Made by a program: the position numbers and the translations under genes. A DNA stretch of 64,000 nucleotides, taken from NCBI GenBank assembly GCA_016196035.1, contig JACPYM010000040.1, positions 1-64,000 of the forward strand, given 5' to 3'. This DNA is from Acidobacteriota bacterium (GTDB lineage Bacteria > Acidobacteriota > Blastocatellia > RBC074). This document shows, piece after piece, positions 1 through 64,000 of the stretch (positions are counted from its first letter, which is position 1; the number at the start of each line of letters is the position of its first letter). The notes beneath the pieces are model-generated. The model did no database searches, was not told where the DNA came from, and saw only the letters and a program-made list of their open reading frames with translations.

Positions 1-25
1 AATAGAGTTATTGTGATGTTTGCGT

Positions 26-427
26 TCAACAACTTAGCCTAAAATTCCAGAGTCCCGCGCAGACCCCTAAAGTAACGTTGTATAAATCAAGGTCATGCAT
101 ACGTAGACGATCTGATAAAATTCGATAGCGCTTCAATCCGGCGATGCTATGCTCGACGACAACGCGCGCGCGCGCCAGTAACTTGTTTTCTGCTTTTTGT
201 TCCGGAGTTAGCTCCTGCTTCTTCGGTTTTTTGTGTGGTATCAGCAGTTCTTTGCACGTGTAATCCTTTTCGATTCCTAAAAAACCCATGTCCACGCGGA
301 CGCGGCACTCGGCGAACCAATTTTCTACCGGAGGAAACTCGAGTTGGAACATCCTGTAGTCGTGCGTTTTTCCGACCCAACATTCGCTCAAGTACAAAAT
401 GCGCCACAAAGGATTGCGCAGCGTCAC
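26..427 (-). CDS. IS5-family transposase, C-terminal frame (orfB)
   Basis: This 133-residue frame holds the C-terminal catalytic part of the same transposase: the second aspartate (RVDMGFLGIEK), the basic IPHKKPKK stretch and the glutamate motif VVVEHSIAGLKR. The annotated start is an internal codon. The homologous reading continues upstream in this frame to the A7 run near 446-452, where it meets orfA in the -1 frame. It has no ribosome binding site of its own, so it would be made only by frameshifting from orfA. Confidence 0.8.
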   Translation of the reverse strand: MTLRNPLWRILYLSECWVGKTHDYRMFQLEFPPVENWFAECRVRVDMGFLGIEKDYTCKELLIPHKKPKKQELTPEQKAENKLLARARVVVEHSIAGLKRYRILSDRLRMHDLDLYNVTLGVCAGLWNFRLSC

Positions 428-888
428 GGCTTTGACGGTGTGGCACTTTTTTTCCCCGTGTAGTGAGCGCGTTGCACTTCGTCGTCAGCGGGTCTTCGCA
501 TTCTTTGCGCCAGGCCGTCAAAGATCAAAGTTTCTTCCTGCTGCAAGTATTGAGCAAATTCTGCCGTGTCCTTGAACTTGCGACGGGGCAAACACTGGGC
601 GGATTGCAGGGCGTGTGCTAAGACCGTCAGCCCGCTGGTTTGATTGCGTTTGGCATTGGCGCCGTCCAGCCCACTGACAAACCCTAGCACGTCATAAGTC
701 AACCCGACTTTGAGGTTAAACAAGGTGAAGAATAACAACTCTTCTTCTGAAGCTAAGCTCGGAGTAACTTCGATTTCCGCTTGGCGCTCAGCGACGGATT
801 TCCCGTGTAGCTCCAGGTAGCTTGTGGTAAACAGAACCAGTAACTTCTGGAATTGAGCTTGGGTACACATCCGGTAGAAGCGCTCCAT
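424..888 (-). CDS. IS5-family transposase, N-terminal frame (orfA)
   Basis: This 154-residue frame matches the N-terminal half of DDE_Tnp_4-type (IS5-like) transposases: a helical DNA-binding region, then the first catalytic aspartate region (LIFDGL) and the start of the YTGKK..HTVK motif. The frame leaves the conserved motif right after the lysines, at a run of seven A residues (minus strand), and stops a few codons later. The rest of the motif continues in the -1 frame. It is either programmed frameshifting, as known for some IS5 groups, or an inactivating indel. Confidence 0.8.
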   Translation of the reverse strand: MERFYRMCTQAQFQKLLVLFTTSYLELHGKSVAERQAEIEVTPSLASEEELLFFTLFNLKVGLTYDVLGFVSGLDGANAKRNQTSGLTVLAHALQSAQCLPRRKFKDTAEFAQYLQQEETLIFDGLAQRMRRPADDEVQRAHYTGKKSATPSKP

Positions 889-1084
889 TGACGAGCTGTG
901 GTCAACTCCGAAATTTGCAGTTTCATGTCAAGAGGCTAGCGATTTGCGCCAAAGACTGCAAGCCTCTGAGCAGCATCAGGTTATACAGATTCACCCCGTC
1001 GCAACAAGTCTAATGATCTCAAAATTTGCTTCTATGACTTTTTACGCCCATGCCTGTTACGCCCGTCCACGCAAACCTGCGAGT
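889..1084. other. start of interrupted cassette 5, no gene seen
   Basis: This is the stretch between the attC of cassette 4 and the transposase. Read on the minus strand it would be the first 200 bases of the next cassette. I see no convincing reading frame. The cassette was probably broken by the insertion sequence. Confidence 0.4.
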
Positions 1085-1172
1085 GTCTAACGGCCTCGTT
1101 CACCGGGCGGCGGCCTTCGCTACCAAGCAAGTTGGCTACGAGGAGCCGCTCCGTGTGGAATGGATGTTGGGC
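1085..1172 (-). other. attC: attC recombination site (cassette 4)
   Basis: On the minus strand the site runs from R'' GCCCAAC (1172-1166) to R' GTTAGAC (1091-1085), 88 bases. The inner L boxes pair (GCGGC with GCCGC) with an unpaired A after CGG, as in the other three sites. R'' complements TTGGGC, the first six bases of the cassette starting at 2401, which ties this attC to that distant start and makes the cassette 1311 bases long. Confidence 0.85.
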
Positions 1173-1187
1173 GGCTGCTGGATACTT

Positions 1188-1412
1188 TTAAGCCGTTGCC
1201 AGAATCGCTGATTTCACTGCCTGTGGCAATTTTACCGGAACGAAATAACTTGCAGAAAAAAGGTAATCTTCGCCCGATTCATCAACTACTCGAATCATAT
1301 TGTGACGGGCACCTTTTTCATCGGGTAGCACACGATAAACTTTCCATAACTGTAACGAAGCGGGGTAATCTTCGTTCTTAATGCAAATGACAAATTGCGG
1401 TTTTGTACTCAT
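1188..1412 (-). CDS. small conserved hypothetical protein, cassette 4
   Basis: The 74-residue protein begins MSTKPQFVICIKNEDYPASL and has a central IRVVDESGEDYL motif. I recognise this pattern from short uncharacterised proteins of cyanobacteria and soil bacteria, but no function is known to me. It starts 5 bases after the stop of the 79-residue gene upstream, so the two are probably co-translated. It is the last gene before the attC. Confidence 0.75.
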   Translation of the reverse strand: MSTKPQFVICIKNEDYPASLQLWKVYRVLPDEKGARHNMIRVVDESGEDYLFSASYFVPVKLPQAVKSAILATA

Positions 1413-1417
1413 AAGCT

Positions 1418-1657
1418 TTAATCGAGAAGCTCCTTAATTTTCATTTCTACCTTGCCGATGCCGTGTGCTTCGTACCAATGCACTTCAGCTTCAAACTCTT
1501 CGCCGTCATCCAGAAAGCGAATGCGAGCAAAACCTTTCAATTTACGCCAGCGCCCGTTGCCATAAGTTTTCTGCAACCACTCGAGGTCACGGATTTTGCT
1601 GCCAACAGCGATAATCTCAATGTCTTCAATTTTGCTGATGACTTCAAATAGGCTCAC
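1418..1657 (-). CDS. small conserved hypothetical protein, cassette 4
   Basis: The 79-residue product starts at GTG. Its core reads YGNGRWRKLKGFARIRF, followed by EVHWYEAHGIGKVEMKIK. This HWYEAHGIG pattern occurs in uncharacterised proteins of cyanobacteria and other bacteria; the function is unknown. It lies 6 bases downstream of a 38-residue membrane peptide gene and 5 bases upstream of the 74-residue gene, so the three look like one translational unit inside a cassette. Antitoxin or immunity roles are possible but not shown. Confidence 0.7.
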   Translation of the reverse strand: MSLFEVISKIEDIEIIAVGSKIRDLEWLQKTYGNGRWRKLKGFARIRFLDDGEEFEAEVHWYEAHGIGKVEMKIKELLD

Positions 1658-1663
1658 TGGATT

Positions 1664-1780
1664 TTATTTAGAGTTATAACCCACAACATATGCTATGACC
1701 ATCAATATCACTACAAAGACAATGATCTTTCCAAGCAAACTGAATGAGACGTGAATCCCTGATTCTTTGCTCAAGCTCAT
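1664..1780 (-). CDS. 38-residue single-pass membrane peptide, cassette 4
   Basis: ATG at 1780 follows a strong AGGAGA ribosome binding site seven bases upstream. The 38 residues begin MSLSKESGIHVSF and contain one hydrophobic helix (LGKIIVFVVILMVIAYVVG, about residues 16-34) before a short polar tail. It fits a small membrane protein. Stop and next start (GTG 1657) are 6 bases apart, suggesting coupling. The overlapping longer frame 1674-1865 lacks such a start signal and was rejected. No homologue recognised. Confidence 0.6.
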   Translation of the reverse strand: MSLSKESGIHVSFSLLGKIIVFVVILMVIAYVVGYNSK

Positions 1781-1942
1781 GCAATCTCCTAATGCGAGTA
1801 TCTGTGTTTACGCCGTCTGGGGCAACCACCAGTTGGGCGCATCCCCGCCCTGACTTCGATTTCACAGCGGGCCATTAATTGGGCTTATTGGCTATGATCT
1901 TTTCCCAGCAACCATGCGTGGGTCGCATCTCTTAATAAAGGT

Positions 1943-2356
1943 TTACCCAGAGACCTGTTTCACACCAAACTGCTTCGCAAGTATTTTTGCTGCTTTCTGG
2001 GCATCACGGGAAATAGATGTCTCGTTTGCCGACTTAAGACGGCATGCAAGGTCACCCGATTTCCCAACGATCCAGAGATCTCTCAGTTCGTCGCGCCCCC
2101 GAACAATGAGGAACTCCATTCGAGTGCCTCTTTTCTCGGGAAAGAAGAAATGAAACTCAAAATACAAGTAAAGTCCCGGATTAGGGACGATGACATAATC
2201 TCCGCTGTCTTCTACTGTCGCACCGTGCCAAGTTCCGGGCATTTTTTCAAGAAACTCATCTTTCGGGTAGTTCTCCCAATCGCGAGAAAGGGTGCGCGCC
2301 ATAAATGTTACGCCGTCAAATTCGCCAACCCCAGGTGGCCCCCAAAAGCTCCACAT
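1943..2356 (-). CDS. hypothetical protein, first gene of cassette 4
   Basis: I chose ATG 2356 (137 residues, MWSFWGPPGVGEFDG...) because it has AAAGGAGG at the right spacing. The longer frame to 2404 runs into the attC of the preceding cassette. The start lies 45 bases inside the cassette border, typical for cassette genes. The protein is soluble, rich in aromatic residues (YLYFEFHFFFPEKRG) with a lysine-rich C-terminal helix. I recognise no domain. Confidence 0.75.
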   Translation of the reverse strand: MWSFWGPPGVGEFDGVTFMARTLSRDWENYPKDEFLEKMPGTWHGATVEDSGDYVIVPNPGLYLYFEFHFFFPEKRGTRMEFLIVRGRDELRDLWIVGKSGDLACRLKSANETSISRDAQKAAKILAKQFGVKQVSG

Positions 2357-2395
2357 GCTGAACCTCCTTTGTTTTGTGGCGGAAGTTTTGCGTCC

Positions 2396-2485
2396 GCCCA
2401 ACACCGCATTAACCGTGCCGCGCCTGTAACATTGGAACTGACCACATCACTCGTTGGCGCGGCTACGGTTGAATAGATGTTAGGC
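2396..2485 (-). other. attC: attC recombination site (cassette 3)
   Basis: Read on the minus strand, R'' GCCTAAC (2485-2479) and R' GTTGGGC (2402-2396) frame a 90-base site. The inner arms AACCGT-A-GCCGCGCC and GGCGCGGCACGGTT pair with one extrahelical A. This is the hallmark asymmetry that lets an integron integrase choose the bottom strand. It terminates the TPR cassette. Confidence 0.9.
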
Positions 2486-2492
2486 TGTGTTC

Positions 2493-3407
2493 TCACTGAA
2501 TACTGACATTGTTATCAATCAAATATTTCACATCCTTAATTCGAGCAATCGCCCATTTTTTATCATTGGAGTCTATTTGAAGTTGAAGGTATTTCTCCCA
2601 TTCTTTGAGCGCATCGGCATAACGCCCTAATGACTCATAAGCGATCGCAAGGTTACGCTGTGCTCCTGAGTGTTCGGGATCAGTTCCTAAAGCAGTTTCA
2701 TACGCTAAAATAGCCTCATTATATTTACCTTGATCTGCTAGTAATGCTCCGAGATTATTGCTGGCATTTTTCAAATCAGGGTTTAGCTTAATAGCCATCC
2801 TATAAGCTGCAATCGCGTCTTCCCATTGGCCGAGATTGTATAGAGCAGTTCCAAGCTCATTATACAAACCCGCATCCAGACTGCCTGAGTCAAGTGTTAA
2901 TCGTATGCTTTCAATTTTTGTCTTTGCTCGCTGGCAATTATTTCGTAATGTTTCTAAGTTTTCTTTTGCAAGTGAATATCCCCTATTAGCTATTACGATT
3001 TCTTCCAATACCTCTTCAGCCTCCGCAATTCTCCCAGCTTTTTGAAAGGACCTGGCCAAGTTATTTTTAGCATCAGCGGCTTTTGGCTGAAGGACAATAA
3101 CTGCTTGGTAATGTCTTATAGCCTCATTAAACATATCAGCTTCAAAATATGCATTTGCCAAATTATACCTTGCATCAGCATATTTATGGTCGATCTGAAT
3201 TGCCTTTTTAAGGGTAACGATTGCTTCGTATAACCTACCTTGCATTGTCAATACAAGACCTAGATCATTATACGCCTCCTTCAACCCCTCATATATTTCG
3301 ATAGCAGTACGAAGCTCATTTTCGGCATCAAAAAGCAACTCTTTTTGCCCTAATAATTTGCCTTGGCTAGCGTGAAATTTTGCCCTGATGATATTTATCA
3401 ATTTCAT
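2493..3407 (-). CDS. TPR-repeat protein, cassette 3
   Basis: The 304-residue protein is an array of about seven tetratricopeptide repeats. Clear units carry YNDLGLVL, ARYNLANAYFEADMFNEA, AKNNLARSFQKAGR, YNELGTALYNLGQWEDA, ASNNLGALLADQGKYNEA and AQRNLAIAYESLGRYADA. No signal peptide or catalytic domain is seen, so it is likely a cytoplasmic protein-protein scaffold. The start has GGAGG six bases upstream and lies 39 bases into the cassette. The gene is visibly AT-richer than the host genes, consistent with acquisition. Partner unknown. Confidence 0.85.
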   Translation of the reverse strand: MKLINIIRAKFHASQGKLLGQKELLFDAENELRTAIEIYEGLKEAYNDLGLVLTMQGRLYEAIVTLKKAIQIDHKYADARYNLANAYFEADMFNEAIRHYQAVIVLQPKAADAKNNLARSFQKAGRIAEAEEVLEEIVIANRGYSLAKENLETLRNNCQRAKTKIESIRLTLDSGSLDAGLYNELGTALYNLGQWEDAIAAYRMAIKLNPDLKNASNNLGALLADQGKYNEAILAYETALGTDPEHSGAQRNLAIAYESLGRYADALKEWEKYLQLQIDSNDKKWAIARIKDVKYLIDNNVSIQ

Positions 3408-3440
3408 ACGCTACCTCCGATTCGTTGCTAACAAAACGAA

Positions 3441-3526
3441 GCCTAACGGCGCTGTTCAGCGGGGCGCGTGTTTCACTACCAGAACCATGGAACGGAGAAG
3501 CGCCTCCGCTGCAACCGATGTTAGGC
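3441..3526 (-). other. attC: attC recombination site (cassette 2)
   Basis: On the minus strand R'' GCCTAAC (3526-3520) and R' GTTAGGC (3447-3441) are perfect complements. The inner arms CAGCGG-A-GGCGC and GCGCCCCGCTG pair perfectly apart from one extrahelical A. At 86 bases this is the cleanest site of the array. Confidence 0.92.
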
Positions 3527-3594
3527 GCTGCTTCGTTGGAACTGACCGTCTCGATTACTTCTGCTTCGTAACCTGATTGTTTCGAGGAGTCATA

Positions 3595-3831
3595 CTACTC
3601 AGCCTGTGCTGCATATGACTCAAGAAATCCGCATCTTCTACATCGATATGTTGTAACCTGTAAGATCTCTTTCCCGCTTGTTTTAACTCCAAACCATCCA
3701 AACCAATTGCTTTTCTCTGGTTCTCCCTCCACCCACCGACTCTGTAGATATCCAGAATCCCCTTTATCTAAAATATAGCCCTCTTCCATATCTACTTTAC
3801 ATTTAGGACATTTCAGATTACGTGTTGTCAT
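3595..3831 (-). CDS. zinc-ribbon protein, PF20097-like, cassette 2
   Basis: The 78-residue protein has a CPKC knuckle near the N-terminus (residues 8-11) and a CRRCG knuckle near the C-terminus, with a GYILDKG...W..G segment between. This layout resembles the PF20097 (DUF6487) zinc-ribbon family, whose role is not known. A GGGAGA ribosome binding site precedes ATG 3831. It is the only gene of its 443-base cassette. Confidence 0.8.
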   Translation of the reverse strand: MTTRNLKCPKCKVDMEEGYILDKGDSGYLQSRWVEGEPEKSNWFGWFGVKTSGKEILQVTTYRCRRCGFLESYAAQAE

Positions 3832-3883
3832 AGGATTCTCCCAGTCTGTCAGTTAATTGCTTGATTTCCGCTGCGTGTTACTC

Positions 3884-3968
3884 GCCTAACACCGCGTTCA
3901 ACGGGCCGCGTTTTTGCTCCCGAAACATCAAGCTACGGAAAGCGGCTCCGGTGCAACGGATGTTCGAC
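3884..3968 (-). other. attC: attC recombination site (cassette 1)
   Basis: On the minus strand R'' is the unusual GTCGAAC (3968-3962) and R' is GTTAGGC (3890-3884). R'' does not match its own R' in place, but it complements TTCGAC, the first six bases of the cassette at 4631-4626. That is the signature of a cassette that was once circular. Inner arms CACCGG-A-GCCGC and GCGGCCCGTTG pair with one mismatch and one extrahelical A. Confidence 0.88.
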
Positions 3969-4043
3969 TCGGTTAACGGCATGTCAAATATTTATAACTC
4001 AAAATATACGGTAGTTGGTGAGACCCCAAGTTTGGAACGGTTT

Positions 4044-4607
4044 TCAGGCGGCAATGTTCAAGGATATCAGACTAGAGCCTGGAGAAATGATGAAATCCTT
4101 AATCTCATCAATGACCCCTTTATCCAATGCAAACTTAGCATCTTTTGTTGCCCCTTGTGTATAAAGCTCTCTAACTTCGGTTTCAGTAAGTCTGGAAAAA
4201 GTCTGATAAATATTTGCTAGTTTATTTTCATCGGCTTCAATTCCACTTAATAACTCTCTAGTTTGAGTAACTGATAGTAAAGTAGGTTGTTGAATGCTGA
4301 GTTGAACACCATGAAATAAAAATGTTGCGTTTGAAGATGCAAATCGTTCCTTACCGGCTAGAAAAATGATGGTTGCAATTGAATCAACAACACCAATATT
4401 GTGTGTAATAAGGTCAAGTGGTAATGCCCGCAAATAATTAAATAGTGTTATTCCAGCGGCAATGTCGCCACCGCGAGATGACATTGATAAATATAAGGTT
4501 GCGGGATGTTGATTATTTATTATTTCAGTGCAAGCTGACATAAGAATTTTTACAGTGTTAACTGTGATAGCATCAGGAAAGTTAAGGTAAAATACTGGTG
4601 TTTTCAT
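4044..4607 (-). CDS. ClpP-like serine protease, cassette 1
   Basis: The 187-residue protein has the ClpP fold signatures in order: SSRGGDIAAG (residues 43-52), the nucleophile region GVVDSIATIIFLAG with Ser76, the histidine region ATFLFHG with His99, and the aspartate region TKDAKFALDKGVID with Asp156. The triad spacing fits ClpP. The usual MGA after the nucleophile is replaced and no propeptide is seen, so it is a divergent relative. No Clp ATPase is nearby. It starts 24 bases inside the cassette with only a weak ribosome binding site, so it likely depends on the integron promoter. Confidence 0.82.
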   Translation of the reverse strand: MKTPVFYLNFPDAITVNTVKILMSACTEIINNQHPATLYLSMSSRGGDIAAGITLFNYLRALPLDLITHNIGVVDSIATIIFLAGKERFASSNATFLFHGVQLSIQQPTLLSVTQTRELLSGIEADENKLANIYQTFSRLTETEVRELYTQGATKDAKFALDKGVIDEIKDFIISPGSSLISLNIAA

Positions 4608-4625
4608 AACTTATTACGGTTTAGA

Positions 4626-4760
4626 GTCGAACATGAATTCGATGGACATCACTCATGCCTAGTATCAACCACGATGCCTAGTATTAGGCATGCGTTCCTA
4701 GTATTAGGCATAAGTTGGTTTCCACTATTAGGCATGTGCGACCTTTCCATTATTAGGCAT
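4626..4760 (-). other. attI: probable attI region with tandem TATTAGGCAT repeats
   Basis: The cassette 1 junction GTTCGAC lies at 4632-4626 (minus strand). Immediately on the integrase side are four copies of TATTAGGCAT (4682, 4702, 4726, 4751) and two copies of ATGCCTAGTAT (4655, 4674), spaced about 19-25 bases. The TTAGGC in each resembles the integrase core box. Known attI sites contain directly repeated integrase-binding sites, so these are candidates for that role. Their number and palindromic halves are unusual. Confidence 0.6.
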
Positions 4761-5102
4761 GGTGGATGGCTCGATACGCTCGGTGAGGTTTAAGGCTACA
4801 ACCTGATCGTAGCGGATGTCCCAGAGCCTGCGTTCTCGATTCCATTTGCCGCCAGCCTGTTTGACTTGCCGCTGCAAATCAGCCTCTGCCAATGCGACCC
4901 TGATGCCGACGATGGCAGCCGGGGCGATTTGATCGGCGGGATGAATCCAGGGCGCGGTTTCGACAATCAATTCGACGGTTTTGAGGCGCAACTGGCGCGC
5001 GCGGTCATAACGATAGCGCACACAAACCAATTGTTCGCCATACTGGTCGAGCATCGCTTTGGTGCCGTTCTGGCCGGGTTTTAGTTTTTTCTTTGCCAGC
5101 AT
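4728..5102 (-). CDS. hypothetical protein between attI and intI
   Basis: The 124-residue protein has two parts: a basic N-terminus with QYGEQLVCVRYRYDRARQLRLKTVELIVE, and a C-terminal segment VGIRVALAEADLQRQVKQAGGKW...RLWDIRYD. I recall short soil-bacterial proteins of this pattern (AGGKWN..R.LW.) without known function. AAGGGAG precedes ATG 5102. The last codons run into the TATTAGGCAT repeats. It is not enclosed by attC sites, so it belongs to the integron platform, not to the cassette array, and could be an accessory factor. Confidence 0.7.
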   Translation of the reverse strand: MLAKKKLKPGQNGTKAMLDQYGEQLVCVRYRYDRARQLRLKTVELIVETAPWIHPADQIAPAAIVGIRVALAEADLQRQVKQAGGKWNRERRLWDIRYDQVVALNLTERIEPSTMPNNGKVAHA

Positions 5103-5188
5103 GACGCCGCTCCCTTTGCTGAAAGTCGAAAATGCGTGCCGCCTTGGACTGATCCATACCGAGTGATTTACTTCAAAGGCAGGCGCAG

Positions 5189-5194
5189 TATAAT
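5189..5194 (+). promoter_or_regulatory. possible -10 box of intI
   Basis: TATAAT lies 64 bases upstream of the preferred intI start; the matching -35 (about 5166-5171) is poor. No CTGT-N8-ACAG LexA-type box is visible in 5103-5257, so SOS control as in class 1 integrons is not supported. Confidence 0.35.
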
Positions 5195-5257
5195 TGCCTG
5201 GCCCTTGGCGGGCAATAAAATCGGAACAAAGTCTGAGTGCCCAGCAGCGAGGTGATT

Positions 5258-6253
5258 ATGAGTCAACCCCAGCAACCCAGTGACGCGGCGACCCCGGCGC
5301 CCAAACTACTCGATCAAGTTCGCACAACCATCCGTTTGCGCGGCATGAGTTACCGCACCGAAGAAACCTATACCGATTGGATCAAACGGTTCATTCTCTT
5401 TCACCACAAACGCCATCCGGCAGAAATGAGCGCGCCCGAGGTGCGCGACTTTCTGGCGCATCTGGTCAATGACAACAACGTGGCGGCGGGGACGCAAAAC
5501 GTCGCGCTGCATTCAATCCTGTTTTTGTACCGCGAGGTGTTACAAATTGAGTTACCGTCAATCGGCGATTTACAACCCGCGAAGAAACAGCCGCGCTTGC
5601 CGGTTGTTTTTACATGCGCTGAGGTGGAACAACTGCTGGCGCAAATGGATGGGCGCAAGTTACTCATGGCCAGCCTGCTTTACGGCACCGGCATGCGTTT
5701 GCGTGAGTTACTGCGGCTGCGCGTGAAAGACGTTGATTTCGCGCAACACCAAATCACCGTCCGCCAGGGCAAAGGCGGCAAAGACCGTGTCACGATGTTG
5801 CCGCTGAGATTGAAAGAAGCGCTGCTACAACATTTGGTCACGGTAAAAGAAGCTCACGAAATAGATTTGCGCGAAGGCTTTGGCAACGTTGCGTTACCTT
5901 ACGCACTGGAAAAGAAATATCCGCAAGCCGCCACCGAATGGAAATGGCAATACGTCTTCCCCGCCCCTAAACGTTCGCGTGATCCACGCACACAAATCGA
6001 ACGGCGGCATCACCTCGATCCTTCGGTGTTACAAAAAGCCGTCAAGGAAGCCATACGCCAAGCCGCCATCACAAAACACGGCAGTTGCCACACCTTGCGC
6101 CACAGCTTCGCCACGCACTTGTTAGAAGCCGGTTATGACATCCGCACTGTCCAGGAGTTACTCGGCCACGCCGATGTGAGCACCACGATGATTTATACCC
6201 ACGTGCTCAATCGCGGCGGCCTCGGCGTCAACAGCCCGCTGGATCGGCTATGA
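5258..6253 (+). CDS. intI: integron integrase (tyrosine recombinase)
   Basis: From ATG 5258 (GAGGTG upstream) the protein has 331 residues. A SAM-like core-binding domain (about 15-100) precedes the catalytic domain with Arg147 (TGMRLRE), Lys in GKGGKDR, His278-x-x-Arg281 ([12 protein letters not shown]), His304 (LLGHADV) and Tyr313 (MIYTHV). These positions fall within one or two residues of IntI1. The extra segment typical of integron integrases lies between the second and third patches ([20 protein letters not shown]). It should excise and insert the minus-strand cassettes at attI. A GTG start at 5237 is possible. Confidence 0.95.
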
Positions 6254-6307
6254 GCAGTTGTGGCCGGTCGGCTACAATGCCTTGTCATTCCGCACCGCAA
6301 ACAGGCT

Positions 6308-7138
6308 ATGCAAAACGAAGTTCACATCGGCGCACAAGGCTGGAATTATGACGATTGGCTAGGGCCGTTCTATCCCACCGGCTCGCGCCCGGCGGAGTAT
6401 CTGGATTTATATGCCAAGGTCTTTGACACGGTCGAGATTGATTCGACCTGGTATGCCATTCCGGCGGCGGCGGTAGTGGAAGGCTGGCGCAAACGCGCGC
6501 CAAATGGTTTTACCTATTCGCTGAAATTGCCGCAAGAAATCACGCACCGGCACCGGCTGCGCGACAGCGCCGAGATTTTGGAACGCTTCTGTACGCGGGC
6601 GCGTGAACTCGGCGCAACGCTGGCGCTGATCCTGATTCAAATGCCGCCTGATTTCTCACCCTTGGCCTTTGACGCGTTGGCGCAGTTTCTGCCCCTGCTG
6701 CCGCGCGATTTGCGCTTTGCCATCGAGTTCCGGGATCGCCATTGGTTGAACAAAACCAATGGCGAACGCGCGCTGCCGCTGTTGCGCGACAACGGTGTGG
6801 CGCTGGCGCTGGTGGATAGTCCATGGATTCCGCGCGAATTGACCTTCAAGCTGATTGAACGATTGGAACGTTGGGCGATTCCCGAATTCGCCTATGTGCG
6901 CTGGGTCGGGCCGCGCGAATTGACGGATTTTTCGCGCGTGCAGCTAGCGCGTGAGCGTGAACTGCTAGCCTGGGCCGCCGCGTTCGCGCAGTTGCAAGCT
7001 TACACGGGGCAGATTTTTGGCTATTTCAACAATCACTATCAGGGCCATTCGCCCGCGTCGTGCCAGCAGTTCAAACGACTGTTAGGATTGCCGGTGGTTG
7101 ATCCGGCAGAGCTGATTGTGCAACCGTCGTTGTTTTGA
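6308..7138 (+). CDS. DUF72 (YecE-like) family protein
   Basis: The 276-residue protein carries the DUF72 TIM-barrel signatures: GAQGWNYDDWLGPFYP at the N-terminus, FDTVEIDSTWYAIP, FTYSLKLPQEITH, LRFAIEFRDRHWL and the C-terminal FGYFNNHYQGHSPASC. The family is widespread but biochemically undefined. I prefer ATG 6308 over the GTG at 6260, because homologues begin just before the G.QGW motif. It follows intI by 54 bases on the same strand but belongs to the host backbone. Confidence 0.9.
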   Translation: MQNEVHIGAQGWNYDDWLGPFYPTGSRPAEYLDLYAKVFDTVEIDSTWYAIPAAAVVEGWRKRAPNGFTYSLKLPQEITHRHRLRDSAEILERFCTRARELGATLALILIQMPPDFSPLAFDALAQFLPLLPRDLRFAIEFRDRHWLNKTNGERALPLLRDNGVALALVDSPWIPRELTFKLIERLERWAIPEFAYVRWVGPRELTDFSRVQLARERELLAWAAAFAQLQAYTGQIFGYFNNHYQGHSPASCQQFKRLLGLPVVDPAELIVQPSLF

Positions 7139-7229
7139 GTTGAAAAGGTCTGTGCCAGTCGCCCCGCGTGCGCTACTGAAACATTGCGCTGCCTTTCTCG
7201 CGGCGCTTCTTCGTGGTAAAAGTCTTGTT

Positions 7230-8906
7230 ATGTCGCGTTACTTCGTCATCATTGCCAGCCTGATTCTCACTGCCGCCACAGTGGCAGGCGGGCTGTTGGG
7301 CAAACAGCCGACGCCGCTGCAACCGAGCGATGCGATGGCGGACAATCCGGTGGTACGCGCCTTTGCCGACGCGTTGAAGCTGGTTGAAGAGAACCATGCA
7401 GCGTTGCCCGATAACGAACGGCTGACGCGCGGCGCGGTCTCGAAGATGTTGCACACGCTCGATCCGCATTCGAGCTTTTTCAACCGGCAGGAATTTAATG
7501 AAATGCAGGATGAGCAGTCCAGCAAGTTTTACGGCATCGGCATCACCGTCAACCAGCGCAACGGGCGGCTCTATATCTTGGGCGTCAATCCGGGCTTGCC
7601 GGCGGAAAAGGCCGGGCTGCGCTATGGCGATGCGTTGCTGGCTGTGGACGGCAAACCGGCCAAAGATTGGACGCACGCCGACGCGCTCAAACACGTGCGC
7701 GGCAATCGCGGCACGACCGTCGAGGTCACGGTCGAACGCGTGGTTGAGCGAACCAATGAGCGCCCTGCCGAACGCAATACCGAGCGTAATTTGACCAAGA
7801 CGCTGACCTTTCAAATCGAACGCGATGAAATTCCCTATCCGTCGGTGCGCAATCGTTTCATGCTGCGGCCCGACATTGGGTACATCGGGTTGACGGGGGG
7901 CTTCAACCAGGCGACCAGTGAAGAGTTGCGCGAGGCCATCGCCAAGCTGAAAAAGGACGGGATGACGGCGCTCGTGCTGGATCTGCGGCGCAATCCGGGC
8001 GGTCTCTTGAAACAGGCGGTGCAAGTCGCCGAAATCTTTCTGCCCACCGACAGCGAAATCGTCAGCGTCAAAGGCGCGCGCGCCCCCAAACAGGTTTATC
8101 GTTCGGACAATCCCGAACCTGAAACGATGCCGCTGGCCGTGCTGATTGATCACGAGACGGCTTCGGCGTCAGAGATCGTGGCCGGCGCGATGCAAGATCA
8201 GGATCGCGGGTTGGTGGTCGGCTCCGCCAGTTTTGGCAAAGGGCTGGTGCAAACCGTCTTTCGCTTGCCCTGGGGCATGGGCCTGACGCTGACGACGGCC
8301 AAGTATTACACCGCCAGCGGGCGTTCGATACAGCGCGAATATACGGGCGTCAGTCTTTATGATTACTACCGCGAGGGCATCCGCCCGCCCGCCAAGTTCA
8401 AGCCAATGCCGAATAGCAAAGAGGCGTTTTACACACCGACCAAACGCGTCTTGCGCGGCGGCGGCGGCATCACGCCGGACGTTTTGGTGAACTTGCCCGA
8501 AGAGGATTGGCAGTTGCGTGACGCCTGCTTTGAATTCGTGCGGCAGTTGATCGCAGGCATGGTGCCCAGCTTGCCCGAATACAAACTGGCCCAACCGAAT
8601 TACGAGTACCAATTGCGCGGCAATGAATTTCCCATCAACGAACCCATCCTGAATGCCTTGCGCGGGTTCTGGCGCGAACGGCCCAAATTCCGCGCGTTGG
8701 AAACCAAACTCGGCGAGCAAACGGAGTATGTGCGCCGCCGCTTGCGCGCGGAACTCATCACCGCCGCGTATGGCGTTGAAGCGGGTGAGCAATTCCTGAT
8801 GGAAAGCGATCCGCAAGCGCTGCACGCCATCGAAGAACTCCCCAAAGCGAAGTTGCTCAACGAACGCGCGCGTTTATTCAAACCCAGTGTGTCAATTCGA
8901 AATTAA
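7230..8906 (+). CDS. S41 C-terminal processing protease with PDZ domain
   Basis: From ATG 7230 the protein has 558 residues. An N-terminal signal or anchor helix (FVIIASLILTAATVAGG) is followed by a helical region with TLDPHSSFF, a PDZ domain (about 95-200) and the S41 catalytic domain. Ser312 in HETASASE and Lys337 in SFGKGLVQ form the dyad, spaced 25 residues as in E. coli Prc. It is a periplasmic tail-specific protease that degrades or matures envelope proteins. A second, diverged copy is encoded at 47878. Confidence 0.93.
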   Translation: MSRYFVIIASLILTAATVAGGLLGKQPTPLQPSDAMADNPVVRAFADALKLVEENHAALPDNERLTRGAVSKMLHTLDPHSSFFNRQEFNEMQDEQSSKFYGIGITVNQRNGRLYILGVNPGLPAEKAGLRYGDALLAVDGKPAKDWTHADALKHVRGNRGTTVEVTVERVVERTNERPAERNTERNLTKTLTFQIERDEIPYPSVRNRFMLRPDIGYIGLTGGFNQATSEELREAIAKLKKDGMTALVLDLRRNPGGLLKQAVQVAEIFLPTDSEIVSVKGARAPKQVYRSDNPEPETMPLAVLIDHETASASEIVAGAMQDQDRGLVVGSASFGKGLVQTVFRLPWGMGLTLTTAKYYTASGRSIQREYTGVSLYDYYREGIRPPAKFKPMPNSKEAFYTPTKRVLRGGGGITPDVLVNLPEEDWQLRDACFEFVRQLIAGMVPSLPEYKLAQPNYEYQLRGNEFPINEPILNALRGFWRERPKFRALETKLGEQTEYVRRRLRAELITAAYGVEAGEQFLMESDPQALHAIEELPKAKLLNERARLFKPSVSIRN

Positions 8907-9127
8907 CCCTGTCCCGGAACGCTGAAATGGGCCTGGCCGCCAGGCTTCCACCTTGACCTGTCTGCGCAAAACCCGCATCATTGGCCGCGTAATTGGCAAA
9001 GCCAAAATCATCGTGCAAGTGCTTTCAAATGCTGTATCAACGAGTGGTTTGTGCGCCGGAGCCGCGGCTCCCCAAAAGCAAAACAGATGCTGAAAATGCC
9101 CGCTTTAACACCGGCTGAAATCTGCTG

Positions 9128-9892
9128 ATGAATCCGATCACCCGTGCTGTCTTCCAAATCCAGGAAATTGCTGTCCTCAGTTGGCGCGTTTTGCGCGGCC
9201 TGACCCGTCCGCCGCGTTATTGGGTCGAAGTCGTGCGGCAGATGGATGTGCTGGGCTTCGGCAGTTTGGCCATTATTCTGTTGACCGGTTTTTTTACGGG
9301 CGGCGTGTTGGCGCTCAACACCGGCAGCACCTTGCAAAGTTTCGGCGTGCAAAGCGTCGCGGGCCAGTTGGTGGCGACCAGTTTGATTCGCGAATTGGGG
9401 CCGGTGTTGACCTGTTTGATGCTGGCGGGGCGTGTCGGTTCGGGCATCGCGGCGGAGTTGGGTTCGATGCTGGTCAGCGAACAGATTGATGCGATGCGCG
9501 CGCTGGGCACCGACCCCATCAAAAAACTGGTCGCGCCGCGTGTCATTGCGCTCGTGGTGATGGCACCTATATTGACGGTGATCTGCGACATGATCGGGAC
9601 GCTGGGCGGGATGCTTTCTTCCATCGCGTTTTTGCATCAACCCACGTCGGTCTATCTGGCCTCAGCGCAAAAGGCTGTGTCGCTCAACGAGATCATCAGC
9701 GGTCTGATCAAACCGACGGTCTTTGGTTATCTGATCGCGATCATCGGCTGTTACAAAGGCCTGAGTACGACCGGCGGCACCGTGGGCGTGGGGCGCGCCA
9801 CGACGCAATCCGTCGTCGTTTCGTCCATTTTGATTATTGCCGTAGACTTTGTGCTGTCGAAGCTGATTCTTTCGACGCTGCTTGCTCCTTAA
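9128..9892 (+). CDS. mlaE: MlaE-like ABC transporter permease
   Basis: The 254-residue protein is an MlaE-type permease. It has an interfacial N-terminal helix, about five membrane segments, the [19 protein letters not shown] motif and the coupling region [14 protein letters not shown]. It forms the inner-membrane core of a phospholipid transport system with the ATPase (9895) and MCE protein (10831) downstream. The stop is 3 bases from the ATPase start. The 221 bases upstream hold no other gene that I can see. Confidence 0.93.
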
Positions 9893-9894
9893 GT

Positions 9895-10704
9895 GTGATG
9901 AAACAGAATCTGAACGCCATCGAATTTCGGGATGTTTGCCTCGCCTTTGGCGACCGCGTGATCCTCGATCACGTCAGCTTCAAGGTGCGTTATGGCGAAT
10001 CAAAGATCGTGATGGGCGGTTCGGGCACGGGCAAATCCACGATCTGCCGCTTGGTGTTAGGGCTGCTCAAACCCGATGCGGGACAGGTTCTCGTGGACGG
10101 CGAAGACATCACGCATCTGAAAGAAGAAGCGTTGATGAAGGTGCGCCAGAAACTCGGCATGGTTTTTCAGGAAGGCGCGTTGTTCGATAGTCTTTCGGTG
10201 TATGACAATGTCGCCTATCGCTTGCGCGAACAGCGGCGGCCCGAAGCTGAAGTGGATGCCGTGGTGCGCCGCATGCTGCGCTTCGTTGATTTAGAGCACG
10301 CGATTGACAAGATGCCCAACCAGCTTTCGGGCGGCATGCGCCGCCGCGTCGGCATTGCGCGCGCCCTGGTCGGCAGCCCGAAGATCATTTTGTATGACGA
10401 GCCGACCGCCGGCCTCGATCCGATCACGGCGCGCACGATCAATGAACTGGCGCTGAAGTTGCGCGACCTCGAAGAAGTCTCTTCGATTTTCGTCACGCAC
10501 CGCTTGCAGGACATCGAAGTCCTCGCCAGCGAATATGTCATCCGCGACGACCTGGGCAATTTGGTCTTTCAACACGAAGGCGATACGTTGTGCCTGATCA
10601 ATACGAAATTTATTATGCTGCGCGATGGCAACATTATCTTCAACGGCACCGATGAAGAAATGCGTATGTCCGATGATCCTTATATCAAGAAGTTTCTGAG
10701 CTAG
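9895..10704 (+). CDS. mlaF: MlaF-like ABC transporter ATPase
   Basis: The protein has Walker [10 protein letters not shown], the signature LSGGMRRR, Walker [14 protein letters not shown] and the switch histidine in [14 protein letters not shown] is typical of the Mla/Mkl ATPase class. It begins with adjacent GTG (9895) and ATG (9898) codons only 2 bases after the permease stop, so translation is coupled. It powers lipid movement between the membranes with MlaE and MlaD. Length (269) is normal for the family. Confidence 0.93.
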
Positions 10705-10706
10705 GT

Positions 10707-10810
10707 GGCAACGTAGGGGCAGACCTGCGTGTCTGCCCCAGCCGGGTTTGACGCCAGCGCTGCCGTCTGCTGCCACCGGGGCAGACACGCAGGTCTGCCC
10801 CTACGTTGCC
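10707..10810. repeat. 33-bp perfect inverted repeat between mlaF and mlaD
   Basis: The arms 10707-10739 and 10778-10810 are exact reverse complements (starting GGCAACGTAGGGGCAG) around a 38-base spacer. It starts 3 bases after the mlaF stop and ends 21 bases before the mlaD start. On mRNA it would form a very stable hairpin inside the operon, so it could stabilise the upstream message or lower mlaD expression. Confidence 0.95.
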
Positions 10811-10830
10811 TACCCCATTCTGGAGGAAAT

Positions 10831-11973
10831 ATGCCGCAAACCACTCAACCGCGTTTGTCCGAGTTGCGCGTCGGATTGCTGGTGCTGGCTGCGCTGGCGA
10901 TTTTAGCGGTCGTCATTTTTACCGTGAGCGGTGACATCTCAGTGCCGTGGCTAAATCGCAAGACGATTATCAAAACCGAGATGTCCCAGGTGGATGGCTT
11001 GCACAAAGGGGCCGAAGTGCGCCTCTCCGGCAAGAAGATCGGCAGTGTCAAAGTCATCAATTTCAGCACGCAGATTCCCAACGACGCCAATGCGCAAAAC
11101 AACGTCGAGATCGTGATGGAAATTGATGGCAAGCTCGACGGGCGTCCAGCCATCGAACGCATTCGCACCGATTCGCTGGCTGTGCTCAAAAGCGCTGGCG
11201 TGTTGGGCGATAACGTCATTGACATCGTGCCCGGCACACTGAAAGGCTCGCCGATCAAAGACGGCGACCGCATCAACAGCCAGGCGCAAAAGAGTGTCGG
11301 CGACATCATCAATGCCGCCCAAACCGCCGTCAGCAACCTCAATGTCATCTCAGACGACATCAAAACCATGACTGGCAAACTGAAGAAGGGCGACGGCACG
11401 CTGGGCCGCTTTCTCAACGATGAAGCCTTCTACGTCAACTTGAACAAGACTGTGTTGCAAACCGAAAGCCTGCTCAAAGATTTCAAAGAAGGCGATGGCA
11501 CCGTGGGCCGTCTGGTCAAAGACCCGGCGCTTTACAATCAGTTCAGCGACACCATCACGCAATTGCGCGCGCTGTCCGACGGTCTGAATCAGCAACTCAA
11601 CAACGGCAAGGGCACCATCGGCAAGCTGCTCAAGGACGAAGAGATTTATAACAAGGCCAATTCCCTGATCTCCAAACTCGAACAGACTTCGACCCGCCTG
11701 GATCGCACGATGGCGAGCGTCGAAGCCGGCGAAGGCAATCTGGGCAAGCTGATCCGCGACGAAGAGCTGTATCGTGAAGCGCGCGACACCGTCGCCAAGC
11801 TCAAGGGCATCTCTGAACGTTTGGAACGCGGCGAAGGCACTGCCGGCCTGTTGCTCAAAGACGACAAGCTTTACAACAACGTCAACAACGTTTCGGCAGA
11901 GGTCACCAAACTGCTTTACGATTTCCGGCAGAATCCGAAGAAGTATCTCTCCATCAAGCTGGCGGTCTTCTGA
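10831..11973 (+). CDS. mlaD: MCE/MlaD-like lipid-binding protein with five C-terminal repeats
   Basis: ATG 10831 follows GGAGG and gives 380 residues. A single N-terminal membrane helix (16-33) anchors one MCE domain (about 45-140, [20 protein letters not shown]). After it come five repeats of about 38 residues, each carrying a G-x-G-x-x-G-x-L-x-x-D-x-x-x-Y pattern (near 187, 221, 259, 300 and 334) separated by helices. MCE proteins form hexameric rings or tubes through which lipids pass; the repeats probably build the periplasmic needle or a docking region. Confidence 0.92.
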
Positions 11974-11996
11974 TTCATCTATCTGAAAGGCCGCAA

Positions 11997-12058
11997 TGAG
12001 GCGCAAAAGGCGCAAAGAAGAGTCAGTTCTTTTTTGTCTTTTGCGCTTTTTTGCAGCG
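11997..12058. repeat. imperfect inverted repeat (GGCGCAAA type)
   Basis: GGCGCAAAAGGCGCAAAGAA is followed after a short spacer by TCTTTTGCGCTTTTTTGCAGC. The pair folds back between mlaD and the TPR gene and ends in T-rich sequence, so it may act as a terminator for the mla operon. Confidence 0.6.
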
Positions 12059-12088
12059 CGGCAACCTAATCAAGCGAGGTCGGCAACG

Positions 12089-13273
12089 ATGAAAACCTGT
12101 CCCACTTGCCACACGCAATACCCCGATCAATTGGCCTTCTGTCAGCGCGACGGCGCGCGGTTGCAGGAAATCGTGCAACCGCCGCCGCCCAGCTTTTCGG
12201 CGCCGACTACGCAACCCGTCCAACGCGCCGTGCCGTTGAGCCAGCCGACCAATCGCATCGAGATTGCCACGCAACGGGTCGAACCGGCCTTGACCATCCA
12301 GCAACCCGTTCAACCCACGGCGCAAAATTTCGCGCCCGCTACCGAAGCCTGGGTCGCGCCCGTAGTAACAACCGCCGGTTCCAAAACCTGGCTTTGGCTG
12401 TTGCTGAGCCTGGCGCTCGTCGCCATCATCGCCGCCGCAACCGCGTTTTACTTTTTCACCAACTCGACGCAGTCGAAATTTACGCAAGCCATCCAGTCGG
12501 GCAAGCTCGTTTCGCCTGCCGGGACGAGCGCCTACGATCTGTATCAAGAACTCAAACGCGAAGGCAAAACACCTGAGCAGTTGGCGGAATTCACCAAACC
12601 GCTGGTGCCGCAATTGACCGCCAAGCCGCAACAGCTTTTCGCCGACATCGCCGCGCCCGGCAAACGCGATGCCCCCGCCGAAGCCTGGGAGGAAGCACAA
12701 CGCATGCTCGCCTGGGCCAGCGAGATTCAGCCAACCGACAAACACTTGGTTGCGCAGGCCAGTTACGCCGCCGGGCGCGCGGCCTATTTGCGCGGCGAAA
12801 AGGACAAAGCGTTGGAGTGGTGGAAGAAGGCCTATGATCAGGACAGGACTTGGTTTTTACCGGCGAATGGCTTGGGCATCATTTACAACGAACGCAAAAA
12901 CTACGTCGCCGCGCGTGCGGTCTTGCAGGAAGCGCTCAAACGCGAACCGGATTCGGCCCTGCCCTACAACAACCTCGGCACGGCCTGGTTGTTGGCAAAA
13001 GACGACACGCAGGCCGAAGAGAATTACAACAAGGCCATCGAACGCGCCCCCAATTGGCCGCGCCCGCACGCCTGGCTGGGCGAGATTGCCATGCGCCGCA
13101 AAGATTACGCGCGCGCCGTGCAGGAATTTGAATTGGTGCTGAGCCTCGGCGCAACGACGGATTCCTCAATTGACAGCAATAAGATTCGCCAGCAATTGGA
13201 ACAGGCGCGCAAGCTGATGCAGGAGCCAAGCGTTGCGCCAACGCCGCCGCCGCCGCCGCCGCCGCCGGATTGA
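12089..13273 (+). CDS. membrane-anchored TPR protein with N-terminal zinc ribbon
   Basis: ATG 12089 (394 residues) starts with a CPTCHTQYPDQLAFCQRDG zinc-ribbon element, then a proline-rich linker, one membrane helix (about 102-124, WLWLLLSLALVAIIAAA) and a C-terminal TPR region (about 230-365: AAGRAAYLRGEKDKALEWW, LPYNNLGTAWLLAKDDTQA). It ends in a run of prolines from CCG repeats. The layout suggests a cytoplasmic metal knuckle and a periplasmic TPR scaffold. The upstream frame to 11996 is only the inverted repeat. Function unknown. Confidence 0.85.
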   Translation: MKTCPTCHTQYPDQLAFCQRDGARLQEIVQPPPPSFSAPTTQPVQRAVPLSQPTNRIEIATQRVEPALTIQQPVQPTAQNFAPATEAWVAPVVTTAGSKTWLWLLLSLALVAIIAAATAFYFFTNSTQSKFTQAIQSGKLVSPAGTSAYDLYQELKREGKTPEQLAEFTKPLVPQLTAKPQQLFADIAAPGKRDAPAEAWEEAQRMLAWASEIQPTDKHLVAQASYAAGRAAYLRGEKDKALEWWKKAYDQDRTWFLPANGLGIIYNERKNYVAARAVLQEALKREPDSALPYNNLGTAWLLAKDDTQAEENYNKAIERAPNWPRPHAWLGEIAMRRKDYARAVQEFELVLSLGATTDSSIDSNKIRQQLEQARKLMQEPSVAPTPPPPPPPPD

Positions 13274-13295
13274 TTGACAGGATTGATTGAGGATA

Positions 13296-13385
13296 GGTTC
13301 ATTGTTCATTGTTCATTTGTTATCGTGAAGAGCCTGTGCTTCCTGCAATGACAACGAACCGATGAACAATGAACAATGAACAATA
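13296..13385. repeat. inverted repeat of TTCATTG units between convergent genes
   Basis: Tandem TTCATTG units on the left are mirrored by CAATGAA units on the right across about 45 bases. It lies between a plus-strand gene ending at 13273 and a minus-strand gene ending at 13396, a place where a bidirectional terminator would be expected. Confidence 0.85.
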
Positions 13386-13395
13386 GCCTGATCGG

Positions 13396-13764
<369 letters not shown>

Positions 13765-13820
13765 TGCTTGCTCCTTTTCTAGAACGGTTTGCAAATACGT
13801 TTAGGGGCAGTTGCCGCGCC

Positions 13821-13918
13821 GGGGCGGTACCGCGCGCGTCGGCCAGCGGCGCGTCAAGTCTGGCGGACTGGTACAGTGGCGTAGTCTCCGCTTGCTCACG
13901 CGCGCGGTACCGTTCCGG
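13821..13918. repeat. GTACCGCGCGCGT inverted-repeat element, copy 1
   Basis: Arms beginning GGGGCGGTACCGCGCGCGTC and ending GACGCGCGCGGTACCG-like sequence flank a spacer with GCGTCAAGTCTGGCGGACTG. Copies 2 (25655) and 3 (47478) share arms, and the spacer of copy 3 is the reverse complement of this one. It is a dispersed intergenic element, possibly REP- or MITE-like. Confidence 0.85.
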
Positions 13919-13964
13919 CACCCAGTTTTCCCTTCTACCAAAGTAAAAACTGGCCTAAATTGTT

Positions 13965-15563
13965 TCATTGCTCATCCCGCACATAAACCAACAACTGCAC
14001 GCCCGGACGCAACGTGTACTCGCGCCCGACTTGCCGCCAACCGGGAGCCTCTTGCATACGTGGTTGCTGATCGGCGCGCGCAATCACGATGGGTTGGACG
14101 AGCGCACCTTCATCCAGTTTTTCTGGCAATGTGCCCGAATAGGCGACGTTGGGATAGTCGCGCAAATACCAGGGCAGCGGCCAGTATTCGGGCGAGCCGA
14201 CGTGAATGCCGGTTTCCTTTTGCGTCGGGAATTGTGCGGCAGCCTGTTTGACTGTCCGCACAAATTCGAGAAAGTCGCGGTCGGTTTGTGCGTAGACGTA
14301 GCCATACTGTCCATCCAAGTAGGGCGTCAGTTTGAGTTGCTTGCCCCAGTCGGCGAAATAGGCCGTACTGTTGGAATTGTCTTCGTACTTTTCGAAGTTG
14401 ACGAGGCGCGCCATGCGCCAACAGATAATCAGGGTGAAAAGTAAAAGGCCCAGCCACACTACGCGCCAGGTCAAGGGCGCGAACAATCCATACAACTGTT
14501 CAGCCGCATAGCCACACACCAACGCCAGCGGCAACAGAATGCTAACCATCAGCCAGGGCGTTTTGTAAGGGATAACGGAATAGGCCAGCGTGATGCCGAA
14601 CGTCCACGCGCCCACAAACAACCAGAAGCGCGTGCCGCGCCAGAGGATGACCAGCCCGGCCAGTACGCCGCCAACCAGCAACGGCAATTCGAGTTTGAGC
14701 AAGATGCCCAGATAGTAAAACGTTGAATGCACGTGGTCGGTGCCGCTGCGTTCCTTCGTCCAATGCATGATGGCCTTGAACGCATCCGCGACGCCGCCCC
14801 AGTTGGTAAAGGCCGAGGAATAGAAAAAGACGTTGATGAAAATGAAGATAATCAGCGCCGAGAGGGCGTGATCCAGCGAGGGCCGCACAGCCGCCCAGTC
14901 GCGGCGAAGCTGTTTCACCAAAGCCGCAGGCGTAAACCGATGCTCGTGCAAGAGCATCCGCACAATATCCCACAGGCTGGCGCAAATGAGTGCGACCAGC
15001 AGCACGACCGCCGTAATCAACGCCGTCTCTTTGGTGGCGAACAAAATCCCGGCGGCAATCGCCACGAGCGCCATCCATTTGAAATCCTTGGTCGCGGCAT
15101 AACGCCACGCGCCCACCGCAATCGCCAGCGAGCACCAGCCGAACATCATTTCGTGAATGAAGTACCGCGAGAAAAAGATCAGGCCGGGCGATAGCGCCAT
15201 CAAAAACGCCGCCACCGGCAAACCGACTGTGCCCAGATGTTCGCGCCACCACCACAGCAACACGATGGACAGCACGCCAAACAGGCAGGGCCAGAAGCGC
15301 AAAGCAAAATCGCTCTCGCCAAACGCCCGCAGCGCCATCAACGCGAAGTAGTAAAGCGTCGGGCCATGATAATTTTCGGGGTTGTATTTGTAGGCGGTAC
15401 TGCCCTGTTTGGCGAGCGCCAGCAGGAAATAAGAATTGACACCTTCGTCGTGATGAAACGGCTTGAGCGAAAGTTGGGCAAAGCGGAACCAACCGCCCAC
15501 GAGGACGGCTAGTACGAACAAACCCACACTCACCAGCTTTTCGTTTCTTCTGATTTCAATCAT
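13965..15563 (-). CDS. membrane glycosyltransferase of the TIGR03663/PMT-like class
   Basis: The protein (532 residues from ATG 15563; an ATG at 15596 or 15638 is possible) has about ten membrane helices. A first loop carries the acidic motif KPFHHDEGVNSYF and then NPENYHGPTLYYF, the layout of GT39/GT83-like lipid-linked sugar transferases and of TIGR03663 proteins. The C-terminal domain outside the membrane (about 420-530) has YLRDYPNVAYSGTLPEKLDE. It probably transfers a sugar from a polyprenyl carrier onto protein or lipid; the substrate cannot be told from sequence. Confidence 0.85.
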   Translation of the reverse strand: MIEIRRNEKLVSVGLFVLAVLVGGWFRFAQLSLKPFHHDEGVNSYFLLALAKQGSTAYKYNPENYHGPTLYYFALMALRAFGESDFALRFWPCLFGVLSIVLLWWWREHLGTVGLPVAAFLMALSPGLIFFSRYFIHEMMFGWCSLAIAVGAWRYAATKDFKWMALVAIAAGILFATKETALITAVVLLVALICASLWDIVRMLLHEHRFTPAALVKQLRRDWAAVRPSLDHALSALIIFIFINVFFYSSAFTNWGGVADAFKAIMHWTKERSGTDHVHSTFYYLGILLKLELPLLVGGVLAGLVILWRGTRFWLFVGAWTFGITLAYSVIPYKTPWLMVSILLPLALVCGYAAEQLYGLFAPLTWRVVWLGLLLFTLIICWRMARLVNFEKYEDNSNSTAYFADWGKQLKLTPYLDGQYGYVYAQTDRDFLEFVRTVKQAAAQFPTQKETGIHVGSPEYWPLPWYLRDYPNVAYSGTLPEKLDEGALVQPIVIARADQQPRMQEAPGWRQVGREYTLRPGVQLLVYVRDEQ

Positions 15564-15636
15564 GTGAACGTACCAACCGTGCGGGGTGTCTTGCATTGCC
15601 GTTAGACCACGACAACCAGGCCCGATCAGCGCACGC

Positions 15637-15671
15637 AAAAAGAGGCAGGTGATCTATAGACCACCTGCCTC
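15637..15671 (-). terminator. rho-independent terminator after the OmpA-like gene
   Basis: On the minus strand GAGGCAGGTG and CACCTGCCTC form a perfect 10-bp stem followed at once by TTTTT, 31 bases beyond the stop at 15702. Confidence 0.9.
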
Positions 15672-15701
15672 CATGTTCAAGCGAACCAGCCAAACACGAG
15701 T

Positions 15702-18044
15702 TTACATCTTCTTCTTGGCTTTCGCCTTGGGCTTGCCTTTGCCTTTGCCTTTGACACGCCGCACCGGAGCTTTCTTCTCCGGTTCGACTTGGCCGGCATC
15801 CACGACCGTGCCGCCAGCAGGCGTAGCCGCGCCCGGCGGAACCAGCCAGATGCGGATTTGCGAACCGTCGGACGAAACGCCGCCGTCGCGCACCGTGATG
15901 CGGTTGGCGTCAATCGCCGTGCCCAGGCCGCCATCGGCCAAACGGTCACGCGCGTTCTTCGCCCGCTGCATGCTCAGCGCCTCCGGTTTCTCGTCCGCCG
16001 CACGATAACCATCAATGATGATGGCGGATTGCGGTTCGCTTTGAAGCGCCGGAATGATCGTTTGCTGCAACACGCTCTTGCAGGCGTTGTCCACACGCGC
16101 ATTGTTGAGCTTGAACGTATTGCACGGTGCCAGTTCACGCGGTACCGGTGTTGGCTGCGGCGGCGGCGGCACCTTCACGCTGATGTTCGTCGAACCACTG
16201 GCCGAGCAATTCACTCCGCCGCTTGACGTGGCCTTGACGGTCACGCTGATGTTCGTACCTGGCGCGACACCGGTCGTGTCCAAACGCGCGCTCATGCCGT
16301 TGCCGGCAATCGTGCCTGCGGTGGACGACCATTCGTAACGCACGTCGCCGTAGTTGCGGCCACCCGTCACACCATTGGTCGAGAAGTTGACCGCTTCACC
16401 GGCATCAATCGAGGTCTTGTCCGCCGTCACGCTCATGTTCGGATCGAAGCAGATCGCCAGCGGCGGGCAGTTGGTCACGCGAATCGTCTTCGAGTCATAA
16501 GCGACGCAACCGCAACCATCGTCCACTTGCACGGTGATCGTGTATTCGCCCGGCGCCAAACCCGTCGTATCGAACGACGTATTCGCGCCGTCGCCGACGA
16601 TGCGGCCACCCGAGGCATTCCACGAATAAAGCAATGTGTCGCCATCGGGATCGGAAGCCGACGCATTCAACGCCACCTTGTCGCCCGCGCAAACGGTCGC
16701 CGCCGATTCACGCGTCACATCGGACGAGCCTTGCGTCACCGCACCGAGACCGAGGTTGACGGTCGGCGGCTGGTTGGGCAGCACAGGTTCCTTGCGGTCA
16801 TTCATATGACCGATTGAGAACCCGGCGATAAAGCCGTTCGGGCTGTGGTGCGAATCTATTTCGTCCATCCAGTTCAAATGGCGTTGATAGGCCGCGCTGA
16901 TCGAAATCCAGCGGGTCGGGAAGATGCGCGCGCCGGCAACGAAATCTACCGGACTGTTTTTCAAAAGTGAAGGCGTGCGGCTGCTGACGTAGTGCGTGGC
17001 CTTCACTTCGGTGATGAGTTGCAAGTACCGGCTTAACGGGAAGTCAAAGCCGATGCCGGCGCGCAATTCATTCGGCAAATCCAGCGCGCGGTCGCTGCTG
17101 CCAAAGCCCTGAATGACGCCGCAACCAACGCAGAGCGGGCCAAGGTTCATGTCTTCAGCGCGCGGGTCGCCGATTTTGATGAAGCCGATGTTGGTCGAGA
17201 GATTGATGTATTTATGCAACCGGCCATCCAATGCGGCGATTACACCATAATCAAACCCGCCCGTGCCGCGGCCCCGTTCCAAACCGCTGTTCAGATCGCG
17301 CGTGGTCGGGATTTTTAATAACGGAATCAACGAGAGGCCAAACGGATTGTTCGGCCCGGTGAACCGGATTTTGCCGCCCAACCACAAATCACCTAAATGA
17401 TGATCGGAGAAGCGCGCCAGGAAAGGCGCATTCGGCAAATAATTCGGACTGGTGTTGGGTAGCAGGGCGGGCAGGATGCCGCCCACCGGAGCGCCCAGAC
17501 CGACATAGACCGCCGTGTTATTGCCACTCGGGCGCGCGGTAAAGGGGCCAATCACGGTTAATGAACCAGGCACGCGGCAAGGGCCGGGGAAACCGCCATT
17601 GCCGCAAGGGTCGCCCGCCAAAACCGAGGCGCTGTTGGTGCCCGGCACAATGACCAGACGGCCTGGCGCCAGGGTTTTGGTACGAACATCCGGCAGGTAG
17701 AAACCGCTCAACAGTGCCGGGGTGCCGACCGAAACGACGCGTTGCGCTTCAAGATTGGCAAAAAATTCGAAGTGATCGCTGATACCGATGGTGAAATTAA
17801 ACGGATAAACTTGCCAGGCAACGTCACCGGGATCGCGATGAAAATGATTGGCGAAGAACCCGATATTGAACTCGCCCTTGCGCAACGTCTGGGCATCATA
17901 AACCGTAAAAAGGCCAGTGCCGCCATTGACGGTTGGGGCCGGGTTGCGAGGGTCATCTTCTGACCGTTTGGTCTGCGCATTGACAGCAGCCCCCACGAGC
18001 AGGAGCGCTAACACCAGACCGAGCGTTTTTCTCGCAAAATTCAT
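15702..18044 (-). CDS. outer-membrane beta-barrel protein with PKD/Ig domains and OmpA-like tail
   Basis: ATG 18044 follows AGGAGGAG and gives 780 residues with a signal peptide ([17 protein letters not shown]). The first half (about 25-430) reads as a beta-barrel ([20 protein letters not shown]). Two PKD/Ig-like domains follow ([28 protein letters not shown]). A C-terminal OmpA-like region has [20 protein letters not shown]. The last 25 residues are almost all Lys, Gly and Pro. It is probably an envelope structural protein linking outer membrane and peptidoglycan. Confidence 0.82.
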
Positions 18045-18101
18045 ATATCTCCTCCTGGAAGAGTGGGTGACAATAGACTTCATTAGGTTTGTATTCTCTG
18101 C

Positions 18102-18158
18102 CGGTACGATCTCAGTTTCCTTCTTAGCTCGCCCTTTTACTGCTCTCAGATCGTACCG
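18102..18158 (-). promoter_or_regulatory. hairpin in the 5' leader of the OmpA-like gene
   Basis: CGGTACGATCT (18102-18112) and AGATCGTACCG (18148-18158) are exact complements across 35 bases. The hairpin lies between the promoter at 18193-18221 and the start at 18044, so it would form in the mRNA leader. Confidence 0.6.
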
Positions 18159-18192
18159 CAAATGTGAATGACAAAAGGAAAACTGCGTGCAA

Positions 18193-18221
18193 AATCTATA
18201 CGATAGGGTACAAGGTGTCAA
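18193..18221 (-). promoter_or_regulatory. sigma70-type promoter of the OmpA-like gene
   Basis: On the minus strand TTGACA (18221-18216) is followed after 17 bases by TAGATT (18198-18193). This predicts a leader of about 140 bases. Confidence 0.6.
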
Positions 18222-18262
18222 TTCAATTTTGCCTCTTTGGACAACAACTTAGCGACGCTGGT

Positions 18263-18338
18263 CAGTGGTCAGTGGTCAGTGGCCAGTGGCCAGTCCGTAA
18301 CTCCCCACTCCCCACTGGCCACTGACCACTGACCACTG
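18263..18338. repeat. 27-bp perfect inverted repeat of CAGTGGT units
   Basis: CAGTGGTCAGTGGTCAGTGG plus CCAGTGG (18263-18289) is exactly mirrored at 18312-18338 over a 22-base spacer. The right arm ends 2 bases from the stop codon of glutamate dehydrogenase, so the hairpin forms immediately after that gene. Confidence 0.93.
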
Positions 18339-18340
18339 CT

Positions 18341-19624
<1,284 letters not shown>

Positions 19625-19645
19625 TGCTTGCTCCTGTGTCTACTC

Positions 19646-19680
19646 AAAAAAATAGGCGAGTGAATCAGCCTCACTCGCCT
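19646..19680 (-). terminator. rho-independent terminator after larE
   Basis: On the minus strand AGGCGAGTGA pairs with TCACTCGCCT over a 7-base loop and is followed by A and seven T residues. It separates larE from the glutamate dehydrogenase gene. Confidence 0.93.
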
Positions 19681-19690
19681 TGCTGTCTGT

Positions 19691-20530
19691 TTAGTTTTTC
19701 AAAACTTCGTTTAAGGCCCCAGTTCGGTAGCCCTCTAAATCAAGCGTCACGAACTTAAACCCAAGTTGTTTGAAGGCGGTAGCAATTCGTTGCGTCATCT
19801 CTAAGCTCAAAGCCTTCGGCAACTCTTCCGGCGCAATTTCGATGCGCACCACCTCGCCGTGGTGTCGCACGCGCATCAGGTTAAATCCCAGCGCCCGCAA
19901 TTTGGCCTCGCCGCGCTCAATTACCGAAAGCTTTTCAATCGTCACCGGCATGCCATAAGGGATGCGCGACGACAAACACGCCGACGCCGGACGATCCCAG
20001 ATCGGCAGCCCCGCCGCTTTTGCCAGCGTGCGAATGTCATGCTTGCTCAGGCCGACTTCGAGCAAAGGGCTGCGCACGTTCAACTCGCCTGCGGCTTTTC
20101 GCCCCGGACGATAATCGCCCACATCATCAGCATTGTTACCGTCGCAAACCCAGGCGAACCCGCGCGCCGCAGCCAGCGCGCTCAGCTTCGTGAACAATTC
20201 ATGCTTGCAGAAATAACAGCGATTAGCGGGGTTGGCCTGATAGTTGGCGTCGTGAATCTCTTCGGTCACGATGAACTCGTGCGGGATGCCGTATTGCGCA
20301 ACGACTGTGAGCGCATCCTGCCGTTGAAAATCAGGATAGCTCGGACTCTCACCCGTCACCGCCAAAGCACGCGCGCCGAGTTCACGCGCCGCGACGTAAG
20401 CCAGATAGGCGCTATCAATGCCGCCGGAGTAGGCCACCACCACCGATTCCAATTCGCGCAACACACGGCATAGCGCGGCTTCTTTGGCTTCCAAACTCAA
20501 GGTCTGCACAGTGGCAGTTGAATGATCCAT
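19691..20530 (-). CDS. larE: LarE-like ATP-dependent sulfur transferase
   Basis: The 279-residue protein has the PP-loop SGGIDS (35-40) and a LarE core. Three cysteines stand out: Cys105 and Cys108 in NRCYFCK and Cys185 in SACLSSRIPYG. LarE adds sulfur to the nicotinate-derived NPN cofactor of lactate racemase. In sacrificial enzymes one cysteine gives its sulfur, while three-cysteine versions are thought to bind an Fe-S cluster, so this may be catalytic in the true sense. No larA, larB or larC is in the window. It lies 13 bases after the NHL gene, probably in one operon. Confidence 0.88.
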   Translation of the reverse strand: MDHSTATVQTLSLEAKEAALCRVLRELESVVVAYSGGIDSAYLAYVAARELGARALAVTGESPSYPDFQRQDALTVVAQYGIPHEFIVTEEIHDANYQANPANRCYFCKHELFTKLSALAAARGFAWVCDGNNADDVGDYRPGRKAAGELNVRSPLLEVGLSKHDIRTLAKAAGLPIWDRPASACLSSRIPYGMPVTIEKLSVIERGEAKLRALGFNLMRVRHHGEVVRIEIAPEELPKALSLEMTQRIATAFKQLGFKFVTLDLEGYRTGALNEVLKN

Positions 20531-20543
20531 TCCTATTCACTCG

Positions 20544-21578
20544 TTAGAAAACCGAATATCCCTTGATGCCCAACGGCAAGCGATAAACCTTCTGCGTGCT
20601 GACGACAATCATGTTGCCCTGCTCATCGAAGGCCAACCCGACCAGGGCGCCACCCGCCACGACCATTTCCGCGCGCTCACCGTCCGGTGAAATACGCACG
20701 ATGCCGCGCTGACCGCGCAAGGAAGCCGCGACATACAAATTCCCGTCCTCATCAAAGGCCAATCCCTGCGGACGGCCCAGACCGCGATAGAAACTCGTCG
20801 CCTCGCCCATCGCGTCAACGCGCCAGATCGTTTCAAACGAAGAAACCGTGGGGCCAGACACATACAAATCGCCATCCGGGCCAAACGCCATATGATAGGC
20901 CGAAACACTCGGTTCCAGCGTCGCGTGGGGCCGCGCTTCACCCAATTCGTTCACCTGAAAGATCGTCCCGCTGCGATCACCAACGTAAATAACCCCGCGC
21001 CGGTCAAACGCGATCCCGGTGGCCACGCCTAATTCAGTCGCCAGCGTCGTTACTTCTTTGAACGGCGTGACGCGATAGAGTTCACCTTCGTACCGGCTCG
21101 TTACATGCAATACACCTTCGCTATCAAACGCCATGCCAGTTGGATTGACGATGTCCGAGAGGAATGGCTCCACCATTCCATCCGCCGCAATTTTATAGAT
21201 CGAAACCGGGACTTTCTGCCCGCGCGAACCGGACAGCGTTACATAGATGCTGCCGTCATCCCGATCCACCGCCGGATTCGCAACCGGGTGCAAGTTGTCG
21301 GCCAGTTTTTCGCCCAACGTAAACGCGGTGGTTAAATCCATGCCGACGCTTTCCAAAATCAATTCCCTGGCGCTGAAACCGATCTCATATTCCGGCACCC
21401 CGACGATCACGCGCGTGGGCGAAGCTCCCACCAAGCGCCCACGCAAGCCAGCAAAGCTGGCGCGGCACGCCGTAAAATCCGACGTGTCGAACCCTTCGCA
21501 CGAGACGATTACCTCGCCGCCTTCAACGCCAGCGCGTGGTAGCAAGCGTTTGATCGAAGCCTCGCCTAATTCAGCCAT
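20544..21578 (-). CDS. NHL/SMP-30-like beta-propeller with N-terminal IPT/TIG-like domain
   Basis: ATG 21578 follows GGAGAA and gives 344 residues. The first 90 residues resemble an IPT/TIG immunoglobulin fold (GGEVIVSCEGFD, RLVGASPTRVIVGVP). The rest is a six-bladed propeller with repeated NPTGMAFDSEGVLHV, VATGIAFDRRGVIYVGD and RPQGLAFDEDGNLYVAA units. There is no signal peptide. It may sense or bind a ligand; pairing with LarE is conserved here only by position. The frame upstream of 21578 is not supported. Confidence 0.85.
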   Translation of the reverse strand: MAELGEASIKRLLPRAGVEGGEVIVSCEGFDTSDFTACRASFAGLRGRLVGASPTRVIVGVPEYEIGFSARELILESVGMDLTTAFTLGEKLADNLHPVANPAVDRDDGSIYVTLSGSRGQKVPVSIYKIAADGMVEPFLSDIVNPTGMAFDSEGVLHVTSRYEGELYRVTPFKEVTTLATELGVATGIAFDRRGVIYVGDRSGTIFQVNELGEARPHATLEPSVSAYHMAFGPDGDLYVSGPTVSSFETIWRVDAMGEATSFYRGLGRPQGLAFDEDGNLYVAASLRGQRGIVRISPDGERAEMVVAGGALVGLAFDEQGNMIVVSTQKVYRLPLGIKGYSVF

Positions 21579-21835
21579 CCGCAATTTTCTCCGTGTGATT
21601 TGGCATTTGGATTCCAAGCAAAAACAATGATACGCGAGGCATCCGGTGATGACAAACGCGACGCTTGCTACGGTACGCGGCAGCCAACACAGCAAGTACA
21701 TTTTCTTTCTCTCATTCGCCAAAATAACCAACCAGCGGCTAGGTAGTCTCGTCTAAGGCCGCGAACCTTGATGACAAGATGTTTGAAATGATGCGCGGTT
21801 TCTCTGTTACTAACAAATGGGAGGCAAAGAGGACT

Positions 21836-22372
21836 ATGAAAAAATTAATTGCAACTGCGTTTCTGATGATGCTGACTTTCGCAACGACCCTGCCGTCGCT
21901 GGCGAAATCCAACACGCCGGAAGAGACAGACAAGACGCTTAAGAAGATTCGCAAGGAGCTTATCACCTTGCCCTTCTACAGCGTGTTCGACAACCTGGCG
22001 TTCAAATACGAGGATGGTGTGGTGACGCTTTACGGTCAGGTAGCGCGTCCCACGCTGCGCAAGGACGCAGAGCGGGTAGTGGAGAAGGTCGCAGGAGTAG
22101 AAGATGTGGTGAATAAGATCGAGGTGCTCCCGCTCTCGTCCTTCGATGACCGGATTCGGTTGGCGACTTACCGCGCGATTTATCGCCAACCTGGCTTGGA
22201 TCGGCTTTCGATTCAAGCCGTCCCCCCGATTCACATCATCGTGAAAAACGGGAACGTCACCCTGGAAGGCGTGGTGAATAACAAAGGCGATGCCACGCGC
22301 GCTTATCTGGCGGCGAACGGCGTCCCGAACGTTTTCTCGGTGACTAACAACTTGCGGATCGAAAGAAACTAA
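21836..22372 (+). CDS. periplasmic BON-domain protein
   Basis: ATG 21836 follows GAGG and gives 178 residues with a signal peptide (LIATAFLMMLTFATTLPSLA). Two BON domains follow: FAYEDGVVTLYGQV-type around residues 55-100 (KYEDGVVTLYGQVARP) and IIVKNGNVTLEGVVNN around 130-175. BON domains bind membranes or peptidoglycan and are common in osmotic-stress and secretin proteins. It is a single-gene unit with its own terminator. Confidence 0.9.
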   Translation: MKKLIATAFLMMLTFATTLPSLAKSNTPEETDKTLKKIRKELITLPFYSVFDNLAFKYEDGVVTLYGQVARPTLRKDAERVVEKVAGVEDVVNKIEVLPLSSFDDRIRLATYRAIYRQPGLDRLSIQAVPPIHIIVKNGNVTLEGVVNNKGDATRAYLAANGVPNVFSVTNNLRIERN

Positions 22373-22439
22373 CACGCAAGTTACGACGAGTTACTACTGT
22401 CCATTGGTGATCCCTCCTGAGAGGTGAAGGAAACTTGAT

Positions 22440-22477
22440 GGCTGGCAAGCGGTGAACTTGCCAGCCTTTTTGTTTTT
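22440..22477 (+). terminator. rho-independent terminator after the BON gene
   Basis: GGCTGGCAAG pairs with CTTGCCAGCC over a 7-base loop, followed by TTTTTGTTTTT. The remaining 230 bases up to the lamin-tail gene (22478-22710) hold no other gene that I can see. Confidence 0.93.
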
Positions 22478-22710
22478 GACAGGCCACTGCATTGACCGCG
22501 TATCCGTTCGGCGCTAGACTCCGCCACGTTGAACGCACTTCCGCCAAGCCATTGCAGTTTGGAAGTCGTATTCGACAGCGCCACTCAACCACGATAAATC
22601 AACTCGGCAACGATGTATTGCCAGCCATTTTCTCGGTCATTGTTTTTTACCGTTCGCAGTTCAGCCTAAACCCGGTTCACGACTCAACCAATATCATCAG
22701 GAGGATCGCC

Positions 22711-25596
22711 ATGCTTCAGCAGGCTTCCATTCGCCGCAGTCTTTGGGCCAGTGCCTTGGCCTTGTTTTTCTTGGCTTTGAATTTTCAGTTTCCACCCATT
22801 TCGGCACGGCTGGCCGCTTCCCCCGACATCGTCATCAGTCAAATTTATGGCGCGGGGGGCAACAGCGGCGCGACGTGGCGCAATGATTTCATCGAACTTT
22901 TCAATCGCGGCCCGGCGGCGGTCAATCTCAGTGGCTGGTCAATTCAATATGCGTCTTCAACGGGTACCACCTGGCAAAAGACTGATCTGACTGGCAGCTT
23001 GCAACCGGGCCAGTATCTGCTGATCCAACAGGCTTCCGGCGGTACGAATGGCGCTGTGTTACCGACGCCGGATGTCACCGGCACGATTGCAATGGCGGCG
23101 ACAGCGGGCAAAGTCGCCCTGCTCAATAGCGCAACGTTGATTGCCAGCGGCACCGCTTGCCCCAGTGGCGCATCGCTGGTTGATCTGGTTGGATACGGCA
23201 GCGGCACGAATTGTTTTGAGGGCAGCAACCCAACGCCTGCGCCGAGTGCGACCAACGCCGTTTTTCGCGCGGCCAGCGGCTGCACCGACAATGACAACAA
23301 CGCGACTGATTTCAGCGCCGCCGCAGCCAATCCGCGCAACATCGCTTCGCCACTCGCGCCGTGCAGCACTTCAACGCCGCCGACCGGCAATGCCAGCGCC
23401 GCACCCAATCCGGTGCTCACCGGCGCGGGCGCCTTGCTGACCGTCACAGTGGCCCCCGGCGCGAATCCGCCCAGCACCGGCATCACTGTGCGCGGCGATT
23501 TGACGGGCATTGGCGGCGCGGCCAATCAAACCTTCTTCGACAATGGCACGAACGGCGACGCCACCGCGAATGACAACATCTTTTCGTTTCAGGCCGCGAT
23601 TCCAGCCAACCTCACGCCTGGTTTGAAAGTGTTGCCGATTACGCTGGCCGATGCGCAAAGCCGCACGAGTTCGACCAACATTTCTCTGCAAGTCCGCGCG
23701 CCCATCGTCGCGGGCGACATCGTCATCAGCCAGGTGTATGGCGGCGGCGGCAACAGCGGCGCGCCCTTCACAAACGATTTCATCGAGATCTTCAATCGCA
23801 GCAATCAACCCGTAGACATCACGGGCTGGTCGGTGCAATACGCTGCGGCGACCAGCGGGACGTGGCAAAAGACCGACCTCACCGGCACCCTGCAACCCGG
23901 CCAGTACTTCCTGATTCAGCAGGATTCGGGCGGAGCGAATGGCGCGCCGCTGCCTACGCCCAACGTCACTGGAACGCTGTCATTGGCAGCGACCGCAGGC
24001 AAAGTCGCTTTGCTTAACAATGCAGCGTTGATTGCGAACGGCACGGGCTGTCCGTCCGGCGGCGGCTTGGTGGATTTCGTTGGTTACGGCAACACGGCGA
24101 CCTGTTTTGAAGGCGCAGCGCCTGCCCCCGCGCCCAGCGCCACCAATGCCATTCGGCGCGCGGGCAACGGCTGCGGCGATACGAATAACAACACGGCCAA
24201 TTTCGCCACGGGCGCGCCACTCCCGCGCAATTCGGCGACGGGTTTCAACGTGTGCGGCAGCGGCGCAATTTTCGATAACAACAATGCGATGCTGGCGGTG
24301 CAGGAACTTTCGAATTGCACCGGCATCGGCGATGTGCTGCTGGTCGAAGCCAATCTGACCAACGTCGGCACGCGCAACCAACTCGACAATCCCGGCTCCG
24401 AATTCATCGCCAAACTCACGCCCGCGCTGGCCTTTGTGCCAGACAGTTGCGTCACGATTGGCACGGGCACCTGCACGCTTACCAACGCCGGCCAACTCGA
24501 CTGGAACGGTGTGGTGCCGTTGGGCGAAACGGTGACGTTACGGTTTCAGATTCAGGTCAAAGAGGCGGCGGCCACCGATCCCCTGCTCTGCCTCAATGCG
24601 ACGATCAATTACGATTCCGACAACGACGGCCTCAACAACGCCACACTGACGGCCAGCCAATGCCAGCAGGCCAATTGCCAGCCGGTCGCGGCGGGCCAAC
24701 TCTTCCCCGCCAAAGCCGAAGCGAGCGATCAACGCGCGGGTTCCGTGCTGGTCTTTCCGTTCTATAGCTCCGATCCCGCCGCGCTCAACCGCGAGAACAC
24801 GCGCATCAGCCTGACCAACCTGCATCCGCAGCGCCGCGCGACAGTGCACCTCTTTTTCATCGCTGACGATACAACCGGCGTGGCGGATGGCTATCTGTGC
24901 CTGACGCCGAATCAGACGGTTAGCTTTTTGATGTCCGATCTCGATCCCGATGTGGCGGGCTATTTGATCGCCGTCGCCAGCGATGAACGACTCGGCTGTC
25001 CGGTCAATTTCAACTATCTGGTCGGGGATGAATTTGTGAAGCTGGCAGCGGGCCACGCCGCCAATCTGCCCGCCATCGCCTTTGCCGCGCTTGGTGCGGT
25101 GCCTTGCGACGAACAGGCCAGCACGGCGGAACTGAAATTCGATGGCGTGCAATACAACGCCACGCCGCGCACCTTGGCGCTCGATAACCTGCCCAGCCCG
25201 GCGGATGGCAACGCGACCTTGCTGATCTTAGACCGGTTGAGCGGCAATCTGGCGACGGGTCTCAACACGCTCGGTTCGATCACGGGCGTGCTTTACAACG
25301 ATGCCGAAGCGCCCTACAGCTTTGAATTTTCGACCACGCGCCGCCAATTCCGCGCTGTCATCAACGCCAGTTTCCCGCGCACAGCCCCGCGTGTGCCGAC
25401 CATCATTCCGGCGGGCCGCTCCGGTTGGTTAAAACTGGCGCGCGGCAGCGATGGCGCGTTTGTCGGCGCAGCGCTCAATTTCAATCCGAACAGCGGCACG
25501 AACAGCAACGCCTTCAATCAAGGCCACAACCTGCATCATCTGACGCTGACGACCGAATCGAGTTTGATCGTGCCGGTGTTTCCGCCGACGTGCTGA
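22711..25596 (+). CDS. secreted protein with two lamin-tail domains
   Basis: ATG 22711 follows CAGGAGG and gives 961 residues with a signal peptide (LWASALALFFLALNFQF). A first lamin-tail domain (about 35-190: DIVISQIYGAGGNSGATW, FIELFNRGP) and a second near-copy (about 332-490: DIVISQVYGGGGNSGAPF, FIEIFNRSN) flank an Ig-like domain. A DUF11-like region and a C-terminal domain without recognised family (about 680-961) follow. Lamin-tail domains in bacteria occur in surface and secreted proteins, some with nuclease domains; none is seen here. Likely a cell-surface adhesin or matrix protein. Confidence 0.87.
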   Translation: MLQQASIRRSLWASALALFFLALNFQFPPISARLAASPDIVISQIYGAGGNSGATWRNDFIELFNRGPAAVNLSGWSIQYASSTGTTWQKTDLTGSLQPGQYLLIQQASGGTNGAVLPTPDVTGTIAMAATAGKVALLNSATLIASGTACPSGASLVDLVGYGSGTNCFEGSNPTPAPSATNAVFRAASGCTDNDNNATDFSAAAANPRNIASPLAPCSTSTPPTGNASAAPNPVLTGAGALLTVTVAPGANPPSTGITVRGDLTGIGGAANQTFFDNGTNGDATANDNIFSFQAAIPANLTPGLKVLPITLADAQSRTSSTNISLQVRAPIVAGDIVISQVYGGGGNSGAPFTNDFIEIFNRSNQPVDITGWSVQYAAATSGTWQKTDLTGTLQPGQYFLIQQDSGGANGAPLPTPNVTGTLSLAATAGKVALLNNAALIANGTGCPSGGGLVDFVGYGNTATCFEGAAPAPAPSATNAIRRAGNGCGDTNNNTANFATGAPLPRNSATGFNVCGSGAIFDNNNAMLAVQELSNCTGIGDVLLVEANLTNVGTRNQLDNPGSEFIAKLTPALAFVPDSCVTIGTGTCTLTNAGQLDWNGVVPLGETVTLRFQIQVKEAAATDPLLCLNATINYDSDNDGLNNATLTASQCQQANCQPVAAGQLFPAKAEASDQRAGSVLVFPFYSSDPAALNRENTRISLTNLHPQRRATVHLFFIADDTTGVADGYLCLTPNQTVSFLMSDLDPDVAGYLIAVASDERLGCPVNFNYLVGDEFVKLAAGHAANLPAIAFAALGAVPCDEQASTAELKFDGVQYNATPRTLALDNLPSPADGNATLLILDRLSGNLATGLNTLGSITGVLYNDAEAPYSFEFSTTRRQFRAVINASFPRTAPRVPTIIPAGRSGWLKLARGSDGAFVGAALNFNPNSGTNSNAFNQGHNLHHLTLTTESSLIVPVFPPTC

Positions 25597-25599
25597 CGC

Positions 25600-25634
25600 A
25601 AAAAGGGGAGGCGAATGTTACCTCGCCTCCCCTT
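25600..25634 (-). terminator. hairpin terminator between convergent genes
   Basis: GGGGAGGCGA and TCGCCTCCCC pair across 8 bases. On the minus strand the stem is followed by TTTTT. It serves the minus-strand cytochrome gene and probably also folds in the plus-strand transcript. Confidence 0.8.
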
Positions 25635-25654
25635 GCAACTTACCCCTCGACGCG

Positions 25655-25758
25655 CAGCGGGACAGTACCGCGCGCGTCAGCAAGCGGCGCGTCAAGCTTG
25701 CCCTAGTGGCTGAACTGCCAATAGGCCGCTTGCTCATGCGCGCGGTACTGTCCCAGCG
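25655..25758. repeat. GTACCGCGCGCGT inverted-repeat element, copy 2
   Basis: Two 33-base arms (25655-25687 and 25726-25758) match with few mismatches. They carry the same GACAGTACCGCGCGCGTC core as the copies at 13821 and 47478. It lies between two convergent genes. Confidence 0.88.
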
Positions 25759-25793
25759 TCAACTGACTCCCGTAAACGCAATTGCAAACCGCT

Positions 25794-27479
25794 CTATTTA
25801 TTCTCGCCCGCCGCTGGCCCTTTCCCCACCCGCTTGGCCGCAATCTTTTGCTGGCCGAAGACCGCGTTCAGGTCGGTCACTTCGCCTTGCTCATTTTTAG
25901 TAAAGCTCACCTCAGCGCCTTCGGCATCCTTGAAGTAAAACTTCGTTTCCGACTCCGGCGTCGCCGGCAGCGCAGCCTGATTCGGGATGACAAAAAAGAG
26001 CGTGTTGCCTTCGCGTTCGACGCGGAATTTGACCAGGCCGCCCGAATACTCACCGACATACGCATCCAGTTGCTGCGTGCTCAGCTTCGCCACCGGACGA
26101 TCCGCTGGTTTCGGGCGCGCCGTGTCCATAAAGCCCACCAACATTTCGTCGTAGGTCGGTTCGCCAAAGCGCACGGTTTTGGTCGGATCAGGATTGCTTT
26201 TGTTTTTAGCCGAATTGTCGAAGTGCGCCGTCACGATCAGCTTCGCGCCTTTGGGCACGGCTAGCGGCTGTTTCAGTTTGTAGAGTGTCTGCCAGTTGAA
26301 ATCATAAGCGGGCACGTTGATCAGCGTCTCGCGTTTGCCGTCGGCGTAGGCGATTTCGTATTTCATGTCCTTGCCGCGCACGTGCAGATGCGGCATGTAA
26401 TTGATCAATTCGACATCGCGCCGCAGCGTGTGGCAGGCGTTGGCCTCGTGGTTCTCTGCGCCGGGCGGAATGGCAAAAAGGTCATTGACGATCAAGAGCG
26501 TCTCAACCATTTTCTCGACCGGTTGTTTGGCGAAGACCAGCGCGATGCTGGTGCGGTCGGTTTCGGCGTTGCTGTTCGTCTTGGCGTAATGCATCTGGAA
26601 GATCAGATTTGAGCCCGCCGGAATTCGTTTCGCCATCCCCGCCGGATAGATGTCGGCATTGCGGCCCGGCGCGTAAGCCGACAGCAAGGGCGTGCCGCCG
26701 CCGCCGCTGTTGCGTTTCGCGCCGCAAGCGTCATTGACGACTGGCGCGTCGGGCTTGGTGCGATTGACCGAGCCATCGCGGTATTCGGTCGAAGATTTTT
26801 GCGACTGAAAAACAGAAATCGGATTGTGCACGTCGCCGCCGCCCTTTTTGGCATCGTCCTGCGCCAGCCGGTACATCAGCGGCGTTTCGATAAACACGAC
26901 GGCGTGATGCACAACCTTGCGATTGCCGGGGCGGAACTCGCCCGCCTGAATCCACTTGTCTTCGGTAAAGCCAGTCGGCACGCGGATGTAAATGTAATCG
27001 TCGGCGTTCTTGCCCGACAGCGTGAATGGCTCCGGCATTTGCAACACGACATCCGGCTGACCGATTTCCCAAGCCGCGTTGCGCACAGGCACGGGCGGCA
27101 AATCTTTTGGGCTGCCTTCTTTTGCGCCGCCATCCACCCAGGCCGTTACGGTGTCAATCTCGGCTTGCGTCAGCCGCGCTTCGTTTTCAAACTGGCCGAA
27201 GTGCGGGTCGGCGTGCCAGGGCGGCATCTGGCGATTGGCGACTTGTTCTTTGATGGATTTGGCCCAGGGCCGCACGTCTTTGTACGACAGCACCGAAAAC
27301 GGCGCGATGTCATCGGGGCGGTGGCATTGCGCGCAATTCTTGAAAAAGATCGGCGCGACATCTTTGGTGAAGGTGACTTGTTTGGCGGGCGCTTTTGTCG
27401 AATCGGCTTGCGCGCTGGGCAAGCTGAACAGCAATCCGGCAATGAACAGCGCGGCGAAAAGCAGCGAGGGTTTGCGCAT
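25794..27479 (-). CDS. cytochrome c / PHM-like copper monooxygenase fusion, paralogue B
   Basis: ATG 27479 follows AAGGAG and gives 561 residues with a signal peptide. A c-type heme site C49-AQ-C52-H53 sits in a domain ending MPPWHADPHFG. The following region resembles copper type II ascorbate-dependent monooxygenases: KVVHHAVVFIETP, FQMHYAKT and PHMHVRGKDM-like copper ligands (NYMPHLHVRGKDMKYE). A C-terminal 100-residue beta domain (LDAYVGEYSGGLVKF) is DUF3471-like. It should work in the periplasm. Substrate unknown. Its paralogue lies at 28154, with a GNAT gene between. Confidence 0.85.
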   Translation of the reverse strand: MRKPSLLFAALFIAGLLFSLPSAQADSTKAPAKQVTFTKDVAPIFFKNCAQCHRPDDIAPFSVLSYKDVRPWAKSIKEQVANRQMPPWHADPHFGQFENEARLTQAEIDTVTAWVDGGAKEGSPKDLPPVPVRNAAWEIGQPDVVLQMPEPFTLSGKNADDYIYIRVPTGFTEDKWIQAGEFRPGNRKVVHHAVVFIETPLMYRLAQDDAKKGGGDVHNPISVFQSQKSSTEYRDGSVNRTKPDAPVVNDACGAKRNSGGGGTPLLSAYAPGRNADIYPAGMAKRIPAGSNLIFQMHYAKTNSNAETDRTSIALVFAKQPVEKMVETLLIVNDLFAIPPGAENHEANACHTLRRDVELINYMPHLHVRGKDMKYEIAYADGKRETLINVPAYDFNWQTLYKLKQPLAVPKGAKLIVTAHFDNSAKNKSNPDPTKTVRFGEPTYDEMLVGFMDTARPKPADRPVAKLSTQQLDAYVGEYSGGLVKFRVEREGNTLFFVIPNQAALPATPESETKFYFKDAEGAEVSFTKNEQGEVTDLNAVFGQQKIAAKRVGKGPAAGENK

Positions 27480-27585
27480 TGGTAGAGGCTCCTTCTGATC
27501 GTTGAATCGAATCTTGCGGCAAGAGTGCCGATTGCGCATACGCACAAGGCGGCAGAAAAGGTGCAGCTTTTTTCCCCGGCGGATT

Positions 27586-28038
27586 TCAGCGCAGCAGCTT
27601 TTGCATACAGACGCTGTTTTCGACACCGGCGTATTGCCCATAGTTGGGCATGATTTCGTAGCCGCAGCGTTGATAGAGGCGAATGGCTTCGGGCTGTCGC
27701 TTGCCCGTCTCCAACACGCAAGCAGCAGTCTCGAGTTCGCCCGCCCACGCTTCCAATTCCGTCAGGATTGTTTGGGCGATGCGCTTTCCGCGCCAAGCGG
27801 GCCGGACGAACATGCGTTTGATTTCGACGCTGTTGCCGGCATACGGCTTGAACGCGCCGCAACCGACTGCCTCGTCATTCACATACGCCATGACGACGTG
27901 CTGAAGCTGGTCAATTTTGTTGAACTGCGCGTAATAGGCGTGCTCAGCGCCATCGCGCTCGCGCAAGTCCTGGTCGAGCAAGCGGACAAGCGCTTGAAAA
28001 TCAGCATTGCCTGAGTGAGTGCGTGTCAGTTTAAGCAT
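27586..28038 (-). CDS. GNAT family N-acetyltransferase
   Basis: The 150-residue protein has the GNAT acetyl-CoA signature in IKRMFVRPAWRGKRIAQTILTE-type sequence (motif A R-x-x-R/G-K-R-I-A) and the motif B end EAIRLYQRCGYE. The substrate is not predictable. It is on the same strand as both flanking cytochrome genes, 115 bases from the upstream one and with a terminator hairpin in that gap, so it probably has its own promoter. Confidence 0.92.
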   Translation of the reverse strand: MLKLTRTHSGNADFQALVRLLDQDLRERDGAEHAYYAQFNKIDQLQHVVMAYVNDEAVGCGAFKPYAGNSVEIKRMFVRPAWRGKRIAQTILTELEAWAGELETAACVLETGKRQPEAIRLYQRCGYEIMPNYGQYAGVENSVCMQKLLR

Positions 28039-28090
28039 ACGGCGGGTGCAGTGCGCTGGCGGCCCCTGCGAGATGAAAAAAGGCCTCGCT

Positions 28091-28131
28091 AAAAACGGAT
28101 TGCGGAATGCATTAGCGCATTCCGCAATCCG
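28091..28131 (-). terminator. rho-independent terminator after cytochrome paralogue A
   Basis: On the minus strand CGGATTGCGGAATGC and GCATTCCGCAATCCG form a perfect 15-bp stem with a 6-base loop, followed by TTTTT. It lies 22 bases after the stop at 28154. Confidence 0.93.
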
Positions 28132-28153
28132 CGCTTCAAATTTTACGAAGAGA

Positions 28154-29821
28154 TCATTGACCGCTACTGCCAGCCGTGTCCTCTTTCAGTTTGCTGACTT
28201 TTTGCCCATTCATTTCAGCGCCGATGACTTCGCCTTTGTCGTTTTTGACGATGGTGAATTCGGCGTCGCTGCCTTGCATGAAAAACTTCGTCTCGGATTG
28301 CGGCACGAATTCCATCGTGGCGCGGAAGGGAATGCTGACGATCAGCGCGTTGCCTTTGCGCGTCACGTTCACATTCATCTTCATCGCGTCGAGCATGTAC
28401 TTGCCGGCGTAACTATCCAGCACCTTCGGGTCAACTTGCGCAATGGGGGGCATCTCGGTGACGTAATCCATGAACCCCAACATCATTTCATCATACGTCG
28501 GCTCGCCGAAACGCACGTCTTTGGTCGGGTCGGGATTGAATTTGTTCTTCGTCGAATTGTCGTAATAGGCGGTCACCATCAGCTTCGTCCCGGCGGGCAA
28601 CCGCTTCGGCTCTTTGAGCAGGTAATTGGTTTGCCAAGCGAAGTCATATTTCGACGAACTCATCAGCACTTCGCTTTTGCCGTCGGGATAGATCGCTTTG
28701 TATTCCATGCTCTTGCCGCGCAAATGCATGTGCGGCAGGAAGGCATAAATTGTCGTCGCGCGTTTGAACGTGCGGCACGCCGTCACGCGATGATTGTCGG
28801 CGCCAGCGGGAATCTTAAAGGTGTTATTGCCGATGGAACCTGTCGTCATCAGCTTGTCGCCGTGCTCTTTGGCAAACACCAAACCGATCATGGATTGATC
28901 TTTTTCCACCGCCGTGCCGCCCAGCGTCTGATTTGAATAGTGAATCTGGAAACGGATGAGCGAGCCTGCTTGCAACTTGCGCACGATCCCTTCCGGGAAG
29001 GAGTCAGCGTTGTGACCGGGCGCGTACCCTGCGAGCAAGTCGCCGCCCGTGCCACCGCGTCCGCCCGTGCCCGCCGCACAACCGTCGTCTTGCACCGGCT
29101 GATCGGGTTTCATGCGGATCAAAAAGCCATCGCGGTACATCGGCGAATCCTTCAACTGCGCTTCCATCGCCTTGTAACGCGCCTCGGTCGTCAGCTTCGA
29201 CATATTCGCTGAGCCGGGCGGCACGATGAAGGCCAGAATGTGATGGACGATTTTCGGATTCGTCGGGCGCGCTTCGATGCGCGAGATGTATTTGTCTTCG
29301 GTCAGCTTAGGGTCTACATCAAAGTATTGATACTCATCCGCGCCTGGCTTGTAGGTGTAAGGCTCGGGAATTTGCACAACCAAATCAGGCGTGCCGATGT
29401 TCCAACCCGCCGCGAATTTCGGCGCGGGAGGCAGTTCTTTCGGATCACCTTCCGCCGCGCCACCATCCACCCAGGCCACAATCGTGTCAATCTCGGCTTG
29501 CGACAGCGTGCGGTCGTTGGCGAACTGGCCCACGTGTGGATCGGCATGCCAGGGCGGCATCGTGCGGTTGGAGACTTTCTCTTTGATGGATTTCGCCCAA
29601 GGCCGCACGTCCTTATAACTCAAGGTCGAGAACGGCGCGCTCTCACCCGGACGGTGGCACTCAGCGCATTGCTTATTAAAAATCGGCGCGACATCTTTGG
29701 TAAACGTGACGGCCTTGGCATTTTTGCTGCCACTGGCGTGCGTGCTGGCCAGCCAAGCCAGGCTGATCGTGACGCTAAACAGCAGCGCCAACACAAAGGA
29801 AAAACGACGTTGAATCCGCAT
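28154..29821 (-). CDS. cytochrome c / PHM-like copper monooxygenase fusion, paralogue A
   Basis: ATG 29821 gives 555 residues with a signal peptide. Heme site C52-AE-C55-H56 opens a cytochrome c domain. The copper part has candidate CuA ligands His193-His194 (IVHHILAF) and His294 (FQIHYSN), candidate CuB ligands His364 and His366 (LPHMHLRGK), and Met446/447 or Met451 as thioether candidates (YDEMMLGFMDY). This is the ligand order of peptidylglycine monooxygenase. The final 90 residues form a DUF3471-like domain. A promoter with ideal spacing lies upstream. It is clearly a duplicate of the gene at 25794. Confidence 0.87.
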   Translation of the reverse strand: MRIQRRFSFVLALLFSVTISLAWLASTHASGSKNAKAVTFTKDVAPIFNKQCAECHRPGESAPFSTLSYKDVRPWAKSIKEKVSNRTMPPWHADPHVGQFANDRTLSQAEIDTIVAWVDGGAAEGDPKELPPAPKFAAGWNIGTPDLVVQIPEPYTYKPGADEYQYFDVDPKLTEDKYISRIEARPTNPKIVHHILAFIVPPGSANMSKLTTEARYKAMEAQLKDSPMYRDGFLIRMKPDQPVQDDGCAAGTGGRGGTGGDLLAGYAPGHNADSFPEGIVRKLQAGSLIRFQIHYSNQTLGGTAVEKDQSMIGLVFAKEHGDKLMTTGSIGNNTFKIPAGADNHRVTACRTFKRATTIYAFLPHMHLRGKSMEYKAIYPDGKSEVLMSSSKYDFAWQTNYLLKEPKRLPAGTKLMVTAYYDNSTKNKFNPDPTKDVRFGEPTYDEMMLGFMDYVTEMPPIAQVDPKVLDSYAGKYMLDAMKMNVNVTRKGNALIVSIPFRATMEFVPQSETKFFMQGSDAEFTIVKNDKGEVIGAEMNGQKVSKLKEDTAGSSGQ

Positions 29822-29910
29822 CTGGAAAGTCCCCTCACTCTTGAAAATCTTGTTGTTTGCCCAAACCGGTTGCGGCACGATCTGTGCCCGTGAAGCGATT
29901 TGCGGGCGTA

Positions 29911-29939
29911 AATGTATGCATACCCGCCTCTGCTGTCAA
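29911..29939 (-). promoter_or_regulatory. sigma70-type promoter of cytochrome paralogue A
   Basis: On the minus strand TTGACA (29939-29934) and TACATT (29916-29911) are separated by exactly 17 bases, about 90 bases before the ATG. Confidence 0.7.
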
Positions 29940-30033
29940 GCGAGTTTTCCTAATGGATTCAGCAACTTCCAGCAAATCCTGTCTTGTGCTTCGGCTATTG
30001 GCTGACCGGTCAGACAGTTACAGCGAACAAAAC

Positions 30034-30051
30034 TGAATGACCCCTCAGTCA
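30034..30051. promoter_or_regulatory. TetR-like operator candidate
   Basis: TGAATGA-CCCC-TCAGTCA is a TGAnTGA-N4-TCAnTCA palindrome of the type bound by TetR/AcrR repressors. A second palindrome TGACCGGTCA lies at 30003-30012. No tetR gene is in the window. The rest of the 29940-30260 gap holds no gene that I can see. Confidence 0.4.
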
Positions 30052-30260
30052 GATTTCCTTCAAAACCAAACCCCGCTGATGGCGAAAGCCAAGCCCCGCA
30101 GCGAAAAAAGCGCAAAACCTGCTTGCCTCCTTTTCACGGCAAGGCCTGGCTTTCGTGCCCAGACAACCCAAATTAAAAAGCCTGGTTGGCGCCTCTGCCG
30201 CTAGCGCTCCCACGGCGGGCAACATAACCGGCAGAGACCGATCCGCAAGATCGCCACCGC

Positions 30261-30956
30261 CTACGGCAAATCAATCAAGATCAATTCGCTCGCTTGCGTG
30301 GCCGCCAGCGACAGATTTTCCAAACCAACGAGGCGCGCCTGATCGCCAGTATTCAACACTTCGCCATTCAATGTCAGAGCACCTTCGATCACATAAAGAA
30401 ACGCGCGCCGCCCCGGCTTCAATGTATGCGTCACTTGCTCACCCGCGCTTAACCGCGAAACATAAAACGTCGTGTCCTGATGAATCTTCAAAACCCCCGG
30501 CGCAGCCTGCCCCGACACAATCGGCAACAGCTTACCCGCGCGTTCGGCCTCTGTGAATTGCCGCTGTTCGTATCCTGGCGTTAATCCGTCCTGCTCCGGC
30601 AATAGCCAGATTTGCAACAGCCGCACCGGCTCGGTTTCCGAAGCATTCAACTCGGAATGCGCGATGCCCGTCCCGGCGGTCATGCGCTGCACTTCGCCCG
30701 CGCGAATCAGGCCGCGTCCGCCCGTGCTGTCTTTGTGCGCCAGTTCGCCGCTCAGCACGTAAGTGACGATCTCCATCTCGCGATGCGGATGCGTCGGGAA
30801 GCCGCCGCCACCTGCGATCGTGTCGTGATTGAAGACGCGCAAGGGCCCGAAATTCAGATTGGCCGGATCGTAGTACCGATCAAAACTGAACAGCCAATAG
30901 GCCGACAACCAATCACTCTCCAAATGAAACCGCTCGTTCGCTCTGATGATCTGCAT
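30261..30956 (-). CDS. pirin family protein
   Basis: ATG 30956 follows AAGGAGG and gives 231 residues. The cupin has the pirin metal motif THPHREMEIVTYVLSGEL (His, His, His/Glu ligands) and the paired GTGIAHSE. The length and second half fit YhhW-type pirins, some of which are quercetinases. It is the third gene of a marR-doxX-pirin unit, 25 bases after doxX, which suggests a role in redox or electrophile stress. Confidence 0.93.
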   Translation of the reverse strand: MQIIRANERFHLESDWLSAYWLFSFDRYYDPANLNFGPLRVFNHDTIAGGGGFPTHPHREMEIVTYVLSGELAHKDSTGGRGLIRAGEVQRMTAGTGIAHSELNASETEPVRLLQIWLLPEQDGLTPGYEQRQFTEAERAGKLLPIVSGQAAPGVLKIHQDTTFYVSRLSAGEQVTHTLKPGRRAFLYVIEGALTLNGEVLNTGDQARLVGLENLSLAATQASELILIDLP

Positions 30957-30981
30957 ACAGTTCCTCCTTCTTTCGACAAAC

Positions 30982-31428
30982 TTACGACAATCGTTTTTGC
31001 AATTCGCCGTCCACCGAAGCCGCGCCACCGCCACGCATCAACAACGCCACGGCCAACCCGATGGCCAGCAGGTGATATTCAAATCCTTCGCCTTGCGGTT
31101 GCCCCATCCAATTCATAAAAAAGCCATTTTTGGCGTGCACCATCGCCACGGCCCCTAGCATCACTAAGCCAATGCCAAAAGCGCTGAAGCGCGTCAGGAA
31201 GCCGGTAATCAGTCCCAGCGCGCCAAACGATTCGGCCATAATCACCAGGAAAACAATGACGGCGGGCAGGCCCTGTCCGGTCATCGCCTTCATGGTCGCG
31301 CTGAAACCATAGCCGCCAAACAAACCCAAAAGCTTTTGCGCGCCGTGCGGCAAAATCACCAGCCCCAGCGTCAACCGCAAGATCAACGGCAAGATGTCAT
31401 TCGTGGTCGCCAACATTTTTCGCAGCAT
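30982..31428 (-). CDS. DoxX family membrane protein
   Basis: The 148-residue protein has four membrane helices. LRLTLGLVILPHGAQKLLGL and AESFGALGLITGFLTR are typical of DoxX. These small quinone-pocket-like membrane proteins often accompany stress oxidoreductases. It has GGGAG upstream of the ATG and lies between the marR gene (73 bases upstream) and pirin (25 bases downstream), all on the minus strand. Confidence 0.93.
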   Translation of the reverse strand: MLRKMLATTNDILPLILRLTLGLVILPHGAQKLLGLFGGYGFSATMKAMTGQGLPAVIVFLVIMAESFGALGLITGFLTRFSAFGIGLVMLGAVAMVHAKNGFFMNWMGQPQGEGFEYHLLAIGLAVALLMRGGGAASVDGELQKRLS

Positions 31429-31501
31429 ACTCTTCCCTCCTTCGGCCTGCCCATTCGTTTCCCGGCAGACTGTTTCTCAGTTGACAATTGGGGCAAAAAA
31501 A

Positions 31502-31942
31502 CTACTCGTGGAGCAGTTTGCCCAGCAAATGGAACAACGTCTTCTGTTCCTCCCGCGTCAGCGGTTTGAGCGCCGCGTTGGCCGCCGCAATCACTTCGCT
31601 CAACGTGTCCTGCAAAAACCTGGCGCCCGCCTCCGTCAGCACGACCAGATTCACACGCCGGTCGCCACAAGTGAGGCGTTGCGCATAGCCTTTCTGCTCC
31701 AAGGCGTCCACCACCTTCGTCACATTCGCCCGCGTTGAAAGCATCTGCCGCCCGATTTCGGATTGCGACAGCGGTTCCGCCGCCCCATTCAAAATGCGCA
31801 GCACGTTGTAGTGGTTATCTGTCAGGCCCCACTTGCCGAACCGCTCATCCGACGCGCGCCACATCCGGTCACCCACGCGCATCAGCCGGATCAGCGCCTG
31901 CTCGGCGATGCTCGGGGTTATTTTTACGCGTTGTTTCGTCAT
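31502..31942 (-). CDS. MarR family transcriptional regulator
   Basis: From ATG 31942 the protein has 146 residues with a winged helix: LTDNHYNVLRILNGAAEPLSQSEIG, recognition helix RANVTKVVDALEQKGYAQR and wing CGDRRVNLVVLT. It probably represses its own operon with doxX and pirin. The upstream promoter overlaps the alternative ATG at 31954 and would start transcription at or just before 31942, so the mRNA may be leaderless. The residues upstream in this frame are not coding. Confidence 0.9.
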   Translation of the reverse strand: MTKQRVKITPSIAEQALIRLMRVGDRMWRASDERFGKWGLTDNHYNVLRILNGAAEPLSQSEIGRQMLSTRANVTKVVDALEQKGYAQRLTCGDRRVNLVVLTEAGARFLQDTLSEVIAAANAALKPLTREEQKTLFHLLGKLLHE

Positions 31943-31952
31943 CACGCCGCGC

Positions 31953-31981
31953 ATTATGCACAGCACCTGCCAGGTTGTCAA
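31953..31981 (-). promoter_or_regulatory. near-consensus sigma70 promoter of marR with embedded palindrome
   Basis: On the minus strand TTGACA (31981-31976), a 17-base spacer and CATAAT (31958-31953) are ideally placed. The spacer contains ACCTGGCAGGT, an 11-base palindrome that would suit MarR autorepression. Confidence 0.8.
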
Positions 31982-32090
31982 CTGGGAAACATTCAACCGC
32001 GCAACTGAATGCCGGACTGTACAGCCGCGCCGCCGCCGCACTAAGATGCCGCGCGTTTCAATCAACCAATTTTTCGGAGTCACCCTCGCT

Positions 32091-33437
32091 ATGCTGCTGA
32101 AATTCATCAAACTGGCGCTCTATCCGCTCTTCCGCATCTTCTTTGCGGTTGAATACCACGGCGTCGAAAACGTGCCGCCACACGGCGCAGTCATCCTCGC
32201 GGGCAATCATCCGTCGTATCTCGATCCGCTGCTCGTGTTGTTGGCGGTCGAACGTCCGATCCAGTTCATGGCGTGGGATTTGCTTTTCAAGCTTCCCGTG
32301 CTGGGACAGCTCATTCGCGCGCTCGGCGCCTTCCCCGTGGATTTGCGCAAAGGCAAAGGCGAGGCCGCTTTCCAGCAAGCCTTGCGCGTGTTGAACAGCG
32401 GCGACGCGCTGGGCATCTTCCCCGAAGGCCAACGTAGTGAAGCGGGGCCGATGGGCGAATTGCGCACCGGGGTCGCGCGGCTGGCCATTGAATCGGGCGC
32501 GCCCATCGTGCCGATCACTATTGGCGGGGCTTCGCGCGCCTGGCCGAAGTGGAAGCTGCTGCCCAAACCCGCCAAGCTGGTCGTGCGCTTTCACGCGCCC
32601 CTGCAACTGAACGCCGCCGAATGCGCCGCGCGACGCGCCGACAAAGAGTTTCATCAGCAAGTGATGCAGCAGGTTGCCGCGCGCATCAACCGCTCGCTGC
32701 GCCCTGCACTGCAAGTCGCCGCACACATCGAACGCTGGTACGCGCAACCGCCCTCGAACATCCGCACATATGAATGGGCGCCGCTGCTGGCCGCGTTCAT
32801 CGCCGTGTTGGTCGCCTGGCGGCGCGGCACGTTGTATGCACACAGCTTCGACATTCTGTTGCCGGTCGCGTGTTATTACATTTATCTGGCGGCGGATCTG
32901 ACGCTGATCAAACCAGCGCGGCCGGCGAAGTGGTTGCGTAATTCGATGCCCATCTGGCTGATTTTGCTTTGGCATTATCCGCTCACACGCGCCATCGTCA
33001 CGCCCGCAGGCGAACGTAACGCCTGGCTCGCGCTGGCGGCGCTGGCGGCCTTCTTCCCTTTCTTTTACGAAGACTATTTCGCGCTGCAAAAGTTCGTGCG
33101 CGGCTTGGTGGTCAGTTACTACTTTTCGCTGGCCTTGTTGCTGGCGTGGCCGCATCCGCTGGGCACGCTGACGGCGGTGCTGAGTTTCATCGTGCTCTTT
33201 TGCTGGCGTAACCGCGTGGTCTTTTACCGCTGGACGGTGTTGATTGGGTTGGCTGTGCTGGCCATCGCAATTGCGCTGACAGCGGCCTCGCGTCTGTCGT
33301 TGCTGGCCTTTGTGGCGCTGGCCGTCGCCGTGCTGGCCTATCTGCAAACCTTTACTTCGATTGCCTACGACATTCGCCGTGCGGGCAATGTCTCGCTTGA
33401 CGGCCCGACAGGGAAAATGGGCGAAGGGACGAATTGA
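32091..33437 (+). CDS. PlsC-type acyltransferase with C-terminal membrane domain
   Basis: From ATG 32091 the protein has 448 residues. The N-terminal lysophosphatidic-acid-acyltransferase-like domain has the catalytic HPSYLD (H-x4-D, in GNHPSYLDPLL) and the substrate motif FPEGQRSEAG. The second half (about 230-430) has eight or so membrane helices, longer than the 240 residues usual for PlsC. It likely acylates lysophospholipid or another lipid at the inner membrane. It diverges from marR. An alternative start is ATG 32046. Confidence 0.9.
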   Translation: MLLKFIKLALYPLFRIFFAVEYHGVENVPPHGAVILAGNHPSYLDPLLVLLAVERPIQFMAWDLLFKLPVLGQLIRALGAFPVDLRKGKGEAAFQQALRVLNSGDALGIFPEGQRSEAGPMGELRTGVARLAIESGAPIVPITIGGASRAWPKWKLLPKPAKLVVRFHAPLQLNAAECAARRADKEFHQQVMQQVAARINRSLRPALQVAAHIERWYAQPPSNIRTYEWAPLLAAFIAVLVAWRRGTLYAHSFDILLPVACYYIYLAADLTLIKPARPAKWLRNSMPIWLILLWHYPLTRAIVTPAGERNAWLALAALAAFFPFFYEDYFALQKFVRGLVVSYYFSLALLLAWPHPLGTLTAVLSFIVLFCWRNRVVFYRWTVLIGLAVLAIAIALTAASRLSLLAFVALAVAVLAYLQTFTSIAYDIRRAGNVSLDGPTGKMGEGTN

Positions 33438-33458
33438 CTTCGCCCCTTCGCCGCTTCC

Positions 33459-34805
33459 CTACCCTTTCTTCCCGATGCGATACAGTTTCGACGCCGTGCG
33501 AATCACCAGGTTGTCGCGCACAATCGCGGGCGTCGCCATGCAGAGTTCGTCCAGCGAATTCTTGCCGATGACTTTGAACTCCGGCCCCGCCTGAATCACA
33601 TAGGTATCGCCGTCTTCATTCAAGCAGAAAATCTTGCCGTTGTAGGCCCACGGCGACGAAGTGAACGCACCCACCGGCACTTCGGCGTCAATGCGTTGGC
33701 GGCCATAAACTTCCTTGCCGGTCTTGGCATCGTGCGCGGTGAAAAACCCGCGATCCAATAGCGTGTAGTAGATGTCGCCGTAAATAATCGGCGACGGGTT
33801 ATACGGTCCCGCCTGGCGCTGATACCAGGCGACAAACTGATTGCTGGTCTCACCTTCTTTCAACGAAATGTCGCCGCTCGCCCCGGGCTTGATAGCAAAG
33901 ACCGGTCGCACCTGATCGCCTACATAACCCGACGCAACATAGAGCAGACCGAACTTGGTAAACGGCATCGGGATCGCAATGGAAGACATCCCGCCGAACC
34001 ACCACAGTTCCTTGCCGTTATTTGGGTCGTAGGAAACCACGCGCTTCGTGGCGGGCACAATCAGTTCGGTGCGCGCGCCTGATTCCCACACGTATGGCGT
34101 CGCCCAATTCGTGCCTTTGCCCCGATCTACGCGCCAGAGTTCCTTACCCGTCAGCTTGTCGAGCGCCGTCAGATAGGACGATTCGTCGTTATCGTTCAGC
34201 ATGAACAGCTTGTCTTTGTACACCACGGGCGAAGCGGCGGTGCCCCAGCCAAAGCGTGTTTGCTTCGGCTCAATCTTTTGTTGCCAGAGCAGCTTGCCGT
34301 TCAGGTCGAAACAGAAAACGCCGACATTGCCGAACATCGCATACACACGCTCGCCATCGGTCACAGGCGTTTCCGAGGCGTAGCTGTTTTTCAAATGGCG
34401 CGAGAAGCCGGGCACGGCCTTGAAGACTTCGCGCTCCCACAGCGTCTTGCCGGTTTTGAAGTCTATGCAATAGACCATCCAGCGATGGTCGTCTTTGGGC
34501 GCGGGCCGTTCGCCGCCAAAATACAAGCCCTTCTTGACGGCTTCCTGCGGCCCGGTACTCACAACCGAAGTCAGAAAAATCTTGCCGCCCCAGACAATCG
34601 GCGATGACCAACCGGTGCCGGGCACATCCGTCTTCCAAACGACATTTTCAGTCGTACTCCACTTGTCGGGCAGGCTGGCTTCGTCTTTGGCATCGGCGAC
34701 GCCAGTGGATTGCGGGCCGCGAAATTGGGGCCAACGGTCAGAGGCCGAAACGGCGAATAGCGACGAGATGCAAAAAGCGAGAATTAAGCAACAGCGCAAT
34801 AGCAT
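33459..34805 (-). CDS. exported PQQ-type beta-propeller protein
   Basis: ATG 34805 follows GAGGAT and gives 448 residues with a signal peptide (LILAFCISSLFAVSA). RWPQFRGP near the N-terminus and repeats such as GKTLWEREVF, GKLLWQQKI, GKELWRVDR and GKELWWFGG define an eight-bladed PQQ-like propeller. No cofactor ligands of quinoprotein dehydrogenases are evident, so it is probably structural or binding. It converges on the acyltransferase gene. Confidence 0.92.
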   Translation of the reverse strand: MLLRCCLILAFCISSLFAVSASDRWPQFRGPQSTGVADAKDEASLPDKWSTTENVVWKTDVPGTGWSSPIVWGGKIFLTSVVSTGPQEAVKKGLYFGGERPAPKDDHRWMVYCIDFKTGKTLWEREVFKAVPGFSRHLKNSYASETPVTDGERVYAMFGNVGVFCFDLNGKLLWQQKIEPKQTRFGWGTAASPVVYKDKLFMLNDNDESSYLTALDKLTGKELWRVDRGKGTNWATPYVWESGARTELIVPATKRVVSYDPNNGKELWWFGGMSSIAIPMPFTKFGLLYVASGYVGDQVRPVFAIKPGASGDISLKEGETSNQFVAWYQRQAGPYNPSPIIYGDIYYTLLDRGFFTAHDAKTGKEVYGRQRIDAEVPVGAFTSSPWAYNGKIFCLNEDGDTYVIQAGPEFKVIGKNSLDELCMATPAIVRDNLVIRTASKLYRIGKKG

Positions 34806-34952
34806 AGGGTTATCCTCAGTTCTGGGTAGCGTTTTGTCCGAATTGCAGTGAACAGTGGCGGTGATTATACTCCGCCCATCGCTAAAACTTTTAGTCCATT
34901 CACCTGCCAGCGAGAGACCGAATTTGGTTGGCTCGCAAGCGGAACGCAAGCT

Positions 34953-35162
34953 ATGAAAACTTATACGGCCATCATCGAGAAATGCTCCGACACCGGGTTG
35001 TATGTCGGCTATATCCCCGGCTTCCCAGGCGCGCACTCACAAGGCGAAACCCTTGATGAACTCAATCTGAATCTGCGCGAAGTGGTCGAGATGTTGCTGG
35101 AAGACGGTGAACCACAACTGGCAACCGAGTTCATCGGCACACAAAATTTGCTAGTGGCCTAA
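34953..35162 (+). CDS. hicB: HicB-like antitoxin
   Basis: ATG 34953 gives 69 residues: MKTYTAIIEKCSDTGLYVGY, then PGFPGAHSQGETLDELNLNL and EVVEMLLED. This is the partial RNase H fold of HicB antitoxins without a C-terminal DNA-binding domain. The cognate hicA, 4 bases downstream, is broken. The antitoxin may be a relic, or may act on a toxin elsewhere. Confidence 0.88.
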   Translation: MKTYTAIIEKCSDTGLYVGYIPGFPGAHSQGETLDELNLNLREVVEMLLEDGEPQLATEFIGTQNLLVA

Positions 35163-35166
35163 CCAG

Positions 35167-35368
35167 ATGAGCAATACGCCTGTTTTGAAACCAGCGGAAG
35201 TTACGGCCATTTTAGGCAGGCTGGGCTTTATCTAAGTGCGGCAACGCGGTTCTCACAAACAATTCCGCAGTGCCCTTTCATAAAGGCCGCGACATCTCGC
35301 CAGCGCTGTTGCGCCAGATCACCAGAGACATCGGCTTGACGCTCGAAGAGTTTCTGGCCCTCCGCTAA
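35167..35368 (+). pseudogene. hicA: decayed hicA mRNA-interferase toxin
   Basis: ATG 35167 begins MSNTPVLKPAEVTAILGRLG, a clear HicA start. A TAA at 35233 replaces the codon before VRQRGSHKQFR, where homologues have Glu. After this the catalytic-histidine part GSHKQFR is intact, but about nine codons are deleted near 35270 with a shift to another frame, where VPFHKGRDISPALLRQI and the C-terminal GLTLEEFLALR continue to a stop at 35368. Two independent lesions make the toxin dead. Confidence 0.85.
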
Positions 35369-35620
35369 TCAGCAAGTCACCGCAATCGCCTCCACCGGAC
35401 ACGCCTCCAATGCTTCCCGACACTGCGCCTCTTCGCGCGCAATCTCAGGTTGGTGGGCAACGTAGGAATGCCCTTGCGCCGTCTCGCGTACAAAGTTGGC
35501 AGGCGCGATTTGACGGCACAGATCGCAATCAATGCATTCGGTGTTGACGGAATAGCGGCCCGGTGCGTTCTCAACGAATTTGGCGGGTACCGGAGCAAGT
35601 TGTAACGCAGGTTGAGCCAT
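35369..35620 (-). CDS. small 4Fe-4S ferredoxin
   Basis: The 83-residue protein has the single-cluster motif Cys29-xx-Cys32-xx-Cys35 (CIDCDLC) and Cys74 in EACPVEAI; Cys67 and Cys83 are extra. It ends 6 bases downstream of lipA, on the same strand, so it is probably co-transcribed and might supply electrons to the radical-SAM lipoyl synthase. Confidence 0.92.
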   Translation of the reverse strand: MAQPALQLAPVPAKFVENAPGRYSVNTECIDCDLCRQIAPANFVRETAQGHSYVAHQPEIAREEAQCREALEACPVEAIAVTC

Positions 35621-35626
35621 AAAGAA

Positions 35627-36565
35627 CTATTGCAGCACCGGCAACGCGCGTCGCCCCAATTCAACCGCCGCCGCCACGTAGGCATTCTCCGGTTTGTGCT
35701 CGTGCGCGTGATAACTCGACCGCACCAGCGGGCCGGATTCGACGTATTTGAAGCCCATCGCCAAGCCCAGCCGTTTGAATTCGGCAAACTCAGCGGGATG
35801 ATAAAACTTTTCGACCTTCAAGCGTTGCGGCGCGGGTTGCAGGTATTGGCCGATGGTCAGGATGTCGCAATCCACCGCGCGCAAATCGCGCATCGTTTCG
35901 ATGATCTCTGCGGTCGTTTCGCCCAGGCCCGCCATGATGCCGGATTTGGTGAGCATGCCGCGTTGCTCGGCGTCGCGGCGTGCGGCGGCGCGGCGCAATA
36001 ACTTCATCGTCCATTCGTGGTATTTGGCGTGCGGGCGGACACGTTTGTAAAGATGCGGGACGGTTTCGGTGTTGTGGTTCAGCACGTCCGGCTGGGCGTC
36101 GAGCACAAGGTCGAGCGCCGCGTCATTGCCCTCGAAGTCGGGAATCAGCACTTCGATTTTGCATTGCGGATTGACCGCGCGAACGGCGCGAATCGTGGCG
36201 ACCCAGTGTTCGGCGCCGCCATCAGCTTTGTCATCGCGATTGACGCCGGTGATGACGGCGTGTTGCAGGTTGAGCGTCTTGACAGCCTCGGCCACATGCT
36301 GCGGTTCATTCACATCCAGCGGTTTGGGTTCGCCTTTGCTGACCGCGCAAAAACCGCAGCGCCGCGTGCAGGTGTCGCCCGCGATCATGAAAGTCGCTGT
36401 GCGATTCGACCAGCATTCATAGATGTTGGGACAGCGCGCTTCCTGGCAGACGGTGTTCAGGTTGAGGCTGTTCATCAGGCGATTGACCGTTTGATAGTCT
36501 TCGCCCATTTGCAACCGAATTTTCAGCCATTCCGGTTTGGGAACTCGTTGTTTGGGTAATGCCAT
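35627..36565 (-). CDS. lipA: lipoyl synthase
   Basis: From ATG 36565 the protein has 312 residues. The auxiliary-cluster motif is CQEARCPNIYEC and the radical-SAM motif is CTRRCGFC. The C-terminal RSSYHA motif (GPLVRSSYHAHE) is present. LipA inserts sulfur at C6 and C8 of octanoyl groups on lipoyl domains such as that of the E2 encoded at 41221. lipB is encoded at 40399 on the same strand. The upstream frame lies in repeat DNA. Confidence 0.96.
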   Translation of the reverse strand: MALPKQRVPKPEWLKIRLQMGEDYQTVNRLMNSLNLNTVCQEARCPNIYECWSNRTATFMIAGDTCTRRCGFCAVSKGEPKPLDVNEPQHVAEAVKTLNLQHAVITGVNRDDKADGGAEHWVATIRAVRAVNPQCKIEVLIPDFEGNDAALDLVLDAQPDVLNHNTETVPHLYKRVRPHAKYHEWTMKLLRRAAARRDAEQRGMLTKSGIMAGLGETTAEIIETMRDLRAVDCDILTIGQYLQPAPQRLKVEKFYHPAEFAEFKRLGLAMGFKYVESGPLVRSSYHAHEHKPENAYVAAAVELGRRALPVLQ

Positions 36566-36578
36566 AATGAAATTATCG

Positions 36579-36747
36579 CCCACGAAGCCACACGAAGAAA
36601 ACACGAAGAAAACACGAAGACAGGGCGTTTGCCACAGAGACACAGAGAGAAGACAAGCATTGATTTTGTTTTTTTAGGTTCGCTGTCCCTCTGTGCCTCT
36701 GTGGCAAGTTTCTGCCTTTCTTCGTGCTCTTTGTATGGCTTCGTGGG
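36579..36747. repeat. nested inverted repeat (CACGAAG and CACAGAG units)
   Basis: CCCACGAAGCC with ACACGAAGAAA units on the left is mirrored by CTTCGTG units and GGCTTCGTGGG on the right. Inside it, GCCACAGAGACACAGAGAG is mirrored by CTCTGTGCCTCTGTGGC. The whole fills the gap between the S9 peptidase gene and lipA. Confidence 0.85.
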
Positions 36748-36753
36748 AAAGGC

Positions 36754-38868
36754 TCAAGGCTGCGCCGTTTTCAGCACCAGATTCTCGATGAAAAATTCCA
36801 TCATCCGTTCAGTGTTGATGCCGGAGTGCCCGCGATCAGGGCCGACCTGCACGTCGAAGCTCTTGCCCGCGCGTTGCAGCGCCGCGATCAGTTGCATCGA
36901 ATTGTTCGGATGCACGTTGTTGTCTGCTGTGCCGTAATACAGCATCAAGCGGCCTTTCAACTTGTCGGCGTAATTCATCGCGCTGCCCGCTTCGTAACCT
37001 TCTTTGTTCTCCTGCGGAATCCACATGTAACGCTCGGTATAAATCGAGTCGTAGTGATTCCAGGCGGTCACTGGTGAAGAAGCAGACGCCGCCGCGAAGA
37101 CATCAGGATGCCGCAAGATCGCCATCGCCGAAGCATAGCCACCATACGACGTGCCGAAGATGCCGACGCGATTGCGATCAACATAGGCACGTTCGGCCAG
37201 CGCCTTGACACCCGCCGCTTGATCGTCAATCTCGACTGTGCCGAGTTTGCCGTAGATCGAATCGAGGAAACGTTTGCCACGTCCGGCGGCGCTGCGCGAA
37301 TCGAGCCGCGCAATCAGGAAGCCGTACTCAACCATCGGCATGGGCGGCGCAAAGTTCTCATTCGCGCCGTTGGTCGCGGGGCCGGCGTAAACACTGACCA
37401 ACAGCGGGTACTTTTTGCTCGGATCGAAATTCGACGGGAAGCTCAGGATGCCGTAGAGATCGGTCACGCCATCCGCCGCTTTGAATTTGAAGACTTCGTT
37501 TTTCTTCAAGCCAAGCTGATTGAATTTGCTCAGATCGCTCTGCCCCAGATCTTCGATGACTTTGCCCTCCGCATCCAGCAGACGCGTGACCGGCGGGATG
37601 GCGTGCGTTTGCGCGACGTCTACGAAATGTTGGCCGTCGGGCGCGATGCTCACTGTGTGATTGAGCGACGGGTCGGTCAGCCGTTTGTCGCCTTTGCCGT
37701 CCAAGCCGACACGATGCAATTGCAGCTTGTTCGGATTGTCGCCGCTGCGCGCGGTGTAAAAGAGCGCGTTGTTGGCTTCGTCCAGCAACGCGCTGCGCGC
37801 GGTTTCAAATTGATGGTTGGTCAGCGTGGCGAGCAGCTTGCCGCCGAGGTCGTACAGATAATAGTTCTTCCAGCCTGTGCGTTCCGATTCCCAAATGAAG
37901 CGTTTACCGTCTTTCAGGAAACGATGTTCGGGGTGATTTTCGACCCAACTGGCGGGCCATTCTTCGCGCACGATCACGCGGCACCTGCCCGTCGTTGGAT
38001 TGGCGGCGGTGAATTCGAGAATGTTCTGGCGGCGATTGGTGCGGTTAAACAGCAACTCGCTGCCATCGGGCGACCATTCAATGGCGTAAACATAATGACC
38101 AACCACGCCATTCTCAAAGGGCTTGCCATCACGCACGTCCACCTCCACGGTTTTCTTGGACGCGATGTCATACACATAAAGCGCGACAATCGGGTTGGCG
38201 ACGCCGGCTTTGGGATACGCCTCGATGTCCATCTTGCTTTGCAGCTTGGTTTGATCGAGTTGCAAGAAGTAATCGGGCACGGTGCTCTCGTCGAAACGAT
38301 AAAACGCCAGCTTCGTGCCGTCCGGCGACCACCACATGGCGGTGTTCTGGTTCAGCTCTTCGCCGTAGACCCAACTGGCCGAGCCGAATTTGATCCGCTT
38401 CTGCGCATTGCCTTCGGTCGTGATCGCCTGCTCATTCGCGCCATCCTTCGCGCCATCTGGCGCGCTCAGCCACAGATTGTTATTGCGGTAAAACGCCTTG
38501 AGCTTGCCATCAGGTGAATTGGCCGCATCGAATTGGCGGCCACGCTCCGGGCCACCTGCGCCAAACCTGCCCCGGCCTTGTGGGCCGTCGTTGGTCGCGG
38601 GGCCAGTCGCTTCAGAAACCTGCTTCGTTGCGATGTCGTAGCGCAGCGCCTTGCCATCCTTGCGGTATTCCAGCGCCTTGCCGCCGTCTTTCCAGGTCGC
38701 TTGCACCGCGCCGGATTTGACTGAGCCGGGAATCTCGCGGCTCATCTTCTGGTACTGCTCGTAACCCGGCATCATTTTGAGCCGGTCTTGTGCAATCGCG
38801 GCCAGCGGAAGCAGCCCCAGCAAAAGCGCCAGGGCTAAGCGCCGGTTCAATTCAAGTTTGTTTTTCAT
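36754..38868 (-). CDS. S9 family (DPP-IV-like) peptidase
   Basis: The 704-residue protein has a signal peptide (LALALLLGLLPLAAIA), an eight-bladed DPP-IV-type propeller (WVYGEELNQNTAMWWSPDG) and an alpha/beta hydrolase domain with Ser574 (GTSYGGY), Asp649 (YGTADNNV) and His681 (RGHSG). The GEEL..N motif holds the glutamate that binds the peptide N-terminus in DPP-IV. It probably trims dipeptides from peptides in the periplasm. Length is normal. Confidence 0.94.
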   Translation of the reverse strand: MKNKLELNRRLALALLLGLLPLAAIAQDRLKMMPGYEQYQKMSREIPGSVKSGAVQATWKDGGKALEYRKDGKALRYDIATKQVSEATGPATNDGPQGRGRFGAGGPERGRQFDAANSPDGKLKAFYRNNNLWLSAPDGAKDGANEQAITTEGNAQKRIKFGSASWVYGEELNQNTAMWWSPDGTKLAFYRFDESTVPDYFLQLDQTKLQSKMDIEAYPKAGVANPIVALYVYDIASKKTVEVDVRDGKPFENGVVGHYVYAIEWSPDGSELLFNRTNRRQNILEFTAANPTTGRCRVIVREEWPASWVENHPEHRFLKDGKRFIWESERTGWKNYYLYDLGGKLLATLTNHQFETARSALLDEANNALFYTARSGDNPNKLQLHRVGLDGKGDKRLTDPSLNHTVSIAPDGQHFVDVAQTHAIPPVTRLLDAEGKVIEDLGQSDLSKFNQLGLKKNEVFKFKAADGVTDLYGILSFPSNFDPSKKYPLLVSVYAGPATNGANENFAPPMPMVEYGFLIARLDSRSAAGRGKRFLDSIYGKLGTVEIDDQAAGVKALAERAYVDRNRVGIFGTSYGGYASAMAILRHPDVFAAASASSPVTAWNHYDSIYTERYMWIPQENKEGYEAGSAMNYADKLKGRLMLYYGTADNNVHPNNSMQLIAALQRAGKSFDVQVGPDRGHSGINTERMMEFFIENLVLKTAQP

Positions 38869-38894
38869 CGTGCAGGTCTCCTTGGAATTATCCG

Positions 38895-40382
38895 TTAATG
38901 CAACTTGACTGCGGCCACATCCACGGGCGCGACAAGCTCATTTCCAGCGTCGTTAAACTCGCCTTCCCAACGCGCCACCACCGCCGTTGCCAGGCAATTG
39001 CCGACCACATTCGTCGCCGTGCGCGCCATGTCCATAAATTCGTCTACGCCCAAGATCAACGCGATGCCTTCGAGCGGCAGGCCGAATTGCGCGAGAGTCC
39101 CGGCCAGCACGACCAGCGAGGCGCGCGGGACGGCGGCGATGCCTTTGGTCGAGAGCATCAGCGTCAGCAACATTGTGATTTGCTGGCCGACCGAAAGATG
39201 TATGTTGGCCGCCTGCGCGACGAACATCGCGGCCAGCGAGAGGTACAACGTCGAGCCATCCAGGTTAAAGCTATAGCCCAACGGCAAAATGAAACTCACG
39301 ATGCGGCGCGGCACGCCCAGGCGTTCCATGTTTTCGAGCGCCTTGGGGAACGCCGATTCGCTCGAAGTTGTCACAAACGCCAGCGTCGCCGGTTCTTCGA
39401 CCAGTTGAAAGAAACGCTTGAAGGGCAGGCGAATCATAAAGGCGACCGGCACCAGCACCAGCAGGATGAAGGCGGCCAGCGCGCCATAGAGCGTGAGGAT
39501 CAGCTTGGCGAGATTCCACAAAACCCACAAGCCTTTGCCGCCAACCGTGACCGCGATGGCGGCGCCGACCCCCCACGGCGCGAATTTCATCACGTAATTG
39601 GTGAACTTGAACATCGTCTCAGAGAGCGATTCGCAAAATTGCAGCATCGGCCTGCCCTTTTCGCCGATGCCCGCCAACGCCACCGCAAAAATCAGGCTGA
39701 AGACGACGATTTGCAGCACGTCGTTGTCGGCCATAGATTTAATCAGGCTGGTCGGAAAGATATTCACGAGGTGGTTTTGCGGCGTCATCTTGCTGGCATT
39801 CGCGGCGATTTCTTTGGCTTCGGCGCTTTGTTCGCTGGGCAGATTGATGCCCTTCCCGGGTTTGGTGAGGTTGACCGCAATGAGACCGATGACCAGCGCC
39901 AGCAACGTCGCGCAGGTAAAATAAATCATCGCTTTCACGCCGATGCGTCCAACCTTGCGCATGTCGCCCGCGCCCGCGATGCCCACGACCAATGTCGAGA
40001 AAATCAGCGGCGCGATCAGCATTTTGATCAAGCTCAGAAAGATGCGACTCAAAACGCGCACCCATTGAATCAGGTTGTCTTTGCTCTTGTGGGCTTCTTC
40101 AAGCTCTTTGGCCGAAGCCAGCACCTGCTCTTTGACTGACGTGGGCAGGCTGGCTTTATTGACCTTTTCGACTAACTCAGTGGCCTTCGCGGGTGTGTCG
40201 GCGCGATTGACCGCCACCAATAAATCCGCTTTGGTTTGTGGCTCGGCGTCGAGACGGCTGACCGCTTCGGCCATCTGTTGCTGCAAGGCAGGGGCGCGAT
40301 CAGAACGATGAATCAGGTAGCCGATGACAATGCCAATGACGAGTCCGATGAAAATCTGTTGGGTGAGCGAGAGTTTACGCAT
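38895..40382 (-). CDS. dicarboxylate/amino acid:cation symporter (DAACS)
   Basis: ATG 40382 gives 495 residues of GltP/DctA type. The re-entrant hairpin and substrate motifs are seen: TSSSESAFPKALE-type (FVTTSSESAFPKAL), FNLDGSTLYLSLAAMFVAQA and the VDEFMDMARTATNVVGN end. Between the first two helices there is an extra, charged, helical stretch of about 70 residues (about 28-95). It imports glutamate, aspartate or C4-dicarboxylates with cations. It starts 17 bases after lipB. Confidence 0.93.
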   Translation of the reverse strand: MRKLSLTQQIFIGLVIGIVIGYLIHRSDRAPALQQQMAEAVSRLDAEPQTKADLLVAVNRADTPAKATELVEKVNKASLPTSVKEQVLASAKELEEAHKSKDNLIQWVRVLSRIFLSLIKMLIAPLIFSTLVVGIAGAGDMRKVGRIGVKAMIYFTCATLLALVIGLIAVNLTKPGKGINLPSEQSAEAKEIAANASKMTPQNHLVNIFPTSLIKSMADNDVLQIVVFSLIFAVALAGIGEKGRPMLQFCESLSETMFKFTNYVMKFAPWGVGAAIAVTVGGKGLWVLWNLAKLILTLYGALAAFILLVLVPVAFMIRLPFKRFFQLVEEPATLAFVTTSSESAFPKALENMERLGVPRRIVSFILPLGYSFNLDGSTLYLSLAAMFVAQAANIHLSVGQQITMLLTLMLSTKGIAAVPRASLVVLAGTLAQFGLPLEGIALILGVDEFMDMARTATNVVGNCLATAVVARWEGEFNDAGNELVAPVDVAAVKLH

Positions 40383-40398
40383 AGCTTTTGTCGTGCGA

Positions 40399-41097
40399 TC
40401 AGTTGCGTGAAATGCCCGCAACGAACATAGAGCGGTTGAATACTTCGCCGAAATGCGTGGTGACGCTGGCGGCGACTTCCTGTAATGCGAACTGCTTGCC
40501 GGTGAGTTGTTGGAGTGATGTCACGCCGTGTCCGCCATCAGCCCCATGTGATTTGATCCCGCACGGCACGATCAATTGAAAGTAGCTTAAATCTGTCGTC
40601 ACGTTGAAGGCGAAGCCGTGCAGCGTGACCCAACGCGAAATGCGAATGCCAATGGCCGCGAGCTTTTCCTTGCCGACCCAAACGCCGACGAATGCGCCGC
40701 CGCGCGGTTCCGCTGCTACGCCAAAATCACGCGCGGTTCTGACCAGGACTTCTTGCAGGTCTTGCACGTAACGCCGCACATCCTGCCGGTCGGGCGCGAG
40801 GTTCATGATCGGATAGCCGACCAACTGACCGGGGCCGTGATAAGTCACATCGCCGCCGCGCCCGGTTTCAAAGAGTTCGACGCCGAACCGTTGCCGCGTG
40901 GCTTCATCAGCCAGCACATTCGCTTTGTTGGCTCCGCGTCCGAGTGTGATGACGGGTGGATGTTCGACCAGTAAAAGCGTGTCGGGCGCCTCGTCGCGTT
41001 TGCGCGCCTCGTGCAAGGTTTGCTGCAACGCCAAAGCTTCGGTGTAACTCACTCGCCCTAGATAACGCGCTTCACAACTTCGCATTGAAACCAGCAT
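40399..41097 (-). CDS. lipB: lipoyl(octanoyl) transferase
   Basis: The 232-residue protein has the LipB motifs RGGDVTYHGPGQLVGYPI, GVWVGKEKLAAIGI and HGFAFNV, with Lys in the AIGI loop region and a Cys in VPCGIKS as the catalytic pair. It moves octanoate from acyl carrier protein to lipoyl domains; LipA then finishes the cofactor. The start could be ATG 41097 or 41085; both are close to an inverted repeat and lack a strong ribosome binding site. Confidence 0.95.
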   Translation of the reverse strand: MLVSMRSCEARYLGRVSYTEALALQQTLHEARKRDEAPDTLLLVEHPPVITLGRGANKANVLADEATRQRFGVELFETGRGGDVTYHGPGQLVGYPIMNLAPDRQDVRRYVQDLQEVLVRTARDFGVAAEPRGGAFVGVWVGKEKLAAIGIRISRWVTLHGFAFNVTTDLSYFQLIVPCGIKSHGADGGHGVTSLQQLTGKQFALQEVAASVTTHFGEVFNRSMFVAGISRN

Positions 41098-41202
41098 ACA
41101 GTACGGGGAGCGTGAGCGACCTGCGCCTTCACGTTAAGCGACCAGGTTTCCCTTCAATACTTCAAATGCCAAGGCTCAGGTCGCTCACGCTCCCCGTACT
41201 GT
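41098..41202. repeat. 26-bp perfect inverted repeat upstream of lipB
   Basis: Arms 41098-41123 and 41177-41202 (ACAGTACGGGGAGCGTGAGC...) are exact complements over a 53-base spacer. The left arm touches the lipB start codon region, so a transcript from the E2 gene would fold here before reaching lipB. Confidence 0.93.
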
Positions 41203-41220
41203 GTATCACCGCTGCGCAGC

Positions 41221-42648
41221 TTACAGCAACGCCGAGAAATCAGTCGTCTCAATGGTCTTCTTGATGTGCGCGAGGAACTGATCGCCCACCGCGCCATCAA
41301 TGATGCGATGATCGAACGACAGGCTCAGCACGCCGATGTGCCGAATCGCCAGCGCCTCGCCATCCGGGGTTTCGACCACCCACGGTTTCTTGTGAATGCC
41401 GCCCAAGCCCAGAATCGCCACCTGCGGCTGATTGATGATCGGCGTCGCCGTGTAGCCGCCATACAAACCGAAGTTGGTGATCGAGAACGTCCCGCCGCTG
41501 ATCTCGTCAGGTTTGAGTTGTTTGGCGCGGGCGCGATTGGCCAGGTCTTGCGAGGCGCGCGCCAGGCCTGTGATGCTCAGCATGTCGGCGTTCTTGATGA
41601 CCGGCACGATCAGGCCCCAATCCAACGCGACGGCGATGCCGATATTGAAATCATGTTTGTACGCGATGCTGTCGCCATCCACCGAAGCGTTGATGATGGG
41701 CAGCGCCTTGAGCGCGTCCAGCGTCGCCTTGATGACGAACGGCAGGAAGGTGAGCTTGGTGCCGTTTTGCGCCTCGAATTGCTTTTTGACGCGCTCGCGC
41801 AAGCGCGCAATGTTCGTGAAGTCGGCCTCGAAGAACGTCGTCACATGCGCCGAGGTACGGCGGCTCGTGAGCATGTTCTCGGCGATACGCTTGCGCATAT
41901 TGCTCATCGGCTCGACCGTCACGCGGTCACCCGTTGCGAACGCGGGCACGGAAGGCGCGGCCACAGGCGCAGGCGGCGGAGCCATTGGCGCAGGTGCCGT
42001 GGGTGTGGGCGCGGCTGCGACCGGCGCGGCGACCGGCGCGGCGGCTGTTTTACCAGCCGCGATGAAATTCAAAATGTCATCTTTGGTCACCCGTCCGCCC
42101 TGGCCAGTGCCCGTTATTTGCCCCAGGTTCACGCCGTGTTCGCGCGCGATGTTACGCACCAACGGGGACGAGCGAACTTTGCCGTGTTCTTCCGCCGAAG
42201 CTGAAACTGGCGCAGCAGCAGGCGGTGCGGCAGGTGGCGCAGCCGGCGTCGCTGGTGCTGCTGGTATAGCAGGTGGGGCAAGAGGTTTAGCGTCAGGTTC
42301 CGCACCGCCAATTAGCGGCTCTTCGCGGGCTGGGCCAACCTCGGACTTGCCGGGCACTACGGGCGCAGCCGCTGCCGGTTCTGCCTGCGGCGCTTCTGCC
42401 GGAGCCGCGCCAGCTTCCCCGATACGCGCCAGGACGGCATTCACCGCCACGGTCTCACCTTCCTGATGCAGAATTTCGGTAATCACACCGGCGGCGGGCG
42501 AAGGGACTTCGGTGTCCACCTTGTCGGTCGAAACTTCGAGCAACGGTTCATCGCGCCCGATGGTATCGCCGACTTTCTTCAACCATTTGACGATTGTTCC
42601 CTCAGCAATGGATTCGCCCATCTGGGGCATTACGACATCTGTTGGCAT
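41221..42648 (-). CDS. 2-oxoacid dehydrogenase E2 (dihydrolipoamide acyltransferase)
   Basis: The 475-residue protein has one lipoyl domain (EVSTDKVDTEVPSP, Lys43 lipoylated), an Ala/Pro-rich linker, a peripheral-subunit-binding domain (SSPLVRNIAREHGVNL..ITGTGQGGRVTKDDIL) and the catalytic core with SFDHRIIDG. The TDKVDTEVPSP pattern fits succinyl- or branched-chain-type E2, so sucB is possible but not certain. E3 is encoded at 43573 and lipoylation genes follow downstream; no E1 is in the window. Confidence 0.93.
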   Translation of the reverse strand: MPTDVVMPQMGESIAEGTIVKWLKKVGDTIGRDEPLLEVSTDKVDTEVPSPAAGVITEILHQEGETVAVNAVLARIGEAGAAPAEAPQAEPAAAAPVVPGKSEVGPAREEPLIGGAEPDAKPLAPPAIPAAPATPAAPPAAPPAAAPVSASAEEHGKVRSSPLVRNIAREHGVNLGQITGTGQGGRVTKDDILNFIAAGKTAAAPVAAPVAAAPTPTAPAPMAPPPAPVAAPSVPAFATGDRVTVEPMSNMRKRIAENMLTSRRTSAHVTTFFEADFTNIARLRERVKKQFEAQNGTKLTFLPFVIKATLDALKALPIINASVDGDSIAYKHDFNIGIAVALDWGLIVPVIKNADMLSITGLARASQDLANRARAKQLKPDEISGGTFSITNFGLYGGYTATPIINQPQVAILGLGGIHKKPWVVETPDGEALAIRHIGVLSLSFDHRIIDGAVGDQFLAHIKKTIETTDFSALL

Positions 42649-42721
42649 TCGCTTTTCCTCTTTCGCTTATTCGCTTATAGCGATTTGCAGTTGGGTGCGA
42701 CCTGGGCAACGTGTTGGGTAA

Positions 42722-42789
42722 GCGTAGGGCAGGTTCTCAACCTGCCCGGCCACCGCCAGCGTAGGGCAGGTTGAGAACCTGCCCTACGC
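42722..42789. repeat. double palindrome with GTAGGGCAGGTT arms
   Basis: GCGTAGGGCAGGTTCTCAAC and its partner form 26-base arms (42722-42747, 42764-42789). Each arm is itself a palindrome (GGGCAGGTT-CTC-AACCTGCCC), so the element can fold as one long hairpin or as two short ones. Confidence 0.93.
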
Positions 42790-42844
42790 CTTGTCAGGTC
42801 GCATACAAGTGCAAATCGTTATAATTGCATTCCCCCGCGGATGT

Positions 42845-43249
42845 TCACAATAACGAGAAGACCTTGATCTCGCGCGTGCGAAACATCGGCTTGGTCGGTT
42901 TTTCAAAGGTATAAAATTCAGCCGCCGAAACGACGACGGCAGCAGCGATATGACAGGCGTCCACACTCGCAATGCCATAGTTCCCAGCCTGTCGCTGCGC
43001 TTCTTGCAAAATTAAGTTCAGGTTATCGGAGATGAAAAGGCACCGATTAAAGTATTGACGGAAGACTTGCTCCTTCACCTTCTTGCCATAGTGAATTGCA
43101 AGTGAGAGCGTTTCGAGCGTGGTGAACGGGCTGTAAATGAAAGCTCTTCGCCGATCATCCAACAAATCAAGCACCTTTTCTTTGCGGCGCGGCTCTGCAT
43201 CGGCAAGCGCAATCAGGCAATTTGTATCCAGATAAGTTACCAGCGCCAT
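42845..43249 (-). CDS. PIN-domain toxin (VapC-like)
   Basis: The 134-residue PIN domain has the acidic cluster: Asp8 in TYLDTNCLIALAD, Glu in FTTLETLSLA, and ASVDACHIAAA with a further Asp. VapC toxins are Mg-dependent RNases that cut tRNA or rRNA. The ATG overlaps the stop of the gene upstream (TAATG), the typical antitoxin-toxin coupling. The module sits inside the 2-oxoacid dehydrogenase gene run. Confidence 0.9.
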   Translation of the reverse strand: MALVTYLDTNCLIALADAEPRRKEKVLDLLDDRRRAFIYSPFTTLETLSLAIHYGKKVKEQVFRQYFNRCLFISDNLNLILQEAQRQAGNYGIASVDACHIAAAVVVSAAEFYTFEKPTKPMFRTREIKVFSLL

Positions 43250-43503
43250 TATGCTCGCCGCCCCAATTGCTCCTGAATTTGCTCAATCGTCAGATATGGC
43301 TCACCGCTCTCCAGCCGTGCCAACAAAAAGGGCGCTAACGCTTTCATCATCGGCGTGGTCTGGGGATCACTCAGAGCGGCCAACAAGCGCGCCTCAAGCT
43401 CCGACTCATCTTTTGTTTTCGCCCGCTTTCTTTTCCCTGGTGGCCGACCGTTTTGGCGAATCGCTTTCGCCGCTTTACCCGCTTTCGCTGTTTTGACTGC
43501 CAT
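43249..43503 (-). CDS. putative antitoxin partner of the PIN toxin
   Basis: ATG 43503 follows GGAGG and gives 84 residues. The N-terminus is highly basic (KTAKAGKAAKAIRQNG, PPGKRKRAK), followed by two helices (ESELEARLLAALSD, MMKALAPFLLARLE) and EQIQEQLGRRA. It lacks a recognised AbrB, MetJ or Phd DNA-binding fold, so antitoxin function is inferred only from the TAATG overlap with the PIN gene. Confidence 0.75.
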   Translation of the reverse strand: MAVKTAKAGKAAKAIRQNGRPPGKRKRAKTKDESELEARLLAALSDPQTTPMMKALAPFLLARLESGEPYLTIEQIQEQLGRRA

Positions 43504-43572
43504 AACCACTACCTCCAAACATTGATTCCGGCTGGCGCACAGCAGGCGCGCCAGCTACGAACAATGTTAGCA

Positions 43573-44973
43573 CTAAATGCTCGTCGCCATCCCATGCACT
43601 GCCTCCGCCGCTTCCATCACCGCTTCGCTCAGCGTCGGATGCGCGTGCATGATGTGGCCGAACTCTTCGGCGGTCGCTTCCAGGCCCATCGCCACGCAGG
43701 CTTCGGCCAGCAGGTCGGTCGCGTGTGGGCCAATCATGTGCACGCCCAGCACTTCATCATACTTGGCGTCGGCGATCACTTTGATGAAGCCTTCGGTCTC
43801 GCCCAGGATCATTGCTTTGCCCAGCGCCGAGAAGGGGAATTTGCCGATCTTGATTTCATGGCCTGCGGCCTTCGCCTTCGCTTCGGTCAAGCCGACGCTG
43901 CCGATTTCGGGTTCGCAGTAGGTGCAATTCGGCACCAGGTTGTAGTTGATTGGACGCGGGTTGCGTCCGGCAATATGTTCTGCGGCCAGGCAGCCTTCTT
44001 TGGAGGCGACGTGCGCCAGCCAGGGCGTAGGCACTACGTCACCGATGGCGTAAACATTCGGCTCGGCGGTGCGCATGTATTCGTCCACCTTGATGTAGCC
44101 GCGCTCGACTTCGCACTTGGTATTTTCCAGGCCTAGACCATCGGTGACGGGACGGCGGCCAATCGCGACGAGCAATGTTTCTGCCGTGATCGAACCGGCT
44201 TTGCCTTTGCTGTCGGTGTAATTGATCGTCACGTCATCGGCGTTGACCGTGCAGCTTTCAAACTTGGTGCTGACCATTGTGTTGATCTTGCGTTTGCGGA
44301 AGGCGCGCTGCAATTCCTTCGAGGTCTCTTCGTCTTCAATCGGGACAAGCCGGTCGAGCATTTCGATGACGGTGACTTCGCTGCCAAAGCGGTTGAAGAC
44401 CGAGGCGAATTCGACGCCGACTGCGCCTGCGCCCAGCACGACCATGCTTTTTGGCACGTGCTGAAAGTCGAGCAATTCATCGCTGGTCACGATGCGCGGA
44501 TTCTGAATCGTCAGACCCGGCAGCAGGCGCACGGCGGAACCGGTGGCGATGATGACGTTCTTGGTTGGCACGTCCGTGACTTTCCCGGCGTCGTCGGTGA
44601 CGGTGACGCGGCCTTTGCCTTCCAGCTTGCCCTGCCCTTTGAAGACGGTGATTTTGTTCTTCTTCATCAGGAAGCCGACGCCGTTGGAAAGTTTGCTAAC
44701 GATGGCGTTCTTGCGCTTGATGACGGCGGGGAAATTGAGCGTTGCGCCGGTGACTTCGACGCCGAATTCCGCCGGGTCCTTGATGAGTTCGTAAACGTGC
44801 GCCGAATGCAGCAACTCTTTGGTGGGGATGCAGCCGCGCAACAGGCAGGTGCCGCCCAGGTCTTTATCGCGTTCGATGATGGCGGTTTTCAAACCGACTT
44901 GCGCGGCGCGGATGGCGGCGACATAGCCGCCCGGCCCCGCGCCAATCACTGTGACATCAAATTGCTCTGCCAT
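43573..44973 (-). CDS. lpdA: dihydrolipoyl dehydrogenase (E3)
   Basis: The 466-residue flavoprotein has the FAD motif VIGAGPGGYVAAIRAAQ, the redox disulfide GGTCLLRGCIPTKEL, the NAD motif GAGAVGVEFASVF, the second FAD motif NVYAIGDV and the C-terminal HAHPTLSE with the active-site His. It reoxidises the dihydrolipoyl arm of E2. Its gene is upstream of the PIN module and E2 on the same strand. Confidence 0.96.
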   Translation of the reverse strand: MAEQFDVTVIGAGPGGYVAAIRAAQVGLKTAIIERDKDLGGTCLLRGCIPTKELLHSAHVYELIKDPAEFGVEVTGATLNFPAVIKRKNAIVSKLSNGVGFLMKKNKITVFKGQGKLEGKGRVTVTDDAGKVTDVPTKNVIIATGSAVRLLPGLTIQNPRIVTSDELLDFQHVPKSMVVLGAGAVGVEFASVFNRFGSEVTVIEMLDRLVPIEDEETSKELQRAFRKRKINTMVSTKFESCTVNADDVTINYTDSKGKAGSITAETLLVAIGRRPVTDGLGLENTKCEVERGYIKVDEYMRTAEPNVYAIGDVVPTPWLAHVASKEGCLAAEHIAGRNPRPINYNLVPNCTYCEPEIGSVGLTEAKAKAAGHEIKIGKFPFSALGKAMILGETEGFIKVIADAKYDEVLGVHMIGPHATDLLAEACVAMGLEATAEEFGHIMHAHPTLSEAVMEAAEAVHGMATSI

Positions 44974-45234
44974 TCTGCTCCTTCTCTAAAAATAGGCTTC
45001 TAAAAACCAGTGCGCGGCGACCACGGCACACCAAGGCCCAGACAAGCGCGGCGTCTGCGGTGCGCGGCTCTGCTTGTCGGCGCTGTGACGGTGATTTGCT
45101 TGCACGGTTGACCAATTCAATAAATGCAAAAACGATGACTGCTGGAATAAGGCCGGGATAATAAGCGGCGGTTAGTGTTTTTGCAAAAGGGCGGCGGGGT
45201 TGGCTAAACCAGCCGCAGGCCGCGCAACATCGCT
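44974..45234. other. 261-base gap, no convincing gene
   Basis: A minus-strand frame 44957-45238 with one hydrophobic stretch crosses the gap but overlaps both neighbours, lacks a ribosome binding site and is rich in Arg codons of shadow type. No terminator hairpin was recognised. Confidence 0.4.
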
Positions 45235-46413
45235 TCAAACCATCGGCAGATGGCGAATCGGCAAATGCTGCGCCGTTAGTTCCAGGCGGGCCTGTTGCAC
45301 CAATTTCAAGGCCTCATCGGCGGTTTCGCCCAACGCGGTCAAGTGCCCCATTTTGCGTCCGGGCTTCGGCCCGACTTTGCCATACAGATGCAGTTTGACA
45401 TCGGGCATGGCGCAGGCGGCCGCCCAATCCGGCTCGCCCAACTGCCACAAATCGCCCAGCAGATTCGCCATCGCGGCCGGTTTCAGCAGCGTGGTCGAAC
45501 CGAGCGGCAACCCGCACACCGCGCGCAGTTGCTGTTCAAACTGGCTGGTCACGCTGGCGTCAAAGGTGAAATGGCCGGAATTGTGCGGGCGCGGGGCCAA
45601 TTCGTTGATGAGCAACTTGCCGGACTTGGTGAGGAAAAACTCGACGCACAGCACGCCCACGACATCCAGCTTTTCCAACACGGCGCGCGTAATCTCGAGG
45701 GCTTCGTCCGCGACCGCTGGCGACACGCGCGCGGGCGCAATCGCAACATCCAGAATATGGCGGTGGTGCTCATTTTCGACCACGCCCCAATGCGCAAAGC
45801 TGCCATCGTTGCCACGCGCCGCCACGACCGAAAGCTCCACGGCAAAATCCACCAGCGCTTCCAAAATCAATTCCTGCCGCCCCGCCTTGGCCCAAACTGT
45901 GGCGGCTTCTGAAACCGAACCGAGTTTGACCTGTCCTTTGCCGTCATAACCGAACCCCGCGGTTTTGAGCACCGCCGGACAGCCGAATTCGCGCAAGCCG
46001 GTTTGCAAATCCACCAGCGAGGCAATCATCTTGAAAGGCGTCAGGGGAAACCCGTGGCGGCGCAAAAAGGTCTTTTCGCGCAACCGGTGCTGCGCGATGT
46101 GCAGCACTCCTCCGCCAGGCCGCACCGGTACGATTTCCGCCGCGGCAGCCACCGTCGCGGAAGGCACATTTTCGAATTCAAAAGTGATGACATTAACGCG
46201 GCTGGCGAATTTGCGCACTGCGTCCAAATCTTCATACGGCGCGGTCACCTCGACATCGGCGACCTGGCCTGTTGGGGTGTCGGTATCGGGCGAAAAGGTA
46301 TGCACGCGGTAGCCCATGCGGCGCGCCGCAATGGCGAACATACGCCCTAGTTGGCCGCTGCCAAGCACGCCGATGGTGGCGCCCGGAATGATCACCTCAG
46401 CCTTGGTTTTCAC
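45235..46413 (-). CDS. purK: 5-(carboxyamino)imidazole ribonucleotide synthase
   Basis: The protein has the ATP-grasp PurK signatures: IGVLGSGQLGRMFAIAARRMGY, ITFEFENVP, AVLKTAGFGYDGKGQ, VEFFLTKSGKLLINELAPRPHNSGHFT. It makes N5-CAIR from AIR, bicarbonate and ATP in purine synthesis. I prefer GTG 46413 (392 residues), which leaves 12 residues before the nucleotide motif; ATG 46455 is an alternative. PurE is not adjacent in the window. Confidence 0.93.
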   Translation of the reverse strand: MKTKAEVIIPGATIGVLGSGQLGRMFAIAARRMGYRVHTFSPDTDTPTGQVADVEVTAPYEDLDAVRKFASRVNVITFEFENVPSATVAAAAEIVPVRPGGGVLHIAQHRLREKTFLRRHGFPLTPFKMIASLVDLQTGLREFGCPAVLKTAGFGYDGKGQVKLGSVSEAATVWAKAGRQELILEALVDFAVELSVVAARGNDGSFAHWGVVENEHHRHILDVAIAPARVSPAVADEALEITRAVLEKLDVVGVLCVEFFLTKSGKLLINELAPRPHNSGHFTFDASVTSQFEQQLRAVCGLPLGSTTLLKPAAMANLLGDLWQLGEPDWAAACAMPDVKLHLYGKVGPKPGRKMGHLTALGETADEALKLVQQARLELTAQHLPIRHLPMV

Positions 46414-46539
46414 GTTGCAATGCCGCCTTTGTCTTGAGTAATTGAGGTGGCGCATTGTGGGCGATGCCCGCTGTCAAAGGCAAGGGGAGCCAGCGCCGTG
46501 AATTTGCGCCAACCCGGCCCTTACGTTTAGATAGGCGCT

Positions 46540-47439
46540 ATGCATGACATCCCGCTTTTCAACCGCCGGACGCAAACCCTCGAAACCGAAACCGTGTTTG
46601 AACAAGGCTTGATGGAATTCCTGTTTGGCACCCGCACAGGATTTTGGCTGGCCGAAAGGGTGCTGAAACACCGTTGGCCGACGGCGCTCTATGCCCATTG
46701 GCAGCACAGCACCTTCACCAAAGCGAAGATCAAACGATTTGTCGAACAATACGGCATCAACACCGCCGAAATGGAACGCCCGCTCGACTCGTTCACTTCC
46801 TTCAACGACTTTTTCATTCGCAAGCTCAAGGCCGACGCGCGCCCGATTGATCAAACCCCGGCGCACCTGATTTCACCCGCCGATGCACGATTGCTGGCTT
46901 ATGAAATCAAGCGCGACACCGTGTTGCCGGTCAAAGGCCGCGCCTTCACCCTCAACGAACTGCTGCGTTCAACCCTTGCCGCCGATTACCTGGATGGCCT
47001 GTGCCTGATCTTTCGCCTGGCCCCGGTGGACTATCACCGCTTCGCCTATATTGATGATGGCGAACAGTCGCCGGTCACGGTCATCAAGGGTTTTTACCGC
47101 AGCGTCAATCCGCTGGCGATCTGGCGGCAGTTGCCCGTCTTCAGCGAAAACCAGCGCGAAGCCTGTGTCTTGCACACCCACAATTTCGGCGACGTCATTC
47201 ACGTGGATGTCGGCGCGACCGGCGTGGGCCGCATCGTGCAACACCAACGCCAGGGCGGCCCCTGTCAGCGCGGACAGGAAAAAGGCTATTTTGAATTCGG
47301 CGGCTCGACCTCCATCCTGCTCTTCAAACCCGGCCTCGTGAAGCTGGACGGCGACATCGCAACTTATTCGGCCAAAGGGATCGAAACCTTGGTGCGTTAT
47401 GGGGAAAAAATTGGCAGCCGGGCGACAGCGAAGAATTAA
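46540..47439 (+). CDS. psd: phosphatidylserine decarboxylase proenzyme
   Basis: The 299-residue protein matches proenzyme Psd. It has SFNDFFIRKLKADARPI, ISPADARLLAYE, the histidine APVDYHRFAYIDDG, VLHTHNFGDVIHVDVGATGVGRI and the self-cleavage motif EFGGSTSILLF, where GGS replaces the usual LGS/GGST. Cleavage before Ser makes the pyruvoyl group. It makes phosphatidylethanolamine at the inner membrane. No phosphatidylserine synthase is adjacent. Confidence 0.94.
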   Translation: MHDIPLFNRRTQTLETETVFEQGLMEFLFGTRTGFWLAERVLKHRWPTALYAHWQHSTFTKAKIKRFVEQYGINTAEMERPLDSFTSFNDFFIRKLKADARPIDQTPAHLISPADARLLAYEIKRDTVLPVKGRAFTLNELLRSTLAADYLDGLCLIFRLAPVDYHRFAYIDDGEQSPVTVIKGFYRSVNPLAIWRQLPVFSENQREACVLHTHNFGDVIHVDVGATGVGRIVQHQRQGGPCQRGQEKGYFEFGGSTSILLFKPGLVKLDGDIATYSAKGIETLVRYGEKIGSRATAKN

Positions 47440-47477
47440 ATCGGGTTTCGCTTCGGTGTAGGTCAAAAACCGTGTAG

Positions 47478-47575
47478 CGGGGCGGTACCGCGCGCGTCAG
47501 CAAGCGGAGACTTTGCCGCTGCACCAGTCCGCCGTACTTGACGCGCCGCTTGCTGACGCGCGCGGTACTGCCCCG
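47478..47575. repeat. GTACCGCGCGCGT inverted-repeat element, copy 3
   Basis: Arms GGGGCGGTACCGCGCGCGTC(AGCAAGCGG) and its mirror flank a spacer that is close to the reverse complement of the spacer in the copy at 13821. So the element is inverted between the two sites. Confidence 0.9.
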
Positions 47576-47877
47576 GTGCGGCGCGCCCTGCCGTACACGC
47601 AAAAGAAAACCGATCTAATTACGCCCACGCCGCAAATGAGCGCCGTTTCCAAGTTTCTGGAGCCAGTGCTCGGCTCTGGCTCTAATTCTGCCTCAGCCGG
47701 AGTGGCTGCCGGACTTAGCACTTGAACAATCTGCTCGCCCTGTCTACTATGGGCAAACTTTCGCAGGCGTCGCTGCATGACGTGCCGTGCGAGACCAAAA
47801 CGAGTTGCAAAATCACGTTGCCGCCCGCAAGCCGGGTGGCAGGCCCAAACAAGGGCATTAGTTGAAGGGAGCAAGTA
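47576..47877. other. 302-base gap upstream of the second S41 gene
   Basis: No gene is seen. The stretch includes GCCAGTGCTCGGCTCTGGCTC, a weak hairpin, and must hold the promoter of the protease gene, but no clear -35/-10 pair was found. Confidence 0.4.
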
Positions 47878-49551
47878 GTGAAATACGGATGGCTCAAGAT
47901 TGCTGGTTTGGGATTGGCTTTGACGGTCAGTTTCGCGTTGCTGGGTTGGCCTGGCAACACGCAAGCCCAGAACATCAAAGTTGGCGGCAATAATGGCCAA
48001 TACCTCATCACCCGCGAAAAACTTTCGGCGGATTACGAAAAGGCGATGGAAGTCATCCGCGCCAATTACGTCGAACCCCGCGAATATGACGACCTGACCA
48101 AATACGCCATTCAGGGCATGCTGCACGTCCTCGATCCGCATTCGGATTACATGGACGCCAAAGCCTTCCGCGAATTCAACGACAAACAGCACAGCCGCTA
48201 TTTCGGCATCGGGGCCTACATTAGCACCCGGCTGCGTTCGACCTATATTACCGAACCTTTCAACGGTTCCCCGGCGTACCGGGCTGGCCTGCATTACGGC
48301 GACCAGATCATCAACGTGGATGGCAAAGACACAGCCAACTGGGATTCGACCAAGACGCGCGAATTGTTATTGGGCGAACGTGGCACCAAGGTGCGCGTGA
48401 CCATCAAACGGCCCGGAGTTGAAGCACCGCAAACCTTCGACATCACGCGCGACCAGATCGCGCTGCCTTCGATTCCCAGCTACTACCTGATCAAGCCGAA
48501 TATCGGCTACATCGGGCTGACCAAGAATTTCCAATCCACGACCTCGATGGAGATGGCCAACGCCATCGCCGAATTGCGCGAGCAGGGCGCCACGCAATTC
48601 ATCCTCGACTTGCGCGGCAACGGCGGCGGCTATCTGGAACAAGGCATTCTGGTCGCTGACAAACTGCTGCAACGCGGCCAGACCATCGTCTCGGTGCGCG
48701 GACGCAATAAAGCCAATGATCAATCGGCCTTTGCCGAAACCGGCGCGAGCGAAAACTTCCCGCTGGTGGTGTTGATCAACGGCAACACAGCTTCGGCCTC
48801 TGAAATCGTGGCGGGGGCGGTGCAGGATCACGACCGGGGCTTGATCGTGGGCGAAACCAGTTTTGGCAAGGGGCTGGTGCAACGCATCTTCCCGACGATG
48901 AACGGCGGCGGCTTGATCTTGACCATCGCGCATTACTACACGCCCAGCGGACGTCTGATTCAGCGCGATTATTCGAATGGTTCGCTGTTCGATTATTACG
49001 CCAAGCGCAACGCGAATGGCAAAGTCGAAGCCGGGCCGAAAGCCGAGTTGAAACAAACTGACACAGGCCGTCAGGTCTATGGCGGCGGCGGCATCGAACC
49101 GGATGTCAAAGTCGAATTCACCGACATCCTGACGCCCGCGCAACAAAAACTCTTCACGGGTTCGTGGCTCTTTGTCGCGCAACTCATCAACGGGCAAATC
49201 CCTGGCGTCAATCAGTACAAACTCGGCGGCATGGATTTCAGCAGCAAGCTCAAAGGCAGTGAATATCTGGTCAACGATGAAGTGCTCAAAGCCTGGAGCG
49301 AATACATGAACAAGTTCGCCAAAGAGCATTCCGACTTCGCCATCAAGCCCGCCGAAATCGAAGACAACAAGATTTGGGCGCGCAAGTTCGTGCGCGAAGA
49401 AGTGCTCAATGCCGCCTATGGCCAGGATCGCGCCAAGCAGGTCATTTCCGATTTGGACTTGCAACTGCAACGTGCCATCCAGGAGATGCCCAACGCCTCC
49501 GCGCTCTATGACAAGGCGCGCACCAAATCGAACGCGATGAACCGGCGCTAA
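47878..49551 (+). CDS. S41 C-terminal processing protease with PDZ domain
   Basis: GTG 47878 follows GAAGGGAG and gives 557 residues with a signal peptide ([18 protein letters not shown]). The layout matches the protease at 7230: helical LDPHSDYMD region, PDZ (about 105-190) and catalytic Ser306 (GNTASASE) with Lys331 (SFGKGLVQ), spaced 25. The two differ widely, so they are old paralogues with perhaps different substrates. A terminator follows. Confidence 0.93.
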
Positions 49552-49578
49552 CGCGGAGCAAACAATCAACGCAGACCA

Positions 49579-49612
49579 AGGCGGTTGGAAAGTTCCAGCC
49601 GCCTTTTCTTTC
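49579..49612 (+). terminator. rho-independent terminator after the second S41 gene
   Basis: AGGCGGTTGGAA and TTCCAGCCGCCT form a 12-bp stem with one G-T wobble and a 2-base loop region, followed by TTTCTTT. Confidence 0.85.
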
Positions 49613-49622
49613 GTAGGAACCA

Positions 49623-50462
49623 GTGATGCAGATCGTAGACACACATCAACACCTTTGGGATTTGGATTTATTCAAGTATTCCTGGACGGCGAGTCAGCCG
49701 GTGCTCAATCGCAGCTTTCGTCTAGCCGATTACTACGCGGCCACAGGGGGCTTCGACGTCGTCAAGACGGTGCACCTGGAATGCGACGTGGATGAGCCGG
49801 ATATGCTGGGTGAGACGCAACATATCCTGCGCCTGTCCGAACAGCCCGACAACCCGCTGGCCGGCGTCATCGCCTGTTGCCGCCCGGAACACGAAGATTT
49901 CAAAGACTACCTCGCACTAATTGCCGGGCATCCCAATCTCAAAGGCCTGCGCCGCATCCTGCACGTCGTGCCCGACGAGGTTTCGCTGACGCCCTGTTTC
50001 GTGCCCAATCTGCGCCTGCTCGAAGCGCACCATCTGTCGTTTGATATTTGCGTGTTGGCGCGTCAACTGCCGCTGGCAATTCGGCTGGTCAAAGAATGTC
50101 CCGGCGTGTCCTTCATCCTCGACCACATCGGCAACCCGAGCATTGCCGAAAACGACCTGGCGCAATGGCGCACCGACTTGGCTGAACTCGCTGGCTACCC
50201 CAACGTCGTTTGCAAAGTCTCCGGCGCGATCACCAACGCCAGCCCCGACTGGACGGCGGAAGAGTTGCGCCCGGCTATCGAAAGCGTCATCAATTGTTTT
50301 GGTTGGGATCGTGTGATGTTCGGTAGCGACTGGCCGGTCTGCACGCTCAAGGGAACCTGGAAACAGTGGGCCGATGCATTACTGGATTTGACGAAAGACG
50401 CAGGCGAAGAACAGCGGCAGAAACTTTTCAAAACGAATGCCGAGCGAATTTATAGGATTTAG
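49623..50462 (+). CDS. TIM-barrel amidohydrolase/lactonase (COG3618-like)
   Basis: The protein starts at adjacent GTG (49623) and ATG (49626) codons, about 279 residues. VDTHQHLWD near the N-terminus gives the HxH metal ligands. FILDHIGNP and VMFGSDWPV carry the later His and Asp. This is the amidohydrolase_2 pattern of L-fuconolactonase and related lactonases. The likely reaction is sugar-lactone hydrolysis; substrate unknown. Confidence 0.9.
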   Translation: MMQIVDTHQHLWDLDLFKYSWTASQPVLNRSFRLADYYAATGGFDVVKTVHLECDVDEPDMLGETQHILRLSEQPDNPLAGVIACCRPEHEDFKDYLALIAGHPNLKGLRRILHVVPDEVSLTPCFVPNLRLLEAHHLSFDICVLARQLPLAIRLVKECPGVSFILDHIGNPSIAENDLAQWRTDLAELAGYPNVVCKVSGAITNASPDWTAEELRPAIESVINCFGWDRVMFGSDWPVCTLKGTWKQWADALLDLTKDAGEEQRQKLFKTNAERIYRI

Positions 50463-50471
50463 ACCTCAGAC

Positions 50472-50588
50472 CTCAGACTTCAGACCTCAGACCTCAGACC
50501 TTTTATCCGTCAAAAATCAGTGATGCTCAAAAGTATTGAGTTAGAAATGACCTGCATCAGGTCTGAGGTCTGAGGTCTGAAGTCTGAG
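50472..50588. repeat. 29-bp perfect inverted repeat of CAGACCT units
   Basis: CTCAGACTTCAGACCTCAGA plus CCTCAGACC (50472-50500) is exactly mirrored at 50560-50588. Between the arms are 59 bases. It fills the gap between convergent genes and ends 2 bases from the stop at 50591. Confidence 0.93.
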
Positions 50589-50590
50589 CC

Positions 50591-51934
50591 TCACTGGCAT
50601 TCCACCGCGCCCTCTTTCAACAAACTCGTAAACCACACGCCCGGCGCATAGCCTTTTTCGGTCAACGTCGGTTGACGACCGTCGTAATCCGTCCCCGAAA
50701 TCGAAAAACGATAGCGGAGGCGCGCCTCGCCTTTCACTTCACGGTCAAAGCGCTCGCGCATGTCGCCCTGCGAGAAGGCGCGCGTTTGCAAGCAGTATTT
50801 CTTCTGCTGTTCGTTATAGACCACATAATTCGGGACTAAATCCACGGTGAATTCATAAGGCTGATCGCGTTTGTAAATGGTGCGCCCAGCATAGAGCACC
50901 TGCTGCGGTTGCGTGATGCCTTCGGGTTGCGGCGCGACCGTGCTGCGGATCAAGCGCATGCTCAGCGCTCCCGTATAACCGTTGCCGATGCGTTCGGGGT
51001 ACAGATTCGGCAGCGGCGCATAATAGCCATCCACCGGAAAGCGCACGGTATAGCGCAAACGCATACCCACCGGGTTGCCGCTTTCCGTCAACAGCAGTTC
51101 GTCGGTATAACTCACGATCTGGGCGCGAATGATGCGGTAATCCCCTTCAGTCATGCGTTCCGGCGCTTCCGCCACAGCAACGCCGACGGGCGTGGTCGTG
51201 GGTGAGGCGGCTTCGGGCGTAGCGCTGGCCGTGACGGTGGGCACGATCAATTGCGGATAGATGCGTTGAAAGCTGGCGCCGCTCTGTTCGCGTCCGCGCA
51301 CCATCACGCGGCAAGGTTGCGCCGGGACTTCGATCAGCACGAAGAAGTTGGTGGGGTTGGAAAAATCTCCCTGGCGAAAGCGCAAGGGGCCGATGATTTC
51401 ATTCTGTTCGTTGACCAGCATGAAATTCACCAGTTCCAGATTGGCGCCCGAAACATAAACGTTCGCCTGCAAGCGGCTGCCGCGCGCGGCCTGCACTTTT
51501 TCGAGCGGTTGCAATTGCCGCCCCACGACATTCATACAACAGGCATAGATTTCGCTCTGTGAAATGACGTTCAGGCTATAGAACCCCGTCCCGGTGAGCC
51601 GCACTTTCCACAAACCCGGACGCGGATCCCAAATGGCCACCGAACGCTTGCCATTAGCTTCGCTGCTGCTGACGTTGCCGCCATTCAACTGCGCCGGTTT
51701 GCCAAGGGGCGAGATGATTTCCCATTTGATTTCGCCCTGGGTCTGGACGTTGAAAAAGAGCCGCAACACGCTCGGTTCAATCGGCGCGCTGATTTCGCGC
51801 GTCTCGCCATTGAGCGTCGCCGAGGCGATGACCACATATTGTCCGTTGGGGTCTTCCTGCGCCGCAATTGATTGAAACCCGGCGAGCAGGGTGGCCGTAA
51901 TGAGTAGCGATCTCCAAACTGCTGTTGCAAACAT
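50591..51934 (-). CDS. secreted protein of unknown function
   Basis: The 447-residue protein has a signal peptide (SLLITATLLAGFQSIAA). The first 240 residues look like beta-sandwich domains (FNVQTQGEIKWEIISPLGKP, DPRPGLWKVRLTGTGFYSLNV), a pattern seen in bacterial pre-peptidase-like folds. A Thr/Pro/Ala-rich linker (ASATPEAASPTTTPVG) leads to a second beta-rich domain with two cysteines near the end. I recognise no catalytic motif or family. Confidence 0.75.
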   Translation of the reverse strand: MFATAVWRSLLITATLLAGFQSIAAQEDPNGQYVVIASATLNGETREISAPIEPSVLRLFFNVQTQGEIKWEIISPLGKPAQLNGGNVSSSEANGKRSVAIWDPRPGLWKVRLTGTGFYSLNVISQSEIYACCMNVVGRQLQPLEKVQAARGSRLQANVYVSGANLELVNFMLVNEQNEIIGPLRFRQGDFSNPTNFFVLIEVPAQPCRVMVRGREQSGASFQRIYPQLIVPTVTASATPEAASPTTTPVGVAVAEAPERMTEGDYRIIRAQIVSYTDELLLTESGNPVGMRLRYTVRFPVDGYYAPLPNLYPERIGNGYTGALSMRLIRSTVAPQPEGITQPQQVLYAGRTIYKRDQPYEFTVDLVPNYVVYNEQQKKYCLQTRAFSQGDMRERFDREVKGEARLRYRFSISGTDYDGRQPTLTEKGYAPGVWFTSLLKEGAVECQ

Positions 51935-52129
51935 ACCGCGTACATCCGAATTATGAAGCTGTGAATTGAGCCGATAGACTAGCGCAACTGGCGCACATGC
52001 GCCAATGCAATGGTCGGCTCAGTTCCCCTCGTAGCACTGCGTCTCACAGCCAGCGGCAAGCCTGGCTCGCGCGCCTGACCCGCAACCAAAACCGTGTATT
52101 TCCATCCAGGAGAAACTTCGGAGGCATCT

Positions 52130-52675
52130 ATGAAATTGTTTGCGCTGCTGATGGTGTTCTCACTGTCACTTTTTACCGTTCCACAAGCGCCCACCGTGGC
52201 GGAAAAGAATGCGCCGTCCAAGATCACGATTGCGACCAAAGAAGAGCCGGGCGAGCGGTTGACCGTGTCTGGCGTGATATTTGGCGCGGACGGCAAAACA
52301 CCGCTAGCGAATGCCTCGGTGTATGTCTATCACACCGATGTCAACGGGCATTACACGCCCGGCCCCAAAGACGACAACCGCAATCCGCGTTTGCGCGGCT
52401 ACATGCGCACCGACGCGCAAGGCCGTTACGAATACAGCACGATCAAACCCGCGCCCTATCCGGGCAATGGCCCACCCGCGCATATTCATTACCACGTCAA
52501 CGCGCCGGGCTATCAGGAGCGCGTCTTCGAGATCGTGTTTGAAGGCGATCCGAAGATCAGCGCCGACATCCGCACCAGGGCCGCGCAGGAAGACAGCGCG
52601 TTTTCCATCCGCCCCTTGGCACGTGAAGCACAAGGCGGCTGGCGTTGCACACAAAACGTCACGCTGCGGAAGTAA
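52130..52675 (+). CDS. intradiol ring-cleavage dioxygenase-like exported protein
   Basis: ATG 52130 follows GGAGG and gives 181 residues with a signal peptide. The fold matches intradiol dioxygenases: [34 protein letters not shown] with a candidate Tyr ligand, [23 protein letters not shown] and [10 protein letters not shown] with the His ligands. This exported short form is common in bacteria of soil but rarely characterised. It heads an operon with the two genes downstream. Confidence 0.87.
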
Positions 52676-52704
52676 GCCAATCAGCAGCAATGAAGGAGCG
52701 TTCA

Positions 52705-53709
52705 ATGCAGTGTATTTATCTACTCCGTAAACCTATCTGCGGGGCCTGCCTCGCGCTGTGGCTGGGTATTTCTTGCGCCGCGCAGGACAGCGGCAACCCT
52801 ATCGCGGATGAAATCGCCCGCTTGAAGCAGGCGTTAAGCGGCTTGGCTGAAAATGACGCCGCCGCGTTTCGGCCAATGCTGGAGCAAGCTGAACAGGACC
52901 TGAAAGCAGGCCGTACCTTCGCCACGCTCTTCCGCTTGCAGCGCGGCACGCCGCAGTTGCTGGCCTTGCAATATGGCGCGACGCACAAAGCTCTCGCCCA
53001 GGGCGGACTGGCGGCCTTTGACGCCGAATGGCAACGCGCGGGCGCGGCGTTGACTGCCGGTGAAAAACGCCTGGCGGCGCGGCCCAATTTGCACGCGAGT
53101 CTGGCCGCGCGCGCCTTGAGCGAAGCCGCGCTCACCAAGATCAAGCCGCTCTATCTAGCCGGGCGGTTATTCTCGCGCGAAGACAGCATCGCCTCGGGCC
53201 TGTATTACCTTGGCCAGGCGCTAGGCAGCCTGGCGTTCGCCCGTTTTAGCGCTGCCTTGCCAGACAGCAAAACACGTCCGGCCTTTACGCCGCGCTCGCT
53301 CGCACCCGCGTTGGCGGAGCTTGAGCAAGACATCCTCGCCGCTTATAGCCAAGCCAATGTCGCCGCCGAGCAAGATCTGTACAACCAGCTCAACGCCACG
53401 CTCAAAACCGCGCAAGAACTGAATCAGGAACGGCGCTACGCCGGCGCGCTGCTTCAGTACCTGGAAGCGCGCCGCGTGTTGGGCGTGCTCAAAGCACTTG
53501 AAACACCGCCGACGCTCGTCGAATTGCAAACCAAGAGCGCGGCTTTCCAAACGCAAATGGCCGCGCGCCAGCGCGATGACAGCCTGGCGCAGATGTATTG
53601 GGAAGTCGCCCAGAGCGCGCTGTCCACGGCCTCGCCCGACAACTTGAAACAAGCCGCCGTACTTTTGCACGAAGTGCTGCCGCGCTATTTCCAACTAATC
53701 CCGGAGTAA
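52705..53709 (+). CDS. exported helical protein of unknown function
   Basis: ATG 52705 follows AAGGAG and gives 334 residues. An N-terminal export signal (ICGACLALWLGISCAAQ) may be a lipoprotein-like or cleaved signal. The rest is almost all alpha-helix rich in Ala, Leu, Gln and Arg with no recognised motif. It lies between the dioxygenase-like gene (29 bases) and the candidate selenoprotein gene (5 bases), so the three proteins may work together in the periplasm. Confidence 0.8.
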   Translation: MQCIYLLRKPICGACLALWLGISCAAQDSGNPIADEIARLKQALSGLAENDAAAFRPMLEQAEQDLKAGRTFATLFRLQRGTPQLLALQYGATHKALAQGGLAAFDAEWQRAGAALTAGEKRLAARPNLHASLAARALSEAALTKIKPLYLAGRLFSREDSIASGLYYLGQALGSLAFARFSAALPDSKTRPAFTPRSLAPALAELEQDILAAYSQANVAAEQDLYNQLNATLKTAQELNQERRYAGALLQYLEARRVLGVLKALETPPTLVELQTKSAAFQTQMAARQRDDSLAQMYWEVAQSALSTASPDNLKQAAVLLHEVLPRYFQLIPE

Positions 53710-53714
53710 CACGA

Positions 53715-54629
53715 ATGAAGCTGCGAACCATCCTGCTGGCGCTGGCCGCCGTGCTGACGTTCAGTCTGGCCGCCCCTGCTCAAACCAACCGCAAAAAACC
53801 CGGCGTCAAAGCAACGCCCAAACCCATCACTGTCACGCTGGTGCGCTGGCCGTACACCTGAAGCCTCTCTGACCCGGCAAGTTTGCTGGTCAAGACCGTC
53901 TTGCAGGATTTCCCCGGTCAGGCGCGCTTCGTGAACGAGAATTGGGGCACGTCAAAACTCGCCGCGCGCTTCGGCATCAAACGCTACCCGGTTGTTTTTG
54001 TGGACGACGTGCTCATTGCCAAGCCCAACGATTTCGGCTGGATGGGCGAGCAAGGCAAATACACGCCCTGGCGCGAACCGGCCAACCACGAAAAGTTCAA
54101 ACAGGATTTGACGCGCATGCTCAAGCTGGCTCTACGTGATCGTGCCGCGCTCAAACGCGCCGGGCAAAATCCGTCTGACGGTTCTACCGAATTGGGCGAA
54201 TTGACGGCGCTGCCTGCTTTCACCGCGCCTAGCCTGGACGGCGGCACAGTGGATTCCACGACGCTCGGCAACCGCGTCGTGATCGTAGAGTTTTGGGCCA
54301 CCTGGTGCGGCCCCTGCCGTTCGACGCTGCAATGGCTGGGCGAGGTCAAACAGCGTTATGGCGATCAGATCAGCGTTGTGGCGATCTCGGTCGAATCGGA
54401 AGAGGCCGAAGTCCGGCAACTCATCGAACAACGAATGGGGCCGCGCAAACTGCCCGTGCAATTCGTGCTGGGCAAGGAAGAGTTGATCAAACCCTTCGGC
54501 ACGATTACGAGCGTGCCGACAATGTACGTCTTCGATCGGCACGGCCAGACGGTATCCATCTTTTATGGCGCGCCCGAAGATTTGCACGCCCAGGTGGGGC
54601 GCTTGTTGGGCACATTGCTGAAGAACTGA
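53715..54629 (+). CDS. candidate selenoprotein: exported double thioredoxin-fold protein
   Basis: ATG 53715 (GGAG upstream) opens a signal peptide (ILLALAAVLTFSLAAPAQ) and the first thioredoxin-like domain (ITVTLVRWPYT). Codon 49 is TGA at 53859-53861, then the same frame runs 255 codons to 54629. The TGA sits exactly where the fold has its catalytic Cys, before SLSDPASLLVKTVLQDFP, and the domain keeps its cis-proline loop KRYPVVFV (Pro92). A TlpA-like second domain follows with FWATWCGPC (Cys198, Cys201). A SECIS-like hairpin follows the TGA, so Sec at residue 49 is likely. The alternative is a nonsense mutation of a Cys codon. Confidence 0.75.
53859..53891 (+). promoter_or_regulatory. UGA codon with bacterial SECIS-like hairpin
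   Basis: After UGA (53859-53861) and a 9-base gap, GACC(C)GGCA (53871-53879) pairs with TGCTGGTC (53884-53891), with one bulged C and one G-U pair. The loop is AGUU, 18 bases after the UGA, with G in its second place. Spacing, stem length and loop G fit the bacterial SECIS consensus. Confidence 0.6.
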
Positions 54630-54634
54630 GTTCG

Positions 54635-54758
54635 CCTGGGTACGCACGCATCCTTGCGTGCAGGCGTGGGCAGAGGCGGAGCAAGGCCCGCAGGTCACCC
54701 TGTTGGCCCTAATCCGTCCTTCGCCACGTCTGCACGCTGGAAGCGGTGCGTACCCAGG
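54635..54758. repeat. imperfect inverted repeat (GGGTACGCACGC arms)
   Basis: CCTGGGTACGCACGCATCC at the left is mirrored by GCGGTGCGTACCCAGG at the right, with the CAGGCGTGGG/CCACGTCTG segments inside. It follows the candidate selenoprotein gene by 6 bases. Confidence 0.8.
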
Positions 54759-54804
54759 CTTCATCCCCGGCTTCATCAAGGTTTCGTGTAAAATCCCCGG
54801 CACT

Positions 54805-55326
54805 ATGCAAACCGGCGAACTCCTGACACGCGTGTTTATTTGGCTCGCGCTGAGCGGCTACACCATTGGCGCGGCGGCCTTTTTGTTGAGCAACGGACGG
54901 CCAGCCTGGCTGCGCGCGGCGCGCTGGGCGTGGACGTTGGGGTGCGGTTGTTTTCTGGTGCATGTCGCCTGCGCCTTCCAGTTCTATCACGCCTGGAGCC
55001 ATTGGGCGGCGTACCGCGAAACCGCCCGGCAGACCGGTGCGACGTTTGGGTGGTATTGGGGCGGCGGCGTGTATGTCAGCTATGCGTTCACGCTGTTGTG
55101 GATGCTGGATGTGCTGATCTGGTGGACGCAAGGACTCGCGAGTTATGCGCAACGTCCGGTGTGGCTGACGGCGGCATGGCATGGCTTCTTTGTCTTTATT
55201 CTGTTCAACGGCACGGTGGTCTTTGAAAGGGGCGCGGCGCGTTGGTTTGGCGCCTTGATCTGCGCGGCGTTACTGGTGTGTTGGATGCTGGCGCGGCAAC
55301 GTGAGAACACGGTGCGGGGAGCATGA
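54805..55326 (+). CDS. multi-pass membrane protein of unknown function
   Basis: From ATG 54805 the protein has 173 residues with five predicted membrane helices (FIWLALSGYTIGAAAFLL, WAWTLGCGCFLVHVACAFQF, YVSYAFTLLWMLDVLIWW, WHGFFVFILFNGTVVF, FGALICAALLVCWML). Conserved-looking HVACAFQFYHAWSHW has several His that could bind metal or heme. The frame upstream of 54805 is repeat DNA. I recognise no family. Confidence 0.75.
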   Translation: MQTGELLTRVFIWLALSGYTIGAAAFLLSNGRPAWLRAARWAWTLGCGCFLVHVACAFQFYHAWSHWAAYRETARQTGATFGWYWGGGVYVSYAFTLLWMLDVLIWWTQGLASYAQRPVWLTAAWHGFFVFILFNGTVVFERGAARWFGALICAALLVCWMLARQRENTVRGA

Positions 55327-55706
55327 GCAACTGTAAGGCTCAGAGATTGAAAGCTCAGCTCGCTCGCCCCCCCGTTACTATTTCAAAAAGATTCTTGCGG
55401 TAAATTTTCCGGTGACGGCAGTTCAGAGTTCACGCTTCAGCGTGTGCGTGGCGGCCAGCAGACACGCTGAAGCGTGAACTCTGAACATTTGTTCCCTTTC
55501 CAGCCCGGCAAGATTTACAGCAAGAAAAGGTTTCTAGCAGCGCACCCTATGCCGATCTGACGTTTTTGGTGATGAAGGTGAAGTAAAGCCGCCGACGCCT
55601 TGGCCCGCTGCATTTCGCGGCAAAATTCCCGCCACTCGCCACAAAGCCACACCGCACGTAGCCGCCCGATGGTATCTTTTGAGCCGTACTAAACGGTAAA
55701 CACCAC
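55327..55706. other. 380-base gap upstream of the LytS-like kinase
   Basis: It contains the inverted repeat at 55421-55486 and otherwise no gene. The promoter of the kinase operon should be in 55487-55706 but no strong -35/-10 pair was recognised. Confidence 0.4.
55421..55486. repeat. 25-bp perfect inverted repeat
   Basis: GTTCAGAGTTCACGCTTCAG plus CGTGT (55421-55445) is exactly mirrored at 55462-55486 over 16 bases. Confidence 0.93.
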
Positions 55707-56872
55707 ATGAAATTATCGAACAACAACCAAAGCTTGGGGAACGCATCGTCCAGTTCACGGTTTGGGCGCGCGAGTTGGCGCATCTGGGTTTGGCTGCTGT
55801 TGGGCTGGTTCGTGCTTGGGGCGCTTTCTTCTTCGGGCGCCTTCATCCAATTGCCTCGCACGAGAGGCCCGTTGCCGGCTGGAACGGCCAACCTGCCGGC
55901 GTGGCTGTTCCTTTCGCAATGGTCTGCCTGGGCCTTGTGGGTAGCGCTGGTACCAATTGTGCTGGGCCTGCGCCGCCGGTTCCCCTTGGAGCGAACTGCG
56001 TTGCGATGGGCGGTGCCTGTGCACGTATTCGCGGTAGCGGGGTTGTGTGCGATGCAAGTGGTGCTGGGATTTGTGATCGCGCAATTGATACTGCAAATGA
56101 ACAGCGGCCTGCCGTTGCGGATGTTGGTTTTGCGGATGGCAGCTTCGTGGTTATCAACCATGCCTTCTAGCGCGCTGTTTTATGGGCTAGTGCTGGGCCT
56201 TGCCAGCGCGCTCGATTACTACCGGCAATTCCGCGAACGCGAGTTGCGCGCCTCGCAGCTTGAAACGCAACTGGCGCAGGCGCAGTTGCAGATGTTGAAG
56301 ATGCAACTGCATCCGCATTTTCTCTTTAACACCTTGAACGGAATCACAGGCTTGGTGCGCGACAACGATAATGCGGCGGCGGTGCAAATGCTGGTGGGGT
56401 TGAGCGACCTGTTGCGCCAGACGCTTGATAACGCGGGCAAGCAGGAAGTGCGTTTGCGCGAGGAACTGGAATGGCTAGAGCTGTATTTGAAACTGCAACA
56501 GATGCGTTTTTCGGATCGCTTGCAGGTGCGTGTTGAGGCCGCGCCGGAAACGCTGGAGGCGCTGGTGCCGAATCTGATCACGCAGCCGCTGGTTGAAAAC
56601 GCCATTCGGCACGGGTTGGCACCGCGCGCCGCGCCCGGTTCGGTTTCGTTGACAGCGCAGCGAACCAACGGGCGGCTGGTATTGCGCGTGTGCGACGATG
56701 GCGTCGGCTTGCCCGAACAGTGGCGGCTGGCAACAGCACAAGGCTTGGGGCTGGCGAATACAGCAGCGCGACTGCGGCAAATGTACGGCACGGACTTCGA
56801 GTTCGACATACACAATCGCACGCAAGGCGGCGTCGAGGCGCGCGTGTCTATTCCGTGGCGGGCTGCCGCTGA

Positions 56873-56894
<22 letters not shown>
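55707..56894 (+). CDS. LytS-type sensor histidine kinase
   Basis: The 395-residue protein has four membrane helices in its first 170 residues, then a coiled coil (ERELRASQLETQLAQAQLQM) and the His_kinase domain LHPHFLFNTLNG with the phospho-acceptor His204 in PHFLFN. The ATPase has ENAIRHGL (N box), DDGVGLP (G box) and GLGLANTAARL. The gene overlaps its response regulator, so the two are co-translated. No extracytoplasmic sensing domain is evident beyond the membrane part. Confidence 0.94.
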
Positions 56895-57688
<794 letters not shown>

Positions 57689-57718
57689 ACGTAGTTCTAA
57701 CCACTTCAAAAACTTCTG

Positions 57719-57928
57719 GTCACATCGGATTTTGTGGTGACAGCCCCGGCGGGGCGAAATGTTTATAGTTGGAGTGCGAAAAGGCACGCGAGCCCCAGCG
57801 GGGCGGTATCTGCCGGCGCTCAGATGTCGCTCCTGACGGAGCTAAGCGCCTAGATTTGGCTGGTTGCTATAAACATTTCGCGCCGCTGGCGCTGGAAAAC
57901 ACCAAACCACAAAATCCGGTGGGACTAG
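57719..57928. repeat. long imperfect inverted repeat with GCCCC(A/G)GCGGGGC hairpins
   Basis: CATCGGATTTTGTGGTG and GAAATGTTTATAG on the left are mirrored by CTATAAACATTTCG and CACAAAATCCGGTGG on the right, about 100 bases apart. Inside are short hairpins such as AGCCCCAGCGGGGC. The small frame 57769-57963 across it is not a gene. It ends 32 bases before the esterase gene. Confidence 0.85.
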
Positions 57929-57959
57929 AAAAACTTCATCGGGACAAGGAGAGCAAACA

Positions 57960-59459
57960 ATGAAGACTCAATCACATTGGGCGTTGGTTGTGGTGTGTCT
58001 GCTGGCAGCAAGCTATCAAGCACAGGAACCGCCAACGTTAATTGCCGCACCCGGACAGACAATCCGCGACTCGCGCGGCGCTGGGGCACAGGCGTTTCAA
58101 ATCACTTCGGCGATTTTGAAAGAGACGCGGCCCATCTATATCGTGCTGCCGGTTTCATACACGCACAGCGCGCCCGACCGCCGCTATCCCGTGACGCTTG
58201 TGCTCGATGGCGAGGCGAACGTGCCGCCTGCCGCCGCCGTCAGCCACGAACTCAGCCGCAACGGCCAGATTCCCGAATCGGTGATCGTCGCCATCCCGAA
58301 CCTTGACCCGCTGGACGGACGCTTGCGCGACCTGACGCCGCCCGGCCTTTCAGTCAGCGGCAGCAGCCGCAACGAAGGCGGCGACCGCTTTCTGGACTTC
58401 ATCGAAAAAGAACTATTGCCCGCCGTTGAGCGCCAGTTTCGCGGCGGCGCACCGCGCACGTTCATCGGGCATTCTTCCGGCGGCATTCTCGTGACGTATG
58501 CGGCGGCCACGCGCTCCAGCTATCGTGCCGTGGTGGCCATTGATACGCCGACTCATCTCGACGACGACTGGCTGGTAAAGCAATTGATCGCGCGGGCCAA
58601 ATCCGCCACCACACCGCTACGCTACGTTTCGCTCGAAGCGCGTTTCGGCTGGACAGACGAGACATGGAAGGCACTGGCCGCCGCCGCGCCCGTGTCGTGG
58701 CAGCTTCACCGCGAATCGCTCAAGCCGAAAGAGTCGCATGAGTCTATCGGCATGCTTGCGATGTATCTCGGCTTGCGCGAGGCGTTCAGCGATTACTCCA
58801 TGCTAGCCGCGCCAATCTACCCCACGACGAGCATCCTGCCGTATTACGCCAAAGTCGGCGCCGCGTTGGGCGCACCAGTGATTCCACCGCGCAAGCTGAT
58901 TCAGAACGTCGTCGAAGACCTGCTGCTCGAAGGACGCGGCGCGGCGGCGCGCGCCGCCTACAACACACTTGCGGCAGGCTATGGCGCGCCAGCAGACAGT
59001 GCCGAATTGCTGGCGCAAATTGCCGCCGTCGAACGCCGCCCACCGCCGGCTGAAACGGTGGAAGGATTGCTGGCCACGCCGTTCCCCACACCGGAAGAAG
59101 CGCGCGATTACATCGGCGATTGGGTTGGCGACGAACAGCGCCAGCCGGGCGAATCGGCGGTTCCCCGCTTAACCTTGCACATCAAAGTCGTGGCTGGGCG
59201 TGTCGTTGCCGAAGTCGAAGACGCCAAGCTGCCCGCTGCTTATCGCATCCGGCGCGTCGAACATTTGCGCCTCACTCCGGCGGGGCTGAACTTCGGCTAC
59301 ATGAATGGCATGCGCCCGCGTGGCGTGATCCTTTACGAAGGCACACGCACAGGCGATACGCTCACCGGAAAGATGCGCTTTGGCGGCGTCGAGTTCAGGC
59401 TGCCCGACGGAACGAAACCGCTACTGCCGGCGTTCACTTTTAGACGCGTGCGCAAATGA
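57960..59459 (+). CDS. exported alpha/beta-hydrolase esterase with extra C-terminal domain
   Basis: ATG 57960 follows AAGGAG and gives 499 residues with a signal peptide. The first 280 residues resemble the esterase D/Fes family: RPIYIVLPVSYTHSAPDRRYPVTLVLDGE, ESVIVAIPNLDPLDGRLRDLTP and the nucleophile elbow FIGHSSGGI. The last 130 residues form a beta domain (EEARDYIGDWVGDEQ) like the DUF3471 domains elsewhere in this window. It may hydrolyse siderophore or other esters in the periplasm. Confidence 0.87.
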   Translation: MKTQSHWALVVVCLLAASYQAQEPPTLIAAPGQTIRDSRGAGAQAFQITSAILKETRPIYIVLPVSYTHSAPDRRYPVTLVLDGEANVPPAAAVSHELSRNGQIPESVIVAIPNLDPLDGRLRDLTPPGLSVSGSSRNEGGDRFLDFIEKELLPAVERQFRGGAPRTFIGHSSGGILVTYAAATRSSYRAVVAIDTPTHLDDDWLVKQLIARAKSATTPLRYVSLEARFGWTDETWKALAAAAPVSWQLHRESLKPKESHESIGMLAMYLGLREAFSDYSMLAAPIYPTTSILPYYAKVGAALGAPVIPPRKLIQNVVEDLLLEGRGAAARAAYNTLAAGYGAPADSAELLAQIAAVERRPPPAETVEGLLATPFPTPEEARDYIGDWVGDEQRQPGESAVPRLTLHIKVVAGRVVAEVEDAKLPAAYRIRRVEHLRLTPAGLNFGYMNGMRPRGVILYEGTRTGDTLTGKMRFGGVEFRLPDGTKPLLPAFTFRRVRK

Positions 59460-59504
59460 GCGCGCGGCAACCAACCACCAATGCAATTTACGAGGGATCA
59501 CGAA

Positions 59505-60218
59505 ATGAAAGCTGACAAGGCATTTTTCGCTGTGTTTGTTTTGCTGACTGTCACTGCTTTGCAATGGACAGGCGCCACGTTCGGGCAACAACGTCGAAGC
59601 GCGGGACAGAACGAGCCTCAACCAAGCCCAACCGAACGCGACCGCCAGCGCGATGAATGGCAACGGCCTGCCGAAGTGCTGGATGCCTTGGGCGCCAAAG
59701 CCGGCCAGCGCGTCGCCGACCTCGGCTGCGGCTCCGGTTATTTCACTTTTCACCTGGCCGCGCGCGTCGGCGTTGAAGGTAGGGTTTATGCGGTGGACAT
59801 TGACGAAGCCGCGCTCAAGAAATTGCGGGCGCGGCAGGAACAGGAAAAGCTGCCGCAAATCGAACCGATTCAGGGTGAGAGCGCCGACCCGCATTTGCTG
59901 GATGGCTTGGACGCCGTGCTGATCGTGGACAGCTATCACGAATTCCGCGCATACGACCAAACGCTGCAAGCCGTGTTTCGCGCGTTGAAACCCGGCGGGC
60001 GCTTGGTGCTGATTGACGGCGCAGGCCCAGCGGGCAGACCCCGCACCGAATATCACCGCTTGCACGTCATTCCGGCGGACTTGGTGCGCGAAGAAGTCAC
60101 GCACGGCGGCTTCGTCTTCAAAGAAAGCCGCCCAGGGTTTTACGACGCGGAGTATGGCAAGCAGATGTACTGCCTGATCTTCCAGAAACCCGCCGGGCGC
60201 GCCGCAGGCGACAGCTAG
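59505..60218 (+). CDS. class I SAM methyltransferase with signal peptide
   Basis: ATG 59505 follows GAGGG and gives 237 residues. An export signal (KAFFAVFVLLTVTALQWTGATFGQQ) precedes a class I methyltransferase: RVADLGCGSGYFTFHLAAR (motif I), VYAVDIDEAAL, DAVLIVDSYHEF and LKPGGRLVLIDGAG. Exported methyltransferase-like proteins of this kind are common in soil bacteria but puzzling, because SAM is cytoplasmic. The start could be wrong, but the shorter starts all lose no catalytic part. Confidence 0.87.
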   Translation: MKADKAFFAVFVLLTVTALQWTGATFGQQRRSAGQNEPQPSPTERDRQRDEWQRPAEVLDALGAKAGQRVADLGCGSGYFTFHLAARVGVEGRVYAVDIDEAALKKLRARQEQEKLPQIEPIQGESADPHLLDGLDAVLIVDSYHEFRAYDQTLQAVFRALKPGGRLVLIDGAGPAGRPRTEYHRLHVIPADLVREEVTHGGFVFKESRPGFYDAEYGKQMYCLIFQKPAGRAAGDS

Positions 60219-60256
60219 GGCTTTTGCGGAAGAGCGTGAGGTGGCGTTGCCAGTGG

Positions 60257-61942
60257 CTACTTCCCTTGTCCTTCTCTGGCCACAAAAACCTGCCGCGCCG
60301 CCACGTCTTTCCACACATCCACCTGTCCGCTCGGCCAATAGATCGTGACGCGGTCGGCCTTGGCCTTGTCGCCCAAGCCGAAATGCAGGCGCAAATCATC
60401 GTGCGAATAATAGCTGCTCTGGCTCAGCACGGTTTGCGTTTGGCTGCGTTCGCCCACAGTCACGACGACGCGCGCGCCCAGGCCGGTGCGATTGGATTTG
60501 ACGCCGACGGTTTTGATTTTGAGCCAGTTGTTTTTGCCGTCGTAAGCGTTGCGTAACAGCGAAGGCGGCTCGTTCATATTCATCACCAGCCAATCCTGGT
60601 CGCCGTCGTTGTCAAAGTCGCCGAAGGCCGCGCCCCGGCTGCTGTGCGGCGCGAGCACGCCGGGGCCGCTCACTTGGCTGACATCGGCGAATTTGCCATT
60701 GCCCAGATTGCGGAAGACGACGCGCGGGCTGCGGTGCGGATACTCTTTGAAATGCTGCTCGACTTCGGGGTAAACGTTGCCGGTGACGAAGGCCACATCG
60801 GGCCAGCCGTCGTTATCGAGATCGGGCATCCCCGCGCCCCAGCACACGTATTTCGTCGCCGCGCCAAAGCCCGCGAACATCGTCACATCTTCAAAAATCA
60901 TTTTGCCAACATTGCGATAAAGGATCGGCGTGTCATCGGCGAAGTGCGTTTTGAAAATATCCAGATGGCCGTCGTTGTTATAATCGCCCAGCCCCAGGCC
61001 CATCCCGGCTTGCGGCTGGCCGTCTTCGTTATAAGCCGCGCCGCTTTCCAACGCGACGTCAGTAAAAGTGCCGTCGCCGTTGTTGCGATACAGAATGCTG
61101 GCCGTTGAATCGCAGGCGACGTACAAATCCAGCCAGCCGTCTTCGTTGAAATCGGCGGCCACGGCGGTCATCGGGTAACGCTCGAAGACTTTGCTGATGC
61201 CGGATTTTTCCGAGACATCGCTGAACGTGCCGTCGCCGTTGTTGTGATAGAGCCAGTTGCGCGCGTAGGGCAACCCCTTCGGCCCGCAATTCACCGGGAT
61301 GCCCTTCCACGCGCAATTGGCCGAGACGCCCGGCACCGGCGCGGTTTTCAAATCGAAGCTGAGATAGTTCGAGACGAACAGATCGAGCTTGCCGTCGCGG
61401 TCATAATCAATAAACGTGCAGCCTGAACCCCAGCGTGTGCCGGCAAAATCCAGTTTGGCTTTGGTTGTGACATCCGTGAACGTGCCGTTGCCGTTATTTT
61501 TATAAAGCACGTTCGCGCCCCAATACGTGATGAACAAATCGTCGTTGCCGTCGTTGTCGTAATCGCCGATGCACAGGCCCGAAGCCCAGCCGGTGCGCGT
61601 CAGTCCGGCTTTGGCGGTCACGTCGGTAAACGTGCCGTTGCGATTGTTGCGATAGAGGCGATTCGTCGCTTGTTCATTGCCTTCCAACCGCGTGCCGCTC
61701 AACACCAGCACGTCCAGCCAGCCGTCTTTATCGTAATCGTAAAAAGCGACGCCACAGCCATTGGTTTCGATGATGTAGCGTTTGGCGAGCGGCGCACCGT
61801 AAAGACTGGGAGAGGTCAGGCCCGCTTGCGCGGCGATGTCGGTGAATTGCGGCGGGCGGCCCTGGGGCGTTGATGGTTGCGGATTGGCGGCAACACTGAG
61901 CAGCCCAACGATCAAGCAAAGAAATACGAATGAAAAGAGCAC
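60257..61942 (-). CDS. exported FG-GAP/VCBS-repeat protein with ASPIC/UnbV tail
   Basis: GTG 61942 (GGGAAGG upstream) gives 561 residues beginning MLFSFVFLCLIVGLLSVAA. Seven or so FG-GAP/VCBS repeats carry calcium loops such as DYDKDGWLDVLVL, DYDNDGNDDLFI, DYDRDGKLDLFV, DFNEDGWLDLYV and DYNNDGHLDIF, forming a propeller. The C-terminal ASPIC/UnbV domain reads NRTGLGARVVVTVG..DRVTIYWPSGQVD. The longer frame to 62161 runs through an inverted repeat and was not used. It is probably a surface or periplasmic binding protein. Confidence 0.9.
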   Translation of the reverse strand: MLFSFVFLCLIVGLLSVAANPQPSTPQGRPPQFTDIAAQAGLTSPSLYGAPLAKRYIIETNGCGVAFYDYDKDGWLDVLVLSGTRLEGNEQATNRLYRNNRNGTFTDVTAKAGLTRTGWASGLCIGDYDNDGNDDLFITYWGANVLYKNNGNGTFTDVTTKAKLDFAGTRWGSGCTFIDYDRDGKLDLFVSNYLSFDLKTAPVPGVSANCAWKGIPVNCGPKGLPYARNWLYHNNGDGTFSDVSEKSGISKVFERYPMTAVAADFNEDGWLDLYVACDSTASILYRNNGDGTFTDVALESGAAYNEDGQPQAGMGLGLGDYNNDGHLDIFKTHFADDTPILYRNVGKMIFEDVTMFAGFGAATKYVCWGAGMPDLDNDGWPDVAFVTGNVYPEVEQHFKEYPHRSPRVVFRNLGNGKFADVSQVSGPGVLAPHSSRGAAFGDFDNDGDQDWLVMNMNEPPSLLRNAYDGKNNWLKIKTVGVKSNRTGLGARVVVTVGERSQTQTVLSQSSYYSHDDLRLHFGLGDKAKADRVTIYWPSGQVDVWKDVAARQVFVAREGQGK

Positions 61943-61952
61943 GACGCCTTCC

Positions 61953-62089
61953 CTGGGAGCGCGGGCGTCTCGCCTGCAAAAAGAAAAGCCGCGCAGCTTC
62001 CTTAGCTCCGTCCCCGATTTTCGTAAAGCGAGGGAAACGGAACGCCGCGCGGCTTCTTTGATAGCAAGCAAGGATGCTTGCGCTCCCAG
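61953..62089. repeat. imperfect inverted repeat (CTGGGAGCGC arms)
   Basis: CTGGGAGCG...GCCTGC and AGAAAAGCCGCGC at the left are mirrored by GCGCGGCTTCTTT and GCAAGCAAGGATGCTTGCGCTCCCAG-type sequence at the right. It lies upstream of the FG-GAP gene and makes the long N-terminal extension of that frame. Confidence 0.85.
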
Positions 62090-62175
62090 AGCGGCGCTCA
62101 GATTCTGACGGGTTCTAAGCTGGTTGCTAAATGACAAAATGCTTCTTGGTTGAATTCGCATTGCACTTTCACCGC

Positions 62176-63501
62176 TTATGCCGTGGCTTCTTTCAGCGTG
62201 ACCACTTCAGCGTAATGTTCACGCACGCGGCTGACCAACAGCGCCGCCACCAACATACTCGCGCCGCCCAGCATCACCACATAGAGCGGATTGTTCTGAA
62301 AGACGTGTTTGACCAGCGGCTGGAATGTCAGCGAGGCCACGATTTCAGGAATGACAATCGAGAAATTGAAGATGCCCATATAAACGCCCATCCGCTCTGG
62401 CGGTAGCGCGCCCGACAAAATAGCGTAGGGCATAGACAGGATCGAAGCCCACGCGATGCCTACGCCCACCATCGTCAGCAAGAGCACGTATTGATTTTGG
62501 ATGAAATAGGTTGAGAGCAACCCGACCGCGCCGCACACCAGCGCGAAAGCGTGCACTGTCTTGCGACTGGTCAGAGCCGCAAATTTCGGCAGCGCAAAAG
62601 CCACGATAAAGCACACAACCGAATAGACAGCGAAACAAATGCCCGTCCATTCGCCGCCTTGCCGGAACAACTCGGATTGCGCATTCGGCGCATTGAAAAC
62701 GTGGTACGAAGTCATCAACCCGAAAAACATCCACATACAAAACAGACCGAGCCAGGTGAAGATTTGGACGGCGGCCAGTTGCTTCATCGTCGCGGGCATG
62801 GCTTTGACGGCCTCGGCGATTTCGGCCAGAAAGTGGCCCAGACCGCGCTGCTCGGCTTTGCGCCGGTTGAATTCCTTCAAGTCTTCGGGCGGGTATTCTT
62901 GCGTGGTCAACACGGTGTACAGCACGCAGAGCAGAAAGGCCAACGCGCCGAGTTGAAAGGCGTATTTGACCGTCAACGAGACGCCGCTGGCCGTGGTGCC
63001 GGTGACGCCAAGGCGGGCAAACAAGTATGGCAACACATTGGCGACGGTTTGGCCTATGCCGATGAAAAACGATTGCATCACAAAGCCGGTCGTGCGCTGC
63101 TCTTCGGGCAACTTGTCCGCGACAAAGGCGCGGAACGGCTCCATCGAAACGTTGATGCTGGCATCGAGCACCCACAACAAGCCGGCGGCCATCCACAACG
63201 CGCCTGAATTGGGCATCAGAAACAACGCCATTGAACTCAGAAGCGCGCCGACCAGAAAGTAAGGCCGCCGCCGTCCCAAACGGTTCCAGGTGCGGTCGCT
63301 CAACGAACCGATGATCGGTTGCACGAGCAAGCCGGTCATCGGCCCCGCCAGCCAGAGCAGCGGAATTTTGTCAGGCTCGGCGCCAAGCTGGGAATAAATA
63401 CCGCTCATATTCGCCAGTTGCAGCCCCCAGCCGAACTGTATGCCCATGAAGCCAAAGCTCATGTTCCAAATCTGCCAAAAGCTTAGTCGCGGTTTATGCA
63501 T
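62176..63501 (-). CDS. MFS sugar transporter (SLC45/GPH-like)
   Basis: ATG 63501 (AGGA upstream) gives 441 residues with 12 membrane helices. [39 protein letters not shown] and [20 protein letters not shown] are typical of SLC45-type sucrose/maltose:cation symporters. With the amylase-type gene fragment upstream (63754), it suggests uptake of maltose or maltodextrin. The additional 26 residues of the longer frame are not supported. Confidence 0.9.
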
Positions 63502-63613
63502 AAAGGGTGTCCTGTTCTTGGCGGAACGGTGTGCTACAACGGGTGTTCGTGCGCTGCTATTCAGATTCAGTGAGGCCAAAGTTCATTGCCTGACGGGGTG
63601 GCGCGCTTGCAAC

Positions 63614-63716
63614 CTGGCTCCTGATCCCGGGTTCCTGACTCCTGGCTCCTTGAAAAATCATCCATCATTTCAGGCTATCAGGAATCGGGAATCGGGAATC
63701 GGGAATCAGGAGCCAG
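63614..63716. repeat. imperfect inverted repeat of CTGGCTCCTGA and GGGAATC units
   Basis: CTGGCTCCTGATCCCGGGTTCC-like units are mirrored by GGAATCGGGAATC units and CAGGAGCCAG. It lies between the transporter gene and the amylase-type gene, both on the minus strand. Confidence 0.82.
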
Positions 63717-63753
63717 CCTGATTCCCACAGCTCAAGGTTTCACTCCACTTTGC

Positions 63754-64000
63754 TTATGGAGCGGGGGCGAGAATCACCGCCGCGCGCCGATCCAACGTAA
63801 ATTTGATTTTGCCATTTTCGAGTTTGACTGCGGCACCAGCGCCTAACCGATTCCTGAGCACCGTGCCATCGGCCAGCTTCAACTGACGCGGGATGACGGC
63901 CTCGATTGTTTGCGGTTCGCTGTGGTTATTGAACGCAACGAGCACTGTTTTATGGGCAGTGTAACGAGCAAAGAGATAGGTCTGATCGTTGACCGCCAGA
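63754..64000 (-). CDS. C-terminal domain of a probable amylase-family glycoside hydrolase (partial)
   Basis: Only the last 81 codons lie in the window; the frame is open to the edge. The visible part (YLFARYTAHKTVLVAFNNHS ... NRLGAG ... LDRRAAVILAPAP) fits the all-beta C-terminal domain of GH13 enzymes such as cyclomaltodextrinases. The catalytic barrel is outside the window. It lies just upstream of the MFS sugar transporter on the same strand. Confidence 0.7.
   Translation of the reverse strand, partial: LAVNDQTYLFARYTAHKTVLVAFNNHSEPQTIEAVIPRQLKLADGTVLRNRLGAGAAVKLENGKIKFTLDRRAAVILAPAP

Follow-up and report, generated by a model that had tools for sequence, protein, structure and literature searches.

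The described proteins closest to the one studied here are the thioredoxin-like or TlpA-like (cd02966) selenoproteins with a UxxC motif (U standing for selenocysteine, Sec), including UGC-containing TlpA and WAxxUGC_long (NF041054); these are oxidoreductases of thioredoxin fold whose Sec takes the redox position within the TlpA-type domain itself. The ResA/TlpA/CcmG thiol-disulfide oxidoreductases carry an AhpC-TSA/Redoxin-type domain with WCxxC and are known with a single such domain and with Cys only. A UxxS motif occurs in selenoproteins of other domain families (the arsenate reductase ArsC, the AhpC/TSA cd02970 peroxiredoxin-like group and rhodanese form 1), none of which is listed with a second, CxxC-bearing thioredoxin domain. 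Finally, the Redoxin family selenoprotein (PF08534) and Prx-like 3 of the GOS study (PMC2398784) have Sec as UxxC inside a PF08534-like domain, and in some cases Prx-like 3 is joined to a CxxC domain of unknown kind.

The gene reported here lies at 53715..54629 (+) of a 64,000-nucleotide stretch of an Acidobacteriota genome (GCA_016196035.1, contig JACPYM010000040.1, positions 1 to 64,000), which as a whole we call the window. The best explanation of this gene is, very probably, that it encodes an exported selenoprotein combining a Sec-containing thioredoxin domain with a CxxC domain. With the cd02966 selenoproteins it shares the thioredoxin-fold oxidoreductase character and Sec at the redox position, and its second domain is related to TlpA/ResA, but here the TlpA-type domain has a plain CxxC and Sec occupies a separate, preceding thioredoxin domain. 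Whereas UGC-containing TlpA has Sec in the WAxx motif, that motif here reads WATWCGPC, and NF041054 scored only 26 bits on the window protein (cut-off 300), on the C-terminal domain. What is held in common with ResA/TlpA/CcmG is this C-terminal domain, to which a Sec-thioredoxin domain and a partner domain (described below) are joined here. The UxxS motif is shared with ArsC, cd02970 and rhodanese form 1, yet the Sec domain gave no match to the Pfam models of these families. As in the Redoxin family selenoprotein we have a redoxin-type thiol protein, but the PF08534 match (residues 165-288) covers the CGPC domain and lies off the Sec domain, which has no PF08534 match; by description, the gene is thus probably distinct from the Redoxin family selenoprotein and from Prx-like 3.

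The reading frame runs from ATG 53715 to the terminal TGA at 54627-54629 and encodes 304 residues, with a Shine-Dalgarno GGAG (53703..53706, +) 8 bases 5' of the ATG, just ahead of the upstream gene's stop codon. Its only internal TGA (53859..53861, +) is codon 49, the predicted Sec codon, in the context WPYT-U-SLSDP. The signal-peptide-like N-terminus, MKLRTILLALAAVLTFSLAAPAQ, is followed by the UxxS thioredoxin domain and then the ResA/TlpA-like CGPC domain. The first-pass annotation had proposed just such a frame, with a single in-frame TGA and coding on both sides of it, and both the sequence and the homologues described below (TGA at this codon in all 23 from the phylum) confirm it. Directly 3' of the gene is a GC-rich segment (54632-54763), resembling a REP or MITE, with copies of GCCTGGGTACGCAC in inverted orientation on either side.

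An AlphaFold run with the family alignment gave a pLDDT of 88 for both domains and 90 for the Sec domain alone (53823..54158, +; pTM 0.82). Numbered within the Sec domain, the predicted layout is strand 2-8, U13, helix 16-27, strand 34-40, YP 55-56 and strand 57-60; in the model this is the layout of a thioredoxin, in which Sec precedes helix 1 at the place of the redox residue and the cis-Pro position is retained. Foldseek on this domain alone reached only a modest best E of 1.6e-3, but structural alignments consistently returned thioredoxins (Z 8-10.5), with SelW-like proteins at about 8.4. The C-terminal domain (54204..54626, +; WCGPC) matched Pfam AhpC-TSA, Redoxin and Thioredoxin_8 over cut-off and ResA-type structures in Foldseek (E about 1e-11), and it has CxxC in every member read, as WCGPC or WCPPC. 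These results support two earlier proposals, that the TGA lies just at the N-terminus of the first helix of a thioredoxin fold with the cis-proline loop kept, and that this UxxS domain is joined to a normal CGPC TlpA-like domain. It had also been said that Sec-UxxS plus CGPC in one exported protein would be unusual; the pair is indeed present, but it is the rule across the whole family and no one-off.

Because of the fold, the position of the motif and the attached CxxC domain, we consider a thiol/selenol redox role for the protein quite likely, on the predicted structure. A competing idea is that Sec binds a metal or metalloid, or carries selenium, and takes no part in thiol redox catalysis, the CxxC domain only keeping it reduced. 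The motif is mostly UxxS, which supplies no resolving Cys, the Sec domain usually contains no other Cys, and a 2026 review mentions possible metal binding by Sec in several selenoproteins (PMC13188914), all of which this idea would accommodate. Against it, the model puts Sec where a thioredoxin fold canonically has its redox residue, with the cis-Pro retained, every member has an attached CxxC oxidoreductase domain, and in two members (L069 and L071, whose SECIS hairpin is the same as in the others) UxxS is replaced by UxxC, in the form U-H-L-C, so that the Ser of UxxS sits at the place of a resolving Cys. We therefore regard a ligand or carrier role as unlikely and favor the redox reading.

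The gene forms one unit with its upstream neighbor (52645..53709, +), a partner gene whose product is likely exported; its mechanical start is TTG 52645, with ATG 52690 or 52705 likelier. The partner product and the first 300-odd residues of fused family members are homologous (E down to 1.7e-44): in 17 of the 24 members, the Cys form included, partner, Sec domain and CxxC domain make a single polypeptide. The remaining seven, the window among them, are split, and in all seven the partner is the adjacent upstream gene, stop and start often overlapping. The partner domain had no Pfam match over cut-off and no recognized fold. Neither this gene, fused in most relatives, nor the UxxC variants had figured in the first-pass annotation. 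Beyond the pair, no neighbor was kept when the window, the locus with the Cys form (L018) and 16 further regions were compared; the other recurring clusters around the locus were frames antisense to the gene itself and a small number of large proteins whose positions varied. Since genes outside the pair are not conserved, they offer no clue to a pathway. Just 5' of the partner gene in the window is one for an Intradiol-dioxygenase-like protein (52094-52672, +; Dioxygenase_C, E 8e-24), probably exported, which is not kept beside the pair in relatives.

Homologues were sought in one genome per species, covering part of each phylum. Of 396 genomes scanned in the phylum, 15 (window included) had the domain, each with exactly one TGA within the matched stretch and with 52-65% Sec-domain identity to the window; a sixteenth match (L034) was weak and partial, stopping short of the Sec column. 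A whole-class scan of 162 genomes added two members (L038 and L039), and of two further class scans one gave none and the other six (L065 and L067-L071). One TlpA-like match with a TGA (L046) was set aside, its TlpA motif reading WATWCGPC and its frame ending normally. Altogether, the window and 22 further genomes, from many families, have TGA at the identical codon (23 of 23), with exactly one in-frame TGA each. The sole homologue found outside the phylum, L018 from an Armatimonadota metagenome assembly, has TGC (Cys) in this column. It was the only relative recovered in a search of genome contigs; a scan of 291 Armatimonadota genomes yielded no second member, and a search of plasmids yielded none. 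A mix of Sec and Cys in this column, put forward earlier as a check, is thus what we see, though the Cys side is thin; given the extent of the searches, the ratio of 23 Sec to one Cys is that of a sample, and more distant Cys forms may fall below the search threshold. In a tree of the 24 rows, only three of the 21 branches were firm and L018 was a very long branch; with so poor a resolution we infer nothing from it about transfer or about whether fusion or fission came first.

This distribution bears on whether the UGA could be an ordinary stop, the gene being broken (a pseudogene) or mis-sequenced and the downstream frame a remnant or separately restarted. Bacterial annotation by default ends a gene at UGA, and there is one early in-frame start-like codon past it, TTG 53883, 24 bases downstream. 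However, the same TGA recurs in 23 genomes with conservation on both sides, and synonymous sites past it are themselves conserved. A protein restarted at the TTG would have no signal peptide and only half its thioredoxin domain; this codon lies inside the hairpin described below, is CTG in five homologues, and has no Shine-Dalgarno before it, which bears out the earlier remark that no ribosome binding site serves an internal restart. We judge an ordinary stop very improbable.

Downstream of the UGA is a SECIS hairpin (53874..53889, +), with its 5' stem at 53874-53880, a GU loop at 53881-53882 (AGUU when counted as a 4-base loop) and its 3' stem at 53883-53889. Its sequence, GACC.GGCA-AGUU-UGCUGGUC, folds at -9.7 kcal/mol (z -2.9), and one of 200 dinucleotide shuffles folded as well; the AGUU loop does start 18 bases past the UGA, as had been claimed. 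Over the 23 sequences, the pattern CC[GA]GCA-[AG]GT[TC]-TGCTG is fixed save for one wobble-tolerant stem site and the loop-closing pair, which covaries (A-U in 18, G-C in 5, no mispairs). The G-C form, GCAGGUCUGC, also makes up the apical portion of the SECIS in E. coli fdhF. Stem pairing reached 97.5% over these sequences, vs. 3-50% for slid versions.

Codon choice points the same way. The hairpin Ala codon is GCA in all 23 Sec members; among the 16 first analysed, this GCA (16 of 16) compares with a 6.8% share among the remaining Ala codons of these genes, and the hairpin Ser and Gly codons AGT (11 of 11) and GGT (5 of 5) with 8.1% and 8.4% usage elsewhere. Of 160 windows along the gene, the hairpin was the top one for synonymous conservation, at an agreement of 0.87, where simulation gave a mean of 0.35 and a maximum of 0.53 in 2000 draws. 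The Cys gene of L018 encodes this site with GCG AGC CTG CTT, lacks the hairpin and loop of the Sec members, and has its best local fold in another register, with a CUGC loop and no early G; the hairpin thus tracks Sec and not protein sequence. The published bacterial SECIS model calls for a G in the first two bases of a 3-9 nt loop with N1 and N2 paired (N1-G-[G/U]-N-N2), a spacing of 16-37 nt, a stem of 4-16 bp and, as a guide, an MFE of -7.5 kcal/mol or below (PMC13188914). Folding the region after the UGA, another check suggested at the outset, gave a hairpin that fits this model: loop AGUU or GGUC, spacing 18, stem 6-7 bp and, for the window, the folding energy given above, the isolated hairpins of two members being weaker than the guide value (L020 at -5.4 and L033 at -6.1).

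The first-pass annotation had made its proposal depend on selA, selB, selD and the Sec tRNA (selC), naming absence of selB and selC as fatal to it; all four were found. In the host genome (9.59 Mb in 139 contigs) the Sec machinery is complete, comprising a tRNA-Sec of anticodon UCA (66.9 bits, with ARAGORN in agreement), SelA (582.2 bits), SelB (363.7 bits, cut-off 242) and SelD (362.1 bits). The SelD gene (L058, G000:C88:97181-98110) has one in-frame TGA of its own, so this selenophosphate synthetase is probably a selenoprotein likewise. SelB was over cut-off in about 254-256 of the 396 sampled genomes of the phylum, making Sec decoding the majority state there. All 15 family-positive genomes of this sample have SelB, a co-occurrence with a chance of ~1 in 700 against that overall rate by our own arithmetic, which ignores relatedness. 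Every genome checked had a tRNA-Sec, at 63-77 bits. The L018 genome (G511) has a strong one itself (75.3 bits), so its Cys form is not explained by a missing tRNA-Sec. That UGA is instead reassigned or generally read through (e.g. as Trp) without Sec machinery has nothing beyond the open frame in its favor and is vanishingly improbable, as the gene's own terminator is TGA, the genome has the complete machinery and the column aligns with Cys in L018 rather than Trp. A pseudogene, a sequencing error, a restart and a reassigned code were thus all rejected, on the TGA shared by 23 genomes, the conservation on both its sides, the TGA terminator and the Sec machinery. Given a conserved sense UGA at 53859, a conserved SECIS hairpin and Sec machinery in these genomes, the UGA would be read as Sec by SelB and tRNA-Sec, and comparative sequence evidence makes Sec incorporation at codon 49 almost certain.

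How such a protein might work can be sketched. Outside the cytoplasm, the Sec selenolate would attack an oxidized substrate (a disulfide, a peroxide or similar), acting as a single-residue UxxS site or occasionally as UxxC; the C-terminal CxxC would then reduce the oxidized selenium and would itself be recharged by a DsbD/CcdA-type membrane thiol carrier. The partner domain, whether part of the polypeptide or the product of the adjacent upstream gene, probably serves to hold the substrate or to dock the protein. Electrons would pass, by analogy with ResA/TlpA proteins, from membrane carrier to CxxC domain to Sec domain to substrate. On the central step, an intramolecular relay between the Sec domain and the CxxC domain, we give even chances for and against.

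The catalogs searched do not list this family. In scans of 17 members, no NCBIfam 20.0 (June 2026) model was over cut-off on the Sec domain (best E 0.027), and no Pfam model recognized it. None of the 119 prokaryotic selenoprotein families and subfamilies in a 2026 inventory combines a separate UxxS thioredoxin domain with a CxxC TlpA-like domain, none of the nine new families of the deep-Sep paper matches, and no paper with the motif WPYTU was found in the open-licence PMC literature. We therefore read 53715-54629 and its relatives as a new selenoprotein family that involves no new principle. The fuller description, an uncatalogued, nearly all-Sec family with a built-in extracytoplasmic selenol-to-thiol relay and a dedicated partner domain of no recognized fold, we hold to be about evenly balanced between right and wrong.

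With this finding, a phylum in which SelB is present in about two thirds of sampled genomes gains a selenoprotein family for which the comparative evidence is strong. Annotation that takes the UGA as a stop would sever the gene, depriving split versions of their signal peptide and half a domain and reducing fused ones to the partner alone. Searches that find selenoproteins by homology depend on Cys homologues being plentiful (PMC12013277). With 23 Sec forms and one Cys form found, the family falls in a blind spot of such searches, and if it is truly near-all-Sec, searches for Cys/TGA pairs would overlook it because Cys homologues are almost absent.
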